A stretch of 64,000 nt of DNA from Vampirovibrionales bacterium (GCA_029262635.1 JAJCZA010000002.1:1-64000), one strand, 5' to 3'; counted from the stretch's first letter, positions 1 through 64,000 are shown. Program-made: numbers and translations. Notes: generated from the sequence alone by a model not told the origin.

Positions 1-1
1 A

Positions 2-3000
2 TTCATTGAAACATCGGGAAAAGAAACATTATTTGTGGAAGCGTCGTCGTATGTTAACGCCTCGGCGCCCAGTGGCAATGGCGGCCTGTGGCTGATGGAT
101 CCCACGGACATGACGGTAAACGTTGGCGCCGGGGTTGATACGGCTTCGAATGTCTTTGCCAATAACATCCAAACCACTCTGAACACCGGGACGAATGTCA
201 CCATTCAAACCGCCGCCGCCGGTGGGGCTAACGGCGATATCACTGTTGTCGACGGCGTCACCATCAACAAAACCGCCGGCGGAGCGGCTACGCTTCGTAT
301 GAATGCTCATGAATCGATTTTATTCAATGGGGCCGGTACGGGTATTACCATTTCCTCTTCAAGCTCCGCTCTGGATCTCATTCTCAATGCGGATTTTGAC
401 AACAGTGGCGTCGGGGCAATCGCTCTGACCAATACGGATATTACGACCAACGGCGGCAATGTCACCATCGGCGGCGGATTGGATCCTTCAATCAATGCCG
501 CCGTCGGCACGGCCGCAAATACTGAAGGCGTAAACCTTAACAACACCAACATTACCACCGGAGCCGGTAATATTTCCCTTCGAGGCCAAGGTTATGCCAA
601 TGCTGGAACGGGAAGTCATTACGGTATTCTCCTAAACACCGGGTCGACCCTAACAAGTACCTCCGGTAATGTTACCTTAACGGGTACCGGCGGCAACGGG
701 ACATCGTTTAACCATGGTGTCATAATTGATGGGGTTGGCAATGAAGTCAGCACGGTGGACGGGACGCTTCAAATCACCGGAACCGGGCAGGGAACAGCTA
801 ACGATAACTATGGTGTTTATGTCAATAATACCGCTGTGGTTCGTTCAACCGGTACCGGAGCGGTGACGGTTGACGGCACCGGTGCTAATGGAACGGATAG
901 AAACTTTGGTACTTATCTTAATAATGCGGGTGTTATTCAGTCGACCGGTACCGGAACGGTAACCGTAGACGGCACCGGCGGCAATGGAAACTCATTTAAC
1001 TATGGTGTCATCATTGATGATGCGGGTAGTGAAATAAGTACCGTCAATGGCGCCCTCAATATTACGGGAACCAGCCAAGGGACGATTAATGGCAACTATG
1101 GTGTTCTCGTGAATAATGCCGGGGTCATTCGCTCGACCGGCACCGGAGCGGTGACATTAGATGGCACCGGCGGCAATGGAACAACAAATAACTTTGGTGT
1201 TTATGTTGATGACGCGGGTAGTGAAGTCAGTACGGTGAATGGTACTCTCGATATCACCGGAACCGGCCAAGGTGCGGGTGCTAATAACTATGGTATTTTA
1301 GTGAATAACGCGGGTGTGATTCGCTCGACCGGCACTGGAACGGTGACCGCAGACGGTACCGGGGCCAATGGAACCTCAAATAACGTGGGTATCTACATTG
1401 ATGACGCGGGTAGTGAAATAAGTACGGTCAATGGCGCCCTCAATGTCACTGGAACCGGCCAGGGGACTCTAACGGGCAACTCTGGTGTTTTCGTGAATAA
1501 CGCCGGGGTCATCCGTTCCACCGGCACCGGAGCGGTGACGTTAGACGGTACGAGCGCCAATGGTACTTCTTCTAATATTGGTGTTTGGGTGGATGATGCG
1601 GGCAGTGAAGTGAGTACCGTGAGTGGGAATCTTCAGATCACGGGAACCGGGCAAGGGACGGCCTCGAGTAACCATGGTGTTCATATGAATAATTCCGGTG
1701 TGATTCGTTCAACCGGCAGTGGAAGTGTAACCGTAGACGGCACGGGCGGCAATGGAACCGATGGTAATCGAGGTATTTATCTTATCGGTGCCAGTAGTGT
1801 GAGTACGGTCAATGGCGCCCTGAACCTTACCGGAACCGGTCAGGGATCCACTGTTAATAACCAAGGTATTCTACTGACTTCGGGTTCAAAAGCTCAGGTT
1901 ACAGGTACCGGAAACTTGACCATGATCGGCACCGGGGGCAACGGAACCTTCAATAACGATGGCACTTATGTTGATGGGGTAGGTACTGAAGTAAGTACGG
2001 TGAGCGGCACACTGGATATTACCGGAACCGCACAAGGGTCTCAAGGTGGAAACCGGGGTGTTCTTGTGCTTACTTCCGCTATCGTTCAGTCAACCGGAAC
2101 GGGCAATGTGACCTTAACCGGCACCGGCGCCGATGGAACGGATAGCAATTACGGCGTTATCGTCGATAATGCCGGGGTGGTTCGAACAACCAGCACCGGC
2201 AATCTGACGTTAGACGGCACCGGTGGGAATGGAACCACAAATAATAACGTTGGGGTTTGGGTGGATGCGGTGGGCAGTGAAGTCAGTACCGTGGATGGGA
2301 CGCTTCAGATTACCGGAACCGGACAAGGGGCTGGATGGTTGAATGACGGGATTAATGTGACGACGTCGGGCGTGATTCAGTCCAGCGGAACCGGTAATGT
2401 CATTTTAAGTGGCACCGGTGGCAATGGCACCATAGATAACTATGGGATTGCCGTTACAACTTCGAGTAAAGTTCGAGCAACGGGCACCGGAACGGTAACC
2501 TTAGACGGTACTGGCGGTAATGGAACAACAAATAACTATGGTGTTTATATTGATGATGCGGGTAGTGAAGTGAGTACAGTGAATAGCGCACTCAACATCA
2601 CCGGAACCGGCCAAGGGACGGCCTCGAGTAACCATGGTGTTTATGTTAATAACGCTGGTGTGATTCGGTCAACCGGAACGGGTGCTGTGGGTGTCACCGG
2701 CACCGGTGGTAATGGCACCTCGTCTAACTATGGGGTTACGGTTGTGAATACCGGAAAAATCCAATCCACCGGCACAGGCACCGTGGATGTCGCTGGCACC
2801 GGCGGCAATGGGACAATAAGTAACTTTGGTGTTCGTGTTGATGATGCGGGCAGTGAAATCAGTGCCGTAGGCGGAGCCGTAAATGTTACCGGTACCGGCC
2901 AGGGGACGGGGGCTAGCAACTATGGTGTTTATGTTTCCATTGCCGGGAAAATTAGCAACACGGGAACGGGGACGGTTGACATTACGGCCACAGGAGCCAA

Positions 3001-5446
3001 TGGAACGGATCATAACTATGGTTTTATAAACTCGACGGGTGAAGTGAGTACCGTAGATGGCGCTCTGAACATCACAGGAACCGGTCAGGGGACCGTTGAA
3101 CAAGGCTACGGTATTTACCTTCAGAGTTCTGGCGTGGTGCGCTCCACCGGCACCGGGGATCTCACATTAGTGGGCACCGGTGGCAATCTAGGGGATGGTA
3201 ACTTTGGCGTGGGTGTTAATACGAGTGCTGAAATCAGTACCGTCAATGGAAATATGAATATCACCGGAATCGGCCAGGGAACGACCCATGCAAACTATGG
3301 AATTGCTGTTGTGAATGCGGGGAAAATCCGATCCACCGGAACCGGAAATATGGTTTTAGACGGTACCGGCGGTAATGGAACCAGAGATAACTACGGGGTT
3401 TGGGTGGATGGTCTCGGCACTGAACTCAGCACCGTGGATGGAACGCTTCAGATGACGGGAACCGGACAAGGAACAACCACGGATAACCATGGTATTTTCG
3501 CTAATAATTCCGGTGTCATCCGGTCAACCGGGAGCGGCAATGTGACGTTAACCGCTACCGGAGGAGATGGAACGCTAAACAATCATGGTGTTGCTCTTTT
3601 AGGTGGTGGTACCCTAACAGCTACAGGAGCAGGGACCGTTGATGTGACCGGAACAGGTGGAAATAATGGTGCCGGAACGAACTGGAGTTATGGGGTTTCC
3701 GTTGATGGGGCAGGTAGTGAAATTAATACGACGAATGGCACCCTTAATGTGACCGGAACGGGCCAAGGAACCGGGGATGGTAATATTGGGGTTTATCTTA
3801 ATAATGGCGGGAAAGTAAGAACAGTGGGGACAGATAATCTCAATGTGATTGGAACCGCTGGCAATGGCGTTAACCAGAATAGTGGCATCCAAGTGAGCGC
3901 CGTTGGCAGTGAAATTAGTACGATCGATGGCGTATTAAATGTTACCGGGACGGGGCAGGGGACCGGAAGCAGTAATCATGGCATCTACGTTGATAACACC
4001 GGTATCATTAGGTCAACAGGAACTGGTGATGTGACTGGCACCGGAACTGGAAGCACTACGGGCTTTAACTTTAATACGGGCATACTGAATCAAAGTGAAA
4101 TCAGTACGGTGGATGGCGCACTTAATCTGACCGGGGTTTCTTCAGGAACAGGGCCCAGTAATATTGGTCTTCTTGTTCGAACGGGTGGGGTAGCCCGATC
4201 CACAGGAACCGGCGATGTGAATATTACCGGAACAGGAAGCAGTAATGGAACCAGCGATAACGGGGGTGTTTATATCGAATTCGCCGGATCTGAAGTGAGT
4301 ACAACCAGTGGGGATTTAACTATCGTCGGAACCAGTGGCGTAGGGGCCGGTGGTGAGTCTGGTGTTTTAATAAGAGATACAGCCACTGTCTTTAGTAGCA
4401 CAGGAGATATCGAGATCCACGGAACAGGAGATGGTGGCTCTCAAGGAATCGACAGTTTTAATGGGGTAAACCCGATTGGCAATAATTTGATGACCGGGGA
4501 TGTTCGGCTGTTTAGCGATACGTGGGATTTAACAGGAGTATCTCTTGAAACCGCAGGAACCATCGCCTTTGCCCCTGAAACCGCAAGCAATAGTGTTGGC
4601 ATTAATGGCGGGGCCGGAACAGTTCAATTTGATAACACGTTTTTAGATACCATCAACACGGCTACGGTGAGTCCAAGCCAAGTTATTTTCGGAGATGAGT
4701 TATCTGGAGCCGGCGCTGTTGATATCGGCAACAATTGGGATATTAGTCCGTACAACTTCTCAATGAAAACTGTGGGTGGAAGTATCAATGCCAATAATAT
4801 TATTGCGGGAACCAACACGCTGACGTTAGAGAGTCGAACCGGTAATATGACCCTAAACGGCTCCATAACGGGCCAAGATTTAGCTTTAAATTCAAGGGGC
4901 AGTATTATCGATAGCAATGGCGGCGCCAATAATATTAACGCCACCGGAAACGTCACTCTCACCGCCGGCGGCAACGTGGGCGGGCGAACCAGTCCGCTGG
5001 AAATTTTGACCACAGGCAATTTAACCGTCACCTCCTTCGGGGTGAATGTGGATGGCGGCGGCGCTAACGGCATGACCTTCAATGGCTTAGCTCCACTAGA
5101 AGACCTTTCCGGTAATGATAGCTATTACGACGCTTTATTAAACCCCAACAGCGTCGGAATCTACTCCACATTTGCCATTTTTAACAACGTGCCGATTTCC
5201 GGGCTGAACGGCGAGCCGACGCCTTCTAGCGTGGATTTTTTAAGCAAAAACAATGCCGCCAATGAACTGCGAAACACCATTCAACCGGATTACTTTATAG
5301 TAGCGCCTAAACAGATCCCACCCGCTTCGCCCACCATGAAAAACCTCGTGAATCACCCCACCCTCCCTGTCAACTCCCAAGGCATCCAAAAAGCCAAACG
5401 CCTCATCCGAAAAAACGGCAAACTCCACCTAAGTTCCGGGATATAG
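2..5446 (+). CDS. Giant repeat-rich filamentous-haemagglutinin-like exoprotein (TpsA type), 5' end outside window
   Basis: The frame is open to the window edge, so at least 1,814 C-terminal residues are seen and the signal peptide and TPS secretion domain are missing. Near the left edge it has the phrase GGLWLMDPTDMTV, typical of the segment after the secretion domain in haemagglutinin-like adhesins. About 40 copies of a 32-residue Gly/Thr/Asn-rich unit follow, then a non-repetitive part with the beta-helix style of FhaB proteins (for example NNINATGNVTLTAGGNVG). The end is basic with no beta-barrel, so it is not a classical autotransporter; secretion through an Omp85/TpsB partner is inferred. 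Such a protein is found at 30146-31666 but is not adjacent. Likely role is adhesion or surface structure. Confidence 0.8.
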   Translation, partial: FIETSGKETLFVEASSYVNASAPSGNGGLWLMDPTDMTVNVGAGVDTASNVFANNIQTTLNTGTNVTIQTAAAGGANGDITVVDGVTINKTAGGAATLRMNAHESILFNGAGTGITISSSSSALDLILNADFDNSGVGAIALTNTDITTNGGNVTIGGGLDPSINAAVGTAANTEGVNLNNTNITTGAGNISLRGQGYANAGTGSHYGILLNTGSTLTSTSGNVTLTGTGGNGTSFNHGVIIDGVGNEVSTVDGTLQITGTGQGTANDNYGVYVNNTAVVRSTGTGAVTVDGTGANGTDRNFGTYLNNAGVIQSTGTGTVTVDGTGGNGNSFNYGVIIDDAGSEISTVNGALNITGTSQGTINGNYGVLVNNAGVIRSTGTGAVTLDGTGGNGTTNNFGVYVDDAGSEVSTVNGTLDITGTGQGAGANNYGILVNNAGVIRSTGTGTVTADGTGANGTSNNVGIYIDDAGSEISTVNGALNVTGTGQGTLTGNSGVFVNNAGVIRSTGTGAVTLDGTSANGTSSNIGVWVDDAGSEVSTVSGNLQITGTGQGTASSNHGVHMNNSGVIRSTGSGSVTVDGTGGNGTDGNRGIYLIGASSVSTVNGALNLTGTGQGSTVNNQGILLTSGSKAQVTGTGNLTMIGTGGNGTFNNDGTYVDGVGTEVSTVSGTLDITGTAQGSQGGNRGVLVLTSAIVQSTGTGNVTLTGTGADGTDSNYGVIVDNAGVVRTTSTGNLTLDGTGGNGTTNNNVGVWVDAVGSEVSTVDGTLQITGTGQGAGWLNDGINVTTSGVIQSSGTGNVILSGTGGNGTIDNYGIAVTTSSKVRATGTGTVTLDGTGGNGTTNNYGVYIDDAGSEVSTVNSALNITGTGQGTASSNHGVYVNNAGVIRSTGTGAVGVTGTGGNGTSSNYGVTVVNTGKIQSTGTGTVDVAGTGGNGTISNFGVRVDDAGSEISAVGGAVNVTGTGQGTGASNYGVYVSIAGKISNTGTGTVDITATGANGTDHNYGFINSTGEVSTVDGALNITGTGQGTVEQGYGIYLQSSGVVRSTGTGDLTLVGTGGNLGDGNFGVGVNTSAEISTVNGNMNITGIGQGTTHANYGIAVVNAGKIRSTGTGNMVLDGTGGNGTRDNYGVWVDGLGTELSTVDGTLQMTGTGQGTTTDNHGIFANNSGVIRSTGSGNVTLTATGGDGTLNNHGVALLGGGTLTATGAGTVDVTGTGGNNGAGTNWSYGVSVDGAGSEINTTNGTLNVTGTGQGTGDGNIGVYLNNGGKVRTVGTDNLNVIGTAGNGVNQNSGIQVSAVGSEISTIDGVLNVTGTGQGTGSSNHGIYVDNTGIIRSTGTGDVTGTGTGSTTGFNFNTGILNQSEISTVDGALNLTGVSSGTGPSNIGLLVRTGGVARSTGTGDVNITGTGSSNGTSDNGGVYIEFAGSEVSTTSGDLTIVGTSGVGAGGESGVLIRDTATVFSSTGDIEIHGTGDGGSQGIDSFNGVNPIGNNLMTGDVRLFSDTWDLTGVSLETAGTIAFAPETASNSVGINGGAGTVQFDNTFLDTINTATVSPSQVIFGDELSGAGAVDIGNNWDISPYNFSMKTVGGSINANNIIAGTNTLTLESRTGNMTLNGSITGQDLALNSRGSIIDSNGGANNINATGNVTLTAGGNVGGRTSPLEILTTGNLTVTSFGVNVDGGGANGMTFNGLAPLEDLSGNDSYYDALLNPNSVGIYSTFAIFNNVPISGLNGEPTPSSVDFLSKNNAANELRNTIQPDYFIVAPKQIPPASPTMKNLVNHPTLPVNSQGIQKAKRLIRKNGKLHLSSGI
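600..4440 (+). repeat. About 40 tandem 96-bp coding repeats in alternating A/B types
   Basis: In-frame repeats inside the exoprotein gene. Type A reads like NNAGVIRSTGTGAVTLDG followed by GTGGNGTTNNFGVYV. Type B reads like DDAGSEVSTVNGTLDITG followed by GTGQGTASSNHGVYV. Each is 32 residues and they mostly alternate, giving a 192-bp higher-order unit. Copies are diverged at synonymous positions, so this is an old array. Copy number is by eye. Confidence 0.85.
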
Positions 5447-5736
5447 ACGAAGGAAAAGGGCAACGGACTTTTTTCATCGTCTCATATAATTGGAGGAAGT
5501 GATGCTTTTAAACTCGGAGAAGCAGAGGGGGTTGGATTGACATTTAAAAAACAGAGTCCTCTGAATTGATGAATAAAGAGGTTTTTAGAGGATCTCCGCT
5601 AGTTAAATGAGGAAAGATAGGGGCGAGTTCGGTTAGTCTGGATTATATAAGTTCAACAGAAATTCACAAATAAAATCTGTAAGTAATAAAAAGAGATAGA
5701 GAACCAGACAAATAACAGGAGGGGTCTCTCATCGCA

Positions 5737-6177
5737 TTGAAACAGTTTAGTTTCAAGCTTCAGGCGGTGCTGGATTATCGTTCTGAACAGCTTGAGCGTG
5801 TTCAGCAAAAAGTGGCTCAAGAAGAGAAAAATCGGATGGACATTGTCCATAAAATAGAAGGGATTGATCAGACGGTTCAGCAGGCATTCGAAGACTATAA
5901 TAAAACGCTTCAGCAACAATCGTTGGATGTAGTCACTTCAAGACAGTTTAGTCAGTATGTTGAATTAAAAAAAGCGAAACGAAAAATATATGAATCTCAT
6001 TTGTGTGAACAAGAAAAAGTGTTAAACAAGAACCGTCTTGAATTACAGGCACATTTGATTCGAAAGAAATCACTGGACTTGCTAAAAGAAAAGCATTATA
6101 AACAGTTTTTAAAAAATATTGAGAAAGAAGAAGAGAAATTTTTATCTGAAATTGCACTAAACCGTATGGCACGGTAA
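5737..6177 (+). CDS. fliJ: FliJ-like flagellar export chaperone
   Basis: A 146-residue, almost entirely helical, charged coiled-coil protein starting KQFSFKLQAVLDYRSEQLE, the usual opening of FliJ. FliJ binds the export ATPase FliI and escorts substrates to the flagellar type III gate in the cytoplasm. Length matches the family. It precedes fliK, flgD and flgE, a common order, although the usual upstream neighbour fliI is absent here. The start is TTG, preceded by AGGAGGGG at 5717-5724, a long spacer of 12 nt. FliJ sequences are weakly conserved, so the call leans on context. Confidence 0.75.
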   Translation: MKQFSFKLQAVLDYRSEQLERVQQKVAQEEKNRMDIVHKIEGIDQTVQQAFEDYNKTLQQQSLDVVTSRQFSQYVELKKAKRKIYESHLCEQEKVLNKNRLELQAHLIRKKSLDLLKEKHYKQFLKNIEKEEEKFLSEIALNRMAR

Positions 6178-6215
6178 CTTAGTCGGTTTTAACAAAAGGG
6201 AATTATCGAACACTT

Positions 6216-8183
6216 ATGTCCATATCAACCACATTGGGGAACCTTATATCAGGCTTGACAGGTCAAGTGAAAAAAGCCGATCCTTTGAAGGAAGAAGGAA
6301 ACGCTTCTGACATGGCTGATGCGGTGGGCATGGAGAAATTGGGGCAGGATTTTTCTCAGGCTTTTGATAAAGCGCTTGAAGGAAGGGGTGATGGAGAAAA
6401 ACTTGTAGACTCTGACGCCATTAAGAGTGCTATTGAACCTGAACAAGAAACAGAGGAATCTTTGAAGGGGCTTTTAGAAGAAGTTCACGAAAATGAAACG
6501 GCGGACTTCGATATCGATTCTGGAAGCTCGGATCTCAATGGGGTTCGAGTGGTTAATTTAGAGAGCATGGACGCTTCTGATTTAACCGATAAGAACAAAA
6601 TAAATAAAAAAGTAATTGGAATAGAGGTAGGCCTTGAGAATAGAGGATCACTTGAGTCAAAAGGTGGAGACAAAAGTATAAAATTAAAAGATGTTCTCGT
6701 GGATTCGCCCCAGGGAAAAGCTCTTTCTGCTGAACTATTTGGTGTTGTTTCTAGTCCGGCCCAAGGCATCCAAACTATTTTGGATACAACGCTTAGCCAG
6801 GCGGGTGATTTTGAACTAAACGTTGAATCGGCACTGATCTCTGGAGGGGAAAAAGATTGGGCTGAGACCCAAAAAACGAATAACTTAATTACAGAAATTA
6901 ACCAAGAAGGCGTTAAAGACCCTGCAAGTACGTTACAAAAAAACGGGAAAGATCCGGAATCGTTCGTGCCATCATCCCGAGTTACGGATGTTGACTCTTC
7001 GAATGCCGATCTTTCCCGGAATAGCTCGGTGGAGCGATTGGAAAGGGTGACAGAAGAAACCATCGATGTTCGACAGGAAAAAACGGTCAAACCGGAGATC
7101 GGTTCAGTAAAAGCAGATGCAAAACCGAACCGGATGACTTTGCCGTCTACTCCTTCTTTAAGGAATACCCTTGAAGAGGCTACAGGCGTGATGAAGATGA
7201 AGCAGCCAAAGCTCGAAGCGGCTTTTTCTCAGGAGTCTTTAGACTTAACGCCCCTAGGCCGAGAGCAAGCATCTCAGGCTATTGAGCAAGCGATTCAAAC
7301 GTCATCCGAACCGGCTAAGCTGGCATTAACTGACGTTTTAGACAAATTGCAACAACCCGTTAAAAAATCGACTCAACCCTTTCTCTCGGTGGAAGCGTCA
7401 CCGATGGGTTCCGCTCTTGAGGTGCCAGCAGACAGCGAAACGATTTCTTCTGTGGCAACGTCTGTGGAATCTGAGTCTCTGTCGGTAGATACGCCGGATA
7501 CACTGGATGGGTCAGGAACAAAAAGTGTTTCAAAAGATTCGTTAAACATAACCAGTTTAACCAATAGCATGGAATCTAATCTGGCTTCATCACCGGTTTC
7601 CAGTAAAGCAGGATTTTCTATTCGACCTCTTGAAGTGGGAGGCAAAGATTTGACAGGTGTGACGAGTCAGGTGATTCAAGAGGCAACACTAGCGGTTAAA
7701 AATGGTCAGAAAGAAATGACCTTGCAACTGACACCGGATGATTTAGGGACAGTTCGAATTAAATTGAACAGTGGTGCAGATCAAATTGTCAGTGCCCGAC
7801 TTATCGCCTCAACGCCTGAAGCGCATGATATTCTGACTCGTCAAAGTGAAGCACTTCAAAAAGCGTTGGAAATTCAAGGGGTTCGGGTTCGCGAAATCCA
7901 GGTTGTTCTGGCAGGTGAAGGGACGAATCACCATAGTGGAGGGACTCAATCTGAATCATTCCAGAACCAATCGCAGCAACAAGCTTTTCATAATATGGCT
8001 CAACAGTACTATCAAGAAGGTGGCGACTTTCAAGGCCAGGGCCAGTCTCAGTCCTTCGCTTCGCAAGATGGCGAACCATCGGATAGAGTCCGGGTAACAT
8101 CACCGGAAGAAGAGAACACCGAGTTAAGCCCTAACCAACAAGCGACTCCAGATGATCAGGGACGAATCAGTTTGCTGGTTTGA
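6216..8183 (+). CDS. fliK: Flagellar hook-length control protein FliK
   Basis: 655 residues. The first 450 are low-complexity, acidic and Ser/Thr-rich, as expected of the disordered ruler part. The C-terminal domain (about residues 475-575) carries the Flg_hook signature: MTLQLTPDDLGTVRIKL, then ARLIASTPEAHDILTRQ and LQKALEIQGVRVREIQV. FliK measures hook length and switches the export gate FlhB from hook to filament substrates. The tail is rich in Gln and Gly. It starts at ATG 6216 with AAAAGGGA about 12 nt upstream, between fliJ and flgD. FlhB lies at 52341-53447. Confidence 0.92.
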   Translation: MSISTTLGNLISGLTGQVKKADPLKEEGNASDMADAVGMEKLGQDFSQAFDKALEGRGDGEKLVDSDAIKSAIEPEQETEESLKGLLEEVHENETADFDIDSGSSDLNGVRVVNLESMDASDLTDKNKINKKVIGIEVGLENRGSLESKGGDKSIKLKDVLVDSPQGKALSAELFGVVSSPAQGIQTILDTTLSQAGDFELNVESALISGGEKDWAETQKTNNLITEINQEGVKDPASTLQKNGKDPESFVPSSRVTDVDSSNADLSRNSSVERLERVTEETIDVRQEKTVKPEIGSVKADAKPNRMTLPSTPSLRNTLEEATGVMKMKQPKLEAAFSQESLDLTPLGREQASQAIEQAIQTSSEPAKLALTDVLDKLQQPVKKSTQPFLSVEASPMGSALEVPADSETISSVATSVESESLSVDTPDTLDGSGTKSVSKDSLNITSLTNSMESNLASSPVSSKAGFSIRPLEVGGKDLTGVTSQVIQEATLAVKNGQKEMTLQLTPDDLGTVRIKLNSGADQIVSARLIASTPEAHDILTRQSEALQKALEIQGVRVREIQVVLAGEGTNHHSGGTQSESFQNQSQQQAFHNMAQQYYQEGGDFQGQGQSQSFASQDGEPSDRVRVTSPEEENTELSPNQQATPDDQGRISLLV

Positions 8184-8256
8184 ACGTTTACAAAATAACA
8201 GTATTAGAAAAAGTTATCAGGAAATAATAGAGAGAATTAGGAAAAGGAGAAGTCCT

Positions 8257-8688
8257 TTGAATGTACAAGATACAATCACACAGTTGCAGAATAATACGAA
8301 TCGGGTTCAATATGAAAACGGGCGTGAAACTTTAGGGACGGGTGAAATTAATAAAAACTCATTCCTGACGTTGCTGTTAGCGCAGCTGGAACACCAGGAT
8401 CCGATGAACCCAGTGGAAGATGCGGAATTCATCCAACAGCAAGCCGCGTTTACGCAAATCGAAAAACTGGATCAACTCATTGATGCAACCAATACGTCTA
8501 ATGTTTTAGGGCAGGCCAGTTCTTTAGTGGGTCAAAATGTCGAGGTCCTTCTGGATAGCGGACAGACCCAAACAGGTCGTGTCGACAGTGTCCAGTTTGG
8601 AACCGATGGTATTGGTATTCACGTGGGTGATAGTGTTTACACCATGGATCAAGTTATGGGCATTTTTGCCCCGTCGTCGGGTAACTAG
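8257..8688 (+). CDS. flgD: Flagellar hook-capping protein FlgD (short form)
   Basis: The frame is open from 8152, inside fliK, but the TTG at 8257 preceded by AAGGAGA at 8244-8250 is the likely start. It gives 143 residues and no overlap with fliK. The conserved FlgD core is clear: NSFLTLLLAQLEHQDPMNP, then EFIQQQAAFTQIEKLDQL. FlgD caps the growing hook so that FlgE subunits can assemble. It is short, like Gram-positive forms, and lacks the C-terminal FlgD-Ig/Tudor region of enterobacteria. A small inverted repeat, GCTGAT-CTT-ATCAGC, follows the stop at 8689-8703. Confidence 0.9.
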   Translation: MNVQDTITQLQNNTNRVQYENGRETLGTGEINKNSFLTLLLAQLEHQDPMNPVEDAEFIQQQAAFTQIEKLDQLIDATNTSNVLGQASSLVGQNVEVLLDSGQTQTGRVDSVQFGTDGIGIHVGDSVYTMDQVMGIFAPSSGN

Positions 8689-8832
8689 GCTGATCTTATC
8701 AGCGAATACACTTTAGTGGGATTGAATTTAAAGAGGTTTAAAATGTAAAAGAGAACCATATAACTTGCGGGTTATGTAAAAAATTAAGAAATTTTAGAGA
8801 AGAGTAAAGAGAGACTTGGAGGTCTTTATCGT

Positions 8833-10035
8833 ATGTCATCAGGATTATATGCATCAGCGTCAGGCATTCGGGCGCATCAGACACGAATGAATGTGATTTC
8901 AAACAATATTGCCAATGTGAACACTTTAGGATTTAAGTCGAGTCTTGTTAATTTTTCGGACGTCTTTTCCAGAACCCTTTCAGGAGGGAGTGCGCCCACT
9001 GGAACCACGGGTGGAACCAACCCTAGACAAATAGGGAATGGCGTTTTGGTTCAAGATATTTCCAAAGATTTTAGTCAGGGAGGAACCCAGTTTACTGGAC
9101 GGTCCACAGACATGATGATTAACGGCAACGGTTTCTTTGTCATTGAGAGAATCGATAATACGCTTGGTGTTGGGAATCAGGGATTTTTCCTGACCCGGGC
9201 CGGTAATTTTTCACTGGATTCGCAAGGGAATCTAACGACTCCAGATGGAATGCGGGTTCGAGGGACGTCTCAATTGAATGGCAGTTCACCTGCAACGATT
9301 ACCAATGTGAATGTCCCTCAATCGCTAACTATTGTTAAAGATTTGGACGCGAATAATAATATCATTGGTACTCACTTAGCCAATAATGTGGTGACACCGG
9401 CGGCGGTTGCTGCTGCTCAAACCGTCGGTACGGTTACTCAACTTCAAACGGAAGTTAAACTGGTTAACTTTAGTTTGGGTCGGGGCGGTGATATTACAGC
9501 GGTTTACTCCAATGGAGATAGAATCAGTGTCCGGGTGGATCAAAACACCCAAGTGGCAGGAAGCCCTCAGCTGGCTCGAACCGAGGTTGTTCACCTTCCC
9601 TCTGAAGGTGGAACCTTTGGTCCCGATTTAAGCAGTCCGGGTGCAGGCGCTCCAGATGGTAACCCTTCTCAGGCAACGGATTCGGGTTTGTTGGATCAAA
9701 TTGCCGGATTTACCATACTAACAACACCTCCGGGCGGTAATGGCCTTGAGGGTGCCCAATTGAACCTCCAAACAGCGACTGTTGTTAACCCAGCGGGCCT
9801 TCAGTCTGATGGCAATAACAACTTTCTTTTAGGCGCCAATGCTGGAACGGTCTCCTTCGGACAACCCGGAGCTGAAAACCGGGGGCCCGTTGTGAATGGT
9901 TCTCTAGAGTCTTCGAATGTGGATCTGGCAGGTCAGTTTACGGATATGATCATTACTCAGCGAGGCCTCGAATCCAATAGTCGAATGATTCGGGCGCAGA
10001 GTGAAGTCCTGCAATCTATTATTAATAGTGTTTAA
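8833..10035 (+). CDS. flgE: Flagellar hook protein FlgE
   Basis: 400 residues with the N-terminal rod/hook motif SGLYASASGIRAHQTRMNVI and SNNIANVNTLGFKSS, the central motif GNGFFVIE, and the C-terminal coiled part FTDMIITQRGLESNSRMI and EVLQSII. FlgF and FlgG share both ends, but position after fliK-flgD and a long middle domain favour FlgE. The product is exported by the flagellar type III apparatus and polymerises outside the cell into the hook. The start ATG has TTGGAGGTC upstream. A hairpin terminator follows at 10077-10104. Confidence 0.9.
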   Translation: MSSGLYASASGIRAHQTRMNVISNNIANVNTLGFKSSLVNFSDVFSRTLSGGSAPTGTTGGTNPRQIGNGVLVQDISKDFSQGGTQFTGRSTDMMINGNGFFVIERIDNTLGVGNQGFFLTRAGNFSLDSQGNLTTPDGMRVRGTSQLNGSSPATITNVNVPQSLTIVKDLDANNNIIGTHLANNVVTPAAVAAAQTVGTVTQLQTEVKLVNFSLGRGGDITAVYSNGDRISVRVDQNTQVAGSPQLARTEVVHLPSEGGTFGPDLSSPGAGAPDGNPSQATDSGLLDQIAGFTILTTPPGGNGLEGAQLNLQTATVVNPAGLQSDGNNNFLLGANAGTVSFGQPGAENRGPVVNGSLESSNVDLAGQFTDMIITQRGLESNSRMIRAQSEVLQSIINSV

Positions 10036-10076
10036 TAACCCGTATTCAGTTGTACAAAAGCGTCTTCCTTGAACCT

Positions 10077-10104
10077 GCCGTGGAGAGTATTTATTCTCCA
10101 CGGC
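10077..10104 (+). terminator. Hairpin terminator after flgE
   Basis: A 10-bp stem, GCCGTGGAGA and TCTCCACGGC, with an 8-nt loop, followed by a T-rich stretch (CTCTCTTTTA). It lies 42 bp after the flgE stop and closes the flagellar unit. Confidence 0.75.
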
Positions 10105-10206
10105 TCTCTTTTACCTTGTTCTTTTTACAACTGTGGTAGACTCAAAGTGTTTTTTTCCTTAAAATAAGGACGCTTGATAATAATAGGTGTCAGGGAGCTC
10201 TGTTTG

Positions 10207-10380
10207 ATGAAAAAGCGCTACATGGCCTTTAGTTTAATGGTCGTTTTGGGTTTGGTGATTTCTTTTCTCGTTATGTTCACACTATTACCCTTGTTAAATC
10301 TGGAAAACCTTCCGCTTCGGTTGAGTAAGTGGCGTCAACCATCGAGTGGGTGGTCATTGCATTGGGGGCCATCATACTAA
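10207..10380 (+). CDS. Small hypothetical single-span membrane protein
   Basis: A 57-residue frame from ATG 10207, preferred to the upstream in-frame TTG at 10174. It has a basic start (MKKRYMAF) and one strong hydrophobic segment (about residues 8-30), then an amphipathic end rich in Trp and Ser. A CAGGGAG-like element lies about 13 nt upstream. It sits between the flgE terminator and the convergent moeA stop. I do not recognise a family. It could be a real small membrane protein or a remnant. Confidence 0.4.
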   Translation: MKKRYMAFSLMVVLGLVISFLVMFTLLPLLNLENLPLRLSKWRQPSSGWSLHWGPSY

Positions 10381-10385
10381 AATCG

Positions 10386-11615
10386 TTATCGCCAGTGTAA
10401 GGGCTCGATCATGACCGGGTCACCGGGGTTAAGAGTCGTTTGTTCTTCAGGAAAATGAATCAGACAATTGGCTGTCGTTAACCCGCTGAGCATGTGAGAG
10501 GATTGTCCTTGGGTTGAACGAACCGAAGGGGCTTTCTGATCCGCAGTGCAAATGCCCCGAACAAACTCGAGGCGGCCCGCCCGTTTCTTCAAGGGGGTTT
10601 CCAGTTGTGCCGTTGTTTTTTGAATGGAAAAATGAGGAGGGATGCCCATCATGTTAAGTAATGCCGGGCGGATTAACTGATGGAAAGTAACTAGGGCGGA
10701 TACGGGATTGCCAGGAAGTCCAAAAATTAGCTGGTTTTTTCCGCCCTGTTGCTGCCGACCAAAATAAACCGGTTTTCCTGGCTTAATGGCAATGCGCCAA
10801 AAAACCGTTTCAACCCCTTCGGCCTCAACGACTTCTTTTACAAAATCATAATCCCCAACTGAGATGCCGCCTAATGTGATTACCACGTCTTGATCAGCCA
10901 AAGCCAAATTCAACTTTTGACGGGTTTCCGCTTGATCATCCTTGGTATAAAAAACAGGAACCGGATTGATTCCCATTTCATTCAACGCTGCTGTTAACGC
11001 ATAGGAATTCGAGTCATAAATTTGACCCGGTTGAAGAGGACGTCCAGGGGCGATTAGCTCATTCCCAGTGACCAAAAGAGAAACCTTGGGTTTACGGTAA
11101 ACTTTTACTTGGTCAGAGCCCAAATTGGCGAGAAACCCGACAACCGGCGGTGTAATTGTTGTCCCCTGAGCAATAACGGTTTGCCCTTTCTGGAACTCTT
11201 CCCCCTGAAAGCGAATATTTTCATTTATTTTAGCCGGCCGGTGAATTAAAACCCGTCCCTCTTTTTCAGTGCAAAATTCTTTCATTACCACTGCATTAAC
11301 ACCGGGAGGGGTTGGGGCACCGGTAAATAATTTAACCGCTGAATTGCTTGTCAACTCTGTTTCAGAATAGTCACCGGCCTGAATGGTTTCTTTGATGGTG
11401 AGTAGGACGGGCGAGTCTTTGGACGCGTTTTCTATATCTTCACTTTTCACCCCGTAGCCATCCATTGCCGAGTTATTAAAAAAAGGGTGATCATACATCG
11501 CAATAACCGGCTCAGCAATGGTATAGCCCAAGCACTCTTTTAGGGGGCGTTGAATAACATTTAGCGGCTGAGTCTGTTCCAAAATCGCCTGAAGCGCTTC
11601 GTCAAATTGAATCAT
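10386..11615 (-). CDS. moeA: Molybdopterin molybdenumtransferase MoeA
   Basis: 409 residues, the full length of MoeA. It inserts molybdate into adenylylated molybdopterin to give active Moco. Visible signatures are the N-terminal DHPFFNNSAMDGYGVKSEDI, the MoCF-binding motif VITLGGISVGDYDFVKEV and the segment IFGLPGNPVSALVTFHQLI. It is the last gene of the minus-strand Moco cluster, separated from moaCB by a (CTTT)5 repeat. The start ATG has AAAGG about 10 nt upstream, at the inner end of that repeat. Confidence 0.95.
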   Translation of the reverse strand: MIQFDEALQAILEQTQPLNVIQRPLKECLGYTIAEPVIAMYDHPFFNNSAMDGYGVKSEDIENASKDSPVLLTIKETIQAGDYSETELTSNSAVKLFTGAPTPPGVNAVVMKEFCTEKEGRVLIHRPAKINENIRFQGEEFQKGQTVIAQGTTITPPVVGFLANLGSDQVKVYRKPKVSLLVTGNELIAPGRPLQPGQIYDSNSYALTAALNEMGINPVPVFYTKDDQAETRQKLNLALADQDVVITLGGISVGDYDFVKEVVEAEGVETVFWRIAIKPGKPVYFGRQQQGGKNQLIFGLPGNPVSALVTFHQLIRPALLNMMGIPPHFSIQKTTAQLETPLKKRAGRLEFVRGICTADQKAPSVRSTQGQSSHMLSGLTTANCLIHFPEEQTTLNPGDPVMIEPLHWR

Positions 11616-11626
11616 GGTAAGACAAC

Positions 11627-11646
11627 CTTTCTTTCTTTCTTTCTTT
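11627..11646. repeat. (CTTT)5 tetranucleotide repeat between moaCB and moeA
   Basis: Five CTTT units, read as AAAG on the coding strand, fill the gap between the moaCB stop (11645-11647) and moeA. The last unit supplies the AAAGG Shine-Dalgarno of moeA, so a change in copy number would alter the stop-to-SD distance. Confidence 0.8.
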
Positions 11647-12610
11647 ACGATGAAACAGAATCCGTCGTTTGTAATGTTTTCTGTTCAGAGGCGTGTTGTC
11701 CGTCGCCACCCCGGAGGATTTTAAACCCATGGAGCATTGCCGGGAATAGCGCATTCAGAGATTCTTTCACGCCATTTTTAGAACCGGGTAAGTTAATAAT
11801 AAGGCTCTTGCCCCGAAGGCCCACCTGACCCCGCGAGAGCATAGCGTAAGGTGTTCGTTCTTGTCCGTAGTGCCGCATAACCTCTGCCATCCCGGGAACC
11901 TCTTTCTCGATAACCGTCTTCATGGCTTCTGGTGTATTGTCTCTCGGGCTGAGTCCTGTTCCGCCGGTTGATATGATCAAATCCACACCCTCCTTGTCCG
12001 ATAGGTGTTTCAGCGTTTTAACGATACCATCCAAATCATCGGAAATAATTTGATACTGTATCCTCTCAGGAGGAACGCCTGCGGATTTTAACTGTTCCAG
12101 AATCAGTTGTCCTGAAAGGTCACTTTTAGTCCCGGCGCTAACCGAGTCTGAAATCACAACCACCGCCGCGTTTAATCGCTTTCCGATAGTCTGTTTGAAG
12201 TCCGATTTTCCGCCTTTTTTCTCCAGTAATTGAACCCCCGTAATCTCCATGTCCTCATCAAACATTTTTAACATGTCATAAATGGTGAGTGCCGCTACCG
12301 ATGCCGCTGTTAAGGCTTCCATTTCAACGCCGGTTTTATGAATGACTTTGATGGTCACCACAATGTCAATGGCATCCTCACGGAGTTCAAAATCAACGCC
12401 TACATAATCAATAGGGAGGGGGTGACAATAAGGAATAATCTGGCTAGCATTTTTCGCTGCTTGTATGGCCGCAATCTTAGCCACAATCAGCGGATCTCCT
12501 TTGGGGGCTGTACCTTCTCGTATTACTGCAATTAGTTGAGGTGATATATTGAGCGTGGCTTTGGCCGAAGCAATACGCTGATTTTTTGTTTTATCCGAAA
12601 TGTCACGCAT
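11645..12610 (-). CDS. moaCB: Bifunctional Moco protein: MoaC (cPMP synthase) fused to MoaB/MogA-type domain
   Basis: About 321 residues. Residues 1-150 are MoaC, which completes cyclic pyranopterin monophosphate formation (motifs NASQIIPYCHPLPIDYVGVD, KTGVEMEALTAASVAALTIY, DMEITGVQLLEKKGGKSD). Residues 160-310 are a MoaB/MogA domain, which adenylylates molybdopterin (LIISTGGTGLSPRDNTPEA and SLIINLPGSKNGVKESL). This fusion is known in other bacteria. The frame is open from a TTG at 12625, but that codon overlaps the GGGAG Shine-Dalgarno of ATG 12610, so the ATG is chosen. It lies between moaA and moeA. Confidence 0.92.
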   Translation of the reverse strand: MRDISDKTKNQRIASAKATLNISPQLIAVIREGTAPKGDPLIVAKIAAIQAAKNASQIIPYCHPLPIDYVGVDFELREDAIDIVVTIKVIHKTGVEMEALTAASVAALTIYDMLKMFDEDMEITGVQLLEKKGGKSDFKQTIGKRLNAAVVVISDSVSAGTKSDLSGQLILEQLKSAGVPPERIQYQIISDDLDGIVKTLKHLSDKEGVDLIISTGGTGLSPRDNTPEAMKTVIEKEVPGMAEVMRHYGQERTPYAMLSRGQVGLRGKSLIINLPGSKNGVKESLNALFPAMLHGFKILRGGDGQHASEQKTLQTTDSVSS

Positions 12611-12648
12611 TTTTTGATCTCCCAATCTCTTTTTAGGGCTGTATTACG

Positions 12649-13641
12649 TTAACCGCCAATGGTAATCATAGGACGATTATCCACTTTTTCCAACACGCCC
12701 ATGGGCTCATGAGCTTCTTGCTTTAAAAGAACCGCCTGTTGAATTAGCCCGATAATCTCTTCATCCGAAGCACCGTCTCGCAAAGGCTCTTTCAGGGAAA
12801 TTTCCGAGGAATGAAACAAACAGGATTTAACATGCCCATCCGCAGTGAGGCGAAGTCGGTTGCAGGTTCCGCAAAAACTATCGGACATGGAGGAAATAAA
12901 ACTAACGGTTCCGGTATGCCCGACGAGTGCATAATCCTTAGCGACGGCCGAAGGTTCTGACTGAATGGCTTCCAGTGGGTAATGCGTCTCAATTTGTTCT
13001 TTTATTTCTCGATAAGGAATCATACGGCCTTGCGCCCATTTGTTATTTTTAAAGGGCATATATTCGATAAATCGAACGTTCAGGGGTTTGTCTTTCACAA
13101 AATCGACAAAGTTTAGAATTTCATCTTCGTTGATACCAGCAATGACCACCACATTAATTTTAATAAAGTCAAAGCCGGTGTCGAGGGCCGTGTTAATGCC
13201 CGCCATCACTTGGTCAAACTGATTGCGTTTGGAGATGTTGACAAATTTTTCTTGGTTTAATGTGTCCAGACTAATGTTAACGCCATTTAATCCCACGGTT
13301 TTCAAGGTTTTTGCGTACTCTTCCAATAAGATACCATTGGATGTCATGGCAATGAGTTGAAGCGTGTTGAGTTCTTTAAGTTGCTGGATAAAAGAGGGTA
13401 AATCCTTACGAACGAGTGGTTCTCCGCCTGTAATCCGTATTTTATTAACGCCGAGTCGAGTAAAAATTCGGGCTATTTTGATTAATTCTTCGTAGGTCAA
13501 CAATTCGTGATGAGGACTGAACGGCATATCTTCATGGGGCATACAGTATAAGCATCTTAAATTGCACCGATCCGTGACAGAAATACGGAGGTAGCTGTGA
13601 GTTCGCCCAAAACGATCCGTTAACACATGAGAGATACTCAT
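12649..13641 (-). CDS. moaA: GTP 3',8-cyclase MoaA (radical SAM)
   Basis: 330 residues. It catalyses the first Moco step, radical rearrangement of GTP, with MoaC acting next. The N-terminal radical-SAM cluster is in VTDRCNLRCLYCMP and the SAM-binding glycines in RITGGEPLVRKDLP. The C-terminal second cluster is seen in FCGTCNRLRLTADGHVKSCL. It ends in two glycines (TIGG), as MoaA does. The ATG overlaps the stop of the upstream moaE-moeB gene by 4 nt, pointing to translational coupling. Confidence 0.96.
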   Translation of the reverse strand: MSISHVLTDRFGRTHSYLRISVTDRCNLRCLYCMPHEDMPFSPHHELLTYEELIKIARIFTRLGVNKIRITGGEPLVRKDLPSFIQQLKELNTLQLIAMTSNGILLEEYAKTLKTVGLNGVNISLDTLNQEKFVNISKRNQFDQVMAGINTALDTGFDFIKINVVVIAGINEDEILNFVDFVKDKPLNVRFIEYMPFKNNKWAQGRMIPYREIKEQIETHYPLEAIQSEPSAVAKDYALVGHTGTVSFISSMSDSFCGTCNRLRLTADGHVKSCLFHSSEISLKEPLRDGASDEEIIGLIQQAVLLKQEAHEPMGVLEKVDNRPMITIGG

Positions 13642-15191
13642 AAAGCGAATTGTCCTTTTTTATTTTCCCTAAGCGTCTTTTTCAGCTTAAGAACCGCTGA
13701 GTGGCCTTCAAAGACACTGAATACGTTGTTGACTCCCTGCATTCGAAGTGTTTTCACCATGGCTGAACTCCGAAAGCCCTGATGACAAAACAGAAAATAA
13801 TTTGTTTCTTTAGAGAATGCTTCCTTAGAAGGGTATTCTGCTTGGTGCCGAAGGTCTACCCATTCATAAGGAAAAAAGGTTTGATGAAACGCTTCAGCAG
13901 AAAACGTGGAGAGATCAATGTTAAACGGCTCGTGAGGCTGAGGTGTTTTTGCATAGTGGGAAGGGTCAATTCGGGTGATTGTTGGCGAGGCGCTACATAA
14001 AGGGCAATCTTCATTTTTTTGACGCTGAATCGGCAGGGTTTGGTAGGTCAGTAAGTCCATTAAAAGCATTTGATGGGATAAAGGCGACGGGAGCCCCACA
14101 ATGTGCTTTACGGTTTCCAGGGCTTGTAGGGTGCCTAGCACTCCTGGAACGCCTCCTAAAACGCCCACTTCGGCGCAGGTCCCAACACATTGCTCATCGG
14201 GAATTTCAGGCCAATGGCACCGGAGACAGGCCGTTTTCTGATGGGGGTGCCATAGCTGGAGCTGGCCTTCGTATTGGTAAATACTCGCTTGAATTAGGGG
14301 CTTTTTCAAGAGAACCGCCGTATCGTTAATCAGGAATTTGGTGTTGAAATTGTCCGTACAATCCAGAATCCAATCATATTGACTCAACAAAGCTTCTGCA
14401 TTTTGAGGCGATAGGGCATAAGCGTAATCAAGGACTCGAATAAAAGGATTCAAGGCCCGCAATTTTCGAGCCGCAAGCTCCGCTTTGGGTTGACCTATAT
14501 CGTTAGCTTCATAAAGGGTTTGCCGATGTAAGTTATTTATTTGAAGGCGATCAGGGTCGCAAATTCCAAGGGTTCCAACACCGGCACCTGCTAAATAGAG
14601 CAAGGCCGGACACCCCAGTCCACCGGCACCAATAACGAGTACACGGCTATTGCTTAATCTCTTTTGCCCCGACTCCCCCACCTCTGGAAGTAGGACTTGT
14701 CGGGAATAATAGTCTTCTTTGGCTTCACGCTCTGAAGCCATGGTCTCAGGCGAGTGATGGATATGCCTTGAGCAGGCTTGGCAATTCACCCACTCGGCTG
14801 TACCGTCGGCATAATACTCCTTTTTCCAGATGGGGAGGCGTATTTTAACTTCATCAATAATATAACGACATGCCTGAAATGCCTCTTCTCGATGGGCGGA
14901 CGTAACGCCGACCCAAACTGCCATCTCACCAATGGCTAATGGTCCTACTCGATGAATGCATTCAGCTTTTTTAATTTGGAACCGATTGAGAGCCTCCTGA
15001 ATAATTTGTTCGCCTTCTTTTTGGGCTAAGGACGCAAACGCTTCGTAAGCCAGTTTTTCCACGGGCTTTCCATCGTTATGGTTTCTGACCCATCCCTCAA
15101 AACTAACATAAGCGCCTGCTTCTGGGTGTGCTAGCTTTTCCCGGAGTGGGCTTATTTCCGTTTCAATCGCTGTTGAGATAATGCCAAACAC
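13638..15191 (-). CDS. moaE-moeB: MoaE-MoeB-rhodanese triple fusion (molybdopterin synthase large subunit plus MoaD activation)
   Basis: 517 residues from GTG 15191, chosen because AGGAGGG sits 5 nt upstream and it avoids overlap with moaD; the frame is open to 15227. Residues 1-140 are MoaE (AYVSFEGWVRNHNDG, KIRLPIWKKEYYADGTAEW). Residues 155-400 are a MoeB/ThiF adenylyltransferase (VLVIGAGGLGCPALLYLAGA, DCTDNFNTKFLINDT, zinc pairs CLRC and CPLC). Residues 420-517 are a rhodanese domain with catalytic loop CHQGFRS. The MoeB-rhodanese half resembles MOCS3/Uba4, which adenylates and sulfurates the MoaD C-terminus. Fusion to MoaE puts carrier activation and molybdopterin synthase on one chain. 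Confidence 0.9.
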   Translation of the reverse strand: MFGIISTAIETEISPLREKLAHPEAGAYVSFEGWVRNHNDGKPVEKLAYEAFASLAQKEGEQIIQEALNRFQIKKAECIHRVGPLAIGEMAVWVGVTSAHREEAFQACRYIIDEVKIRLPIWKKEYYADGTAEWVNCQACSRHIHHSPETMASEREAKEDYYSRQVLLPEVGESGQKRLSNSRVLVIGAGGLGCPALLYLAGAGVGTLGICDPDRLQINNLHRQTLYEANDIGQPKAELAARKLRALNPFIRVLDYAYALSPQNAEALLSQYDWILDCTDNFNTKFLINDTAVLLKKPLIQASIYQYEGQLQLWHPHQKTACLRCHWPEIPDEQCVGTCAEVGVLGGVPGVLGTLQALETVKHIVGLPSPLSHQMLLMDLLTYQTLPIQRQKNEDCPLCSASPTITRIDPSHYAKTPQPHEPFNIDLSTFSAEAFHQTFFPYEWVDLRHQAEYPSKEAFSKETNYFLFCHQGFRSSAMVKTLRMQGVNNVFSVFEGHSAVLKLKKTLRENKKGQFAL

Positions 15192-15192
15192 A

Positions 15193-15486
15193 TTACCCTC
15201 CTGCGACCGGCGGGATAAAAACAACATGGTCCTTGTTTTTTAGTGGGTTACTCATGGAAGAAAAATTTTGATTGATGGCTACCTGAAGCTGTTCGACGGG
15301 CAAATGAAACCCATGCCTTTCTTGCAATTCTTGATAGAGCTGTTCAGGCGTTGCTGCCGATGTTTGTAATGTCTCATCGCTTCTTCCGCGCTGTTCCCGA
15401 AGCACCGCAAAATATTGGATCTGGATTTCGGTCGTTTGTTTTTCCATTATGGGTTCTGATAAAGACTCTTGAAATGAGATTGGCAT
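15193..15486 (-). CDS. moaD: Molybdopterin synthase sulfur carrier subunit MoaD
   Basis: A ubiquitin-fold protein ending in VVFIPPVAGG; the terminal Gly-Gly is thiocarboxylated and gives sulfur to the pterin. It has the family's IQYFAVLREQRG strand. The frame is 97 residues; MoaD is usually about 80, so the ATG at 15447 (MEKQTTEIQIQYFAVL) is a good alternative start. It is first in the moaD-moaE/moeB-moaA-moaCB-moeA run. Its stop is 1 nt from the next GTG, so the partners are translationally coupled. Confidence 0.92.
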   Translation of the reverse strand: MPISFQESLSEPIMEKQTTEIQIQYFAVLREQRGRSDETLQTSAATPEQLYQELQERHGFHLPVEQLQVAINQNFSSMSNPLKNKDHVVFIPPVAGG

Positions 15487-15591
15487 TGCGTTAAAAACCC
15501 CATCGGATGATTTTATTCTTTTTCTAGGTCGATTCTATTTTGTATTATTACATAAGGATAAAGTGCAAAGAAAGGTTAGAGAAATGAGAGA

Positions 15592-15627
15592 AATTAGGAA
15601 AATTAGGAAAATTAGGAAAATTAGAAA
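15592..15627. repeat. 9-bp microsatellite (AATTAGGAA)4 upstream of moaD
   Basis: Three exact copies and one variant (AATTAGAAA) in tandem, between mobA and moaD. It lies where the promoter or leader of the moaD operon would be. Confidence 0.8.
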
Positions 15628-15666
15628 GAAAGAGAAATGAGAACCTCGTTTTAGCTCATTGTGGCT

Positions 15667-16248
15667 TCATTTTAAGTTTTCTTCAAGATAATGGTCTGGT
15701 GTATTGATATTAAGCAATGATTGAGAGGCGGTCGGTTGAAGGAGAACAGGGTTTAATGATTGAAGGATCTTAACCAGAGCATACGCTTTAGAGGCATATG
15801 CTTTTCTCATCATCGGATAAGCGGAGGGTTCGTATAGAGCGCAAAGGGGCTCTGGAAAAGATTGGGCATCCAATCGAAATGCTGTTGCATGACGTGTTTT
15901 GTTCCGGTGGCAGATCAGTTGACGGATAACTAGCGAATCAACCCGAGGCATGTCGCAGGCTAACACGAGCCAGGCGGCATCAGGCTGATACTCAAAAGCG
16001 GATAAAATACCGGCTAGCGCACCACAGTCTTTATATTGGTCAATAATAAGGGGAAGGCCAGAATAGTGAGGAAGATCCCTTTGTTCTTTTCGGCAGGAAA
16101 TAAACACTTTTGCGCAGAATGGAACAAGCTGCTTAAGGGCAAACTGTATTTGCGCTTCACCATGATAGTTCAGTAAGCCTTTATCTTTCTTCATACGGGA
16201 ACTGGCTCCGCCTGAAAGAACGACACCATATAATAAACGTTTTTCCAC
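15667..16248 (-). CDS. mobA: Molybdenum cofactor guanylyltransferase MobA
   Basis: 193 residues. It transfers GMP from GTP to Moco, giving the bis-MGD cofactor used by DMSO-reductase-family enzymes such as NarG. The nucleotidyltransferase signature is VVLSGGASSRMKKDKGLL. The acidic metal-binding motif is LVLACDMPRV. The segment IDQYKDCGALAGILSAF matches the family. The start is GTG 16248. It faces away from the regulator gene and leads into the moa cluster, so all nearby Moco genes serve the nitrate reductase. Confidence 0.93.
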   Translation of the reverse strand: MEKRLLYGVVLSGGASSRMKKDKGLLNYHGEAQIQFALKQLVPFCAKVFISCRKEQRDLPHYSGLPLIIDQYKDCGALAGILSAFEYQPDAAWLVLACDMPRVDSLVIRQLICHRNKTRHATAFRLDAQSFPEPLCALYEPSAYPMMRKAYASKAYALVKILQSLNPVLLQPTASQSLLNINTPDHYLEENLK

Positions 16249-16337
16249 TATAAAAAAGAGGGCCTTTCCTTTTAAACGCTCTGAACCTATTTATACTGCC
16301 CTAAAAAGTACACTGCTGGCAAGGAGCGACATAAAAA

Positions 16338-16370
16338 CGCTCGGCAACACCTTCACTTGGTTGCCGAGCG
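16338..16370 (-). terminator. Strong bidirectional hairpin terminator after the 38-codon gene
   Basis: An 11-bp perfect stem (CGCTCGGCAAC and GTTGCCGAGCG), 11-nt loop, with A5 on one side and T4 on the other. On the minus strand it lies about 90 nt beyond the stop of the small gene at 16461-16577 and insulates that gene from mobA. Confidence 0.85.
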
Positions 16371-16460
16371 TTTTGGTTATTTACCACAATCCGATTATTT
16401 CATTCGTCTTAAACTTTATTGGCTCTATTTAACTCAATGTAAGAATGGGGTTCGCTTACG

Positions 16461-16577
16461 TTAAGAAATTATGCTATTTGTAACAATGAAAATCGCTAGA
16501 ATCGAAATAACAGCCATTTCAATGGCAACTTCAAGCAAATAAGGGTGCTCAAAAGTCTTCTTCTCTACACTACTCAT
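16461..16577 (-). CDS. 38-residue single-span membrane peptide, unknown function
   Basis: A short gene with a near-perfect Shine-Dalgarno, GGAGGTG (16590-16584), 6 nt before ATG 16577; a second ATG at 16580 is adjacent. The peptide begins MSSVEKKTFEHPYLLEVA, has a strongly hydrophobic span (MAVISILAIFIVTN) and stops with TAA at 16461. A strong terminator follows and a TATAAT-like box precedes it, so it looks like a complete transcription unit. It lies between mobA and the CRP/FNR-family gene. I know no family for it. It could be a small regulator of a membrane complex or a toxin-like peptide. Confidence 0.65.
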   Translation of the reverse strand: MSSVEKKTFEHPYLLEVAIEMAVISILAIFIVTNSIIS

Positions 16578-16580
16578 CAT

Positions 16581-16935
16581 ATTCACCTCCGTCAATCTGC
16601 CCACACTAACTCTGGGCTCTCTGTACTCACTCTTTTTCTTTATATTATATTAATAATTTACTTACCAAGGAAATCGTATAGTATACCCACTACCATAAGT
16701 ATACCATTACAGCCACTTCAGTCTATTCCCTAAACAGCTAGTCTTTAAACTTAGCTATTTGGCTAATAAACAATCAATTGAAGATGCTATTGTCAATAGA
16801 ATTTAGTGCCTACTTAGTTAATTTGGATATAAATAAGATACAATAAAAGAATTTTTAAAAATAATGCTCAATAAAAGCAAGCAAACGTTAAAAATCTTAA
16901 ATAAATTAAATAAAAAGGTTAAATAAGGTAAGGAG
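16581..16935 (-). promoter_or_regulatory. AT-rich divergent control region with a TATAAT box and two AGTATACC repeats
   Basis: This 355-bp gap separates the 38-codon gene from the regulator gene. On the minus strand TATAAT lies at 16649-16644, about 60 nt before the small gene, with a weak -35 (TTCCTT). Two direct repeats AGTATACC at 16680-16687 and 16698-16705, 18 bp apart, are centred near -55 of that promoter, a place where activators bind. The rest, up to 16935, is very AT-rich and shows no gene. Confidence 0.4.
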
Positions 16936-16947
16936 TTGAAAGAAACG

Positions 16948-17652
16948 GTGAGTACGATAGAACGGATTCAAACAACCTTGTCCGCACATTACTATTTTCA
17001 TACGGTTGATATTAAGGAAATTGAGGAAATTGCCTCGTTTACCCATTTGACCTCCTTTAAAGAAGGGGAGTCTATTTTTATGGAGGGCGATCCGTCTAAA
17101 TCCTTTTTTATTGTTCAGGAAGGGCAGGTTCAAGTTTATAAAATGTCGCCAAAAGGCAGGCAGGTCATTCTTCGCTTGTTTAACCCGGGAGAATCTTTTG
17201 CTGAAATCCCTTTTTGGCAAGGCGCCCCATTCTACCCTGCCAATGCTGTCTGCTTAGAAGACACGATACTACTGATGATTGAAGGCAAGCGGTTTAAACA
17301 ATTTGTTACCAATCGTCCGAAGGTACTCATGGCCATGTTGTCTGGATTTTCAGAGCACCTTCGAGAATTAAGCGATCGAATTGAAGATTTGGCATTGCGA
17401 AACGTTGACTCCAAACTGGCCAAGTACCTGCTTTCTTATCAGGAAAGCTTTTTAGAGGAAGGTCGCGGGTCAAAAGATATTGAAATTCAGGTTCAAAAGA
17501 AAATTCTGGCTTCTATTTTAGGAACCATACCGGAAACGCTGTCTCGAAGTTTTAAAAAACTGGCAGAGCAAGGGATTATTTCCATCGAAAAGCGTTCTGT
17601 CAAAATACTTAATCCAAAAGCACTGGAAAATAGGGCGGAATTAGAGGACTAA
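16948..17652 (+). CDS. CRP/FNR-family transcriptional regulator (nitrate/NO-responsive by context)
   Basis: A cyclic-nucleotide-like sensor domain (residues 20-140; FKEGESIFMEGDPSKSFFIV, GRQVILRLFNPGESFAE) is followed by a winged helix (ILASILGTIPETLSRSFKKL). It lacks the N-terminal cysteine cluster of FNR, so oxygen sensing by Fe-S is unlikely. It resembles DNR/NnrR-type regulators, which sense NO through haem, but that is inference. TTG 16936 is also in frame but abuts AGGAG at 16931-16935, so GTG 16948 with a 12-nt spacer is preferred. A TTGAC-N4-GTCAA palindrome follows 21 bp after its stop, upstream of the respiratory operon. Confidence 0.85.
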   Translation: MSTIERIQTTLSAHYYFHTVDIKEIEEIASFTHLTSFKEGESIFMEGDPSKSFFIVQEGQVQVYKMSPKGRQVILRLFNPGESFAEIPFWQGAPFYPANAVCLEDTILLMIEGKRFKQFVTNRPKVLMAMLSGFSEHLRELSDRIEDLALRNVDSKLAKYLLSYQESFLEEGRGSKDIEIQVQKKILASILGTIPETLSRSFKKLAEQGIISIEKRSVKILNPKALENRAELED

Positions 17653-17673
17653 TCGAGCGTGTTTTCATTCTTC

Positions 17674-17722
17674 TTGACTTAAGTCAAGTCTCGTCACAGT
17701 CGTTTGAATCATAATAAAAAAA
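17674..17722 (+). promoter_or_regulatory. FNR/DNR-type operator and class II promoter of the nitrate-respiration operon
   Basis: TTGACTTAAGTCAA at 17674-17687 is a perfect 14-bp palindrome (16 bp with flanking C and G) and fits the FNR/DNR family consensus TTGAN6TCAA. The -10-like hexamer CATAAT is at 17710-17715. That puts the predicted start near 17722 and the palindrome centre at -41.5, the classical activating position. The predicted leader to the Rieske gene is about 270 nt. Confidence 0.7.
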
Positions 17723-17766
17723 AGTGTGTAAAGTCGCTCTCAGATTACAAGCAAAGGTAAGAAAAC

Positions 17767-17865
17767 ATGAAGAGAGTCAAGAAAGAGAAAGGCAAGAATA
17801 CAAAGAGTCGAATGAAAAGCCCTGTTCTCTTTTTTCTGTTAGGATTGGATTGCCCGTCTGGGTAG
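17767..17865 (+). CDS. Possible 32-codon leader peptide in the respiratory-operon leader
   Basis: ATG 17767 with AAAGG about 9 nt upstream opens a frame reading MKRVKKEKGKNTKSRMKS, then a hydrophobic stretch (PVLFFLLGLDCPSG) and TAG. It lies wholly within the predicted leader. The basic-then-hydrophobic pattern could be a small membrane peptide or chance. No conserved family is recognised. Confidence 0.25.
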   Translation: MKRVKKEKGKNTKSRMKSPVLFFLLGLDCPSG

Positions 17866-17992
17866 TCCGCTTTCTGCTTGTTTGAGTTACGATAAGTGCG
17901 GTTATTGCGCAAGCATCTTTTTTTATACCCTCTAGTCTTTTAAATCTGTTAATCTGTTTAAAATTAATTATAAAGAGAAATGACCCTTTTCC

Positions 17993-18418
17993 ATGAGTAG
18001 ACGTTCCATTTTAAAAGCCCTTGCCGCTTTACTTTCTGCCTTTTGGACCGTGATTATCGTATTCCCCATATTCCGTTATTTACAACGGCCAAAAGATGAT
18101 GCACCCCAGATTTCAGAAGTGGAGGTCGGACCTGAGAGCGATATCTTGCCGGGCAGTAGCAAAACATTTAAATACGGGAAAAAGCCCGGATTATTGATCC
18201 GAGATGATAAGGGAGAGCTCCATGCTTTTGAGGCAGTATGCTCACACTTAGCCTGTACGGTTCAACATCGTCCTAAGAAGGGCGATATTTACTGTGCATG
18301 CCATAGCGGGGTTTATGACTTAGCGGGAGGCAATGTTTCTGGTCCTCCTCCCAAACCCTTAACCCCTTTAAAAGTTGCTGTTAACGAAAATGGTCTTGTT
18401 GTTGTATCAAAAGCTTGA
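17993..18418 (+). CDS. qcrA: Rieske iron-sulfur protein of a bc-type complex
   Basis: 141 residues. An N-terminal membrane anchor (residues 8-30) follows an arginine pair (MSRRSILK), suggesting Tat export. Box I is CSHLAC (ligands C83, H85) and box II is CACHSG (ligands C101, H104), with C88 and C103 able to form the stabilising disulfide. It transfers electrons from quinol to cytochrome c on the outer face of the cytoplasmic membrane. It is the first clear gene of the operon and is followed by the cytochrome b gene. Confidence 0.95.
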   Translation: MSRRSILKALAALLSAFWTVIIVFPIFRYLQRPKDDAPQISEVEVGPESDILPGSSKTFKYGKKPGLLIRDDKGELHAFEAVCSHLACTVQHRPKKGDIYCACHSGVYDLAGGNVSGPPPKPLTPLKVAVNENGLVVVSKA

Positions 18419-18461
18419 CAAATTAAGCTTATATGGTTTTCAGAAGGTTTAATCGCTTATT

Positions 18462-20375
18462 ATGTGGTCCCATATCGATAATTGGCTCGAAGAACGATTC
18501 AAAATTTCCATCATTAAGAAAGTACTCGGAAAAAAAGAGGTTCCGCAACATAGCCAGTCGCATTGGTATTATTTTGGTGGGGTTGCCCTCTTCCTCTTTA
18601 TTGTTCAAATTGTAACCGGACTGCTATTACTGGTTTATTACCAGCCTGGAATTGAAAGCTCACACCCCAGTGTTCAATACATTATGGATAAAGTGGAATT
18701 TGGGTGGCTGATCCGTTCCATTCATAGCTGGGCCGCTAACTTGATGGTGCTTGTTGTTTTTGTTCATATGTTTAGCGCCTTTTTCATGAAAGCCTACCGG
18801 GCGCCTCGTGAAATTACCTGGTTAACGGGGTTTGCTATATTCATTTGCACCTTGGGGTTAGGATTTAGTGGTTACTTGCTTCCCTGGGATGAAATTTCTT
18901 TCTTCGCCACCAAGGTGGGGCTTGAAATCACAGGCGCCGCTCCGATTGTTGGCCCATTTATGGCTGACATGCTTCGTGGTGGGGAGTCAATTACTGGAGC
19001 AACGATTAGCCGGTTTTTTGAACTCCATGTGATTCTATTGCCTGCTGCCATTATTGGGTTATTAACCTTGCACTTGATTATGGTTCAGGTTCACGGGATG
19101 AGTAAACCTTACTCGTATGCGAACCGTCCGAAAAAACAACAGAAAACCATTTCCTTTTTTGATGAGTTTTTGTTCCACGATATTATCTTATGGACGATGA
19201 TGATGGGCGTGGTTATCTTCATTGCGTATGCCTTTCCGTGGGGGCTTGGTCCCGAAGCCGATACCTTTGCACCGGCACCAGAAGGGATTAAGCCTGAATG
19301 GTACTTTATGTTTATGTTTCAGATTCTGAAATTCCTTCCCGCCCATATTGGGCCGTTTGAAGGGGAAATTTTTGGTATTCTCATGTTTGGCGTAGGCGCC
19401 TTGCTTTGGGCTTTGGTTCCCTTTTGGGAGCCTATTAATAAGACGACCTCAAAATTGGCGACGGCTTTTGGTATTTTTGCGGTTATCCTGATTGTTTCAA
19501 TGACAACGTGGGGTTATATAGAAAGTCCTGAAGGCTCATTGGTTGAGGGCGAATTGGGAGCAACAGGTGTTTCCGTTGCCAAACAGGATGGTTCGGCTCT
19601 CTTTAAACAGAATTGTTCAGCGTGTCATACGATTGGCGGCGGTGCCTTGGCGGGCCCGGATTTAAAAGGGGTGACGGATAAAGACCAAGAATGGTTAACC
19701 CAATTCATTCTGGATCCTTCTGGGTCAGCTATGCCGGTTATTCCAGGTGTTGATAAACAAAACGTTCAAGCTATATTAGACTATATTGAGATTGAGTCTG
19801 ATCCCGAAAAAGCTGCCGCTGCCGCTGAAGAAGAAAAGTTAGCGGCGACTCAGTCGACAAAAGCTCTTGCCGTTTTAGAGGTGAAGCCTTTTTCTGATGA
19901 AGAGATTGAAAATGGTCGTAAGCTCTTTACCGGAGTTCGTCCTTTGGCCAATGGTGGCCCCTCGTGTATGACCTGCCATTCAATTCGGCAAACCGAAGAG
20001 GCTATTTCGGGCGGGCACTTGGGTAATGACTTAACCCACGTGTATAAGAAGCTGGGCGAACGTAAAGGGTTGGAAGGCTGGCTGGCATCATTGCCTAATG
20101 CGACCATGCAACCCATTTATCAGGCTCAGTCATTAGAAGCCGTTGAAATTACGGCGCTTATTGCCTTTTTTGAAGATACAACGCGTCGTATTGAGGCCGG
20201 TGAACTGCCTAAGCCAACTGGCCTACCCGAAAGTGCTAAATTCATTCTATTTGGCTTGGGTGGTATGGCTCTGGTCTTAGTGTTTTTAGCAATGGTCTAC
20301 CACGGGCGTCTTCGAGGCGTTCGGAAACCCTTGGTTTATGGTAACAATCATGAATCCGATGAAGGAGAACAGTAG
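18462..20375 (+). CDS. qcrB: Cytochrome b6-type quinol oxidase subunit fused to a two-haem cytochrome c
   Basis: 637 residues. The N-terminal part is cytochrome b with haem ligands H88/H102 and H189/H204; the 14-residue gap in the second pair is that of the b6 type. The Qo-site motif PEWY is at 278-281. A membrane segment near 336-350 is followed by two cytochrome c modules with CSACH (385-389) and CMTCH (502-506), joined by an Ala/Glu-rich linker. A last membrane span is near 603-622. Fusion of b6, subunit-IV and di-haem c parts makes a two-gene bc complex with the Rieske protein. The stop is 2 nt before the narG ATG. No separate cytochrome c gene is present. Confidence 0.92.
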
Positions 20376-20377
20376 TA

Positions 20378-23300
20378 ATGGTAAAAAATAAAAATCCATG
20401 GATTCAGGATGAGGTTAAACCGGAACTCCGCCAGTGGGAAGATTTTTATCGAGATCGTTGGCAACACGATAAGGTGGTTCGTAGTACCCATGGGGTGAAC
20501 TGCACGGGTAGTTGCACTTGGAATATTTATGTGAAAAATGGTATTGTAACGTGGGAAATGCAAGGGACGGATTACCCTTCGATGGGAGAGAAACTGCCTC
20601 CTTATGAGCCACGGGGTTGTCAGCGAGGCATCTCATTTTCTTGGTATATGTATAGTCCCATTCGAGTGAAATACCCTTATATTCGAGGGGTGTTGCTCGA
20701 TCTTTGGAAGGCGGCCAAAGCGAAACATCCGGATCCGGTTGATGCGTGGCAATCCATGGTTTCTGACCCAGAAGCTCGGAAGCAGTGGCAACGAGCCCGA
20801 GGAAAAGGTGGGTTACGTCGGACTCAGTGGGATACGGTTCTTGAAATCATGGCGGCGGCTAATGTGCATACCATTAAAAAACATGGCCCAGATCGAATTG
20901 CAGGCTTCTCACCCATTCCGGCGATGTCAATGGTTAGTTATGCTTCAGGTTCCCGGATGATGCAATTAATGGGAGGCTCTTCACTGTCGTTTTACGACTG
21001 GTATTGTGATCTACCGAATGCGTCTCCTGAAACCTGGGGAGAACAAACCGATGTGGCTGAGTCTGCAGATTGGTTTAATGCCAAATTTATTGCGGCGGTG
21101 GGATCCAATGTGGGCATGACCCGGACACCGGATTGTCATTTCGCGGCGGAAGCACGGACCAATGGGTCTAAGCTGACCGTTTTTTCACCGGATTTTAATA
21201 TGACTGCAAAATTTGCGGACGATTGGTTTGCGATTAATGCGGGTCAGGATGGCGCATGGTGGATGGCTGCAAACCATGTCATTCTCAGCGAATTTCACCA
21301 TAAAAAACAGGTTCCCTATTTTATTGATTACGCAAAACGCTATACGGATTCGCCTTATCTCGTAGAATTAACCGAAGGTGAAAATGGGGCGTTTGAAGCG
21401 GGGCAGCTTTTACGAGCCAATCGCCTTCAACCCTATCAGGAGACGGAAAAAGGAGATTGGAAATTCCTGATGTGGGACGAGCTTGAGAACAAGCCAAAAA
21501 TGCCCATGGGGAGTATGGGGTTCCGCTGGGGGAGTGAAAAAGGGAAGTGGAATCTTGAGTTAAAAGACGGGGCCGATCATTCGGAAATTAACCCGGAACT
21601 CACGTTCTTAAATCAGAATGATGGAACGGTTTCGGTCCGACTGGATAATTTCAGCGAAGAGGTGGATATCCACCGAAGTGTACCCATCCGTCATGTTGAG
21701 GGTGCTGATGGTAATAAAGTCACGGTTGCTACTATTTACGATGTTTTGATGGCCCAATATGGTGTTAATAGAGGTTTAGAGGGGGATTATCCTTCGGATT
21801 ACAACGATTCCAATGCCCCTTATACCCCTGCGTGGTCTGAAAAATATACCGGGGTCAGTCGAAAAGACTTGATTCGATTTGCCCGTGAATGGGCCACAAC
21901 CGCTGAACATTCCAAAGGAAAATGCACCATTATTATTGGTGCCGGTATTAATCATTGGTATCATGCGAACCTGATGTATCGAGCCGGAATTCATGCGTTG
22001 ATGTTTTGTGGTTGTGTGGGCGTCAATGGTGGTGGGTTGGCTCATTATGTAGGGCAGGAAAAACTGGCGCCTATGGAGTCATGGTCTTCTATTGCTATGG
22101 CCAAAGACTGGCATGGTCCATCGCGCTTACAAAACGCTCCCAGCTGGCACTACGTTAACAGTGATCAATGGCGTTATGAAAAAGACTTTACCGACTATAC
22201 GACGGTTCCTGCCAAGCAACGTAGTGCATCCTTTGCTCAAGGGCATACGATGGATACCCAAATTCGTGCGGTGCGTAACGGTTGGTTGCCTTTTTATCCC
22301 CAGTTTAATAAAAATCCAATAGATTTGGTTAAAGAGGCTGAATCCTCCGGTGCGACTGACTCAAAAGATATTGTAACCCATGTGGTTGAGCAGTTAAAAA
22401 GCAAAAAGCTCAAGTTTTCGGTTGAAGATCCTGATGCACCTGAAAACTGGCCTCGAGTTTGGTACATTTGGCGCGGAAACGCCTTAATGTCTAGTGCTAA
22501 AGGGCATGAATACTTTTTAAAACACTATTTAGGTACCCATCACAATGCCATTGCGGATGAGAGCCTGGCTAAAGATTCTGTAAAAGACGTGGTTTGGCAT
22601 GACAAGGCCCCTGAGGGGAAACTGGATCTCGTGGTGGATCTGAATTTCCGAATGGACACGTCAGCTTTGTACTCTGATATTATTCTGCCTGCGGCAACTT
22701 GGTACGAAAAAAACGATCTTAATTCGACGGATATGCACAGCTTTATTCATCCGTTGACTGAAGCCGTTAAGCCTTGCTGGGAATCTAAAAGTGACTGGCA
22801 GATTTTTAAAGAAATCGCCAAAAAATTCTCAGAATTGGCGGAAGTTCATTTGCCCGAACCGGTGAAAGATATTGTGGCTGTCCCCTTGTCCCATGATTCA
22901 CCGGCTGAAATCGCGCAAACAGAAATGAAAGACTGGATTCATGGTGAGGTGGAAGCTATTCCGGGAAAAACTATGCCCAACTTTGTCGTGATTGAACGAA
23001 ACTATAAAGACCTTTACAAACGTTTTATTTCTTATGGTCGGTCGGTTCGAGAGAAAGGGCTTGGGGCTCATGGAACGAGCTACGCCATCGATGACTTTTA
23101 TGATGAACTGGTTGAAAGCCGTCGAACCGAAACTTGGGAGGGAACAACCTATCCTTCCCTGAGCGATGACGTTGATGTTTGTGACACGATTTTACGCCTT
23201 GCTACCACCACTAACGGGGAGTTGGCTTATCGTTCCTATAAAAATATGGAAGAAAAGGTCGGACGGCCGTTGGCTCATCTGGCGGAAAAAAACCGGGATC

Positions 23301-24043
23301 GGCGTTTAGACTTTAAAGACCTGCAAGGGCGCCCTCAAAGGTTGATTAATAGCCCGATGTGGTCAGGGCAAATTGAGGAAGGCCGAGCCTATGCGCCATT
23401 TACCTATAACGTGGAAAACATGGTGCCATGGCGAACTCTGACAGGTCGGCAACACTTTTATCTGGATCATCAGGCCTATATTGATTTTGGCGAACACTTG
23501 CCAACTTATAAGGCCAAGCCTCAACCCAAGGTCTTTTCTGATCTCATGTTCAGTGAAAGCAAGGAAGGGGGCAAGGCTGACACGAAAACCTTGATGCTTA
23601 ATTACATTACGCCCCATGGTAAGTGGTCCATTCACTCGACTTACGGCGATACGGAACGAATGCTGACCATGTCTCGAGGCGGAGAGCCTCTTTGGATTAA
23701 TGATAAGGATGCTGAAGCCATTGGTCTGGTGGATAATGATTGGGTGGAAGTGAATAATGACCATGGCGTCGTTGTCACTCGGGTTAATGTAACGGCTCGA
23801 TTACCCCGAGGCATTTGTTTTATTTACCATTCCCCTGAGCGAACCATCGGCGTTCCTAAATCACCCTTGCGAGGAAATAAACGGGCCGGAGGGCATAACA
23901 GTTTAACGCGCGTTCGCTTAAAACCTAATTTAATGATTGGCGGCTACGGCCAATTCACCTATCACTTTAACTATTGGGGCCCAACTGGCGGGAATCGGGA
24001 TACTCATGTGTTGGTCAGGAAACTGAATAAAGTCGATTGGTAA
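20378..24043 (+). CDS. narG: Respiratory nitrate reductase catalytic subunit NarG
   Basis: 1,221 residues, normal NarG length. It reduces nitrate to nitrite at Mo-bis-MGD. The FS0 cluster ligands are H38, C42, C46 and C81 ([12 protein letters not shown]), and the molybdenum ligand is D211 in [20 protein letters not shown]. No Tat signal precedes residue 38, so the active site should face the cytoplasm, as in enterobacterial NarG; the NarK carriers downstream fit this. GAAGGAG lies about 10 nt before the ATG. The gene follows the bc complex directly and is followed by narH. Confidence 0.97.
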
Positions 24044-24099
24044 TACCATAGGGTGCTAAAAGAATCACTTTAATAACAAACGAAAGGTTTTAAATTCTC

Positions 24100-25596
24100 A
24101 TGGATGTCAGAATGCAAATCGCAATGGTGTTTCACTTGGATAAGTGTATTGGATGCCACACCTGCAGTATTGCCTGTAAGAATCTCTGGACCGATCGTAA
24201 AGGGGCCGAGTACATGTACTGGAATAACGTGGAAACAAAGCCCGGTACCGGTTACCCAACCCAGTGGGAAGATCAGGAAAAGTACAAAGGGGGTTGGGAG
24301 CGAACTGAAGACGGTAAACTTAAATTGAAATCTCAAACCAAGGGTAGCCTGATCCGTAATATTTTTCACCATCCTTCTCAACCCAGCATGGACGACTACT
24401 ATGAGCCATTTACCTATGACTATGACGAACTTTTCAACGCGCCTGCGGGCAATGATCAGCCGACAGCACGGGCTGTATCCAAAGTAACGGGTCAGTACAT
24501 GGACAAAATAGATGCAGGACCCAACTGGGACGATGATTTGGGCGGCTCTCCCATTTATGCCGAGAATGACCCCAACCTAGACCATATGACTGAAGAACAA
24601 AAAGCCCAGTTGTTTGCGGTTGAAAAATTGGTGATGATGTATTTCCCCCGGATCTGCAATCATTGTCTGAATCCGTCCTGTGTGGCCTCTTGCCCTTCAG
24701 GCGCTCTATATAAGCGAGGGGAAGACGGTATTGTTCTTGTGAATCAGGATGTTTGCCGGGGATGGCGCTCCTGTGTTTCTGCCTGCCCTTACAAGAAAAT
24801 TTATTACAATTGGAATACGGGCAAGTCAGAGAAATGTATTCTGTGTTACCCTCGTCTTGAAACCGGTCAAGCACCAGCCTGTTTCCATTCGTGTGTGGGT
24901 CGGATTCGTTATTTAGGGCCTATTCTTTATGATGCGGATCAAATTGAAGCGGCTGCCAGTGTTGAAGACAAGGACTTGGTTGAAGCCCACCGCAATATTG
25001 TATTAGACCCAAACGATCCAAAAGTATTAGAGGGCGCACGGGCTAATGGTATTCAGGAAGATGTTATTAAAGCGGCGCAAAACTCTCCGGTTTATAAATT
25101 TGTAAAAGTCTGGAAGCTGGCGCTACCCCCTCATATTGAATACCGTACGCTTCCAATGCTTTTCTACGTGCCGCCTTTGTCGCCGGTGCAGTCGAGCAAG
25201 GATAGTGAGGGCGATGCGCTTTCAGCGGTTTCTGATAATTTGTTTCATGATGTAGAAGAATCTCGCTTGCCGCTCAAGTTTTTAGCAAACTTATTTGGTG
25301 CCGGCAGTGATACGGAAGTGATTTACGCTCTGAAAAAACAAAAAGCGGTTCGGATGCACCGCCGCTTACAAACCGTGGGCGATGTGGATGCCGCTTTGGT
25401 TGAACGGATGCTAAAAGAAGCGGATTGTACGCCGGAAGAAGCGGATGATATTTTTTATTTAACGGCCATGTGTACGTTTGATGATCGGTTTGTGATTCCG
25501 CCCATGCACCGTGAAGAAGCCATTGAAATGCTGAAAGAGCCTTGGGAACAAAAGGGAACAGCCGGATTTAGCTTTGTTGGCGTAGGGAGCGATTAA
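24100..25596 (+). CDS. narH: Nitrate reductase iron-sulfur subunit NarH
   Basis: 498 residues. Four ferredoxin-like cysteine groups are seen: CIGCHTCSIAC (C16-C26), CNHCLNPSCVASC (C186-C198), CRGWRSCVSAC (C219-C229) and CILC with CFHSC (C246-C265). Trp in place of the second Cys in CRGWRSC is the NarH hallmark of the [3Fe-4S] cluster. NarH carries electrons from NarI to NarG on the cytoplasmic side. It starts at ATG 24100, 56 nt after narG, and its stop abuts the narJ ATG. Confidence 0.97.
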   Translation: MDVRMQIAMVFHLDKCIGCHTCSIACKNLWTDRKGAEYMYWNNVETKPGTGYPTQWEDQEKYKGGWERTEDGKLKLKSQTKGSLIRNIFHHPSQPSMDDYYEPFTYDYDELFNAPAGNDQPTARAVSKVTGQYMDKIDAGPNWDDDLGGSPIYAENDPNLDHMTEEQKAQLFAVEKLVMMYFPRICNHCLNPSCVASCPSGALYKRGEDGIVLVNQDVCRGWRSCVSACPYKKIYYNWNTGKSEKCILCYPRLETGQAPACFHSCVGRIRYLGPILYDADQIEAAASVEDKDLVEAHRNIVLDPNDPKVLEGARANGIQEDVIKAAQNSPVYKFVKVWKLALPPHIEYRTLPMLFYVPPLSPVQSSKDSEGDALSAVSDNLFHDVEESRLPLKFLANLFGAGSDTEVIYALKKQKAVRMHRRLQTVGDVDAALVERMLKEADCTPEEADDIFYLTAMCTFDDRFVIPPMHREEAIEMLKEPWEQKGTAGFSFVGVGSD

Positions 25597-26166
25597 ATGG
25601 CCACGCTTTCGAAAAATGCTCAGATCATGGACGCTTTAGCCGAGCTATTGGAATACCCTGATGATTCTCTGCCAAAAAAACTGGAGGCCTGTATCAGTCT
25701 TCTGAAAACCGATGAGAAAATCAAAAAAGCGGCGGACCATTTAACCTTGTTTCAGGATTATGCTCAAGCAAACCCGGCCCAATCTTTGGAAGAAGCCTTT
25801 ACTCAGGCTTTTGACTTTAATAAAGAGGCGGCTCTGGAAGTGGGGTGGCACTTATACGGCGAAGATTATGCCCGAGGCGATTTTCTGGTCAAGATGCGAG
25901 ATTTGCTTCGTCAGGGAGGTGTGGAGGAAAAACAGGAATTACCCGATCACTTAACTTATGTCTTATCCGTTGTGGGACGTATGGACAAAGAAAGTAGCAC
26001 GGCATTCGCCTCCATGTATTTGATGTCTGCTTTAAATAAAATGTTAAAGGGGATTGAAAAAAAAGAAGGCCCTTATCAACATGTGTTAAAAGCGATCCAT
26101 TTTGTTGTGCTTGAAAATTATGCCGATCCACTTCAGATTCCAGGAGAAACACGTTATGAATCTTGA
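25597..26166 (+). CDS. narJ: Nitrate reductase assembly chaperone NarJ
   Basis: 189 residues, helical. NarJ binds apo-NarGH and helps insert Moco and FS0; it is not part of the final enzyme. It opens with LAELLEYPDDSLPKKLEACI and has HLTYVLSVVGRMDKESS, both typical of the TorD/NarJ family. It follows the narH stop with no gap and overlaps the narI start by 11 nt, giving the canonical narGHJI order. Confidence 0.9.
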   Translation: MATLSKNAQIMDALAELLEYPDDSLPKKLEACISLLKTDEKIKKAADHLTLFQDYAQANPAQSLEEAFTQAFDFNKEAALEVGWHLYGEDYARGDFLVKMRDLLRQGGVEEKQELPDHLTYVLSVVGRMDKESSTAFASMYLMSALNKMLKGIEKKEGPYQHVLKAIHFVVLENYADPLQIPGETRYES

Positions 26167-26845
26167 TCTCTTCCTTTTTGCAATTTTTCCCTATCTTGCC
26201 ATGGCGATCTTTTTCATTGAGACCATTCGCCGCTACTATATGCAGATGTATTCTTATACCAGTTTATCTTCTCAGTTTTTGGAGAGTAAAAAGCACTTTT
26301 GGGGCATTATGTCGTTTCACTACGGTATTATTGGGACACTCTCAGGCCACGTACTCGCTTTTCTCATCCCTCGTGAAATTCTGTGGTGGAACAGTTACCC
26401 GGTTCGTCTGTATGTTTTAGAGCTAACAGCGCTGGTGTTTGGTTCGTTGGCATTATTTGGTATTTGCTCTATTCTTTATCGTCGTTTAAATACAACGCGG
26501 GTTAATGCCGTCACGACCTCGATGGACTGGGTTGTTTATGCCTTTTTAATTTTAATGATCTCATCGGGCGTCTATGTGGCGGTGTTTCATGGGTGGGGCA
26601 CATCATGGTTTGCTGCCTCGGTCACTCCTTACCTTTGGTCGTTAATTAAATTTACGCCTCAGATTGATTATGTGGTTCATTTACCCGTGGCTTTTAAAGT
26701 TCATATGCTCAGTGCCTTTTTACTGATTGCCGTATTCCCGTTTACCAAATTGGTCCATGTACTGGTTATTCCCAACCAATACATGTTTCGAAAACGACAA
26801 GTCGTTCGTTGGTATAAGGATCGCTCGGTACAAGAAGAACATTAG
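26156..26845 (+). CDS. narI: Nitrate reductase cytochrome b subunit NarI
   Basis: 229 residues with five hydrophobic spans. NarI oxidises quinol at the membrane and passes electrons through two b haems to NarH. His residues are seen in SFHYGIIGTLSGHVLAFLIP and VHLPVAFKVHMLSAFLLIA, as expected for haem ligation. The frame is open from 26102, but ATG 26156 with AGGAG 9 nt upstream gives the family-length N-terminus MNLDLFLFAIFPYLAMAIF. A 145-nt gap separates it from narK1. Confidence 0.94.
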   Translation: MNLDLFLFAIFPYLAMAIFFIETIRRYYMQMYSYTSLSSQFLESKKHFWGIMSFHYGIIGTLSGHVLAFLIPREILWWNSYPVRLYVLELTALVFGSLALFGICSILYRRLNTTRVNAVTTSMDWVVYAFLILMISSGVYVAVFHGWGTSWFAASVTPYLWSLIKFTPQIDYVVHLPVAFKVHMLSAFLLIAVFPFTKLVHVLVIPNQYMFRKRQVVRWYKDRSVQEEH

Positions 26846-26990
26846 GCCGAAAGGGTATTAGCTGATTGGGTGATGCGGTCTCATAACAGTATCGAGTAGT
26901 TTATAAGTGCCGATACTTCGTGTCTCTTAAACACAAAGTGTTGTAAGGTAAGTTTTAGGATTGAATTTAATTTAGAAAAAGGGGAAGGAA

Positions 26991-28514
26991 ATGACAACCG
27001 AAAAGAGCCAGGCCATGTCTGTTTTGGTAATGAATACCATTGCATTTTGTGTCTGTTTTGCCTGTTGGATGATGTATGGTGTGTTGATCACCTTTTTAGT
27101 GGATAATGGCGTTTTTAGTTGGGATAAAGCTCAAATGGGCTGGTTAATCGGGACACCTGTCCTGACCGGTGCGATTACCCGACTTCCGATGGGTATTTTA
27201 ACGGACAAATATGGTGGTCGGATTGTTTATGCGATCCTGATGCTGGTTTCCGCAGCCGCCATGTATATGGTGAGCTTTTGCAACAGCTATGAACAGTTCC
27301 TGATCGCAGGACTCGGATTCGGACTCTGTGGTGCCTCATTCGCTGTGGGCATTGCTTATACATCGGTCTGGTTCTCTAAGGAACGTCAGGGAACTGCATT
27401 AGGTATCTTTGGTGCAGGTAATGCCGGTGCTGCGTTAACCAGTTTAGGCGCACCTCACCTCTTGATGTATCTAACCCAAAATGCGACCTATCTGGATGGC
27501 TGGCGCATGTTGCCCAAAGTGTATGCGGTGTCTCTTCTCGTTATGACGGTTCTTTTCTGGCTCCTTACTCATCATCGGGTTGTTGAACATGGCAGAGGGT
27601 TTACCATGGCTCAACGCCTACAGCCCTTAAAAGATATTCGAGTTTGGCGATTTGGCCTGTATTACTTCTTTGTTTTTGGTGGTTTTGTGGCGCTGGCTCA
27701 ATGGCTTGTTCCTTACTTCGTTAATGTGTATGCTATGTCTTTAGCAACGGCTGGTATGATGGCTTCTATTTTTAGCTTGCCTTCCGGTGTTATTCGAGCA
27801 ATGGGCGGCTGGATGTCAGATGTTTGGGGCGCTCGTTCGGTCATGTACTGGATTTTGGGGGTCTGCCTTTTAAGCTGTGTTTTGCTGTCAGTTCCCCGGA
27901 TGGATATTGAGTCACCTGGACAGGGCGTTATGGCTGCAAAAGCCGGTGTGGTCACAGCTGTTTCGGCTGAACGAATTGTTGTTGACGAAAAGGCGTATTC
28001 CTTAAAAGAACATAAAAGCGATGACATTATGTCCATTGCCAAAGACCATGAGGAAATGATTGTTTGGCCCACTTTTTCATTTTGGCAGGAGCCGGTTGTT
28101 CAGATTGGCGATCAAGTGACCAAGAAACAATTGCTGGCACGTGGTGTCACGCATATCTTTTTTCAAGCTAATGTTTGGATTTTCATGTTTCTTGTGTTCA
28201 TTATTGGTGTTGCGACCGGTATTGGTAAAGCGGCTGTCTATAAACACATTCCAGACTACTTCCCTAAAGATGTGGGGGTCGTTGGCGGTATTGTGGGCGT
28301 ATTAGGCGGTTTGGGCGGATTTGTCGGCCCCATTGTTTTTGGCCAAATGCTAAAAGCAACGGGTATCTGGACGACAGCCTGGATGGTTTTGGCCTTACTA
28401 ATTCTCGTTTGCCTTATCTGGATGCATTGGACCATTACTCATATGATGAGAGAAAAAGCTCCGGTCCTGATGCGTCAAATGGAAGATAAACTGAATGAAG
28501 AAGTCAAGGTGTAA
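26991..28514 (+). CDS. narK1: NarK1 nitrate/nitrite major-facilitator carrier with inserted barrel-sandwich-like domain
   Basis: 507 residues, MFS topology with 12 predicted spans and the nitrate signature GNAGAALTSLGAP near residue 143. NarK1-type carriers usually import nitrate with protons. Odd feature: residues about 303-390, between the eighth and ninth spans, form a soluble insert (AKAGVVTAVSAERIVVDE, VVQIGDQVTKKQLLARGVTH) that looks like a biotinyl/lipoyl or HlyD-like hairpin. Insert function is unknown. GGGGAAGG lies before ATG 26991. It is paired with a second NarK, as in Thermus and some denitrifiers. Confidence 0.9.
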   Translation: MTTEKSQAMSVLVMNTIAFCVCFACWMMYGVLITFLVDNGVFSWDKAQMGWLIGTPVLTGAITRLPMGILTDKYGGRIVYAILMLVSAAAMYMVSFCNSYEQFLIAGLGFGLCGASFAVGIAYTSVWFSKERQGTALGIFGAGNAGAALTSLGAPHLLMYLTQNATYLDGWRMLPKVYAVSLLVMTVLFWLLTHHRVVEHGRGFTMAQRLQPLKDIRVWRFGLYYFFVFGGFVALAQWLVPYFVNVYAMSLATAGMMASIFSLPSGVIRAMGGWMSDVWGARSVMYWILGVCLLSCVLLSVPRMDIESPGQGVMAAKAGVVTAVSAERIVVDEKAYSLKEHKSDDIMSIAKDHEEMIVWPTFSFWQEPVVQIGDQVTKKQLLARGVTHIFFQANVWIFMFLVFIIGVATGIGKAAVYKHIPDYFPKDVGVVGGIVGVLGGLGGFVGPIVFGQMLKATGIWTTAWMVLALLILVCLIWMHWTITHMMREKAPVLMRQMEDKLNEEVKV

Positions 28515-28579
28515 GAAAGCAAAAAGAGTAAATGAAGCGATAGCCGCTTCCGTTTAATAAACAAAGGAGACTTTTATCC

Positions 28580-29881
28580 ATGGCTCGAATTACTCACTGG
28601 GATCCTGAAGATAATGAATTTTGGGAAAAAGAAGGTAAAGTGCACGCAAAGCGAAATCTTTGGATTTCAATTTCCTGCCTGTTATTGGCCTTTAGTGTCT
28701 GGGTTTACTGGAGCATGATTATTGTCAATATGGATAAATTTGGTTTTACCTGGAGTAAGACGGCGTTGTTAGTCTTGCCCGCAACTGCAGGGCTTTGGGG
28801 TGCCATTGCCCGAATTCCTTACACCTTTGCGGCTTCGATGCTTGGCGGTAAAAACGTGTGTGTGTTTACGACGGCCATTATGATTGTTCCTTGCTGGCTG
28901 GCAGGAACTGCATTGCAAGATCCTACAACACCCCTCTCCTCATTTGTCTTTTTTGCTGCTTTATCTGGATTTGGCGGTGGTGCGTTTTCAGCGTCCATGT
29001 CTAATATTAGTTTTTTCTTTCCTAAAAAAGAAGCAGGAACTGCTCTTGGGCTGAATGCCGGGCTAGGTAATCTGGGAGTCAGTGTCGCTCAATTTCTAAT
29101 TCCCGCCGTGATTTTTATCCCCATTTTTGGCAACTTAGGCGGTGGTGCTTCAACGGTTCTTGAGGATGGCTCGGTACTCTATTTACAAAACGCGCCATTT
29201 ATTTGGATGCCTCTGCTCGCAATTTGTGCCGTGGCTTCTTTCTTTGGTATGGATAATCTGCCGACGGCCAAACAGTCTTTTTCTGACGTGGCGGCCATTT
29301 TTAAGATGAAACACAATTGGATTATGACCATCCTTTACACCATGACGTTTGGGTCGTTCATCGGATTTGCCTTTTCCTTTCCGCAACTCATTAAAATCAC
29401 GTTTGAACCTGCTTTGGCCATGAAATTTGCCTTTCTAGGTGCATTGATTGGTTCTTTAATCCGGCCTGTGGGTGGGTGGCTTTCCGATAAATTTAGCGGC
29501 GCTAAAATTACGCTGATGACGACTGTTATTATGATCTTGGCACCCTTGGGTGTTATCTACTTTACTTCGGAAGAGCATGCGAATTTTGTGGGTTACATGG
29601 CTATGTTTATGCTGCTGTTTGCCGCATCCGGGATTGGCAACGGTTCAACCTTTAAGATGATTGCCTCGATCTTTCCGACGAAAGCGGCAGGTCCTGTCTT
29701 AGGGTGGACGTCGTCGGTCGCTGCCTTTGGTGCATGGGGTGTTCCCAAGCTCTTTAAATGGTCCATTGAAGCCCATGGTTCGGCAGACATGGCCTTTTAC
29801 TCACTGATTGGATTTTATATTGTGTGTTTTGGCCTTTGTTGGTATTACTACACGCGCAAAGGGGCCGAGATTCCTTGCTAA
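28580..29881 (+). CDS. narK2: NarK2 nitrate/nitrite major-facilitator carrier
   Basis: 433 residues, 12 predicted spans. Nitrate signature motifs are seen in LGLNAGLGNLGVSVAQFLIP and FAASGIGNGSTFKMI. NarK2-type proteins usually exchange nitrate for nitrite, removing the product of a cytoplasmic NarG. The N-terminus (THWDPEDNEFWEKEGK) resembles that of NarK2/NarU. It is not a recent copy of NarK1 and lacks the insert. AAAGGAGAC precedes ATG 28580. It closes the operon, with no clear terminator after it. Confidence 0.9.
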   Translation: MARITHWDPEDNEFWEKEGKVHAKRNLWISISCLLLAFSVWVYWSMIIVNMDKFGFTWSKTALLVLPATAGLWGAIARIPYTFAASMLGGKNVCVFTTAIMIVPCWLAGTALQDPTTPLSSFVFFAALSGFGGGAFSASMSNISFFFPKKEAGTALGLNAGLGNLGVSVAQFLIPAVIFIPIFGNLGGGASTVLEDGSVLYLQNAPFIWMPLLAICAVASFFGMDNLPTAKQSFSDVAAIFKMKHNWIMTILYTMTFGSFIGFAFSFPQLIKITFEPALAMKFAFLGALIGSLIRPVGGWLSDKFSGAKITLMTTVIMILAPLGVIYFTSEEHANFVGYMAMFMLLFAASGIGNGSTFKMIASIFPTKAAGPVLGWTSSVAAFGAWGVPKLFKWSIEAHGSADMAFYSLIGFYIVCFGLCWYYYTRKGAEIPC

Positions 29882-30145
29882 AGCTTTGTAACAAAATCAA
29901 GAAAATCCGGTCTTTTAATGTTGATTAATTAGATAATAAAAAACGTACTCTTTATTTAGAGGGAAAAAGAGAGAGCTAAAAAAGAGTCGTTTAGAGTTTT
30001 CGTATTCGTCTAAAAGCAGAGAAGAGAGAGCCATCTGAATCGAATCGGATAAGAAATTGAGTGGATAGCTCTTTATATATAAAAAAGTGATAAACTAAAA
30101 AATTTAATTCCTTATTGTTTGTTAATAAAGCGAGAGAAATTTATC

Positions 30146-31666
30146 GTGAAACGATCATTTTCATTGAAAACGGGCTTATCTGCAGGTTTTGTTGCATTTT
30201 GCCTCATGGTGTTTTGTTCACCATCGGCTGAAGCGCAACTAACGATTCAGGGTAACCCGGTATTTTCTACCCCCACACCTAAAGAACAAAAAATTGGCCC
30301 CATGCCTAAAGCGCCTTTCAAAGGGGTGGTTGAATTTGATGCCTCAGCGGAAGAAGTCGACGGTCAGCCGTTGGATGAGATCCGGTTGGGTGATGTTGAG
30401 CTGGAAGGGAATCGGTATTTTCGGACCTGGGCAATTAAAAAGCACCTAAAGCCTATCTTGAAAAAGAAAGGCGATGTGCTGGATGTCGCAGAGCTGGAAA
30501 GTGAATTAAAGCGGATTAATAAGCAAAATGCTTTTAAGCTCAAGGCGAATTTGTTTAAAGGGGAAGATGGTAAAACGGATGTCGTTTTTGATGTGTACGA
30601 ACGTCAACCCTGGCAGATTACCGGATTCACGGATAACTTGGGCCGTCCGGGCCTTGGAACCTATCGAGGCGGTGCTTCGATTACGAATGAGAGTTTACTC
30701 GGTATTGGTGATAAGTTAAAAGTTGAATACGTTGGTGCGGCTCGTGATAACTTGGTTTTAGCGGCCTATAAACTTCCCTTTAATCGCAGGGGGGGGAACC
30801 TGAGTGTTAAATACCGTTACCACTGGGTTAATTACGATCGAAAATTCACCGGTGGAGCTAATCTTGTTGGTCGAGACCGCAACCTGTTTGTGATTCAGCT
30901 GGCACAACCCATTGATAAAAAACGGGTTTGGACGCCGTTTATGGGTACCTTGTTTCGTCATGTAACGATTGACCGAAATGGTGCTCGACGTGTTAAGGCG
31001 GATCCGCGCCCATGGTGGTTTGGAATGCAGTTTAAAAAGCCTGATAAATATGGTTCAACCATGATTAAAGGGATGATGGTTGTTGGCCAACGATGGATGG
31101 GCGGTGATTCCAAATTCTGGCGAACCAAAGTGGTTTCCAAACGGGTGATTAAATTGCCTCATCGGCAAAAAGTGGTTCTTCGTGCTGCTTTTCAGCTTTC
31201 ACCCGATAAACAGCCTCCGGTTCAAAATATTACGATTGCCAGCGCCTATGCGGTGCGTGGTTATACCGAAGGCTTGATTAACGGGGATCAAGGACACTTT
31301 TATAACGTTGATTACTTTTTCCCGATTCCCTTCTTAAATAAAGCGTCCAGTAAACTCGACGATCGGGTGCGTGGTGTGGCTTTCTTTGATTTTGGGCAAG
31401 GCTGGGTTGATAGTAAAAACCCACGATTTAGCGGAGTCGCTAACCCTTCACGAAAGCAACGAACTCTGTTGATGGCTGCAGGAGTTGGTATTCGTGCTCG
31501 CCTGACTCAATATCTGCAAGGCTTTGCGGATATGGCTTGGGGGCTGGGCGATCGGAATTTAATCGAGCTGAACTCGGATCCAACGTTCCGTGTCCACTTC
31601 GGTATTCGAAGCGACTTCCTGCCGAAGAACTACAAAAAACGAGGCGATAACATTAGCACTTTGTAG
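30146..31666 (+). CDS. Omp85-family outer-membrane transporter, TpsB/ShlB-like, with one visible POTRA domain
   Basis: 506 residues from GTG 30146, which gives a normal signal peptide (MKRSFSLKTGLSAG to about SAEAQ); the frame is open from 30119. Residues about 80-150 form a POTRA domain (RLGDVELEGNRYFRTWAIKK). The barrel starts with TGFTDNLGRPGLGTYRGGAS, resembling the ShlB/FhaC barrel opening, and has the lid-loop motif YAVRGYTEGLINGDQGHFY. FhaC-type proteins usually have two POTRAs; only one is seen. It may export the exoprotein at 2-5446, although about 25 kb separates them. A terminator follows. Confidence 0.8.
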   Translation: MKRSFSLKTGLSAGFVAFCLMVFCSPSAEAQLTIQGNPVFSTPTPKEQKIGPMPKAPFKGVVEFDASAEEVDGQPLDEIRLGDVELEGNRYFRTWAIKKHLKPILKKKGDVLDVAELESELKRINKQNAFKLKANLFKGEDGKTDVVFDVYERQPWQITGFTDNLGRPGLGTYRGGASITNESLLGIGDKLKVEYVGAARDNLVLAAYKLPFNRRGGNLSVKYRYHWVNYDRKFTGGANLVGRDRNLFVIQLAQPIDKKRVWTPFMGTLFRHVTIDRNGARRVKADPRPWWFGMQFKKPDKYGSTMIKGMMVVGQRWMGGDSKFWRTKVVSKRVIKLPHRQKVVLRAAFQLSPDKQPPVQNITIASAYAVRGYTEGLINGDQGHFYNVDYFFPIPFLNKASSKLDDRVRGVAFFDFGQGWVDSKNPRFSGVANPSRKQRTLLMAAGVGIRARLTQYLQGFADMAWGLGDRNLIELNSDPTFRVHFGIRSDFLPKNYKKRGDNISTL

Positions 31667-31687
31667 GAAATTGACAGCAATACTAAT

Positions 31688-31725
31688 TTAAAACCCCTTC
31701 TGATTATTATCAGAAGGGGTTTTAA
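31688..31725. terminator. Bidirectional terminator between the Omp85 gene and clpP
   Basis: A perfect 17-bp stem (TTAAAACCCCTTCTGAT and ATCAGAAGGGGTTTTAA) with TATT loop lies between two convergent genes. The T/A tracts serve both directions. Confidence 0.92.
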
Positions 31726-31746
31726 AATTTGCATATCTTATTAAGT

Positions 31747-32760
31747 TTAAGCTGTTTTCTCTGATTTTGATTTTGTGGGCGCTTTTTTCTGATTCTCACC
31801 AATGAAAGCTTCTTTCTCTTCATCGCTTATATTCAAACCAGGCAATTGGTCCACCACTTTATCGACAAATCCTTTTTCCAGTGATTCCGCCGATTCCATC
31901 CAATAGTCCCGTTCCATGATGATATCAATCTCCTCTTGGGGAACCTTGGTCACTTTGGCAAAAAATTCATTGATCTGCCGCTTATACCGCATTATTTGCT
32001 TATATCTGATTTCAATATCTGTCGCCTGACCCGAAGCTCCACCGAGCGGTTGGTGAATCATAATTTCCGCTTTCTTCGACATACTGCGATGCCCTGGCGT
32101 GCCGTTTGCTGTGATGACAGAAGCCGCACTAGCCGCATACCCTTGAACATAGGTTGCGATGGGAATATTTTTTCCATCAATTTTCGTTGCCTTCACCTGA
32201 TCCATAGAGTCTATAATGCTATTCATGGCTAAAATAGAACCGCCCGGGCTATTAATCAGGAAATTAATGGGCTGAACCTTTCCTGTCTTTTTCATAATGC
32301 CTTCTAAAATATTCACGCGCTCCTGGACCATTTCTGCCATTTGATCCGTTACGGGACCCGAAATCTTAACGATGCCGTTTTTAATCAAAATTTGTTGTAA
32401 CTGGCTTAGCTTTTTATGAGAGGGTTTTTCGGCATTGGAAATCGTATTTTGGAATTGAGCTAGCGTGGTATTAAAATGAGACTCAAATAAAGAGTTTCCC
32501 CAAGAGTAGGGGCGTGCACTGGCCTCTTCGTATTGCGTGGTAAATTCAGGATTAATCAGCAATGGCGTGCCTACGTAATTCGGGTTTCGGGCACCAAATT
32601 GAACAGGCTTGACACCAAAGTAAGCGCCATTAAGTAACGGGCTCTTTTCTGCCGTTTGTTGTCGTACGTCTGGAATTGACTGAGAATCTTTTATTTTATT
32701 TTGCATACCCGCAAAGCGTTGGGTATTCTGAGTATAAGGGTTTAAATTTAAAATATTCAT
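31747..32760 (-). CDS. clpP: ClpP-family serine protease with a 115-residue tagged N-terminal extension
   Basis: 337 residues; ClpP is usually about 200. The protease domain (about 125-325) has all catalytic parts: INSPGGSILAMNSIIDSM, S211 in QGYAASAASVITANG, H236 in AEIMIHQPLGG and D285 in MERDYWM. The extension is Asn/Gln-rich and holds YFGVKPVQFGARNP at 47-60, matching leaders of PrkA-B and the 158-residue protein. It is the last gene of the minus operon, 30 nt after PrkA-A. A dedicated ClpP beside AAA+ PrkA proteins suggests a proteolytic partnership, which is inference; no ClpX or ClpA gene is nearby. SppA/TepA-like peptidases are the alternative. Confidence 0.85.
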   Translation of the reverse strand: MNILNLNPYTQNTQRFAGMQNKIKDSQSIPDVRQQTAEKSPLLNGAYFGVKPVQFGARNPNYVGTPLLINPEFTTQYEEASARPYSWGNSLFESHFNTTLAQFQNTISNAEKPSHKKLSQLQQILIKNGIVKISGPVTDQMAEMVQERVNILEGIMKKTGKVQPINFLINSPGGSILAMNSIIDSMDQVKATKIDGKNIPIATYVQGYAASAASVITANGTPGHRSMSKKAEIMIHQPLGGASGQATDIEIRYKQIMRYKRQINEFFAKVTKVPQEEIDIIMERDYWMESAESLEKGFVDKVVDQLPGLNISDEEKEAFIGENQKKAPTKSKSEKTA

Positions 32761-32790
32761 TGAGGATCCTCACCTTGTATGATTGTTAAT

Positions 32791-35616
32791 TTATCGACGT
32801 TGACCACGAACTGTGAGTTTGTACGATGGCTTCTTTGTAGTTAAATTAATTGGCTTCTTTGAGTCATCTTTACGGCCTTTTTGCTGTAGCCACTCCATGT
32901 ATTCTTTGTCTCGGGTAAACGCAAAATCCAGCATTTTGGGTAATGTTTTATCGGTATAACCATCGTCTCGATTTTTAAGATTATCGAGTGTCTCCTTCAA
33001 GCGGGTTAGGCGCTCTCGATTAATTTCATGTTTTTTGAGTACTCGATCTTGCTGTTTATATTCAAAATATTTTTCAACATCTGTAATAAAATGCTCTAGT
33101 TTTTCTCGTGTATCATTAACATCTTTCTGCACCATTTTTTCAAAGAACGATTCAAAAATAATGGCCAAATTCTCATCAGTCATGGGTGATTCACTTGGAT
33201 TCCGAGTGGCCCAACTGCCTAAATCACGAATAATTTTGTTTCTAAATTCATCCACTTTTACGTTTTCGGGCTTCAGTAATTTCTCAACCTGAGCCATATA
33301 GTTCTCGTTGGGCCCGTCCTTAATTGCGGGGTCACGATATTCGGATTGAACCGTCCCCTTTTGCACATGAGCTTTAATATGGGCCAGGTACTTCCGTAAG
33401 TTATTTAGGTGTTCAGATTGTGGTTTTAAGAGCTTTAAAGCCGAATGTACATCCGACCGAATGCGCATTCGCATAAAGTTTTTAACTTGGTCTAAGGCAT
33501 CTTCTGGAGGCTGGTAAGTGGTGGGTAGGTTAATTGAAATCGTTTGGCCTTTAGATTCGGCCTGTTTAATTGCGTCTGAAGCGGCTTCAGCATATCTCTT
33601 GCGTTTTTCAGCGTATTCGATACTGTTTTTAATGTGCGCTTCCAGCTCATCAAAAAGTTCTAATAATGTAAAATCTTCTTTCTTATTTCGTACTGCGGCC
33701 TCTTCTAAAACATCCCAGGCTTCACGAGGTGAAATGCCGCTTCCCCCTTCATAAAACATAAATTTATGACGCCCGACTCCTATGTTATATTCATCGGCAA
33801 TGCTTTCCAGGTAAAGCTTTAGTACTTTCTCCTCCTCGGAGTTAAATTTTATTTCTGCTGGTCGTAAAGCGTATAAATCTAATGGCTGGCCCTGATACAA
33901 TAACGCCTTATGTAAAATTTCTGTTTTAAGTTTTTTAATGGCACCATCCAGGATGGGCTGATGGTCGTCATGGACCCCGTCATAAACCGTTGTCTCTGGG
34001 GGCATCAAATAAGTCATGGTTGTCCATAAGCCAAACGCATCCAAAACATGAGGGCCAATAGTTCGCTTTCCTTCTTTAGGGAACAAGGCTTTAAGTCGGT
34101 CTCGGTAAATATTGGCCGCTGCTTTGTATCGACGAACATAGCCCACGGGAATAAACGATACCCGTTCCTTTAAAGAGCCCCAATTGCTAAATTGCTTATC
34201 CAGTAAGTCAATGTCTGAATCATTGGTTGTTGCCCAAAGAGTCAGGTCCAGAAACTCTTCTACATTGGCCAGATTCAATTTACTTTTTTCCGCAACGCGT
34301 AACATGTCCAGGCTGGCTTGACCTTTCCACTTATCGTCATACATTAGGTGACCCCGATTCGCTTCAGCCAGAGGCCCATGTAAACGAACCAGTCCGGCTG
34401 TTCTAAAGGCTTCGGCAATGCCGTCGGGTAGTTTATTCCATTCAATATCCGACGTAATGGCTTCAATCTGAGCGTCCCTTGTCTGGGCTTCCGGCACAAT
34501 CACCAATCCTTGCCGGCTTTGCTGAGAAAGGGTTAGTCGTTCTACTTGAACATGTTTTAAGAGCTTAGAGGTATCGCCATCGTAATAGCGCATCAGGGCA
34601 TTATAAATTTTCTTCGAGCTACTATCCAATCGGCCTTTAATAATAAAATCCTGATTAAATGTATGATTGATTTTGCCATCCTCTTCCAGGGCGTCAATCA
34701 ACTGGATTCGTTGTTCTTCAGGCAGAAGAAAAATTGGATTCGTGTTTAAATTGGCCGGAATAATGACGGACACGTCGTCTGCATTAGAAGATTGTTCTTC
34801 GTCCAACTTTGGATTTTCAGCCTCTTCTGTTGTCACTGGCATTTCATACCCAAAGTCTAACCCGAGGTCATCCAGTAAATCTTTTTTGAAAACCCAGCTA
34901 AAACGGTAAACAGCTCCTTCCGGCTCTTTTGAGTATTGCTCCAGTGCCTCAAATAGGGTTTCAATCAAATGGGTTTTTCCCGTTGCGTTAGGGCCATGGA
35001 GAACAATCATTCGAGTTGGGTGCGCTTTTTGAGCGTTTTTTTTGAGGATTTTGTAAATGTCGTAAATAGGCAATTCCTGCCCTTCAACACCGGTTTTATC
35101 TGATAGTCCCTTGGGTAGCCAGGGTTTTTTCGCAAAATCAAATGGAATAACTTTTCGGCCTAGGATTTCAACCTTCTTGGCAAACCCTCGATTGCCAAAA
35201 GAATAAAAATCTCGATCTCGCTCGCTTTTTTCTGACTCTGTATCACTGTCATCGATCTCTGCTGGTAAGGTTTGGAAGTTAAAGTATTCAATGGCATCGA
35301 CCGTGTATTGACTGGAGTTTCTTAAATACTTATCGGGGTCTTGAAAGACATCATTCAGATATTCTGTAAAAGAAAGAACTTCTCGGGAGCTTTTAAATCG
35401 TGTTTTTTCAGCAGTTTCCAGGTTTTTTAAAATATCATTCGCCCCAGAAAAATGAATGCCTTTATATTGCTGAAGTAGTTCCGGCGATATCTTTTGTTCG
35501 TTGTGACTCCCCTCAACGTTACGGTGAATAGCCGAGTCTGAACGGAAGCTCTTCTCGTTCAAAACTCCCGAAAACAATGGAGGTTTAACCCTTGTACCTA
35601 TTGTATCCACTATCAT
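32791..35616 (-). CDS. prkA: PrkA-family AAA+ protein, long divergent paralogue (PrkA-A)
   Basis: 941 residues; PrkA/YeaG is usually about 640. The PrkA opening motif SFTEYLNDVFQDPDKYLRNS is at 82-101, an acidic insert (about 121-140) follows, and Walker A GPNATGKT is at 208-215. Later parts match the PrkA motor and C-terminal domains only loosely. PrkA proteins are described as serine kinases and, in Bacillus, as an ATP-dependent protease. The leader holds IHFSGAN at 54-60, close to IHFSAAT of the divergent ligase. The ATG overlaps the yeaH stop by 4 nt. A second PrkA lies at 39000-41333. Confidence 0.85.
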   Translation of the reverse strand: MIVDTIGTRVKPPLFSGVLNEKSFRSDSAIHRNVEGSHNEQKISPELLQQYKGIHFSGANDILKNLETAEKTRFKSSREVLSFTEYLNDVFQDPDKYLRNSSQYTVDAIEYFNFQTLPAEIDDSDTESEKSERDRDFYSFGNRGFAKKVEILGRKVIPFDFAKKPWLPKGLSDKTGVEGQELPIYDIYKILKKNAQKAHPTRMIVLHGPNATGKTHLIETLFEALEQYSKEPEGAVYRFSWVFKKDLLDDLGLDFGYEMPVTTEEAENPKLDEEQSSNADDVSVIIPANLNTNPIFLLPEEQRIQLIDALEEDGKINHTFNQDFIIKGRLDSSSKKIYNALMRYYDGDTSKLLKHVQVERLTLSQQSRQGLVIVPEAQTRDAQIEAITSDIEWNKLPDGIAEAFRTAGLVRLHGPLAEANRGHLMYDDKWKGQASLDMLRVAEKSKLNLANVEEFLDLTLWATTNDSDIDLLDKQFSNWGSLKERVSFIPVGYVRRYKAAANIYRDRLKALFPKEGKRTIGPHVLDAFGLWTTMTYLMPPETTVYDGVHDDHQPILDGAIKKLKTEILHKALLYQGQPLDLYALRPAEIKFNSEEEKVLKLYLESIADEYNIGVGRHKFMFYEGGSGISPREAWDVLEEAAVRNKKEDFTLLELFDELEAHIKNSIEYAEKRKRYAEAASDAIKQAESKGQTISINLPTTYQPPEDALDQVKNFMRMRIRSDVHSALKLLKPQSEHLNNLRKYLAHIKAHVQKGTVQSEYRDPAIKDGPNENYMAQVEKLLKPENVKVDEFRNKIIRDLGSWATRNPSESPMTDENLAIIFESFFEKMVQKDVNDTREKLEHFITDVEKYFEYKQQDRVLKKHEINRERLTRLKETLDNLKNRDDGYTDKTLPKMLDFAFTRDKEYMEWLQQKGRKDDSKKPINLTTKKPSYKLTVRGQRR

Positions 35617-36956
35617 CCGTTAGCCCCTTCACGTTCGCTCAGCATTTCATAAACCGCCATCTTATACTCGTCCGGCTCATGAGCTTCGATATCTGAAATT
35701 CTCACTTTGTTATGGTTCCGGCCATAATTTTCTTCAAGGAAGTCTTTAAATTGACCACTTCCAAAAGAGGATGTTGTTTGTATGTAGCCAATGGAGTTGA
35801 CTTGAGGTAGCAGGCGCTCAATAATTTCATTCGTTTTCTTATTGTCATTTCCCCAGTTATCCCCATCACTGTAGTGATAAATATAAATATTGTAATCGGC
35901 TGGGTTATATCGTTTTTTAATCAACTCTTCAACCTTGGCGTATCCTGATGAAATAACCGTTCCGCCGCCTTGTGATGTGGTATAAAACTCTTCTTCACTC
36001 ACCTCATGTGCCTTCGTGTCATGGGCAATAAAAACTTCCTCAACCCCATCGCCAAAACTGTCATCAGTTGCCAGCTCCCCACGCAGGTCAGCATTGATCT
36101 CACCAAATTGCTGGCCAATAATGGTGGATAGATACCAGCTTGCGGTTCGAGCCATCTGTTTTTGCTCGTCTCCCATAGAACCCGAAACATCCATCACGTA
36201 GAAAATCACCGCATTATGCTGGGGGAGTTCGTCGGTTTCCCAGGTAATATAGCGAACATCCTCTGGATGAATAACCACATCCGAAGGTTTAACATGGTCT
36301 TTTTCACTAGACGTTCGTTGGATGGCTTGCAACAACGTTGCAAGCCGATCGACCATAGAGCCGACCTGACTGATATCGGTCCATTTGATCGATTTTTCAA
36401 TGACATTCGCATTGCCCTTCGGTAAGAGGTTCGGTAATTTCAAATCGTCCATGATCAACTGGGCAATTTCACTACGGGAAATCTCGATGCCTGATGACTC
36501 TTTGTTATGATCGCCTGGGTCTTTGCCGGCTTCACCCTTTCCTTCACCGGGTTTCGGCTCCCCGTTTTCGTCGATCTCGCCAATGCTATCCCCGGGTTCT
36601 CCTTCACCGGACCCCACACCGCCGCCGCCGCTTGCGCTTCCTCGGCGAAACGAAGGGATTTTAATATTGGGCTTTGGGATTTTAATGGCTTTTCCGCCTC
36701 GGACGGTTTCAAAATGATCAGGGCTGATAAATTTTTTCAGGTCTTCCCGAACCTTTCCTTTGACAATCTTTTTAAAGCGTTCGTGATCGACGTCAACGCC
36801 AAATTTAAGGGAAGCGGCAACCTTCACCCCACCCTTGTCATAAAGGCTGGCTCGTTGGATGGGCTGAACAGAAGGCGTTGAGTCCTCTTTTTTCTGCCTT
36901 GCTCTTGAGTTTCGAAGCGAGGAGGCTCGATTGTATTGAAAATTTATTATTTCCAT
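35613..36956 (-). CDS. yeaH: YeaH-type DUF444 protein with von Willebrand factor A fold
   Basis: 447 residues from ATG 36956; GTG 36962 is also possible. The C-terminal half has the MIDAS motif in YVMDVSGSMGDEQKQMA and the DUF444 hallmark YHYSDGDNWGNDN. Residues about 105-155 form a Gly/Glu-rich linker. YeaH works with PrkA/YeaG in nitrogen-starvation and stress responses of enterobacteria; its biochemical role is unknown, but VWA proteins commonly partner AAA+ ATPases. The leader has SLKFGVDV near residue 49. The gene overlaps spoVR by about 10 nt and prkA-A by 4 nt. Confidence 0.93.
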   Translation of the reverse strand: MEIINFQYNRASSLRNSRARQKKEDSTPSVQPIQRASLYDKGGVKVAASLKFGVDVDHERFKKIVKGKVREDLKKFISPDHFETVRGGKAIKIPKPNIKIPSFRRGSASGGGGVGSGEGEPGDSIGEIDENGEPKPGEGKGEAGKDPGDHNKESSGIEISRSEIAQLIMDDLKLPNLLPKGNANVIEKSIKWTDISQVGSMVDRLATLLQAIQRTSSEKDHVKPSDVVIHPEDVRYITWETDELPQHNAVIFYVMDVSGSMGDEQKQMARTASWYLSTIIGQQFGEINADLRGELATDDSFGDGVEEVFIAHDTKAHEVSEEEFYTTSQGGGTVISSGYAKVEELIKKRYNPADYNIYIYHYSDGDNWGNDNKKTNEIIERLLPQVNSIGYIQTTSSFGSGQFKDFLEENYGRNHNKVRISDIEAHEPDEYKMAVYEMLSEREGANG

Positions 36957-38935
36957 AACCACTTTCTACCCCACTGTTCAAGGGACTCTTCAATTTCCTT
37001 TAACTTCGATTCCATCAGTTTTCCTCGTGCATCTCCAGAACCTATTTCTTTACCGGATTCATTTAAAACGTGGTAATCCACCACCGATTTTCCGGCTTGT
37101 TTTGATGCGGTCAAGCGTAATTTAATTCTCACTTTTTGGTTTAAAATAGTCCTCAGCTCTTTTTCACTTTCGTTTGGTAATGAAGCTAGGTAATCAGGGC
37201 TACTTAAGATTCGAATGTAAACATCCGGGATTTTATCTTTAAAATTAATATCCTGATAAGTATCCAAGTGAACTTTACGCCCCCAAAAGCTTTGGGCATT
37301 TTTCAACGTGTTCTCTGCATCACCCCAGTCTAAATCATACCGGTGGGTATGATTTAGCAACAGTTCCCCTGCGTTATTAAAATTACCATCAACAACCTTA
37401 ATTAAAGGTTGTCCCCCGTTTTCAAGCATTTCTAATAAACGGGTCTTGGTTTCTTTGACCTCACGGCTGGACACTTTAATCTGTTGTCGTTTCGTATAAA
37501 AATCAGGAACACTGGGATCCCAGGTATACATCTTGATTTCTTCGGCGACCTCATCATTAAAAAACTCGTTAATAAATGACGAATCCGTATGATACTTCCG
37601 AACATCAAAGATTTTTTCCATTCCCTTGCCTTCATGGGTATTGTAATTTTTCTTTTCTTCTCTATCTTTAATGCTTTCAAATACACGGCCATGACGACCT
37701 TTATCCCACCGGTCTAAAATGTTTCGGAACATGGCTACACCCAACTGATAAGGGTTTAGTTGGTGTGGATTACCGGCGACAACGCCGCCTGCCATTTTTG
37801 AAATCTGACTGGCATGTTGATGATCCACCAGTGCGGGCGTATGTAACATTAGTTTTTCATGCCAGAATGATGCCCAGCCTTCGTTCATAATTTTTGTTTT
37901 CATCTGGGGGGCAAAGTAATAACTTTCCTTGCGGACAATACTGAGAACATCCCGTTGCCAAGGTTTGAGAATGGGTGAGTTTTCAATGATAAAAGCCATT
38001 ACGTCTGCTTCAGGCTCTGTCGGGTTTTGATGAGTTTGTTTATCCAGCCGCTTTTGCTCTTTAGCTCGCTCCTGGGTCAAACGCTTCGGGCTATTGATTC
38101 GTTTCCGGATGTGGGCTGGATAACCCCTATCATCAATGACCCCAAAATCCTTGGCCACTTCAGGCGGATTCTCCAGCTGTTGAGAGCGATACTGAAGGGG
38201 TCTGGGCTTGTCAACACTTAAATCAATCAACCATTGCAAAGACATGGCGTGTTCAAGCGTGTTTTCCATTGCCAGAAACGACACATTCTCTTCGGTGTCC
38301 AGTATTTTTTTGATGGTACTGGCATTGGTGCCCATTTCTTCCATCATGTTTCGATTGGTATGTTGGAAGGCAATATTATGTTTAAAGAAGTCCGTATGTC
38401 CATACACATGTGCCATGACTAGCTTCTGAGCATACAAGGGATTTTCGTTCAACATGTAGGCATAGGAAGGGTTTGTATTAATTACTAGTTCATAAAGTTG
38501 TGAATGCCCATGTTTCTGAGGTAATAATAGATCCTGATAAGCTTGCCCAAAAGACCAATGACGGAATCGTACCGGAAATCCTGTACGTGCTGTGGTTGAA
38601 ATCAAAGTATCTCGATCCATACCGACCCAGCGTACGGGGAAGGGATCTAACCCTTCTTTTTTCGCAACGTCCCAGATTTTTTCAGCCCACATGGCGAGCA
38701 CCGGATCGGTTTTGCCATTAATTTCATAATGACGACCCTGCCCGGTAATCCGTGAGCCGAATAGAAGGTCAGAGTTCACACCAAAGGGCCGTGTTGTTTT
38801 AGCGTTTAGCGCTCCTGCATCTTGCTCAACTCGATTTAAAGTCGCAGATATTTTATTTTGAGGTTCTTTTTCCTTCAAAGAGGAGAGCTGGAGCCTCTCC
38901 TTTGAAGTGTCCAAAGCAATCAATGAATGAATCAT
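36947..38935 (-). CDS. spoVR: SpoVR/YcgB family protein
   Basis: 662 residues. Family motifs are clear: VMAHVYGHTDFFKHNIAFQH, HTNRNMMEEM, IMNEGWASFWHEKLM and LNPYQLGVAMFRNI. SpoVR acts in spore cortex formation in Bacillus and is co-encoded with PrkA and YeaH in many non-sporulating bacteria; its reaction is unknown. The His/Glu-rich motifs suggest metal binding. The SpoVR domain starts near residue 68, after a leader ending in PFGVNSDLLFGSRITGQG. AAAGGAG is 11-12 nt before the ATG. It follows PrkA-B by 64 nt. Confidence 0.95.
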   Translation of the reverse strand: MIHSLIALDTSKERLQLSSLKEKEPQNKISATLNRVEQDAGALNAKTTRPFGVNSDLLFGSRITGQGRHYEINGKTDPVLAMWAEKIWDVAKKEGLDPFPVRWVGMDRDTLISTTARTGFPVRFRHWSFGQAYQDLLLPQKHGHSQLYELVINTNPSYAYMLNENPLYAQKLVMAHVYGHTDFFKHNIAFQHTNRNMMEEMGTNASTIKKILDTEENVSFLAMENTLEHAMSLQWLIDLSVDKPRPLQYRSQQLENPPEVAKDFGVIDDRGYPAHIRKRINSPKRLTQERAKEQKRLDKQTHQNPTEPEADVMAFIIENSPILKPWQRDVLSIVRKESYYFAPQMKTKIMNEGWASFWHEKLMLHTPALVDHQHASQISKMAGGVVAGNPHQLNPYQLGVAMFRNILDRWDKGRHGRVFESIKDREEKKNYNTHEGKGMEKIFDVRKYHTDSSFINEFFNDEVAEEIKMYTWDPSVPDFYTKRQQIKVSSREVKETKTRLLEMLENGGQPLIKVVDGNFNNAGELLLNHTHRYDLDWGDAENTLKNAQSFWGRKVHLDTYQDINFKDKIPDVYIRILSSPDYLASLPNESEKELRTILNQKVRIKLRLTASKQAGKSVVDYHVLNESGKEIGSGDARGKLMESKLKEIEESLEQWGRKWLWK

Positions 38936-38999
38936 TTGAACAATGTCTCCTTTGCTTCTTTGAGTTCACTAATCTTTTTTAAGCAGTGACCCCTAAGGA

Positions 39000-41333
39000 T
39001 TAATCGCCAAATGAGCCTTTATATTTTGGATCGTTGATCAGCTTCATCGCAATCTCGGCACTGTGTTCGTTATAGCCAAAATCTGTTATTAAACGTGTTT
39101 TAATGACATCAATTTTTTCCTGATCTTCTCGGGTTGCGTGCTCGCGTTGACCGATAACCGGAAAACTAATATCCGAGAATTTGGAAATCAGGTGCTCTTC
39201 CAAAGCATTCTGTAGAGTTTGATCATCCAGATATGTAAACGGGGTACCTTCCTGAGTTTTGATGCCTGCCATGGCCATCAATTTATGCCGGTTCTCGCCC
39301 CGGCTTGCATCGGTCCACCCCATGCGGTCTTCAATGGCAGTCATAAACCCTTCGTCTGGATCTCTGAGTCGTCCTGTCGATTCGTCTTTGACTCTTTCTT
39401 TTAAATACCAGGCATTCAGGTGCTTGATGTATTTATCGAAAAGATGTTTCACATCTTCTTCGTCTCCGGCCAAAGCGTGGTTCACATCTTTAATCATCCG
39501 ACGGGCCACTTCCATTTCAACATCCTCAAGAAGCCCATCAAACGAATCTCGCTCTTCCTTATTCAGGTTTGAAACACCACCTGTTCCCAATTGCTTTCGT
39601 AAACTGTCAATCACCAGAAAGGGATCAACCGTTCGAGTCCCTTCTTTGGCGTCTGTAACCGAGGGATGAATTAAAGCATTTGAGAGCGCATCCTGAATAT
39701 CCCTTGGAGAAACGCCACTCAAAAGTTCACTGGCTTCATCCGGTACGTCTTTTTTGAGCTGAGTCACCTTTTGTTTGGTGTAATCTTTAATTTGCTCGCC
39801 ATTATAAAGCAATGCTTTCTGTAATAAGCTTAAGTCAACTGGTGGGGCCGCTAACCGAGTCATGACTGCCCAAAGCGCCGCCGTAAAGGTCGAGTGAGGT
39901 GCGACATGTATATCCTGTTTTTTCGCATTATTCACAAACCCTTTCTTATAAATGCCTTCCTCATCATCGATACGGCTATTATAAGGAACCTCAATCTGGA
40001 TAATTCGGCTACGAATGGCTTCCAGATGCTTATCTGCTTTTGTTTTGGTCCAGTCTGGAATATTGGTTGTACCAATGAGCATGCCGTCATAACTAATCAT
40101 GGGGAACTTATCGGCCTTAATGGCTTTCTGTTCCGAGGCTGAAAGCAATGGGTAAAGCAGTGATTTTGGAATTTTCAACAACTCATCAAAGTGGCCAAGA
40201 CCTCGGTTACCCTGAGGTAATTCACCATCATAGCTAAAAGCATGAACATCACTATCGCTGCCTCGTTGCATCAGCTTCTTTAGGTTCACTTCACCGGTTA
40301 GGTGGCCTCGCCGTAAGCTCTTTTCATCAGCCGGTTCAAACGTGGTAATCCCATCTCGAGCCGCTTCGTTCAAGGCGAAACGTTTGGCCTTCGCATGTTT
40401 CAGAACCTTGCTAAAGTCCCCTTCGTAATGAACCATCAATCGTTTATAGATATCTTCTGATGTGGGGCTGAGCTTGCCTCGAGAACTTAAAGAATAAGGT
40501 GAAAGCTGACCGGTTTCTTTTTTATGGGCTGACTTTAACTGTAAATTTAAAGCTTCAACCACTTGTTCACGAGGGCTTGTCGCATTGGGGTCACTTTTTT
40601 CATTCGAGACCAATAAGAACGGATCCTCATGCATGGGTGAATCAATGATCGCATCTAAATCTTCAAACGCTTCAACACCAGCTTTTTTAAGCGAAGTTAA
40701 GTCCCACTGTAGGGAATACATGGCTCCCTGATCCGTTTTGGTGTATTGCTCCAGTCCTCGTTTTAATACATTAACCATCGTAGTTTTAGCGGTTCCAACA
40801 GGTCCCACTAAAAGGATAATTCGTTTTTCCGGGCCACTTTCTGCGGCCGCCCCGCCAATGGCGTCAACAAACTCATGGATAGACTGTTCCATCCCGGAAA
40901 TCGTATCGTCTTTTACCAGAGGGTCTTTGAAAAAATCATAAACGTAAAGCTGTTTTCCGTCGACTTCGACCAGTTTACGGCCCTTTTCCATGATCATATC
41001 GTAAGCCCGTTGGGCTGACGTCCGGATTAGTTTTGGGCTGTCATAAACCTCTTTGAGATAATCATCAAAGCTAATGACCTGCGCTTCTTTTGCGTAATGT
41101 GCCGGATCCACAGAGGTTTTTAAGATGTCTTGAATGGCAGAAAACGCATTTGAGGGTTCCGATGGTTTTGCACCAAAATAAACTTGGCTAAGCGCCGGGG
41201 AGATCATCGTTTTTTTGGTTTCGGACAAGGCAATGTCTGGAGTATCGGCCTTACTTTTCAAATTATTTTGGTGATTTATCGGAGCCGTCCGCTGTGGATT
41301 AGCTCCCCCCTTTAAGTATTGAATAGAACTCAC
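39000..41333 (-). CDS. prkA: PrkA-family AAA+ protein kinase/protease, canonical paralogue (PrkA-B)
   Basis: 777 residues from GTG 41333, with GGGGAG about 10 nt upstream. Motifs run in family order: SFDDYLKEVYDSPKLIRTSA (89-108), Walker A GPVGTAKT (177-184), RGLGHFDELLKIPKSLLYPL and YDGMLIGTTNIPDW. It is longer than YeaG because of a 60-residue leader and a longer C-terminal part. The leader holds VYFGAKPSEP at 51-60, nearly the same as YFGVKP in ClpP. It is the first gene of the operon. The paralogues differ in length and Walker A, so a hetero-oligomer or different targets are possible. Confidence 0.92.
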   Translation of the reverse strand: MSSIQYLKGGANPQRTAPINHQNNLKSKADTPDIALSETKKTMISPALSQVYFGAKPSEPSNAFSAIQDILKTSVDPAHYAKEAQVISFDDYLKEVYDSPKLIRTSAQRAYDMIMEKGRKLVEVDGKQLYVYDFFKDPLVKDDTISGMEQSIHEFVDAIGGAAAESGPEKRIILLVGPVGTAKTTMVNVLKRGLEQYTKTDQGAMYSLQWDLTSLKKAGVEAFEDLDAIIDSPMHEDPFLLVSNEKSDPNATSPREQVVEALNLQLKSAHKKETGQLSPYSLSSRGKLSPTSEDIYKRLMVHYEGDFSKVLKHAKAKRFALNEAARDGITTFEPADEKSLRRGHLTGEVNLKKLMQRGSDSDVHAFSYDGELPQGNRGLGHFDELLKIPKSLLYPLLSASEQKAIKADKFPMISYDGMLIGTTNIPDWTKTKADKHLEAIRSRIIQIEVPYNSRIDDEEGIYKKGFVNNAKKQDIHVAPHSTFTAALWAVMTRLAAPPVDLSLLQKALLYNGEQIKDYTKQKVTQLKKDVPDEASELLSGVSPRDIQDALSNALIHPSVTDAKEGTRTVDPFLVIDSLRKQLGTGGVSNLNKEERDSFDGLLEDVEMEVARRMIKDVNHALAGDEEDVKHLFDKYIKHLNAWYLKERVKDESTGRLRDPDEGFMTAIEDRMGWTDASRGENRHKLMAMAGIKTQEGTPFTYLDDQTLQNALEEHLISKFSDISFPVIGQREHATREDQEKIDVIKTRLITDFGYNEHSAEIAMKLINDPKYKGSFGD

Positions 41334-41774
41334 GATGTTCAGCTCCCCATTTATTTTCTACCATCTTCAAATCAAGCAATCTTATTCAATCCTCACTAAT
41401 GTTGAATAAGAACTTGTGTATAAGTGAACCTGTCGACAGAATAAAAACTGGGTTCACCTCAAAAACAAATTGAATTTATCCCCTCAACATGTCTTTGAAC
41501 CTTGCTGAAACTACATGAAATAATGGCGTCTTGCAAGTGTTTTTTACTCTATACAAATTTTAATTCTTAGTTGTAATAAAATATAAAAACAATCAAAAAA
41601 TAAGCTTAAACCTTTTCTCTGCCATTACTTTGGCATGATGTATTATTTAAAAAACACGAGGCCATGATCAATAAGGTCACTAGACGTAAAAAACAATCAT
41701 CTAAATATTTGGTTACATCCTGTTCTTGCTTCATTTTTAATCGGTGTGGTTTATTACTCAATTGTGGTGCATCA
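41334..41774 (-). promoter_or_regulatory. Long leader of the PrkA operon with nested inverted repeats
   Basis: No gene is credible here. Upstream of PrkA-B lie CTTATTCAA / TTGAATAAG (41381-41389, 41402-41410), GTGAACC / GGTTCAC (41424-41430, 41451-41457), and the perfect 10-bp palindrome CTGTCGACAG (41430-41439). These could be operator half-sites or leader RNA structure. No convincing -10/-35 pair was found. Confidence 0.4.
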
Positions 41775-41801
41775 AAAAAGGTGCTCGAAAGGCACCTTTT
41801 T
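41775..41801 (-). terminator. Terminator after the 158-residue tagged protein gene
   Basis: Stem AAAAAGGTGC and GCACCTTTTT with 7-nt loop, about 30 nt beyond the stop at 41832. It separates that gene from the PrkA operon, so the two are transcribed independently. It could act in both directions. Confidence 0.8.
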
Positions 41802-41831
41802 GTTCTTGCAAATAAACGGCTTCAGGGAGAG

Positions 41832-42305
41832 TTATGCTTTTTCATCCAAAATGTGTTGTGGGGCCGCTAGGTCGGAGTTGGTTGTATAGCCAACGGACTT
41901 TCCTTGAGCGACTCGGTTTTCGACAAATTGGACATCGGTTGCTATCGTGTCCGCCGCTTCCATCGTATTCTGTTCCAGGGTTGGCAAAAAGATAAAATCA
42001 AGGCCCTGCTGAATTAGTGTTCTCACCGCTGCAACATCGGCTTTTGGATCATTGCTCTGAACGGTTTGAGCCTGTACAAAGTGCTTTTCTTGATAGTTTG
42101 AAAAGGGTAACGTTCCTTCTTTCCAAACCTTTTCACCGCCCAGTTTTGTAATAAGATTTCCTGCTGTAATTGAATCCGAATCGTCAGGACGCTCCTCTTG
42201 AGCACCGGGTTGAACGACGGTTGAGGGAGGTGGTTGCAGTTGATCTTTTTTAATTAGAATTCGTCCCTTAAACTGTACCGGAGACGGTATTATCGTTGTC
42301 ATCAT
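41832..42305 (-). CDS. Small hypothetical protein with VQFKGR leader motif
   Basis: About 158 residues starting MMTTIIPSPVQFKGRILIKK. The frame is open to 42320, but that ATG overlaps the Shine-Dalgarno GAGGT, so the ATG pair at 42305/42302 is used. The middle is Pro/Gln-rich; the C-terminal 90 residues are probably folded (DVAAVRTLIQQGLDFIFLPT). PVQFKGR closely matches PVQFGAR of the ClpP extension. No signal peptide, membrane span or known domain is seen. It has its own terminator and is divergent from the AMP-ligase gene. Confidence 0.65.
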   Translation of the reverse strand: MMTTIIPSPVQFKGRILIKKDQLQPPPSTVVQPGAQEERPDDSDSITAGNLITKLGGEKVWKEGTLPFSNYQEKHFVQAQTVQSNDPKADVAAVRTLIQQGLDFIFLPTLEQNTMEAADTIATDVQFVENRVAQGKSVGYTTNSDLAAPQHILDEKA

Positions 42306-42666
42306 ATAAAAATACCTCACTTTTTTGAAAAAACATCATCTATAGAAACAATCTTCTTTTAGCCTACTAAGAATAGTAAACACGAAATAAAATACTTGTA
42401 AACGTTCAATAGGGGATGAACGAGTAGTGACTTTTCAAGTTGTATATAAAAATTTGTTTTACATGTGTTATTGAAAATAAGTGTGGGTTCTGTTTAAACT
42501 GTTGATTAAAATAAATGCGCTCTGCTAAAAGGGCGTGAAGGTAAACGGCCCATTATTGATTAATTTATTAGGACAGAGTATAAATCGTTTAATAACTGGG
42601 CTTTAGGGGTTTAGAAAATTATCGGGATGAAAATAGTCAAGTTTTATTAACGAAGGGTTTTTTGTT
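42306..42666. other. Divergent intergenic region without a recognisable gene
   Basis: AT-rich, 361 bp, between the 158-residue protein gene and the ligase gene. It must hold promoters in both directions, but I could not identify a convincing pair. GAAGGG lies about 11 nt before the ligase ATG. Confidence 0.5.
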
Positions 42667-44814
42667 ATGGGGATACACGTGCCAACTAATTTGACTTCTA
42701 GAACGAGGCCACAATCAGCTTTTTTAAAAACAGGAGCAACACCAGCCTTGCCGCAACCTTGCTTTCAGTCAAAGGCCGTGTTATCGGATTCAAAGGCTTT
42801 TCTCTTTCAGAATCCACGTCCACCCCTTATCCACTTTTCTGCCGCCACCCCGACCACTTATACTCACCCGAAAGAGAACGATTTTATCGCTCGGTTAAAA
42901 ACACTGGCCACCAACCCGGCAACAAAAGACTTATCCGCTGTTAAAGTCAGTCGATCCTTTTCGGCTTCGGGCGAAGAAAAAGCCTTGACGTTTGCAGAGC
43001 TTTACGAAAGTGTCAAAAAAGCCAATCAGGGTATGCGCTCACTCGGTCTACAGTCCGGCGACCGCATTGCCATTGCTGAAACCAACACGCCTGAATTTAT
43101 TACCCACTATTTAGCAGGACTGTCTCTTGGGGCGACCATGGTGCCGATTAATTTACTGGCTATGCAAGACGAATCCGATAAAGTCAATAAGTTAATCTAC
43201 ATGCTAGAGAAGCCTAACGCCAAAGCGCTTTATATTGGTGCGGATCCACTTTTTAAAGACATGGCAGAAATGGGCACCATCCAAAAAATGCAACCTCTTC
43301 GAAAATTGCTTGGCCCTATGATTGAACGCTATGTTGATAATAGGGCCACTAAAATTTTTGTCATCGAATCCCTGTTCCGAAAGGTGATTGAGCGAAAGAT
43401 CCAAACCGCTTTAAATAAACAAATCAAAGTGTCCAAAGCCGCAGGCCATGAATTAACGAAGGAACAACAAGAAACGTTTCTTACTCAAAAACGTAAAAAT
43501 TTTCAAACCATTTTTGAACAACTTCCACTCAAGATAAAACTTGTTACTCCTCAACAACAAGTTAAACTCCGCCAACTTGGTCCCTCGGAAAATAGATACA
43601 TATTGGAACATCCTGCGCCTCAATCCACGGCAGATATTCTTTATACCTCTGGTACCTCTGGAAACCCCAAAGGTGTGAATTTGACTCATCAAAACCTGGT
43701 TTTTACTGTCAACTCGATTGCTGAGGGGACCCGCTCACTGATCACAAAAGACGATGTAACTCTGATGGCCCTGCCCTTGTTTCATATTTTTGGTAAGGCG
43801 GTCTTTTTCAGTTTACTTAATCAGCCCAGTCCTATTGTCTTTTTGCCCTCTCTTAAAAAGGCAATTAGCCACCTAGATAAAGTAGTTGAAACCATTGAAG
43901 AACACCAGGTTACAATCTTACCCACGGTTCCTATATTTGTAACCAAACTCCTGAGGCATCTGGAAGAACACCCAGAAGATCGGTCCCGCGTTCAGTCGCT
44001 CAAGCGCATTATTAGTGGTGGCGCACCTCTCAAACAGGACACCTTTGAGAAGCTACAACAGTTGATTCCGGGAATTGAAATCAATGAGGGCTACGGATCG
44101 TCTGAAGGCGGCATTAACGCGCTAAACCTGGAAGGCACCGCTGGCTTTGTTGGAACCCCCCTGCCTGGCGTTGAAGCAAAACTTGGAAAAAGTGACGAAC
44201 TCCTTGTTCGCTCACCCGGTGTCGCCTCTCATTATATTCAGGGTACCGTTCCAGATGATGAGTTAGCTTTGAAGGATGATGATGGTTGGTATCACACAGG
44301 CGATGTGGTTAAAAAAGAACCTAAAACCAACATGTTTCAAATCGTGGACCGCCTGAATGAGACATTTAAGCATTTAGGAGAACTCCGTTCCCACGCTGAT
44401 ATTGAAGAAGGGGTTAAAATGACCGGGCTTGTTAACGATGTGATGAATGTAACCTATCTTTACGACCGGGAACATGAACCCTTCCGGGTTGCCATTGTGG
44501 TCACTCCAGACTCCTCTGTTGATGAAGCAGGTATCTTAGCCGCTATGAATAACTTGCATGGAGCCGGAAGAATTAGTCATTGGCGTATTCCAGATCACGT
44601 TTTGGTGCTTCACCAAAAAGAGTTGCCCGATGGTTTTGATGGCTTTAAGCGTCTTTATAAAGTGGGGCGAGATTTCCTGGAGCAAGCACGGGAACAAGGT
44701 ATCGTCACGTTCACCCATGAAGTTAACAGCAGGGGGTGGCTTGAAGGTAAAACAACCGTCAATCAAGAGGCATTGGACGCTTTTGGAAAAAGTTACCGGT
44801 GGCAACCCGAGTAA
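42667..44814 (+). CDS. AMP-dependent synthetase/ligase, acyl-CoA-synthetase-like, with tagged leader
   Basis: 715 residues. After a 65-residue leader with LIHFSAATP at 54-62, adenylation-domain motifs appear in order: ILYTSGTSGNPKGVNLTHQN (A3), INEGYGSSEGGINAL (A5), DGWYHTGDVVKKEP (A7) and FQIVDRLNETFKHLGEL (A8-like). Residues about 235-320 contain a charged helical insert before A3. I do not see the usual A10 Pro-x5-Gly-Lys motif, so CoA or other acyl transfer is uncertain. Substrate is likely a fatty or other carboxylic acid. It is convergent with the next gene and divergent from the small tagged protein. Confidence 0.82.
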   Translation: MGIHVPTNLTSRTRPQSAFLKTGATPALPQPCFQSKAVLSDSKAFLFQNPRPPLIHFSAATPTTYTHPKENDFIARLKTLATNPATKDLSAVKVSRSFSASGEEKALTFAELYESVKKANQGMRSLGLQSGDRIAIAETNTPEFITHYLAGLSLGATMVPINLLAMQDESDKVNKLIYMLEKPNAKALYIGADPLFKDMAEMGTIQKMQPLRKLLGPMIERYVDNRATKIFVIESLFRKVIERKIQTALNKQIKVSKAAGHELTKEQQETFLTQKRKNFQTIFEQLPLKIKLVTPQQQVKLRQLGPSENRYILEHPAPQSTADILYTSGTSGNPKGVNLTHQNLVFTVNSIAEGTRSLITKDDVTLMALPLFHIFGKAVFFSLLNQPSPIVFLPSLKKAISHLDKVVETIEEHQVTILPTVPIFVTKLLRHLEEHPEDRSRVQSLKRIISGGAPLKQDTFEKLQQLIPGIEINEGYGSSEGGINALNLEGTAGFVGTPLPGVEAKLGKSDELLVRSPGVASHYIQGTVPDDELALKDDDGWYHTGDVVKKEPKTNMFQIVDRLNETFKHLGELRSHADIEEGVKMTGLVNDVMNVTYLYDREHEPFRVAIVVTPDSSVDEAGILAAMNNLHGAGRISHWRIPDHVLVLHQKELPDGFDGFKRLYKVGRDFLEQAREQGIVTFTHEVNSRGWLEGKTTVNQEALDAFGKSYRWQPE

Positions 44815-44827
44815 TTAAGGCCGCCTT

Positions 44828-45562
44828 TTATAAAATCCAGAACACCATCAACAGAAGGACACCGGTGAGAGTGGCATAGAACAGAAAGAGAGTCCAACGG
44901 CCAATCCACTTAATGCGCCGACACTTTCTGCCTCGGTTTACAGCAGAGTTTGGGCGAGGAAGATGGTCATCAATTCTTAAAAACCCTCGGTTTTCAGCTG
45001 TTTGGCTTAGCACTGCCGTCCAAACCCCTCTGTTTTTTAAATCCTGTATTTTCTCGGTACTTAGCAAAACCAACTCGTCATGGGGCTCGAGTGAAATATA
45101 TTGCTCCGAATTCAAGTGAAATACCAGTAAAGCTTTTTGGCGCAACACATAAACGTACTCCGTCATTGACTCATTTAAACTATAGAGGCGCCGCTTTATC
45201 AGGTAATAGCGCTGAAGCCGAGAGGTTTCTAACGGGGAAAAGCAGACATTTAATTTTCGATCCAGTAAAACCTTTAAAATTGTTGGCTCTAGTCGTCCCA
45301 CCATTCGAACCCAACGGGTTAACGACTGAAATAAACGGTCGTACCGGGTTGAAATAAGGAGCAAAGGGTCATCAGCCCTAAATAGAAGTATTCCCGAATG
45401 CTTTGATGAGTCGTATTCGCCTCGACATGGATTTCCCTTTAAGTCATAAGCTAAATAACGATCAAACGAAGGCTCCGTCGATTCTTCCAATTTTTCCTCA
45501 CCAGAATCGATTCGGTTCAAATTATTTTTATGATTGGACTTCAGCTGCTCCGTCTCAAGCAT
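44828..45562 (-). CDS. Hypothetical C-terminally membrane-anchored protein
   Basis: 244 residues. A soluble, mixed alpha/beta body with many Leu, Arg and Tyr is followed by a basic patch (NRGRKCRRIKWIGR) and one C-terminal membrane span, so the body should face the cytoplasm. No signal peptide. I recognise no domain. It ends 13 bp from the stop of the convergent ligase gene. It is a long, well-formed frame with ordinary composition, so it is probably real. Confidence 0.6.
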   Translation of the reverse strand: MLETEQLKSNHKNNLNRIDSGEEKLEESTEPSFDRYLAYDLKGNPCRGEYDSSKHSGILLFRADDPLLLISTRYDRLFQSLTRWVRMVGRLEPTILKVLLDRKLNVCFSPLETSRLQRYYLIKRRLYSLNESMTEYVYVLRQKALLVFHLNSEQYISLEPHDELVLLSTEKIQDLKNRGVWTAVLSQTAENRGFLRIDDHLPRPNSAVNRGRKCRRIKWIGRWTLFLFYATLTGVLLLMVFWIL

Positions 45563-45786
45563 GGTGATAATTCCTTAACTCCTGCTATTGGCTAGATTAC
45601 CAATACACCCTAATCAAATCAAAGGGCCCTTTTTTCTTGATCCATCAATCTACATTTTAGTCGAACTTTAAACTCAATCAAATGGCGATGTACGGCCGAC
45701 AGGTAAGGTAACAACCGTTTTAAAGGGCAATTTCCGCCTTAAAAATGTTTTTATTAATATATACCCCTTATATAAAAGGTTCTCCC

Positions 45787-46137
45787 ATGCCCTTTTTTAA
45801 AACGTGTCAAATACGAAAAACCGATTCGAGAACGCTTCATCCCGTTATTATTGCCTGTCGTTACACCGTTTTGTCTATCGGTCTAAGTGTTTTATTTATT
45901 CTACTGACAACCCTGGTTCTTATACTGACTCAACATCCAGAGCGTGTTATCCGGATGGATTCATCCGTTCAATCCTCTAATAATGCGCCAACCCCTCAAA
46001 CTGACACCCACTGGGACGGTGCCTTGAGCGGCATTAGTATTGGGCTTATTGCAGGCGGATTTGACCCGACTCTATGTGCCCCTGCCTTTGCAATTCTTGG
46101 AGGCATCATGGGGTATCAGCTGGACAAAACCCACTAA
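45787..46137 (+). CDS. Small hypothetical membrane protein with glycine-rich second segment
   Basis: 116 residues from ATG 45787, with AAAGG about 9 nt upstream; the frame is open from 45745. One strong span (about 23-47) is followed by a polar Ser/Thr/Gln-rich linker and a Gly/Ala-rich hydrophobic segment (SGISIGLIAGGFDP, AFAILGGIMGYQLDK) resembling a glycine-zipper hairpin. No known family. Confidence 0.5.
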   Translation: MPFFKTCQIRKTDSRTLHPVIIACRYTVLSIGLSVLFILLTTLVLILTQHPERVIRMDSSVQSSNNAPTPQTDTHWDGALSGISIGLIAGGFDPTLCAPAFAILGGIMGYQLDKTH

Positions 46138-46331
46138 GTTTCCATTAAATGGTTTAAATCCAATGATGGATGAAAGCGAGTTTAGTGGATGTCATACTGA
46201 GAGCATCAAACCAAAAACAGCTCGGGAAAAACGATTGTTCCTTTTTACTTGTCGGTATGAGGGGGGCAGGAACATGTTTCGAGAAGAGGGATAAAAAGAG
46301 ATTAGGGATAAGTAGAAAAGGCAACACCATC

Positions 46332-46514
46332 GTGACCAACCTGAATGAAGAGTGTCTTCTCCAATTTTTACAGAAAGCCAAACAACAGCCTCATCCTGCT
46401 GGCTCTTTACCACTAGCAGAGCCACCAAAACAAAAGCGGGGCGGCCCTGACTCGCATCATGACTTTATGTCGTTTCCTATTCAGCCCCGGGTTACGAAAA
46501 AAAGTTCTGATTGA
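46332..46514 (+). CDS. Small hypothetical basic soluble protein
   Basis: 60 residues from GTG 46332, with AAAAGG about 10-12 nt upstream. The frame is open from ATG 46170, but that N-terminal part looks non-coding. The protein is Pro/Lys/Gln-rich (KAKQQPHPAGSLPLAEPPKQ) and probably disordered. Two hairpins follow, one imperfect at 46519-46544 and one strong at 46585-46612. Confidence 0.35.
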   Translation: MTNLNEECLLQFLQKAKQQPHPAGSLPLAEPPKQKRGGPDSHHDFMSFPIQPRVTKKSSD

Positions 46515-46584
46515 TAAGACCCTAAAAAAGCTTGCTTTTGGGGTGTTTAAGCTTCCAAAGACCTGAATATTTACATAAGTTTAT

Positions 46585-46612
46585 AAAAGCCTCTCTATTT
46601 AGAGAGGCTTTT
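46585..46612 (+). terminator. Rho-independent terminator
   Basis: Stem AAAAGCCTCTCT and AGAGAGGCTTTT with ATTT loop, ending in TTTTT. It closes the small-gene unit on the plus strand. Confidence 0.88.
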
Positions 46613-46743
46613 TAATCGCTGTAATCCTTTTGAGCAAGTCGTTTTACCCTAAAATTAAAGTATATTCGCTATTTATCGAAAAAGTATATACAAGGTTTTA
46701 TCCTTCTCTTCTAACAAAGCTTTCACCTTCTCCTACTTTTCTA

Positions 46744-46779
46744 TTTCTCAACTTTCTCAACTTTCTCAACTTTCACGAC
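46744..46779. repeat. 9-bp microsatellite (TTTCTCAAC)4
   Basis: Three exact copies and one variant (TTTCACGAC). It lies in a 331-bp stretch (46613-46943) without a credible gene; the open frame across it gives a Phe/Leu/Ser-rich product shaped by the repeat. Confidence 0.75.
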
Positions 46780-46822
46780 TTACCGACTTTTATTTCAACA
46801 ACAGTTAACTCCTCATTAGCGC

Positions 46823-46850
46823 GCACAACTCAACCTGAGTTGTGCTTTTT
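46823..46850 (+). terminator. Orphan rho-independent terminator
   Basis: A perfect 10-bp stem (GCACAACTCA and TGAGTTGTGC), 3-nt loop and T5. No convincing gene lies between it and the previous terminator at 46585-46612, so it may end a small RNA of up to about 200 nt. Confidence 0.85.
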
Positions 46851-46943
46851 ATTTGCTTATTGGAGGCCTAAAGTAAAGTTTCTGCCTAGTCTGTCGATAG
46901 AGAGAATAGGCAAGCGAGAATTCAAAAACGAGGTTTTATCAAC

Positions 46944-47201
46944 GTGAAAATACGTATTCGTCGGTCTACGCGTACCGGGAACTGTCAGTTTAGTGCCCCA
47001 TGGTGTCGTTCACTTGCGGGCACTTTCACCATGTTAAGCATCACGCTAATTATTGCCTTTGTTGCTATGTTTATGGCGAATCCCCCTGATACTTACCTGC
47101 AAGGGATTTCTTCTGATAGCCCTGCATTCTGGCTTGGGACTAGTGGCCCTGCTAATTTTGACTGGCAAACCTTAACAGGATCAGAAGAAGACGGGTTCTA
47201 G
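46944..47201 (+). CDS. Small hypothetical single-span membrane protein
   Basis: 85 residues from GTG 46944, with a weak CGAGG about 10 nt upstream. It has a basic N-terminus (KIRIRRSTRTG), one span (about 31-48: TMLSITLIIAFVAMFMA) and an acidic polar C-terminal tail predicted outside. It ends 12 bp from the convergent gene at 47213. No known family. Confidence 0.5.
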   Translation: MKIRIRRSTRTGNCQFSAPWCRSLAGTFTMLSITLIIAFVAMFMANPPDTYLQGISSDSPAFWLGTSGPANFDWQTLTGSEEDGF

Positions 47202-47212
47202 TAACACAAGCC

Positions 47213-47527
47213 CTATTGGACGGTTGGGAAATCCGATGCTTTTACGTTATGAAGCCAGCGGGTAAATTGCCAATTATCAAAGCTTCTGCAATAGCGATAA
47301 AGGGCATTGAGAAGCTCTGCACCGGTTTTAGATTGCCCAACGAACCATACTTCATCTCCCATCGTTACTTGGGTGATTTCGGCCTGGATCACTTGGACAA
47401 CAATGTCGTTTGCCGCCTCTTCTGCCGATAGCGTTTCGCTCAGCCACTCATGAAGAACCGCTTCCGCTCGTCCGGTATTTCTCTTATAGGCGTTTTTTAG
47501 CTTGCTGCTAAAGGCTTCCAGAATCAC
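47213..47527 (-). CDS. Hypothetical small cytoplasmic protein
   Basis: 104 residues from GTG 47527, supported by AGAGGA 5 nt upstream. Its sequence is mixed helical and strand (VLHEWLSETLSAEEAANDIV, VTMGDEVWFVGQSKTGAELL), without membrane segments. It is probably the last gene of a minus-strand run rpe, secreted protein, this gene. I do not recognise a domain. Confidence 0.6.
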   Translation of the reverse strand: MILEAFSSKLKNAYKRNTGRAEAVLHEWLSETLSAEEAANDIVVQVIQAEITQVTMGDEVWFVGQSKTGAELLNALYRYCRSFDNWQFTRWLHNVKASDFPTVQ

Positions 47528-47614
47528 GAGTTCCTCTCCCTTTGATCTTTACCCTATTTTATACTAACAGGCCTACTGTGGTCATCCTCGTGATGCTTGA
47601 GGTGTTTGATGAAT

Positions 47615-48412
47615 TCAATTTAATGGGGGCAGGTCTCGCGGGCGAGTTTGTTCTCCTGGTATTTGAATCCCCTGAACAACGGGTGGGTAGAGAATGGGTT
47701 TCTCCGAGGCCTCTGTATTCACGACATAAATCCATTTTTTATAATAAATTTTTAATCGAGAGCGCCCATCGGACGTATTTTCCAGCCGGCCAAAAGGCCA
47801 CTTTGCTTTTGGCTCACCTTTTTTACGCTTATAAGGCTCTCGATAGTTAATCGGAAAAGCGGCGACCACACGCCCCTGCCGTTTTAAAATCACCGATGAA
47901 TAAGATTTTAACTCGCCTTTGGCTCGCTGATTCTGGAGCGCAATAGGGACCCATTCATCTGAATGACCCATATTGATTTCTTTTGAACCCGAATACCAGT
48001 CGCCAAGATGGGCCAGGTAATACCCACCCGGGACAGCATGACCATTAAACACCATATCTCGTGGAAACTGGAGAATGGCCTCCTTTGAATAGTCCCGAAT
48101 CTTACCCACGTTTGTGATTTCATCCCGTTCTACTTCATCATACATCCGGTTCAGCTGTTCGTGAGGCAAAATATAGTAATTCCTCGGATCTTCATCAACA
48201 CCAGATTTTCCCTCTGAAGAACCTCCATCAGGCAGCTCCCAACCGATGCCAGAGCGGGCCCGGGTAAACCGTCCATCCCAAATTCCCCGATGATTTAGCT
48301 GTTCCATTTGCTGAAACTCGGTCAGCTCTTCGGCTTGTAATGGATTTTGCCAACCGGTTAACACCACGGTCAGCAACAAAACTAAAGCAAAATTCAATAC
48401 GCTTTTGGGCAT
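47615..48412 (-). CDS. Secreted hypothetical protein
   Basis: 265 residues from ATG 48412. It has a clear signal peptide (MPKSVLNFALVLLLTVVLTG, likely cleaved near LQAEE). The mature part is rich in Tyr, Arg, Asp and Trp, with motifs such as MVFNGHAVPGGYYLAHLGDW and ILKRQGRVVAAFPINYREPY that suggest a beta-rich extracytoplasmic fold. No catalytic motif or known family is recognised. It lies 79 nt after rpe on the same strand. Confidence 0.7.
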   Translation of the reverse strand: MPKSVLNFALVLLLTVVLTGWQNPLQAEELTEFQQMEQLNHRGIWDGRFTRARSGIGWELPDGGSSEGKSGVDEDPRNYYILPHEQLNRMYDEVERDEITNVGKIRDYSKEAILQFPRDMVFNGHAVPGGYYLAHLGDWYSGSKEINMGHSDEWVPIALQNQRAKGELKSYSSVILKRQGRVVAAFPINYREPYKRKKGEPKAKWPFGRLENTSDGRSRLKIYYKKWIYVVNTEASEKPILYPPVVQGIQIPGEQTRPRDLPPLN

Positions 48413-48491
48413 CAACTTCTTTCAAGGCTCCTTCTGTCTATAGGGAAGCTCGGCAGAAAAGCCAACAACTAAAGTTTCGATTTTCGTAAAA

Positions 48492-49178
48492 CTACAGGGA
48501 GCACTCTTTGGGTAAGGGTTCACCACGAATCGAGCGAATGGCTTCTTTCATGTCGGCGCTGCCAAATACTGCCGATCCGGCGACCAGCACGTTGGCTCCG
48601 GCCTGTTTTACATTATGAGCGTTTTTTGGAGAAATGCCACCGTCTACTTCGATGAAAATGGGGCGATCCGCAATCCGTTCCCGAAGAGCCTGAATTTTTT
48701 TCAGGGAATTGGGAATAAACGACTGCCCGCCAAAACCGGGATTAACCGACATGACCAGAATCAAGTCGAGGTCGTCTAGTACGTTTTCAATGCTTGATAT
48801 GGGTGTGGCGGGATTCAGTGAAACGCCTGCCTTTGCCCCCAGCTTTCGAATCTGGCTTAGCGTTCGCTGAAGATGAGTACAGGCTTCTACATGTACGGTA
48901 ATTATATCAGCACCCGCATCTCTGAAATCCTGTAGATAGCGATCCGGTTGTTCGATCATTAAATGCACATCAAACGGTAAATCCGTTTCTTTACGAAGGG
49001 ATTGAATCACGGGCGGGCCTATGGTCAAATTGGGCACAAACATGCCGTCCATTACGTCCACATGCACCCAGTCTGCTCCATTGGCTTCGATGGCTTCGAT
49101 GGCGTTACCCAGCCGGGCAAAATCTGCCGATAAAATGGACGGGGCAACCCAAGTTTTATTTTGCTCAAACTCAATCAT
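48492..49178 (-). CDS. rpe: Ribulose-phosphate 3-epimerase
   Basis: 228 residues from ATG 49178; the frame is open to 49283 but the added 35 residues have no family match. It interconverts ribulose-5-phosphate and xylulose-5-phosphate in the pentose phosphate pathway. The TIM-barrel motifs are all seen: [59 protein letters not shown] and [12 protein letters not shown]. It is divergent from the M14 peptidase gene. Confidence 0.96.
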
Positions 49179-49289
49179 GATGAGGGAAAGTGTATCATAA
49201 AATAACGTGAGCAAAACAACCCACTGCCCCGATCTGCTAAATACGCTACACCCAAAGACGTGATAGAAAATAAAAAGGCCCATTCTCTA

Positions 49290-49994
49290 ATGACCGCTCA
49301 TTCGAAATCAACACCACTAACCGTCGGTCATTCTGTCGAAAACCGGCCCATTCCTCTGTATTTATTCAGTGGAGTCGAGCCTAACGACGATACGACCCAA
49401 CGACTAGACACCCTGTTTATTGGGGTCTTTCACGGTGATGAGGGTATTAGTGGCGAACTGCTAAACCGGCTTCTTACCTCGCTTCAGACCATGCCACCGG
49501 CCAAAGCCGTGGGGGTTGTGCCTGTACTTAATCCAGATGGCCTGATTAAAAATAATCGGGTGAATGCCCACGGCGTGGATCTGAATCGCAATTTCCCAAC
49601 CCGGAATTGGTCAGAAAAACATGAAGATCCGACCTACTTCCCAGGCGATTCCCCCGGCAGTGAGCCGGAAACGCAAGTGGTCATTAAATTGATTGAACAA
49701 TACCAGCCCCGAAAAATTATTACTGTTCACTCGCCCTATCAAGTCATCAACTACGATGGCCCTGCCGAAGCACTCGCCATAGCTATGGCCGAAGGCAACG
49801 GTTACCCGGTTGTATCTGATATTGGTTATCCAACCCCCGGCTCGTTTGGTACGTATGCGGGTATTGAGCGGAACATCCCTGCCATTACACTGGAGCTTCC
49901 CGAAGATGAGCCGCTAGAAACCGTTTGGGTCAAGAACGAAGCGGCTCTGTTAGCCGCTATAACCACCCGGATTTCCACAAACCCGATACAATAA
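49290..49994 (+). CDS. M14-family zinc carboxypeptidase, MpaA-like murein peptide amidase
   Basis: 234 residues from ATG 49290; GTG 49260 is also in frame. Zinc ligands are in FHGDEG (His and Glu) and ITVHSPYQ (His), with substrate-binding GVDLNRNFPT and a likely catalytic Glu in ITLELPED. This pattern is typical of MpaA, which cleaves gamma-D-glutamyl-diaminopimelate during cell-wall recycling; other M14 amidases remain possible. No signal peptide, so a cytoplasmic role fits recycling. It is 49 nt before the aminopeptidase P gene. Confidence 0.82.
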   Translation: MTAHSKSTPLTVGHSVENRPIPLYLFSGVEPNDDTTQRLDTLFIGVFHGDEGISGELLNRLLTSLQTMPPAKAVGVVPVLNPDGLIKNNRVNAHGVDLNRNFPTRNWSEKHEDPTYFPGDSPGSEPETQVVIKLIEQYQPRKIITVHSPYQVINYDGPAEALAIAMAEGNGYPVVSDIGYPTPGSFGTYAGIERNIPAITLELPEDEPLETVWVKNEAALLAAITTRISTNPIQ

Positions 49995-50043
49995 AGATAC
50001 ATCATCAAGATCCGTTTTTATAAAGAGAGAACTTGCGCCTGCT

Positions 50044-51879
50044 ATGCCCACTCAAGACCGTCTAAAACATTTGCGTCAACTCATGTTAAAGGCCCACCTG
50101 GATGCCTACCTAGTTCCTTCCGCTGACGAACACCTGAATGAATACCTTCCTGAACACCGAAAGCATCGGGAATGGCTTAGTGGGTTCGATGGATCGGCAG
50201 GCGACTGCCTTGTTCTTCCAAAAACGGCGTGGCTCTTTGTGGATGGACGTTACCATGAGCAAGTGGAACAGCAGGTGGACCTAAAGCACATTCAGGTCAG
50301 TAAATTGGGAAAAAAGGGTCATGAAAGCCTGCTTACCAAGCTGGAACAGCTGGCAAAAAAACAAAAGGGTTTACGCGTTGGCTACGACCCGTTTACATTG
50401 ACGGCCGGTCGGTATCAGGTGTATGAAAAAAAACTCGAGCCTTATCAGGTCAAATGGGTACCCGTTTCCAGAAATCTGATAGACAAAGCCCAATTTGCCC
50501 TTGAACAATCATCTCTTCAAGCCTCGAAAACAGAAATCTATCGACTTCCCACGACCGTCGCTGGGAAAAGCGTCGGCCAAAAATTAAAAGCCCTTCGAGC
50601 CTCGCTCAAGGAAAATCATGTCCAACTGATGCCTCTGACCAAGCTGGATGAAATCGCTTGGCTATTTAATTTAAGAGGAAGTGATATTCCCTATAACCCG
50701 GTTTTCATTAGTTATGCCATTATCACTCTCACGCAAGCCTATTTGTTTGTGGACCTAAAAGACGCTAGCCGAATGAAAAACGTGACTCGAAAAGCGTTAG
50801 AAAAAGATATTATCCTGAAACCTTACGCCGAATACGCCTCTACCCTAAAATCCATCGCCGCGAAAAAAGCGGTGCTTCTTGACAAAAATCACACCACACA
50901 GGGTACTGTACGCTTGATTCAAAGCGCTAAAGGGAGCATTGTTTTTGCCGGTAGCCCAGTGGAACAGGCCAAAGCCCTTAAAAACCCGGTGGAAATCCAA
51001 GGCATGAAGGAGGCCCATCGAGCGGCTAGTGTGGCACTGGTTAAGGCGTGGAAATGGGTTGAAGACCAGGAAAAAGCCGAAAAAAAAGTCACCGAACAGA
51101 CCTTTGCTGACACCCTTGAAGCTTGTTATGCTAAAAACCCCGCATTTAAAGGCCTAAGCTTTAACACCATCCCCGGTGCGGGTGCCAACGGGGCGATTGT
51201 TCATTACGGGACACCGGATCCAAAGCGAGCCTTAAAAAACGGTGACCTCTTCCTCTTTGATTCGGGCGCCCAATACCTGGGCAAGGATTGGGCTGGCACG
51301 ACGGATACGACCCGGACGATTTTCATTGGCAAAAAGCCAACGAAAAAACATAAAAAGTATTATACAGCCGTCCTCAAAGCCCATATCGATTGCGCACGGC
51401 AAGTTTTTCCCCAGGGTACCACCGGCGCCGCTCTGGATAGCATTACTCGGGCTTCCATGTGGCAAGACGGGCTGGACTTCCTCCATGGTACCGGTCATGG
51501 CGTTGGCGCTTTTCTCAATGTTCACGAAGGTCCGGTAAGTATCAGTTCTCGATGCCTTGAATCCTTTGAACCCGGTATGATTACCAGCATTGAGCCCGGT
51601 TATTATGAAGCGGGATGGGGAGGAATTCGTTTAGAAAACTTGAATCGGGTGGTTGAGAAATCAATGAAGCTAATGACTACTCAGCAACCGATGTTGGGCT
51701 TTGACCCTCTTATTTTTGTTCCTTTTGATACTTGTCTTATGGATCAAGCGGTCATGACACCGCCACAAATTCAATGGGTGAAGACCTACCATGCACGGAT
51801 TCTAAAAGAGTTGACACCAGAACTTGCACCTGCTGAAATAGCATGGCTAAAGGCCAAATGTCGTATATCGTCTAATTAA
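50044..51879 (+). CDS. Xaa-Pro aminopeptidase (M24B, long form)
   Basis: 611 residues, matching the long, eukaryote-like aminopeptidase P with two creatinase-type N-terminal domains. It releases an N-terminal residue before proline. The N-terminal domain is seen in DAYLVPSADEHLNEYLPEHR and FDGSAGDCLVLP. Metal ligands of the pita-bread domain lie in LFLFDSGAQYL, WAGTTDTTRT, LHGTGHGVGAFLNVHEGP, ITSIEPGYYEAGWGGIRLEN. No signal peptide. The next gene starts 14 nt after the stop. Confidence 0.93.
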   Translation: MPTQDRLKHLRQLMLKAHLDAYLVPSADEHLNEYLPEHRKHREWLSGFDGSAGDCLVLPKTAWLFVDGRYHEQVEQQVDLKHIQVSKLGKKGHESLLTKLEQLAKKQKGLRVGYDPFTLTAGRYQVYEKKLEPYQVKWVPVSRNLIDKAQFALEQSSLQASKTEIYRLPTTVAGKSVGQKLKALRASLKENHVQLMPLTKLDEIAWLFNLRGSDIPYNPVFISYAIITLTQAYLFVDLKDASRMKNVTRKALEKDIILKPYAEYASTLKSIAAKKAVLLDKNHTTQGTVRLIQSAKGSIVFAGSPVEQAKALKNPVEIQGMKEAHRAASVALVKAWKWVEDQEKAEKKVTEQTFADTLEACYAKNPAFKGLSFNTIPGAGANGAIVHYGTPDPKRALKNGDLFLFDSGAQYLGKDWAGTTDTTRTIFIGKKPTKKHKKYYTAVLKAHIDCARQVFPQGTTGAALDSITRASMWQDGLDFLHGTGHGVGAFLNVHEGPVSISSRCLESFEPGMITSIEPGYYEAGWGGIRLENLNRVVEKSMKLMTTQQPMLGFDPLIFVPFDTCLMDQAVMTPPQIQWVKTYHARILKELTPELAPAEIAWLKAKCRISSN

Positions 51880-51893
51880 CTCCCATTCATCTT

Positions 51894-52238
51894 ATGTTTC
51901 AAAGATTTTTCATGATTATTATCTTGCTGGCTCTTGTAGCCAGCTGGTTTATGATGCCTCGAGTCACAGAAAAAGATGCGGTGGCTTATGCTCATGCGAT
52001 GTTTTTGGAATACTGCAATGGCCATAACCTGCTTCCAGAGCATTTTGAATCGCCAGAGTTTCATGTGGAAGGGGGCGACAAGGACCTTATTTTTGTTTAC
52101 CAGTACAACTCCAGCACCTATGATGATTCCCTGCGCGTTCGAATTAACAAGAGCGGGGATTACCAGTTTGATGTGCTGGGCAAGTCAGGAGAAGAAATCC
52201 GTATTACAGGCGAAACTATTGGCCAACCCAAACCTTAA
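51894..52238 (+). CDS. Hypothetical membrane-anchored or secreted protein
   Basis: 114 residues with an N-terminal hydrophobic segment (FFMIIILLALVASWFMM) that could be an anchor or uncleaved signal. The rest is acidic and looks folded (KDLIFVYQYNSSTYDDSLRV). No clear Shine-Dalgarno is seen, so it may be translated by coupling to the aminopeptidase gene. No known domain. Confidence 0.55.
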   Translation: MFQRFFMIIILLALVASWFMMPRVTEKDAVAYAHAMFLEYCNGHNLLPEHFESPEFHVEGGDKDLIFVYQYNSSTYDDSLRVRINKSGDYQFDVLGKSGEEIRITGETIGQPKP

Positions 52239-52340
52239 GGGCTATGAATCCAAAAGAGGCTTAAACAGGATAAATCCTTTCATCCACCCCTAAGGTCGGT
52301 ATAATAAGAATACATCACAGCCACAGGAGGCTTGTTACCC

Positions 52341-53447
52341 TTGGGTGATGAGGATAAGCAGTTTGAGGCCACGCCTCAGAAATTAAAAAAAGCCCGGGAA
52401 GAAGGCCAGATCTTTAAAAGCAAGGATCTTTCTACGGCCATCTTTCTGATCGTCATGTTCACCTTGCTCATTATGATGGGCCCCTTGATCTGGAAAGAAA
52501 TCGCGACCATGCTGATCCTGATTTTTGAACAGATCCCCAACGCCTCTATTGAAAAAGTCGGTTGGCAGTACATTGCGGTTATTGCCTTAAAAACATTGGC
52601 TGTTCTCATTACTCCCTTTTTGGTTGTGGGGGTATTGGTGGCCGTATTTATGGATTTTGTCCAGGTTGGCCCTCTGTTTGCACCCAAATCGATTTTGCCT
52701 AAATTCGACAAGCTGAATCCGGTTAAAGGGTTTAAGAACATTTTTTCCATCAAAACCTTGGTGGAACTCGCTAAGAACATCTTAAAAATGGTCATTCTGG
52801 GTGTCGTCGCTTATTTAATCTTTACCGAATACATTAATCGCTTGCTCCTCGTAGGGGCAGCTGAGAACGTATTTGCCCTGATCGGAGTCTTTGGCTCACT
52901 GTTGATGAAATTTATTCTCTTTGCGGGGATGGCCTTTTTTGTTATTGGGGGAGCCGATTGGCTTTTTCAGCGGTGGAAATTTTTAAAAGACCAAAAAATG
53001 TCCTTCAAAGAGATTAAGGATGAATATAAAAACACGGAAGGGGATCCACTGATTAAACAGGCGCTACGACAACGTCGCATGCAAATGTTACAACAGTCGA
53101 TGCTGGAAGCCGTACCTGGAGCAGACGCAATTGTGACAAATCCGATACACATTGCCGTCGCAATCAAGTATAATGCTGAGAGTATGGATGCTCCCCAACT
53201 AATCGCAAAAGGAGCGGAACTCTTCGCAGAACGGATCAAGGAGATTGCGACAGAACATAATATCCCCATTATTGAAAACCCGCCTGTCGCGCGCACGCTC
53301 TATAAAGTGGTGGGGATAGACCAAGAGGTTCCTGCCGACATTTATCAAGCGGTTGCTGAAATTCTTCTTTTTGCTTGGCGCGTGAGCGGCAAAAATATTC
53401 AGGAAAATCTGGAGCATCCAAAAGAACAACTCAAGCCATCAGAATAA
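52341..53447 (+). CDS. flhB: Flagellar export gate/switch protein FlhB with variant NPIH cleavage site
   Basis: 368 residues from TTG 52341, chosen because AGGAGG at 52325-52330 is 10 nt upstream; TTG 52332 is too close to it. The N-terminus FEATPQKLKKAREEGQIFKS and four membrane spans are typical. The C-terminal domain holds DAIVTNPIHIAVAIKY, where the canonical autocleavage motif is Asn-Pro-Thr-His. Thr is replaced by Ile here. FlhB sets substrate class with FliK. A TATAAT box at 52300-52305 may be its promoter, with a weak -35. A FliA-like sigma factor gene follows by 30 nt. Confidence 0.95.
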   Translation: MGDEDKQFEATPQKLKKAREEGQIFKSKDLSTAIFLIVMFTLLIMMGPLIWKEIATMLILIFEQIPNASIEKVGWQYIAVIALKTLAVLITPFLVVGVLVAVFMDFVQVGPLFAPKSILPKFDKLNPVKGFKNIFSIKTLVELAKNILKMVILGVVAYLIFTEYINRLLLVGAAENVFALIGVFGSLLMKFILFAGMAFFVIGGADWLFQRWKFLKDQKMSFKEIKDEYKNTEGDPLIKQALRQRRMQMLQQSMLEAVPGADAIVTNPIHIAVAIKYNAESMDAPQLIAKGAELFAERIKEIATEHNIPIIENPPVARTLYKVVGIDQEVPADIYQAVAEILLFAWRVSGKNIQENLEHPKEQLKPSE

Positions 53448-53477
53448 ATAAAAAGGGCCTTCGGGTAAAACGCATCA

Positions 53478-54170
53478 GTGTCTCAAAAAAAATCAAAACC
53501 ACCTTCCAATAAAAAGCCTAAAAAGGTGAAAGTTACCGACTATATTCCTTTGGTTGAACGGGTTGCCAAAGTAGAGTACCGGCGGATCCCTTCGCATATG
53601 GTTGATTACGAAGAGTTGGTGAATATTGGCGCCATCGCTATTCAGTCGCTCATGAAAGGGAAAACCTCGGAAGATGCAGATAAGCTAAATACTTCTTATG
53701 TAGCAACTGCCATCCGGTGGGCTATTCGAAATGAACTGAGAAGCCGGTATAAATGGTACACCCTAAAGCAGACCAAAGAGACCACAGAAGAAGTTGAGAT
53801 GGAAGGCGAAGAAGGTGAAGGGAAAACCCAACCCCAACAAGTTCGAGAAGCTATCTATCAAACCGTTCTCTCCATTGAAAGTATGTCTGAGGGTAGTGAT
53901 GGGGACACTTCTTATGATTTTATCGCCGATGATTCCGCCACACCGGATGAGCGTCTGGAAGTCACCGAGCTTGGACGTGCAATTAAGCGGGCTATTGAAA
54001 GCCTTCCTCCGAAAGAGCGGACAATTATGGAATATCGCTTTTATCGAAATATGCAGGTTAAAGATATTGCCTCTATGGTCGGCCTGTCTAGCTCCCGAAT
54101 CACCCGAATTGTTCAGGCGTCACTAAACCTTGTTCGTGAGTACCTCAAGGAAAATGAGCATATTGATTAG
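53478..54170 (+). CDS. fliA: Sigma-70 family factor, FliA (sigma-28)-like
   Basis: 230 residues from GTG 53478. Region 2 is seen in DYIPLVERVAKVEYRRIPSH, VDYEELVNIGAIAIQSLM and TAIRWAIRNELRSRYKW. Region 4 is seen in ERTIMEYRFYRNMQVKDIAS and VGLSSSRITRIVQASLNLVR. No region 1.1 is present, as in FliA/SigF. Position directly after flhB makes a flagellar sigma factor most likely. A general-stress group 3 sigma is the alternative. The linker between regions 2 and 4 is acidic and Glu/Gly-rich. Confidence 0.82.
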   Translation: MSQKKSKPPSNKKPKKVKVTDYIPLVERVAKVEYRRIPSHMVDYEELVNIGAIAIQSLMKGKTSEDADKLNTSYVATAIRWAIRNELRSRYKWYTLKQTKETTEEVEMEGEEGEGKTQPQQVREAIYQTVLSIESMSEGSDGDTSYDFIADDSATPDERLEVTELGRAIKRAIESLPPKERTIMEYRFYRNMQVKDIASMVGLSSSRITRIVQASLNLVREYLKENEHID

Positions 54171-54314
54171 CAAGGCTTATAAGGGCTTGGTTGAATTAAC
54201 GCCATTTATTTTGAAGTAATTTGAACAACTTCGTTACGTAAGGGGTGAATTTCAGCTTTTTCTCTATCTTTTTGCTATGATACATTAGCTTGAAACACAG
54301 GTACACGTTGATAC

Positions 54315-55454
54315 ATGAAACAAATCTATATTTTAGGGTTCGCTCTTCTCCTTTGTCTTGGGGGAGTAACTGCCCTTGTCCTTACCCCTGAAAAAGAAAC
54401 CCTAGAGCTAAAAAGCTTTGTTCAGGCGCGGGAAATGAAAGATGCGTCTCGCTTTGGTGGACGGGTTAAAGAGGTCTTAAAGAAAGAAGGGGACGATGTT
54501 CAAGTTGGTGATGTCATTGTTCGCTTTGATGACACGGAACTCGCCTCTAAAATTGCACAGGCGCAAGCCGCTTTAATACAAGCCAAAGCTCGAGAGGCTC
54601 TTCTTAACGAGGGGGCTGATGCCTCAGATATTCGACAGGCTTACGCCTTAGTTCAGCAAGCGGAGCAAAACCTCCAACTCCTGAATAGCGGCGGCGGCGC
54701 GGCGATTTCTCAAGCAGAAGCTCAACTTACGACGGCAGAAAGTACTTTCGTTAAGGCCAAGGCTGCTTACGATAGTGCGCCTAAAATGCTGGCTGAAGGT
54801 ATTATTTCCCAACAAAAGTATGAGAACATTCTCGCCTCATTTACGGAGGCTGAAAGTTTAATTAAAGCGTCTCAAGCGGGATTAAAGCAGGCTAAAAGTG
54901 GCGCCCGGGAAGAGCAGGTTAAAATTGCCCAGTCAAAGTTGGAATCGGCCCGAGCGCAGTACCAAAAACTTCTTAAGGGAGCCAAAAAAGAAGAGATTGA
55001 TATTGCCATGGCGGCTATTGATCAGGCACAAAGCCAACTGACTTCGCTGGAAGCCCAATTTGCTGAAACGGAAGTCAAAGCCAAACTGCCGGGATCCATT
55101 TCTATTCTTAGCCTTGTTCCTGGCGACTTGGTCTTGCCTGGACAGCGCATTGTCTCTATTATTGATTATCGTGACCTTTGGACCGATGTCTATGTCCCAG
55201 AGAATAAGCTATATATAGTTCAGCCAGGCCAGGAAATTGAAATTAAAGCACCTGCCTTTGGTAAACAGGTCTTCAAAGGGCGTATTGCGTCGATTAACCC
55301 TAAAAGTGAGTTTGTACCCACGGGGCAAAGCAGTCTGTCGACAGAAGAAACTTCTTTCCGGGTGAAGGTTAAAATTAACCGGCTGGATGGAAAACAACGT
55401 AAAGTGCTCTATCCTGGCATGAAGGTTCATGTCCTTTTTGCTCACTATAAATAG
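54315..55454 (+). CDS. HlyD-family membrane fusion protein of an ABC exporter
   Basis: 379 residues. An N-terminal membrane anchor (residues 4-22) is followed by a split barrel-sandwich domain (FGGRVKEVLKKEGDDVQVGD, PGSISILSLVPGDLVLPGQR), a long Ala/Gln-rich coiled-coil hairpin (about 75-255) and a beta-barrel domain. It resembles YbhG/EmrA adaptors that link an inner-membrane ABC transporter with a TolC channel. The gene heads a four-gene unit with ATPase, permease and TolC-like genes. A TATGAT box at 54276-54281 is a possible -10. Confidence 0.9.
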   Translation: MKQIYILGFALLLCLGGVTALVLTPEKETLELKSFVQAREMKDASRFGGRVKEVLKKEGDDVQVGDVIVRFDDTELASKIAQAQAALIQAKAREALLNEGADASDIRQAYALVQQAEQNLQLLNSGGGAAISQAEAQLTTAESTFVKAKAAYDSAPKMLAEGIISQQKYENILASFTEAESLIKASQAGLKQAKSGAREEQVKIAQSKLESARAQYQKLLKGAKKEEIDIAMAAIDQAQSQLTSLEAQFAETEVKAKLPGSISILSLVPGDLVLPGQRIVSIIDYRDLWTDVYVPENKLYIVQPGQEIEIKAPAFGKQVFKGRIASINPKSEFVPTGQSSLSTEETSFRVKVKINRLDGKQRKVLYPGMKVHVLFAHYK

Positions 55455-55476
55455 TAGGACAAAATAAGGTTTCTCC

Positions 55477-56511
55477 ATGCCTCTCGCCGCCACAAACGAT
55501 ATGCAGCCTGCCATTATGACCGAAAATCTGGTTCGGCGATTTGGCGAGAACATTGCGGTCAATAATTTGAACCTGACCATTAGCCGAGGCGAGATTTTTG
55601 GTTTCCTTGGACCCAATGGTTCTGGAAAGTCCACCACCATTAAAATGCTTTGCGGATTACTTTCTCCTACATCTGGTCAGGCTAGAGTGGCGGGCATTGA
55701 TGTGAATAAAGACCCGGAGTATATTCGCTCAAAAATTGGCTATATGCCTCAAAAATTTAGCCTGTATGAGGACCTGACCGTCACTGAGAATATTGAATTT
55801 TATTCCAAGCTATACGGCGTTACCGGCCATGCCGGTAACATTCGAAAAAAAGAGGTCATTGAATTAGTGGGCGTTGGAAAATACCACAAGCATTTAGGCA
55901 GAGAGCTTTCTGGCGGATGGAAACAGCGACTGGCCCTCTGCTGTGCTTTGGTCCATAACCCGGAAATTATCTTTCTGGATGAGCCCACCGCCTCCATGGA
56001 TCCGGTGGCTCGTCGAGAGCTTTGGGATTTGCTTTTTTCACTCGCAAGTTCGGGCGTTACTCTGTTTGTGACAACCCACTATATGGACGAAGCGGAGCGG
56101 TGCAGTAGTGTGGGTTATATTTATAACTCTCGCCTGATTGTGAGCGGAGGGCCAGACGAATTGAAGCAAGTTCGAGAAGTTGTGGGGCAAGACAACCAGC
56201 GTTATGAAATAGCCTGCCGGCCTTTGGTGGCTTCGTTTAACATTATTAAAGCCATTGAATATGTAGAGGACGTCACGATTTTTGGGCAAGCTCTTCATGT
56301 CGTCGTTCCGGCCCACATTAATGAGCATCAATTGCGCCATGATCTCCACAGTGCCGGGATTGCGTTACAGTCCATCAGGCCCATTGAACCTTCGCTGGAA
56401 GATGTCTTTGTTACACTGACAAAAGCGAACATTAAGTATGACGAAGAAATGCGGCAAAATCGGCTTTCATCGCTTCGTCCAGCCCCCTCGGGAGTTGCCC
56501 ATGTCCGATAG
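55477..56511 (+). CDS. ABC transporter ATP-binding protein
   Basis: 344 residues. Walker A is FGFLGPNGSGKSTTIKML, the signature is ELSGGWKQRLALCCALVHN, Walker B is IIFLDEPTASMDP and the H-loop is LFVTTHYMDEAERC. The family is that of YbhF/DrrA/CcmA-type exporter ATPases paired with ABC-2 permeases. It has one nucleotide-binding domain, so it should work as a dimer. The stop overlaps the permease start by 11 nt, so the two are translationally coupled. Confidence 0.93.
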   Translation: MPLAATNDMQPAIMTENLVRRFGENIAVNNLNLTISRGEIFGFLGPNGSGKSTTIKMLCGLLSPTSGQARVAGIDVNKDPEYIRSKIGYMPQKFSLYEDLTVTENIEFYSKLYGVTGHAGNIRKKEVIELVGVGKYHKHLGRELSGGWKQRLALCCALVHNPEIIFLDEPTASMDPVARRELWDLLFSLASSGVTLFVTTHYMDEAERCSSVGYIYNSRLIVSGGPDELKQVREVVGQDNQRYEIACRPLVASFNIIKAIEYVEDVTIFGQALHVVVPAHINEHQLRHDLHSAGIALQSIRPIEPSLEDVFVTLTKANIKYDEEMRQNRLSSLRPAPSGVAHVR

Positions 56512-57700
56512 TTCTCCGCAAGAAAAGAAACCGGCTTCCCGGGCGCTTTTGACTTTCTCTGGCATTTATTCCATTTTCCGAAAAGAGTTGATTCAACTCC
56601 TTCGCGACCCCTTTCTTGTCGCTTTTATCGTCACGTTGCCCATTATTCAATTAGTAGTTACGGGGCTGGCCATTTCTAAAGACTTAAAGCATATTGAGAT
56701 GATTGTTTGCAATCAGGACAAGAAAAACGCCTCTATTGAGCTACTTAAAGCCTTTGATAACAGTACTTTTTTCGAAATTGATCACAACAACTATGTGGAC
56801 TCGGACGAGGAGCTGAACCGGGGTATTCGAAAAGGAAAATTTCGGGTTGGCTTAACCATTCCACCGGGTTATTCTGAGCAAATCCTTTCAGGAAAAGGGC
56901 ATACCAACGTTAATATTACCATTGACGGTACTCATGCGAATATTGCTAAAACCATCAAAGGAATGGCTATTGCTATTATTGAAAATCATACTCACGAACA
57001 GATGAAGGCTTCGGCATTAGGGCATACGGCACTGCCCCTAATTGGCCTGTCATCCACCATTGTCCAGCCCAACACGAAAATCCTGTATAACCCAGAGCTA
57101 AAAGCCTCTTGGTTTCTTATTCCTGGGATTCTCGCCATTATCATGCATATGATGACCATTCTTTTTACCAGTTTTGCGATTGTCCGGGAGCGGGAAACCG
57201 GCACGCTGGAACAACTGATGGCTACGCCGATCCGGGTTGCAGACCTCATGGTGGGCAAAGTCATTCCATACGCTGTCATTGGTTTTCTTGATATGGTTCT
57301 GACCCTAGGGGTTATGATTTGGTTTTTTGAAATCAATATTTCAGGCAGTTTTTGGTTTCTGTGTTTCACGTCTATTGTTTTTATTGTCACCTCACTTGCT
57401 ATTGGGCTTCTCATCTCAACCACCTGTCGTTCACAAGTTCAGGCTGTTCAGTTAACGCTGGGGCTTCTGTTGCCCAGCTTATTAATCAGCGGCTTTGTCT
57501 TTCCGTTAGAACCCATGCCCTGGTTCGTCAAAATATTTAGTTATTGTCTGCCATTAACCTATTATCTCGATATTATTCGAGGTGTTGTCATCAAAGGCAA
57601 TGGGCTGAGCGAACTCTGGCAACATATGCTGATCCTTACCTTTCTCTCCAGTCTATTATTGGGTGCGTCCATTTTCCGTTTCAAAAAACAAATTGCTTGA
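56501..57700 (+). CDS. ABC-2 type permease (YbhS/YbhR-like)
   Basis: 399 residues from ATG 56501; the frame is open from 56438 inside the ATPase gene. An N-terminal span (about 33-50) is followed by a large extracytoplasmic domain (about 55-200) and five spans, with the ABC-2 motif VRERETGTLEQLMATPIRVA. One permease gene is present where Escherichia coli ybh has two, so a homodimer is likely. The exporter substrate is not evident; relatives export drugs, cations or lipids. Confidence 0.9.
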   Translation: MSDSSPQEKKPASRALLTFSGIYSIFRKELIQLLRDPFLVAFIVTLPIIQLVVTGLAISKDLKHIEMIVCNQDKKNASIELLKAFDNSTFFEIDHNNYVDSDEELNRGIRKGKFRVGLTIPPGYSEQILSGKGHTNVNITIDGTHANIAKTIKGMAIAIIENHTHEQMKASALGHTALPLIGLSSTIVQPNTKILYNPELKASWFLIPGILAIIMHMMTILFTSFAIVRERETGTLEQLMATPIRVADLMVGKVIPYAVIGFLDMVLTLGVMIWFFEINISGSFWFLCFTSIVFIVTSLAIGLLISTTCRSQVQAVQLTLGLLLPSLLISGFVFPLEPMPWFVKIFSYCLPLTYYLDIIRGVVIKGNGLSELWQHMLILTFLSSLLLGASIFRFKKQIA

Positions 57701-57714
57701 GGTTGTTTCCTGTC

Positions 57715-59118
57715 ATGAAAATAGTTTCTTTTTTCTCCCTCTCTCGATTAACGGCCACGAGCCTGTTTTTATTTTTACTGGTCTTTTCGTTACCTTTTCC
57801 CTTCGTTCTGTCAGCTTATTCAGAGCCTGAAACGCCTGTTTTAGCGCAACCAAAGCCTACTTTAGACTCTGAATTTGAAACGAAAACCAACCTCAAAGCC
57901 CCGGCTAAAGCTACTGAAACACAGGTTACTAATCAATCTGAAAAAACGGAAAAAGATCCCTTTGTTGCAAAACTGGAATCGATTGTCTGGGAGCCTGTTC
58001 CTGAAGATACCATGCGAATGACTTATAAAGAGGCCTTAAGTCGGGCCGCCGATAAGAATTTGGATGTGCGTATTAGCCTCGCTAAAGTGACAGAAACCCA
58101 AGCAAAACAAGCCAGCATTGAAAACAAACGTCTTTTGTTTTTCTTCAAATATTTTAATTCCGAATATTTCGAAGGCTCCGCCGAAAGTGACGTCAATGCA
58201 GCAAAACAGCACCAAGTCGTTGTCTCAAATAAAGCACTTTTGGAGAGTTCGACTTATTATTTTGATCTAATGCGATCGGTTATGAACACCTATATCTCTC
58301 ATCAAGTCATCCGGCAAGGGTTAAAACAGCTTCAATTCAACCAAAGCCAGTTTGATACCGGGGAAACCACCAGCTTTGAACTCATGCAAACAAAAACCGA
58401 ACTCATTCAGCGGTATCAGAACTTCCTGAAAGCCTCTCTCATCTATGAAGATGCTTCTCTTCGCCTGTCCCAGTATTTGAATTTGGATAGTCACACCCTA
58501 CTTTACCCTGAAGCCCTAAGCTATCATGATGCCCAATTTAAAATTGAACGTCTGAACCTGTTTCCGGATCAGATCACCGAAAAACAGGTGGTTTACCTCG
58601 CGCTCATGAATCGTGCCGACCTTAAAGAAGCCGAATACCGAAAACGCTCCATTGCCAATATCTTGAAAGCCCACGCCAAGCAGTTTGATAAGAACAGCAT
58701 TCAAATTGTCGAAGCGACTCTTAAACAGATGGAATTAAAATACGAGAAAGCCAAACGAGGGATTCGAACCACTTCGATCAACGCCTATAACCACTATCAA
58801 TTTTCTCAGCGAAAGATCACGCTGGCTGAGCAGCAGTTAAAACTTGCTTCCACGGCGCTTCGACAAGTTCAAATTAGTTATAAAGCCGGATTTAGTAGTA
58901 ACAAAGATGTTCTAGATGCTCAGGTTGCTTACTCTCAAGCTCAAGTCAATCAGGCGAATTCTCTTATCGAGCATAACCTTAGCCAAATCAAACTGCTTTA
59001 CGAAACCGGATTGATTACACTGGATACCTTACTTCAGGCGAAACCCACAACGGAAGAAGCCAAAATATCCCATTACGGCCAAGCCCAATCATTAATTCAT
59101 ACTATGCCAAGGCAATAA
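57715..59118 (+). CDS. TolC-family outer-membrane efflux protein
   Basis: 467 residues from ATG 57715; the frame is open from 57544 inside the permease gene. A signal peptide (about residues 1-34) is followed by a Pro/Thr/Lys-rich linker, then paired helical repeats typical of OEP proteins (MTYKEALSRAADKNLDVRIS; FDTGETTSFELMQTKTELIQ; YKAGFSSNKDVLDAQVAYSQ; YETGLITLDTLLQA). It should form the trimeric outer-membrane channel for the exporter encoded upstream. Confidence 0.9.
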   Translation: MKIVSFFSLSRLTATSLFLFLLVFSLPFPFVLSAYSEPETPVLAQPKPTLDSEFETKTNLKAPAKATETQVTNQSEKTEKDPFVAKLESIVWEPVPEDTMRMTYKEALSRAADKNLDVRISLAKVTETQAKQASIENKRLLFFFKYFNSEYFEGSAESDVNAAKQHQVVVSNKALLESSTYYFDLMRSVMNTYISHQVIRQGLKQLQFNQSQFDTGETTSFELMQTKTELIQRYQNFLKASLIYEDASLRLSQYLNLDSHTLLYPEALSYHDAQFKIERLNLFPDQITEKQVVYLALMNRADLKEAEYRKRSIANILKAHAKQFDKNSIQIVEATLKQMELKYEKAKRGIRTTSINAYNHYQFSQRKITLAEQQLKLASTALRQVQISYKAGFSSNKDVLDAQVAYSQAQVNQANSLIEHNLSQIKLLYETGLITLDTLLQAKPTTEEAKISHYGQAQSLIHTMPRQ

Positions 59119-59292
59119 TTCACACCAAATATCGGGGTTAACCGAGCCCATCCTTCTTTTCTGTCCCTGAATCATTTCAAAAATATGAGATAAATAGGAA
59201 ATTTCGGCCCGTAATAATGGATCCATGTCCACCTTGTTTTGTGCTGGCTCAGATACCATGCCTAACTTAATGGCCATCTCTAACTCGTTCAT
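59092..59292 (-). CDS. Small hypothetical protein overlapping the tolC-like 3' end
   Basis: 66 residues from ATG 59292 (NELEMAIKLGMVSEPAQNKV), helical and acidic-neutral, with AGAAGGGAG 13 nt upstream, a spacer like others in this genome. Its last nine codons overlap the efflux gene on the opposite strand. No known family. The following stretch 59293-59550 has no convincing gene. Confidence 0.4.
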   Translation of the reverse strand: MNELEMAIKLGMVSEPAQNKVDMDPLLRAEISYLSHIFEMIQGQKRRMGSVNPDIWCELLPWHSMN

Positions 59293-59550
59293 TATAAGGC
59301 ACTTACTCCCTTCTCTTGCTTATGGACCCACCTCTTTGGGTAGAAACGGGGCAATAATCATTCTGGAATATTTACTCCGTATATTATAAAAAACATTTTA
59401 ATGGCCAAAATTGCTTGATTCCGCCCCAATATTACAGATCATTTCAGTCTACAGGCCCAAAGCAGCATGAATCGTCTTTTGGTTTGGCAAGCCCCCGAAA
59501 TGAATACCAAGGCATTTGTTATGCTTTCGGGGGCAAGACGATAGGGGTAA

Positions 59551-60924
59551 TCATTTATCCGAGTCTCTCCAAATATAACGTTCAGTTTTACTCAAAGTAT
59601 TGTTCGGCTTTATCCCTCCAATAATAATTACTTCCTTATTTCCAGTGTTCGTTATCGAAAATCTTGCCTTCGAATGTCTATAACCTTCTGACAACAAATG
59701 ACACTGTAAATCTTTAACATTACACTTTTCTACAATATTATCTATTCCACCAAAAATATAAAAAACATCATCTGACACAGGGACAATATAGGAATTAATA
59801 TACGGGCGAGAAACAGGGATTTCATCAAATTTTTCATGCAAAAAATCAGCAACAATGACTTTATCAAGATAGTTTCTTTTATGCTCTAAACGAAAAGGAA
59901 CTTGAATATTATGGATTAGAACTAACGATTTACTCATTTCACAAACTCCTTTTGCCGAAATCAAATAAGGGAGCTTGCCATACTGTTCAATACTGGAGGT
60001 TTCAACATCAAAAACTTCAAGAAGATCAGTGAAGGATAGACTTTGGTTTGTATTTACCTGTCCTCCAAAAATATAAACTTTATTTTTACTCATTAAAACA
60101 GCCTTATGCCCTGCTCTAGGGTACTTCATTTTAGCTTTTAGAAGAGAAAACTTTTGTGTTTTTGGGTTATATATTTCAATCGAATCTAATGCAGTTAAAA
60201 TTTCTTGTATACCTTCCTGACGCAAATTGATCCCACCAACCAATAACACCTTTCCATCAGGTAACAAAACACTCTCATGCTTAGCTCTTCCAATAGCCAT
60301 ATCCGAAAGTTTAGTAAAAGTCTCTGTATCAGGATCATACAAAAAAGCCGATTTTGATGCTTGCCTTTTCCCTGAAATAAATATACCCAGCTCCTCATCA
60401 ACAAGACCTTCTAACCCTCCTGTAATTAAAACTTTCCCATCCTTCAGCAAAACAACTCCCTCTTTACTCGAAAAGTTGTCCATATATTTTTCGATAGGTC
60501 CCACTACTCGGAAAGACTTTGTCGTTGGATTATACACTTCTGAAAAGAAAACAGGCTTAGCCTTCCCTTGCTCAAGGGTCCGGCCTCCAAAAACTAAAAC
60601 TTTTCCTCCATTTAGCCTTATAGCATGATGATCATATCTAGGAAAATTTAGTTGTCCTTCAGATTGTTCCAATCTACCATTCTCTACACGAGGAATGGAT
60701 TCAAAAGCCCTCCCAGTACAGGCAAAGTTAATAACTATTCCGAAGAGAACCAGAATAGTTAAACAACGAATACCCAAAGAATTTGAGTAGAAAGCCTTAG
60801 TACCCAGGGTGTATTTTGTTCTATAAGTATTCGGGGGCTGCTCGCCATAGGTAATTAGAGCCGAAAGCGTGACGATGAGACAAATAGGAATGAGGCTGAT
60901 TTTTGTGGTGCGTAATAAACTCAT
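59551..60924 (-). CDS. Kelch-repeat beta-propeller protein, membrane-anchored or secreted
   Basis: 457 residues from ATG 60924, with AGGG 11 nt upstream. Two hydrophobic segments (about 8-25 and 52-70) precede a Cys in FACTGRAF, so a later start making a lipoprotein is possible. Kelch blades recur: HAIRLNGGKVLVFGGRTLEQ, GVVLLKDGKVLITGGLEGL, ESVLLPDGKVLLVGGINLR, KAVLMSKNKVYIFGGQVNTN, YIFGGIDNIV, VIIIGGIKPN. About six blades suggest one propeller. The gene is clearly more AT-rich than its neighbours and lies next to an element scar, hinting at transfer. Confidence 0.8.
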   Translation of the reverse strand: MSLLRTTKISLIPICLIVTLSALITYGEQPPNTYRTKYTLGTKAFYSNSLGIRCLTILVLFGIVINFACTGRAFESIPRVENGRLEQSEGQLNFPRYDHHAIRLNGGKVLVFGGRTLEQGKAKPVFFSEVYNPTTKSFRVVGPIEKYMDNFSSKEGVVLLKDGKVLITGGLEGLVDEELGIFISGKRQASKSAFLYDPDTETFTKLSDMAIGRAKHESVLLPDGKVLLVGGINLRQEGIQEILTALDSIEIYNPKTQKFSLLKAKMKYPRAGHKAVLMSKNKVYIFGGQVNTNQSLSFTDLLEVFDVETSSIEQYGKLPYLISAKGVCEMSKSLVLIHNIQVPFRLEHKRNYLDKVIVADFLHEKFDEIPVSRPYINSYIVPVSDDVFYIFGGIDNIVEKCNVKDLQCHLLSEGYRHSKARFSITNTGNKEVIIIGGIKPNNTLSKTERYIWRDSDK

Positions 60925-61105
60925 AAAATTAGACCCTAAATTTATAAAACAACCTGAGAACCATTTTAGGATAAAGACAGGTCATTCCGATAGATTGAAA
61001 CCTCTGAAAGGTCCAGAGTTCTGACGGGGCTTCTTTTTTCTTCATATTTCTTCGCTTTTTTAAGATCATAAATTTGCATTTTACAGGAAAAACCAAGGGT
61101 GTTTT

Positions 61106-61208
61106 TGAAGGAGAAAGAAGCTTTTTCAAAAGGAGCAAGCCCCCAACCGTTGATAGTTAGGGGCTTGCTTGGACCGACAGGATTTGAACCTGTGACCCCT
61201 ACAGCCCA
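61106..61208 (-). repeat. Left copy of a diverged direct repeat (tRNA-Pro 3' part plus its terminator)
   Basis: This stretch repeats at about 62187-62290: TTTTTGAAGG-GAAAGAAG, then a CAAGCCCCC/GGGGCTTG hairpin (here 61135-61143 with 61160-61168), then the 3' part of tRNA-Pro. The copies are diverged but aligned over about 100 bp. They flank an interval with an integrase remnant, consistent with att sites. Confidence 0.7.
61171..61208 (-). pseudogene. Displaced 3' fragment of tRNA-Pro (attachment-site remnant)
   Basis: On the minus strand this carries the T arm (ACAGGTTCAAATCCTGT), the 3' acceptor strand CGGTCC and part of the anticodon arm of tRNA-Pro(GGG). The 5' half is absent and the CCA end is lost. 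A 3' tRNA piece placed beyond the 3' side of the intact gene is the standard sign of integrase-mediated insertion. Confidence 0.75.
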
Positions 61209-61236
61209 AAAGAGATATAAAATCGTTTAAACTTGA

Positions 61237-61407
61237 CACAGCAATAAAGTTCGGTATTTAAGCCAAGAAGAAGATCTGAGATTGAGAGAGGCTTTGAACA
61301 TACGAGAGGAGAAGCTAATAAGAGAGTGGGAAACGGCTAATCTCTGGCGAAAAGCCAGAAAATATCCTTTAAAGCTGGATTTGTTGGCTTTCTCCATGGG
61401 AAAGTAA
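61237..61407 (+). pseudogene. Remnant of a tyrosine recombinase (phage-type integrase)
   Basis: After a stop at 61234-61236 a frame reads KVRYLSQEEDLRLREALNIR, then EEKLIREWETANLWRKARKY and PLKLDLLAFSMGK before TAA 61405. The RYLSxEEExRLREAL phrase followed by a charged helix with WRxxRxYPL is how the catalytic domain of many proteobacterial phage integrases begins. There is no start codon, and the catalytic Arg, His-x-x-Arg and Tyr are missing. It lies 29 bp from the displaced tRNA-Pro fragment. Family call is from memory of the pattern. Confidence 0.6.
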
Positions 61408-61420
61408 AAAAGTAAAGTTT

Positions 61421-61484
61421 AATACGGTAGGGTTAAAACAGGTCATCGGTAGATAACGCCCACCTGTTTTGACCCTACCGTATT
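61421..61484. repeat. 64-bp inverted repeat (23-bp arms)
   Basis: Arms AATACGGTAGGGTTAAAACA-GGT and AC-CTGTTTTGACCCTACCGTATT are complementary with one mismatch (G-U in RNA), around an 18-nt spacer. It follows the integrase remnant by 13 bp. It may be an element end, a terminator or a folded recombination site. Confidence 0.8.
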
Positions 61485-61567
61485 TATGAGTCCGTTATAA
61501 TAACGATAACGGAAAAGCATACGAACTTGATGCGGAAGGAAATTTATTCCGAAAGATTCTAAAGAAC

Positions 61568-61864
61568 CTAGCCAAAAAGAACGCCTGCCTTTAATAACCG
61601 TTGTCGACGCTCTAAATCTTTTTTTCGTCGTGTCTCAAGGGATTCTTGCCATGCTGACGTATATTCGTAATTGATATCATTTTCAATCTTTCGCTGAACA
61701 ATTTCTTTTTCCTGTTGTTGAACAGCAATTAACTCTTGTGGTGTCATATCAGGACGAACCCGATTAGCAAGTCCAAGTAAAGCTTCGCTGCCTTGTTGTG
61801 AGCGAAATTGTGAATCGCTAATGCGAGCGGATAGTCCAAAACTGTTGGGATTGAAAGAAACCAT
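61568..61864 (-). CDS. Small hypothetical helical protein within the element scar
   Basis: 98 residues (MVSFNPNSFGLSARISDSQF), followed by a charged helix rich in Glu, Gln, Arg and Lys (RRKKDLERRQRLLKAG). No known domain. The N-terminal SFGLSAR loosely recalls the FG leaders of the PrkA region, but it is too near the start to be sure. It lies between the tRNA-Pro repeat copies. Only a weak GGA precedes the ATG. Confidence 0.5.
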   Translation of the reverse strand: MVSFNPNSFGLSARISDSQFRSQQGSEALLGLANRVRPDMTPQELIAVQQQEKEIVQRKIENDINYEYTSAWQESLETRRKKDLERRQRLLKAGVLFG

Positions 61865-62220
61865 AAAAAATGTCCATTGTTAAAGATTAGTAAATACTCT
61901 ACAAACGGGAGTCGCCCCGCATGTGTATTCTGCCGATCTAAAAAATCCTACTGGCTGACAAATCTACCTCTAATATGAATAAAACCGAAAGACTCAATAA
62001 ACGTGCTGATTTTTAGCAACTTTGTAACATAGGATTGATGAGGGATATGCGATTTCTGTATTTTAAAACTTATGACATTTCCCCCTGACGTGGGGTAATT
62101 ACCCATCTTTATAAAGCGATAAACTTTTGATTTCAACACAATGAAATTGCACTTAGGGTGCGCTTCCGGGAAAGATCTGGCGAGCTTTTTGAAGGGGAAA
62201 GAAGATCATAGAAGAAAGAG
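61865..62220. other. Non-coding remnant region between the small gene and tRNA-Pro
   Basis: No credible gene. It includes the GGTAATTACC palindrome at 62093-62102 and, from about 62187, the right copy of the tRNA-flanking repeat. The 63-codon frame here has no ribosome site or family resemblance. Confidence 0.5.
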
Positions 62221-62252
62221 CAAGCCCCCAACCGGTGAGGGGTGGGGGCTTG
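62221..62252 (-). terminator. Terminator of tRNA-Pro
   Basis: Stem CAAGCCCCCA and TGGGGGCTTG immediately after the tRNA (sharing its CCA end), followed on the minus strand by CTCTTTCTTCT. The same hairpin is duplicated at 61135-61168. Confidence 0.75.
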
Positions 62253-62327
62253 GTCGGACCGACAGGATTTGAACCTGCGACCCCTACAACCCCAATGTAG
62301 TGCGCTACCAAGCTGCGCTACGGCCCG
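62251..62327 (-). tRNA. tRNA-Pro (anticodon GGG), CCA encoded
   Basis: All arms fold: acceptor CGGGCCG/CGGTCCG, D stem GCGC/GCGC, anticodon stem CTACA/TGTAG with loop TTGGGGT giving anticodon GGG, T stem GCAGG/CCTGT with loop TTCAAAT, discriminator A and CCA. The 3' end is to the left, where the element scar lies. Confidence 0.95.
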
Positions 62328-62438
62328 ACTGAATTTAAATAAGGGGGGAGAGGGAGCCTATTATTAATAATGCAATTGAGGCAGAATTTCAAGGGTAAAA
62401 TAGTTGGCATCCACGATCGTCAACGGTAGAATGAGTAA

Positions 62439-62903
62439 ATGATAGAGATTATCAAATCGTTTATTGCGCCGGGACTACTGGAAAGCAAGCAGTCTGGTGA
62501 AGTCTCCGGCAGGTATTACACACGCCACGGTGCTTGTAACACGTGTGGACGGTGCTGTACCAATATTTATTTGATTCATGACGAAAAAACCATCGAGAGT
62601 CGTGAGGAGTTTGAGGCCTTACAAGTGGATAACCCGGAATACGCGTTTTTCTCGCCCGTGGATGACACAGAACATGGGGTTCGCTTTCGGTGTGGGCATT
62701 TGAGTGCTGAAAACCGTTGTAATATTTATCAGGATCGTCCGACATTCTGTAAGAAATACCCGTCGGAAAAAGGGATTTTACTGGGGGGAGAGCTGGCCAA
62801 GGAATGTGGGTATTGGTTTGAGCCTCGCCATTCGTTTGATGACGTGCTGAAGCGTTCTGCCCAAGGGAAGCAATGGCAAAATGCTGGGACGCTTTTGCCA
62901 TGA
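62439..62903 (+). CDS. YkgJ-family zinc/iron-chelating cysteine-cluster protein
   Basis: 154 residues. The family motif is CNTCGRCC near residue 35, followed by FRCGHLSAENRCNIYQDRPT and FCKKYPSEK, which together give the Cys pattern of YkgJ proteins. These are predicted to bind a metal; function is unknown. It starts at ATG 62439 and its TGA overlaps the next ATG (ATGA), so the two genes are coupled. Confidence 0.88.
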   Translation: MIEIIKSFIAPGLLESKQSGEVSGRYYTRHGACNTCGRCCTNIYLIHDEKTIESREEFEALQVDNPEYAFFSPVDDTEHGVRFRCGHLSAENRCNIYQDRPTFCKKYPSEKGILLGGELAKECGYWFEPRHSFDDVLKRSAQGKQWQNAGTLLP

Positions 62904-63958
62904 GTTCAGAGGCTTTACGGCCTGATGAAGGGATTCCGGCGATTATCTACTCGGCGGTCAGCCCGGCAACACTGTTAAGTCGAGCCTGGAACCTGCTTCG
63001 CTATCATTTAAAGCCCAGTATTTTGCTGATGATGATACCCGCCTTTCTCGGTGTTTTAAGTTCGTTGCTGATGTTGTTGCCATCGGCTTTAAAAGGGATG
63101 GCCGGAGTAAACTCGTTTTCCCTGTTTATCGTTGCCTTTGTCCTTGGCGTGTTGTTGCTGTACTTTACCATTCTGGTCCGCTTTTTTTGCTTGGCGGGTC
63201 TTGCGCGGATGTATTACCATACCTTGGTAGAGGGGACCGTAATCTCACTTCGAGAGTCGTTTAAACGGGCGGTTAAAAGCCGAAGTGCTTTTTTAGCCAT
63301 GTTGTTGTTGTTTTCGGGTACCCTGCTTTTGGGAACCGGGTTTGTGGTGCTGGATGTGGTCGCTTTCTTTGTGGGTATGATTGGGGTTTACGTTTTAGGG
63401 GCCTTTTTGATGGTGGCTCTTGTTGTGCCCAATGCCATTTTCCAGATTGCCTTACTCATTGTGGCTTTGGGGGTGTTTATTATGGGCAGTGCTTTTATTG
63501 CCTTGGTTCTAATAGCCATGATGAGCTTTCAGGGGGCCGTTTGCCTATTTCCGGCGGTTAGTGTCGCTAATACAAATCAAACAGGCTTTCTGGCAACGTT
63601 GGAAGAAGGATTGGCATCCTATCGGCTACTGACTAAAAACTGGGTCAGGGTTGTTTTGTTTGGGATACTCCTGTATGTGCTCTATATGGTACTGTCGCTG
63701 GCCTTGATGCTTCCCCTTCAGGTTTGGTTCCTGTTAGAGATTATTTTTAACCCGGGCACAGACCCGGCGGCTTTGATGCCCATTCACAAAAGCCTGATTA
63801 TGAGTGTTTATCAGGCGTTGGTTTTTTCGGTGATCTGGCCTTTTATATTTGCGGGCGCCACCTTGCTTTGGTACGACTGCCGGGTTCGTTCCGAGGGCTT
63901 GGATATTCGGCTCCTGTTGCATCGGATGAGCGAGCGGTTGCGTGTAAAAAGTAAATAG
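62900..63958 (+). CDS. Multi-span membrane protein of unknown function
   Basis: 352 residues from ATG 62900, which overlaps the YkgJ-type stop; the frame is open from 62873. About six to seven hydrophobic segments are seen, with a cytoplasmic-like stretch (GTVISLRESFKRAVKSRSAF) between them. The layout (RAWNLLRYHLKPSILLMMIP) recalls glycerophosphoryl-diester-phosphodiesterase-type or DUF975-like integral membrane proteins, but the match is too weak to name. It ends 42 bp before the window edge. Confidence 0.7.
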   Translation: MSSEALRPDEGIPAIIYSAVSPATLLSRAWNLLRYHLKPSILLMMIPAFLGVLSSLLMLLPSALKGMAGVNSFSLFIVAFVLGVLLLYFTILVRFFCLAGLARMYYHTLVEGTVISLRESFKRAVKSRSAFLAMLLLFSGTLLLGTGFVVLDVVAFFVGMIGVYVLGAFLMVALVVPNAIFQIALLIVALGVFIMGSAFIALVLIAMMSFQGAVCLFPAVSVANTNQTGFLATLEEGLASYRLLTKNWVRVVLFGILLYVLYMVLSLALMLPLQVWFLLEIIFNPGTDPAALMPIHKSLIMSVYQALVFSVIWPFIFAGATLLWYDCRVRSEGLDIRLLLHRMSERLRVKSK

Positions 63959-64000
63959 AGGAAATCGGAAGTGGGTGGATGTTAGAATAAAGAGAGCAGG

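Follow-up and report, generated by a model that had tools for sequence, protein, structure and literature searches.

The closest described counterpart of the gene run studied here is the PrkA–YeaH–SpoVR stress module (YeaG/YeaH/YcgB in enterobacteria; PrkA of Bacillus, PMC13001217), which accounts for four of the seven window genes considered. The window, meaning the whole stretch of 64,000 nucleotides that was analyzed, represents contig 2 of a 2.99 Mb draft genome (95.9% complete), and its host belongs to the Vampirovibrionales, an order of non-photosynthetic Cyanobacteriota. Compared to the described module, the run in the window additionally features a second PrkA gene and a ClpP-like gene, and its proteins begin with leaders bearing a short motif built around phenylalanine and glycine, referred to here as the FG tag. 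N-terminal tags are already known as a kind; the FG tag matches no family tested in this study, and it reaches far beyond the PrkA–YeaH–SpoVR module. For this lineage, no description of the motif was found in openly licensed papers, which represents weak negative evidence.

Leaders of the window genes

The accessory ClpP-like protease (337 aa; 31747–32760, minus strand; Pfam CLP_protease at residues 118–305, E 1e-45) has an N-terminal extension of approximately 115 residues, in which the double motif YFGVKPVQFGAR occupies residues 47–58 (32587–32622, minus strand) and is made up of YFGVKP (residues 47–52) and PVQFGAR (52–58). PrkA-A, a divergent PrkA-type AAA+ ATPase of 941 aa (32791–35616, minus strand; Pfam PrkA E 3e-16, AAA_PrkA E 2e-8), carries a first motif, PLFSG, at residues 13–17 (35566–35580, minus strand) and a second one, IHFSGAN, at residues 54–60 (35437–35457, minus strand). 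The YeaH/DUF444 protein (449 aa; 35613–36962, minus strand; Pfam DUF444 E 6e-69) features SLKFGV at residues 51–56 (36795–36812, minus strand), and SpoVR (662 aa; 36947–38935, minus strand; Pfam SpoVR E 3e-104) features LLFGSR at residues 57–62 (38750–38767, minus strand), preceded by RPFGV. Furthermore, PrkA-B (777 aa; 39000–41333, minus strand; Pfam AAA_PrkA E 4e-60, PrkA E 3e-49) carries VYFGAKP at residues 51–57 (41163–41183, minus strand; YFGAKP at 52–57). An orphan protein of about 160 aa without a Pfam family (41832–42320, minus strand) contains PVQFKGR at residues 14–20 (42261–42281, minus strand); in G026, a genome of the same family, a 160-aa protein with the start SRLPQFGSHVLINRG is encoded upstream of PrkA-B (L011/L077). 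The divergent AMP-binding ligase (715 aa; 42667–44814, plus strand; Pfam AMP-binding E 2e-56) features IHFSAAT at residues 55–61 (42829–42849, plus strand).

The peptides that an earlier note on this DNA had quoted from the seven proteins were each recovered at the positions given above, and the matches between different proteins are closer than expected by chance: added together, the three highest 7-mer pair scores surpassed every one of 150 values obtained by shuffling these N-termini, as well as those of approximately 99% of sets drawn at random, each of seven polar-headed proteins from this genome. The description of the seven as non-homologous had to be revised, since PrkA-A and PrkA-B both match Pfam AAA_PrkA and PrkA and are therefore homologous, leaving six families. 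Likewise, SLKFGV of YeaH was dropped as an instance of the tag: the YeaH sequence SLKFGVDVDHERF marks where the DUF444 domain begins and has aligned counterparts, LAFGVDPDFDRF and LLFDSVSDPDLQRY, in untagged species of family f8; it thus provides no evidence for a tag. Two FG-bearing sites were observed to run into domain starts: the YeaH site and, perhaps, a portion of the leader of ClpP.

Structures of two proteins, ClpP and the ligase, were modeled using AlphaFold2. Residues 1–70 of ClpP and 1–67 of the ligase were predicted to be disordered. In both leaders, pLDDT was about 25–45, values that indicate disorder and do not prove it, the ligase alignment consisting of five rows; the ClpP domain was modeled with normal confidence.

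Enrichment and spread of the motif

The sample comprised approximately 0.75 Mb of this genome (G000; 549 predicted genes) together with portions of twelve further genomes from the class, including G026, G052 (another family of the same order) and G008 (family f2). Gene starts were called mechanically, the most upstream start codon being taken. The core of the motif reads [PVIL]-x-F-[GSA], the position before F frequently being R, H, Q or K; the pattern counted, [PVIL][RHQKNTSY]F[GSA], was partly set after inspection of the data, and some of the samples are small.

With the window and the operon left out, 39 motifs were counted in polar N-termini of this genome, compared to 14.5 ± 3.7 in within-leader shuffles, and the stricter pattern [PVI][RHQ]F[GS] gave 22 versus 3.5 (p = 1.4e-7). 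Polar internal segments of the same proteins showed no excess (42 motifs versus 37 in shuffles). Excluding the operon, polar N-termini also exceeded their shuffles in G026 (17 versus 7.2), G052 (3 versus 0.6) and G014 (4 versus 1.3), while the values for two same-family members were weak or non-significant outside the operon (G002: 9 versus 5.0, p = 0.08; G037: 6 versus 3.9, p = 0.22). No excess was detected by the shuffle test in G008 or in the sampled genomes of families f4, f6 and f8. The shuffle comparison that the earlier note had named was thereby carried out, and the motif withstood it.

The position and composition of the motif were found to be specific as well. In this genome and in pooled f1/f3 relatives, motif density amounted to approximately 2 per 1000 residues at positions 1–60 and to 0.7–0.8 past position 165, and in the last 60 residues it was 0.68 per 1000 in this genome; no such positional bias was seen in the other class members sampled. 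Replacing F in the pattern by Y, L, I or M abolished the N-terminal bias, as did setting the residue after F to D/E or L/V/I. Because unsupervised EM on unfiltered N-termini returned hydrophobic helices only, polar leaders were selected first, and the top motif obtained from 125 of them was [VPI][RHQ]F[GS] with a log-likelihood of 161, compared to best values of 127, 126 and 144 for three shuffled sets. A PWM trained without the window assigned good scores to PVQFGARN (9.4), PPLFSGVL (7.9) and PVQFKGRI (7.7), was weak on IHFSAAT (5.7) and VYFGAKP (5.4), and missed the SpoVR and YeaH motifs. Since it also gave a high score to VRRFGENI of an ABC ATPase/transporter, which was rejected as a false match, and showed no enrichment in G026 at high cut-offs, it is unreliable as a caller for single proteins. 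In terms of sampled proteins, the excess is only about 5%, and the core itself is a short, degenerate sequence.

The motif proved not to be confined to these seven genes, polar leaders with the same motif being found genome-wide on unrelated proteins, many of them with two copies. Three adjacent membrane proteins carry IRFGN, LSFGE and LRFGS (L063), five adjacent genes encode PRFGS, PHFGS, IRFGQ, VHFGD and IRFGE (L068), VHFSG was found on a 2OG oxygenase (L071), and PQFSG precedes a signal-peptide-like stretch (L049). Here and in relatives, tagged proteins also include helicase, beta-oxidation, adenosine deaminase, methyltransferase, hydrolase, ankyrin, MTP18-like and metalloprotease-like proteins, together with many unannotated ones. 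Tagged genes are clustered, forming seven adjacent pairs compared to 1.3 expected (window left out). A Sec-type signal or membrane helix follows the tag in several proteins (L049 10241-, L132 4194-, and the L063 trio). A Sec/Tat-type hydrophobic core is not typical of the group, a strongly hydrophobic 19-residue stretch occurring in 18% of tagged and 33% of untagged proteins.

Orthologues, paralogues and relatives

A first class-wide alignment revealed no stretch conserved enough to serve as a query. Three genomes (G000, G026 and G052) contain the complete gene run prkA-B, spoVR, yeaH, prkA-A and clpP, which in G037 lacks clpP. The leaders diverge among these four genomes, yet nearly all of them carry F–G motifs. 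ClpP leaders of G026 and G052 feature VVFAG/PKFG and VVFG/PQFQG/IRFG, respectively, and PrkA-A of G052 shows YTGIRFGSTDD in place of IHFSGAN. SpoVR orthologues carry ASHFG/FFAG, LKFSG, and VQFSA together with IRFG, and the PrkA-B motif VYFGAKP is aligned with VYFGIGR, VYFASSV, VYFGGVN and LHFAGVN in four other Vampirovibrionales. Orthologues of the ligase feature VHFTA and PRFGQ, IRFAA, IPFGA and LRFSG, and IFFKG. In a second, distant ClpP-like family (family 3; four species), represented by IHFSGAKL, LRFGGAKL, LRFGKTTL and VRFGETM, the F is invariant, though the leaders are otherwise unalignable. The comparison of leaders in close relatives, on which the earlier note had also staked the idea, did not refute the motif.

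It had further been claimed that known relatives lack such leaders. In this form the statement is too broad, because f8 homologues, encoded in the same operon, have polar leaders of similar length, but these are devoid of the F–G motif. Housekeeping ClpPs and other AMP-ligases of these genomes do lack such a leader, the motif being present in 0 out of 13 and 0 out of 16 proteins, respectively. The DSHCT helicase of G026 bears the tag, unlike those of G000 and G014; the tag is therefore modular. It is thus kept in some families and has been gained or lost in others. The F and G codons of the motif vary synonymously, pointing to selection at the protein level, and a function of the leader at the RNA level is disfavored for the same reason.

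Docking, rival readings and known systems

With a short core conserved above chance, a location in a disordered region and retention amid diverging flanks, the FG tag has the properties of a short linear motif. We give roughly equal weight for and against the view that it is a lineage-specific N-terminal docking motif of this kind, probably cytoplasmic and read by one putative common receptor. Cytoplasmic docking is the reading with the best support: the tag occurs, always near the N-terminus, on soluble and membrane proteins of unrelated folds, sometimes before a Sec-type signal and often in duplicate. The tag is carried in a leader of about 10–70 residues, predicted to be disordered, ahead of the folded domain, and the V/I-to-F spacing would suit a short strand inserting into a groove of the receptor. 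Docking might then gather otherwise unrelated accessory proteins at the same place. From these features we infer a single receptor, binding by strand addition, and co-localization rather than export or turnover. N-terminal enrichment, retention among orthologues in two families and absence in paralogues give good support to the core of the earlier proposal, namely that a sorting or docking tag is shared; its restriction to one stress-related assembly was abandoned, as the same motif resides on many unrelated proteins elsewhere in this genome and in relatives. More tentatively, and with the balance somewhat against it, the tag could constitute a proteome-wide N-terminal address system by which approximately 5% of Vampirovibrionales proteins are sent to one lineage-specific structure or receptor.

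The main, live rival, although unlikely, is that a second type III system, flagellar in type, recognizes the leader as an N-terminal export signal and delivers the tagged proteins, as substrates or effectors, to an algal or other eukaryotic host or prey. FlhA/SctV-family and FliF/YscJ-type matches were detected in 18 out of 18 Vampirovibrionales genomes searched, with at least two FlhA-type (FHIPEP) matches in 17 of the 18 and at least two FliF-type matches in 17; G000 encodes two genes of either type (FHIPEP and FliF/YscJ), the second set being located on C22 at 80.7–87.6 kb. Disordered polar N-termini are typical of type III substrates, and an accessory or eukaryote-like character is apparent in some tagged proteins (with ankyrin repeats, a 2OG oxygenase, a hydrolase, and MTP18-like and metalloprotease-like proteins). 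Tagged proteins also lacked matches in the outgroup samples (0 out of 27 compared to 54 out of 467, p = 0.06). However, the distribution of the tag does not follow the export apparatus, a second export gate being present also in family f2 without an excess of the tag (one f2 genome sampled, G008). Furthermore, the second FliF-type protein is full length, unlike the injectisome protein SctJ, several tagged proteins have the Sec-type signal or membrane helix behind the tag, and ClpP, PrkA, the DSHCT helicase and a beta-oxidation enzyme would be unlikely effectors.

It is distinctly unlikely that the motif acts in cis, aiding the folding or regulation of its own protein, with the similarity being the convergent outcome of polar leaders that contain F and G close to domain starts. 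This would agree with the YeaH site, a domain start common to untagged relatives, and with the position of the motif shortly ahead of the domain in several families, but it would hardly account for an F-specific enrichment beyond composition-preserving shuffles in unrelated folds and small proteins, or for same-fold paralogues without the tag. In the AlphaFold models of ClpP and the ligase, too, the motif stays disordered, albeit with shallow alignments. Quite improbable, too, is a signal for regulated degradation or processing (a degron or cleavage site) recognized by an adaptor specific to the lineage, with the tagged ClpP-like proteases and PrkA ATPases being part of the machinery. Motifs in disordered N-termini are common degrons, and the tag occurs in both PrkA AAA+ proteins and in two distinct families of ClpP-like proteins; against this, the proteases carry the tag themselves, and motif copies at varied distances from the domain, often double, fit a single cleavage site poorly. 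Chance or artefact, i.e., a degenerate pattern combined with over-long, mechanically called N-termini, is very improbable, since the short core of low information, the mechanical ORF starts and the partly post hoc pattern are outweighed by the shuffle, body-segment, substitution and outgroup controls, which disfavor it, by orthologue retention across families with synonymous codon variation, and by purine-rich stretches preceding several annotated starts.

Vampirovibrio, an algal predator, belongs to this lineage. Should one motif indeed mark about one-twentieth of the proteins of the order, identification of its receptor would uncover a novel means of organizing, exporting or disposing of proteins in bacteria. 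The FG tag could also be used directly as a peptide bait, and as a simple query, in looking for partners of the poorly understood PrkA–SpoVR–YeaH module.

Several known devices were considered as destinations. The encapsulin family PF04454 is absent from G000 and from the tag-bearing G052 and was found in G026 and G070 only; encapsulin cargo was thus rejected for this genome. A signal for a VirB-type T4SS, a system described in Vampirovibrio chlorellavorus (PMC4451040), is disfavored, PF03743 matches being weak and sub-threshold in G000, G026 and G052 and above the cut-off in genus g5 only; a complete VirB-type T4SS is not indicated in this genome (95.9% complete). The contractile-injection tube protein PF06841 yielded matches nowhere, controls included. 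A (GFGAPQ)n protein of the same genome (L066, 10225–11436) was examined as an FG-repeat scaffold; in relatives, similarly organized proteins contain MPPQ or QYGPPQ repeats instead, and it is therefore not the conserved scaffold.

In general design, the FG tag resembles the cargo peptides of encapsulins and bacterial microcompartments, in which a short motif on a flexible tail gathers different enzymes, but it is neither an amphipathic helix nor C-terminal. With type III/flagellar export signals and the leaders of injection devices it shares a disordered polar N-terminal leader on unrelated proteins. To our knowledge, type III/flagellar signals have no conserved F–G consensus; unlike them, the FG tag also precedes Sec-type signals and sits on likely housekeeping-type enzymes. 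The RVxF motif of protein phosphatase 1 partners represents eukaryotic-style docking by strand addition, in which a degenerate hydrophobic-x-F sequence occurs in disordered regions of unrelated partners. Compared with this motif on the basis of general knowledge, the FG tag shares the degenerate hydrophobic-x-F core in disordered regions and differs in having no upstream basic requirement, in the G or S following F, and in its N-terminal placement.

Gene arrangement around the PrkA-YeaH-SpoVR module

At 31747-41333 of the window, the PrkA-YeaH-SpoVR stress module is joined in one run of genes by another PrkA gene and by the gene for a ClpP-like protease. This arrangement was found to be kept in a genome of the same family (G026), in one from another family of the order (G052), and also in G045, a member of family f8 within the same class. 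A third ClpP-like protein, encoded elsewhere in the genome of the window (L003 1096-2921; G000:C23 near 177.4 kb), carries IHFSGAK, the core of which is identical to that of IHFSGAN in PrkA-A, and its gene adjoins that of another tagged small protein, starting ...KSIRFQGAPS.

Second flagellar-type gene set

Outside the window, at G000:C22:80726-87553, the genome has, in addition to its main flagellar set, one more gene of the FlhA/SctV type and one more FliF-type gene of full length. Both were recovered in nearly every Vampirovibrionales genome (18 genomes searched), and these extra genes represent a second flagellar-type export apparatus or a second flagellum.

Tagged, tag-like and repeat-rich proteins

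Five tagged genes alike in make-up, possibly winged-helix paralogues, lie side by side at L068 135-5623 (G000:C2:440135-445623), adjoining a tagged protein with a HELGH metalloprotease-like motif. A low-complexity protein on the same contig (L066 10225-11436; G000:C2) has (GFGAPQ)n followed by long (GNA)n repeats, and proteins with a similar layout in relatives have different repeats.

In the window, a 98-residue ORF (61568-61864, minus strand), starting MVSFNPNSFGLSAR and ending ...GVLFG, may encode a further tagged small protein. A tag-like start, ...FCPQFTGFIPAKQYKG..., was also observed in one protein of G004, family f6 (L087 16937-).

Finally, a tagged 266-residue protein (L067 16643-17443; G000:C2:376643-377443), with only scattered relatives within the class, matched MTP18 (PF10558, E 4e-9), which is a eukaryotic mitochondrial family.
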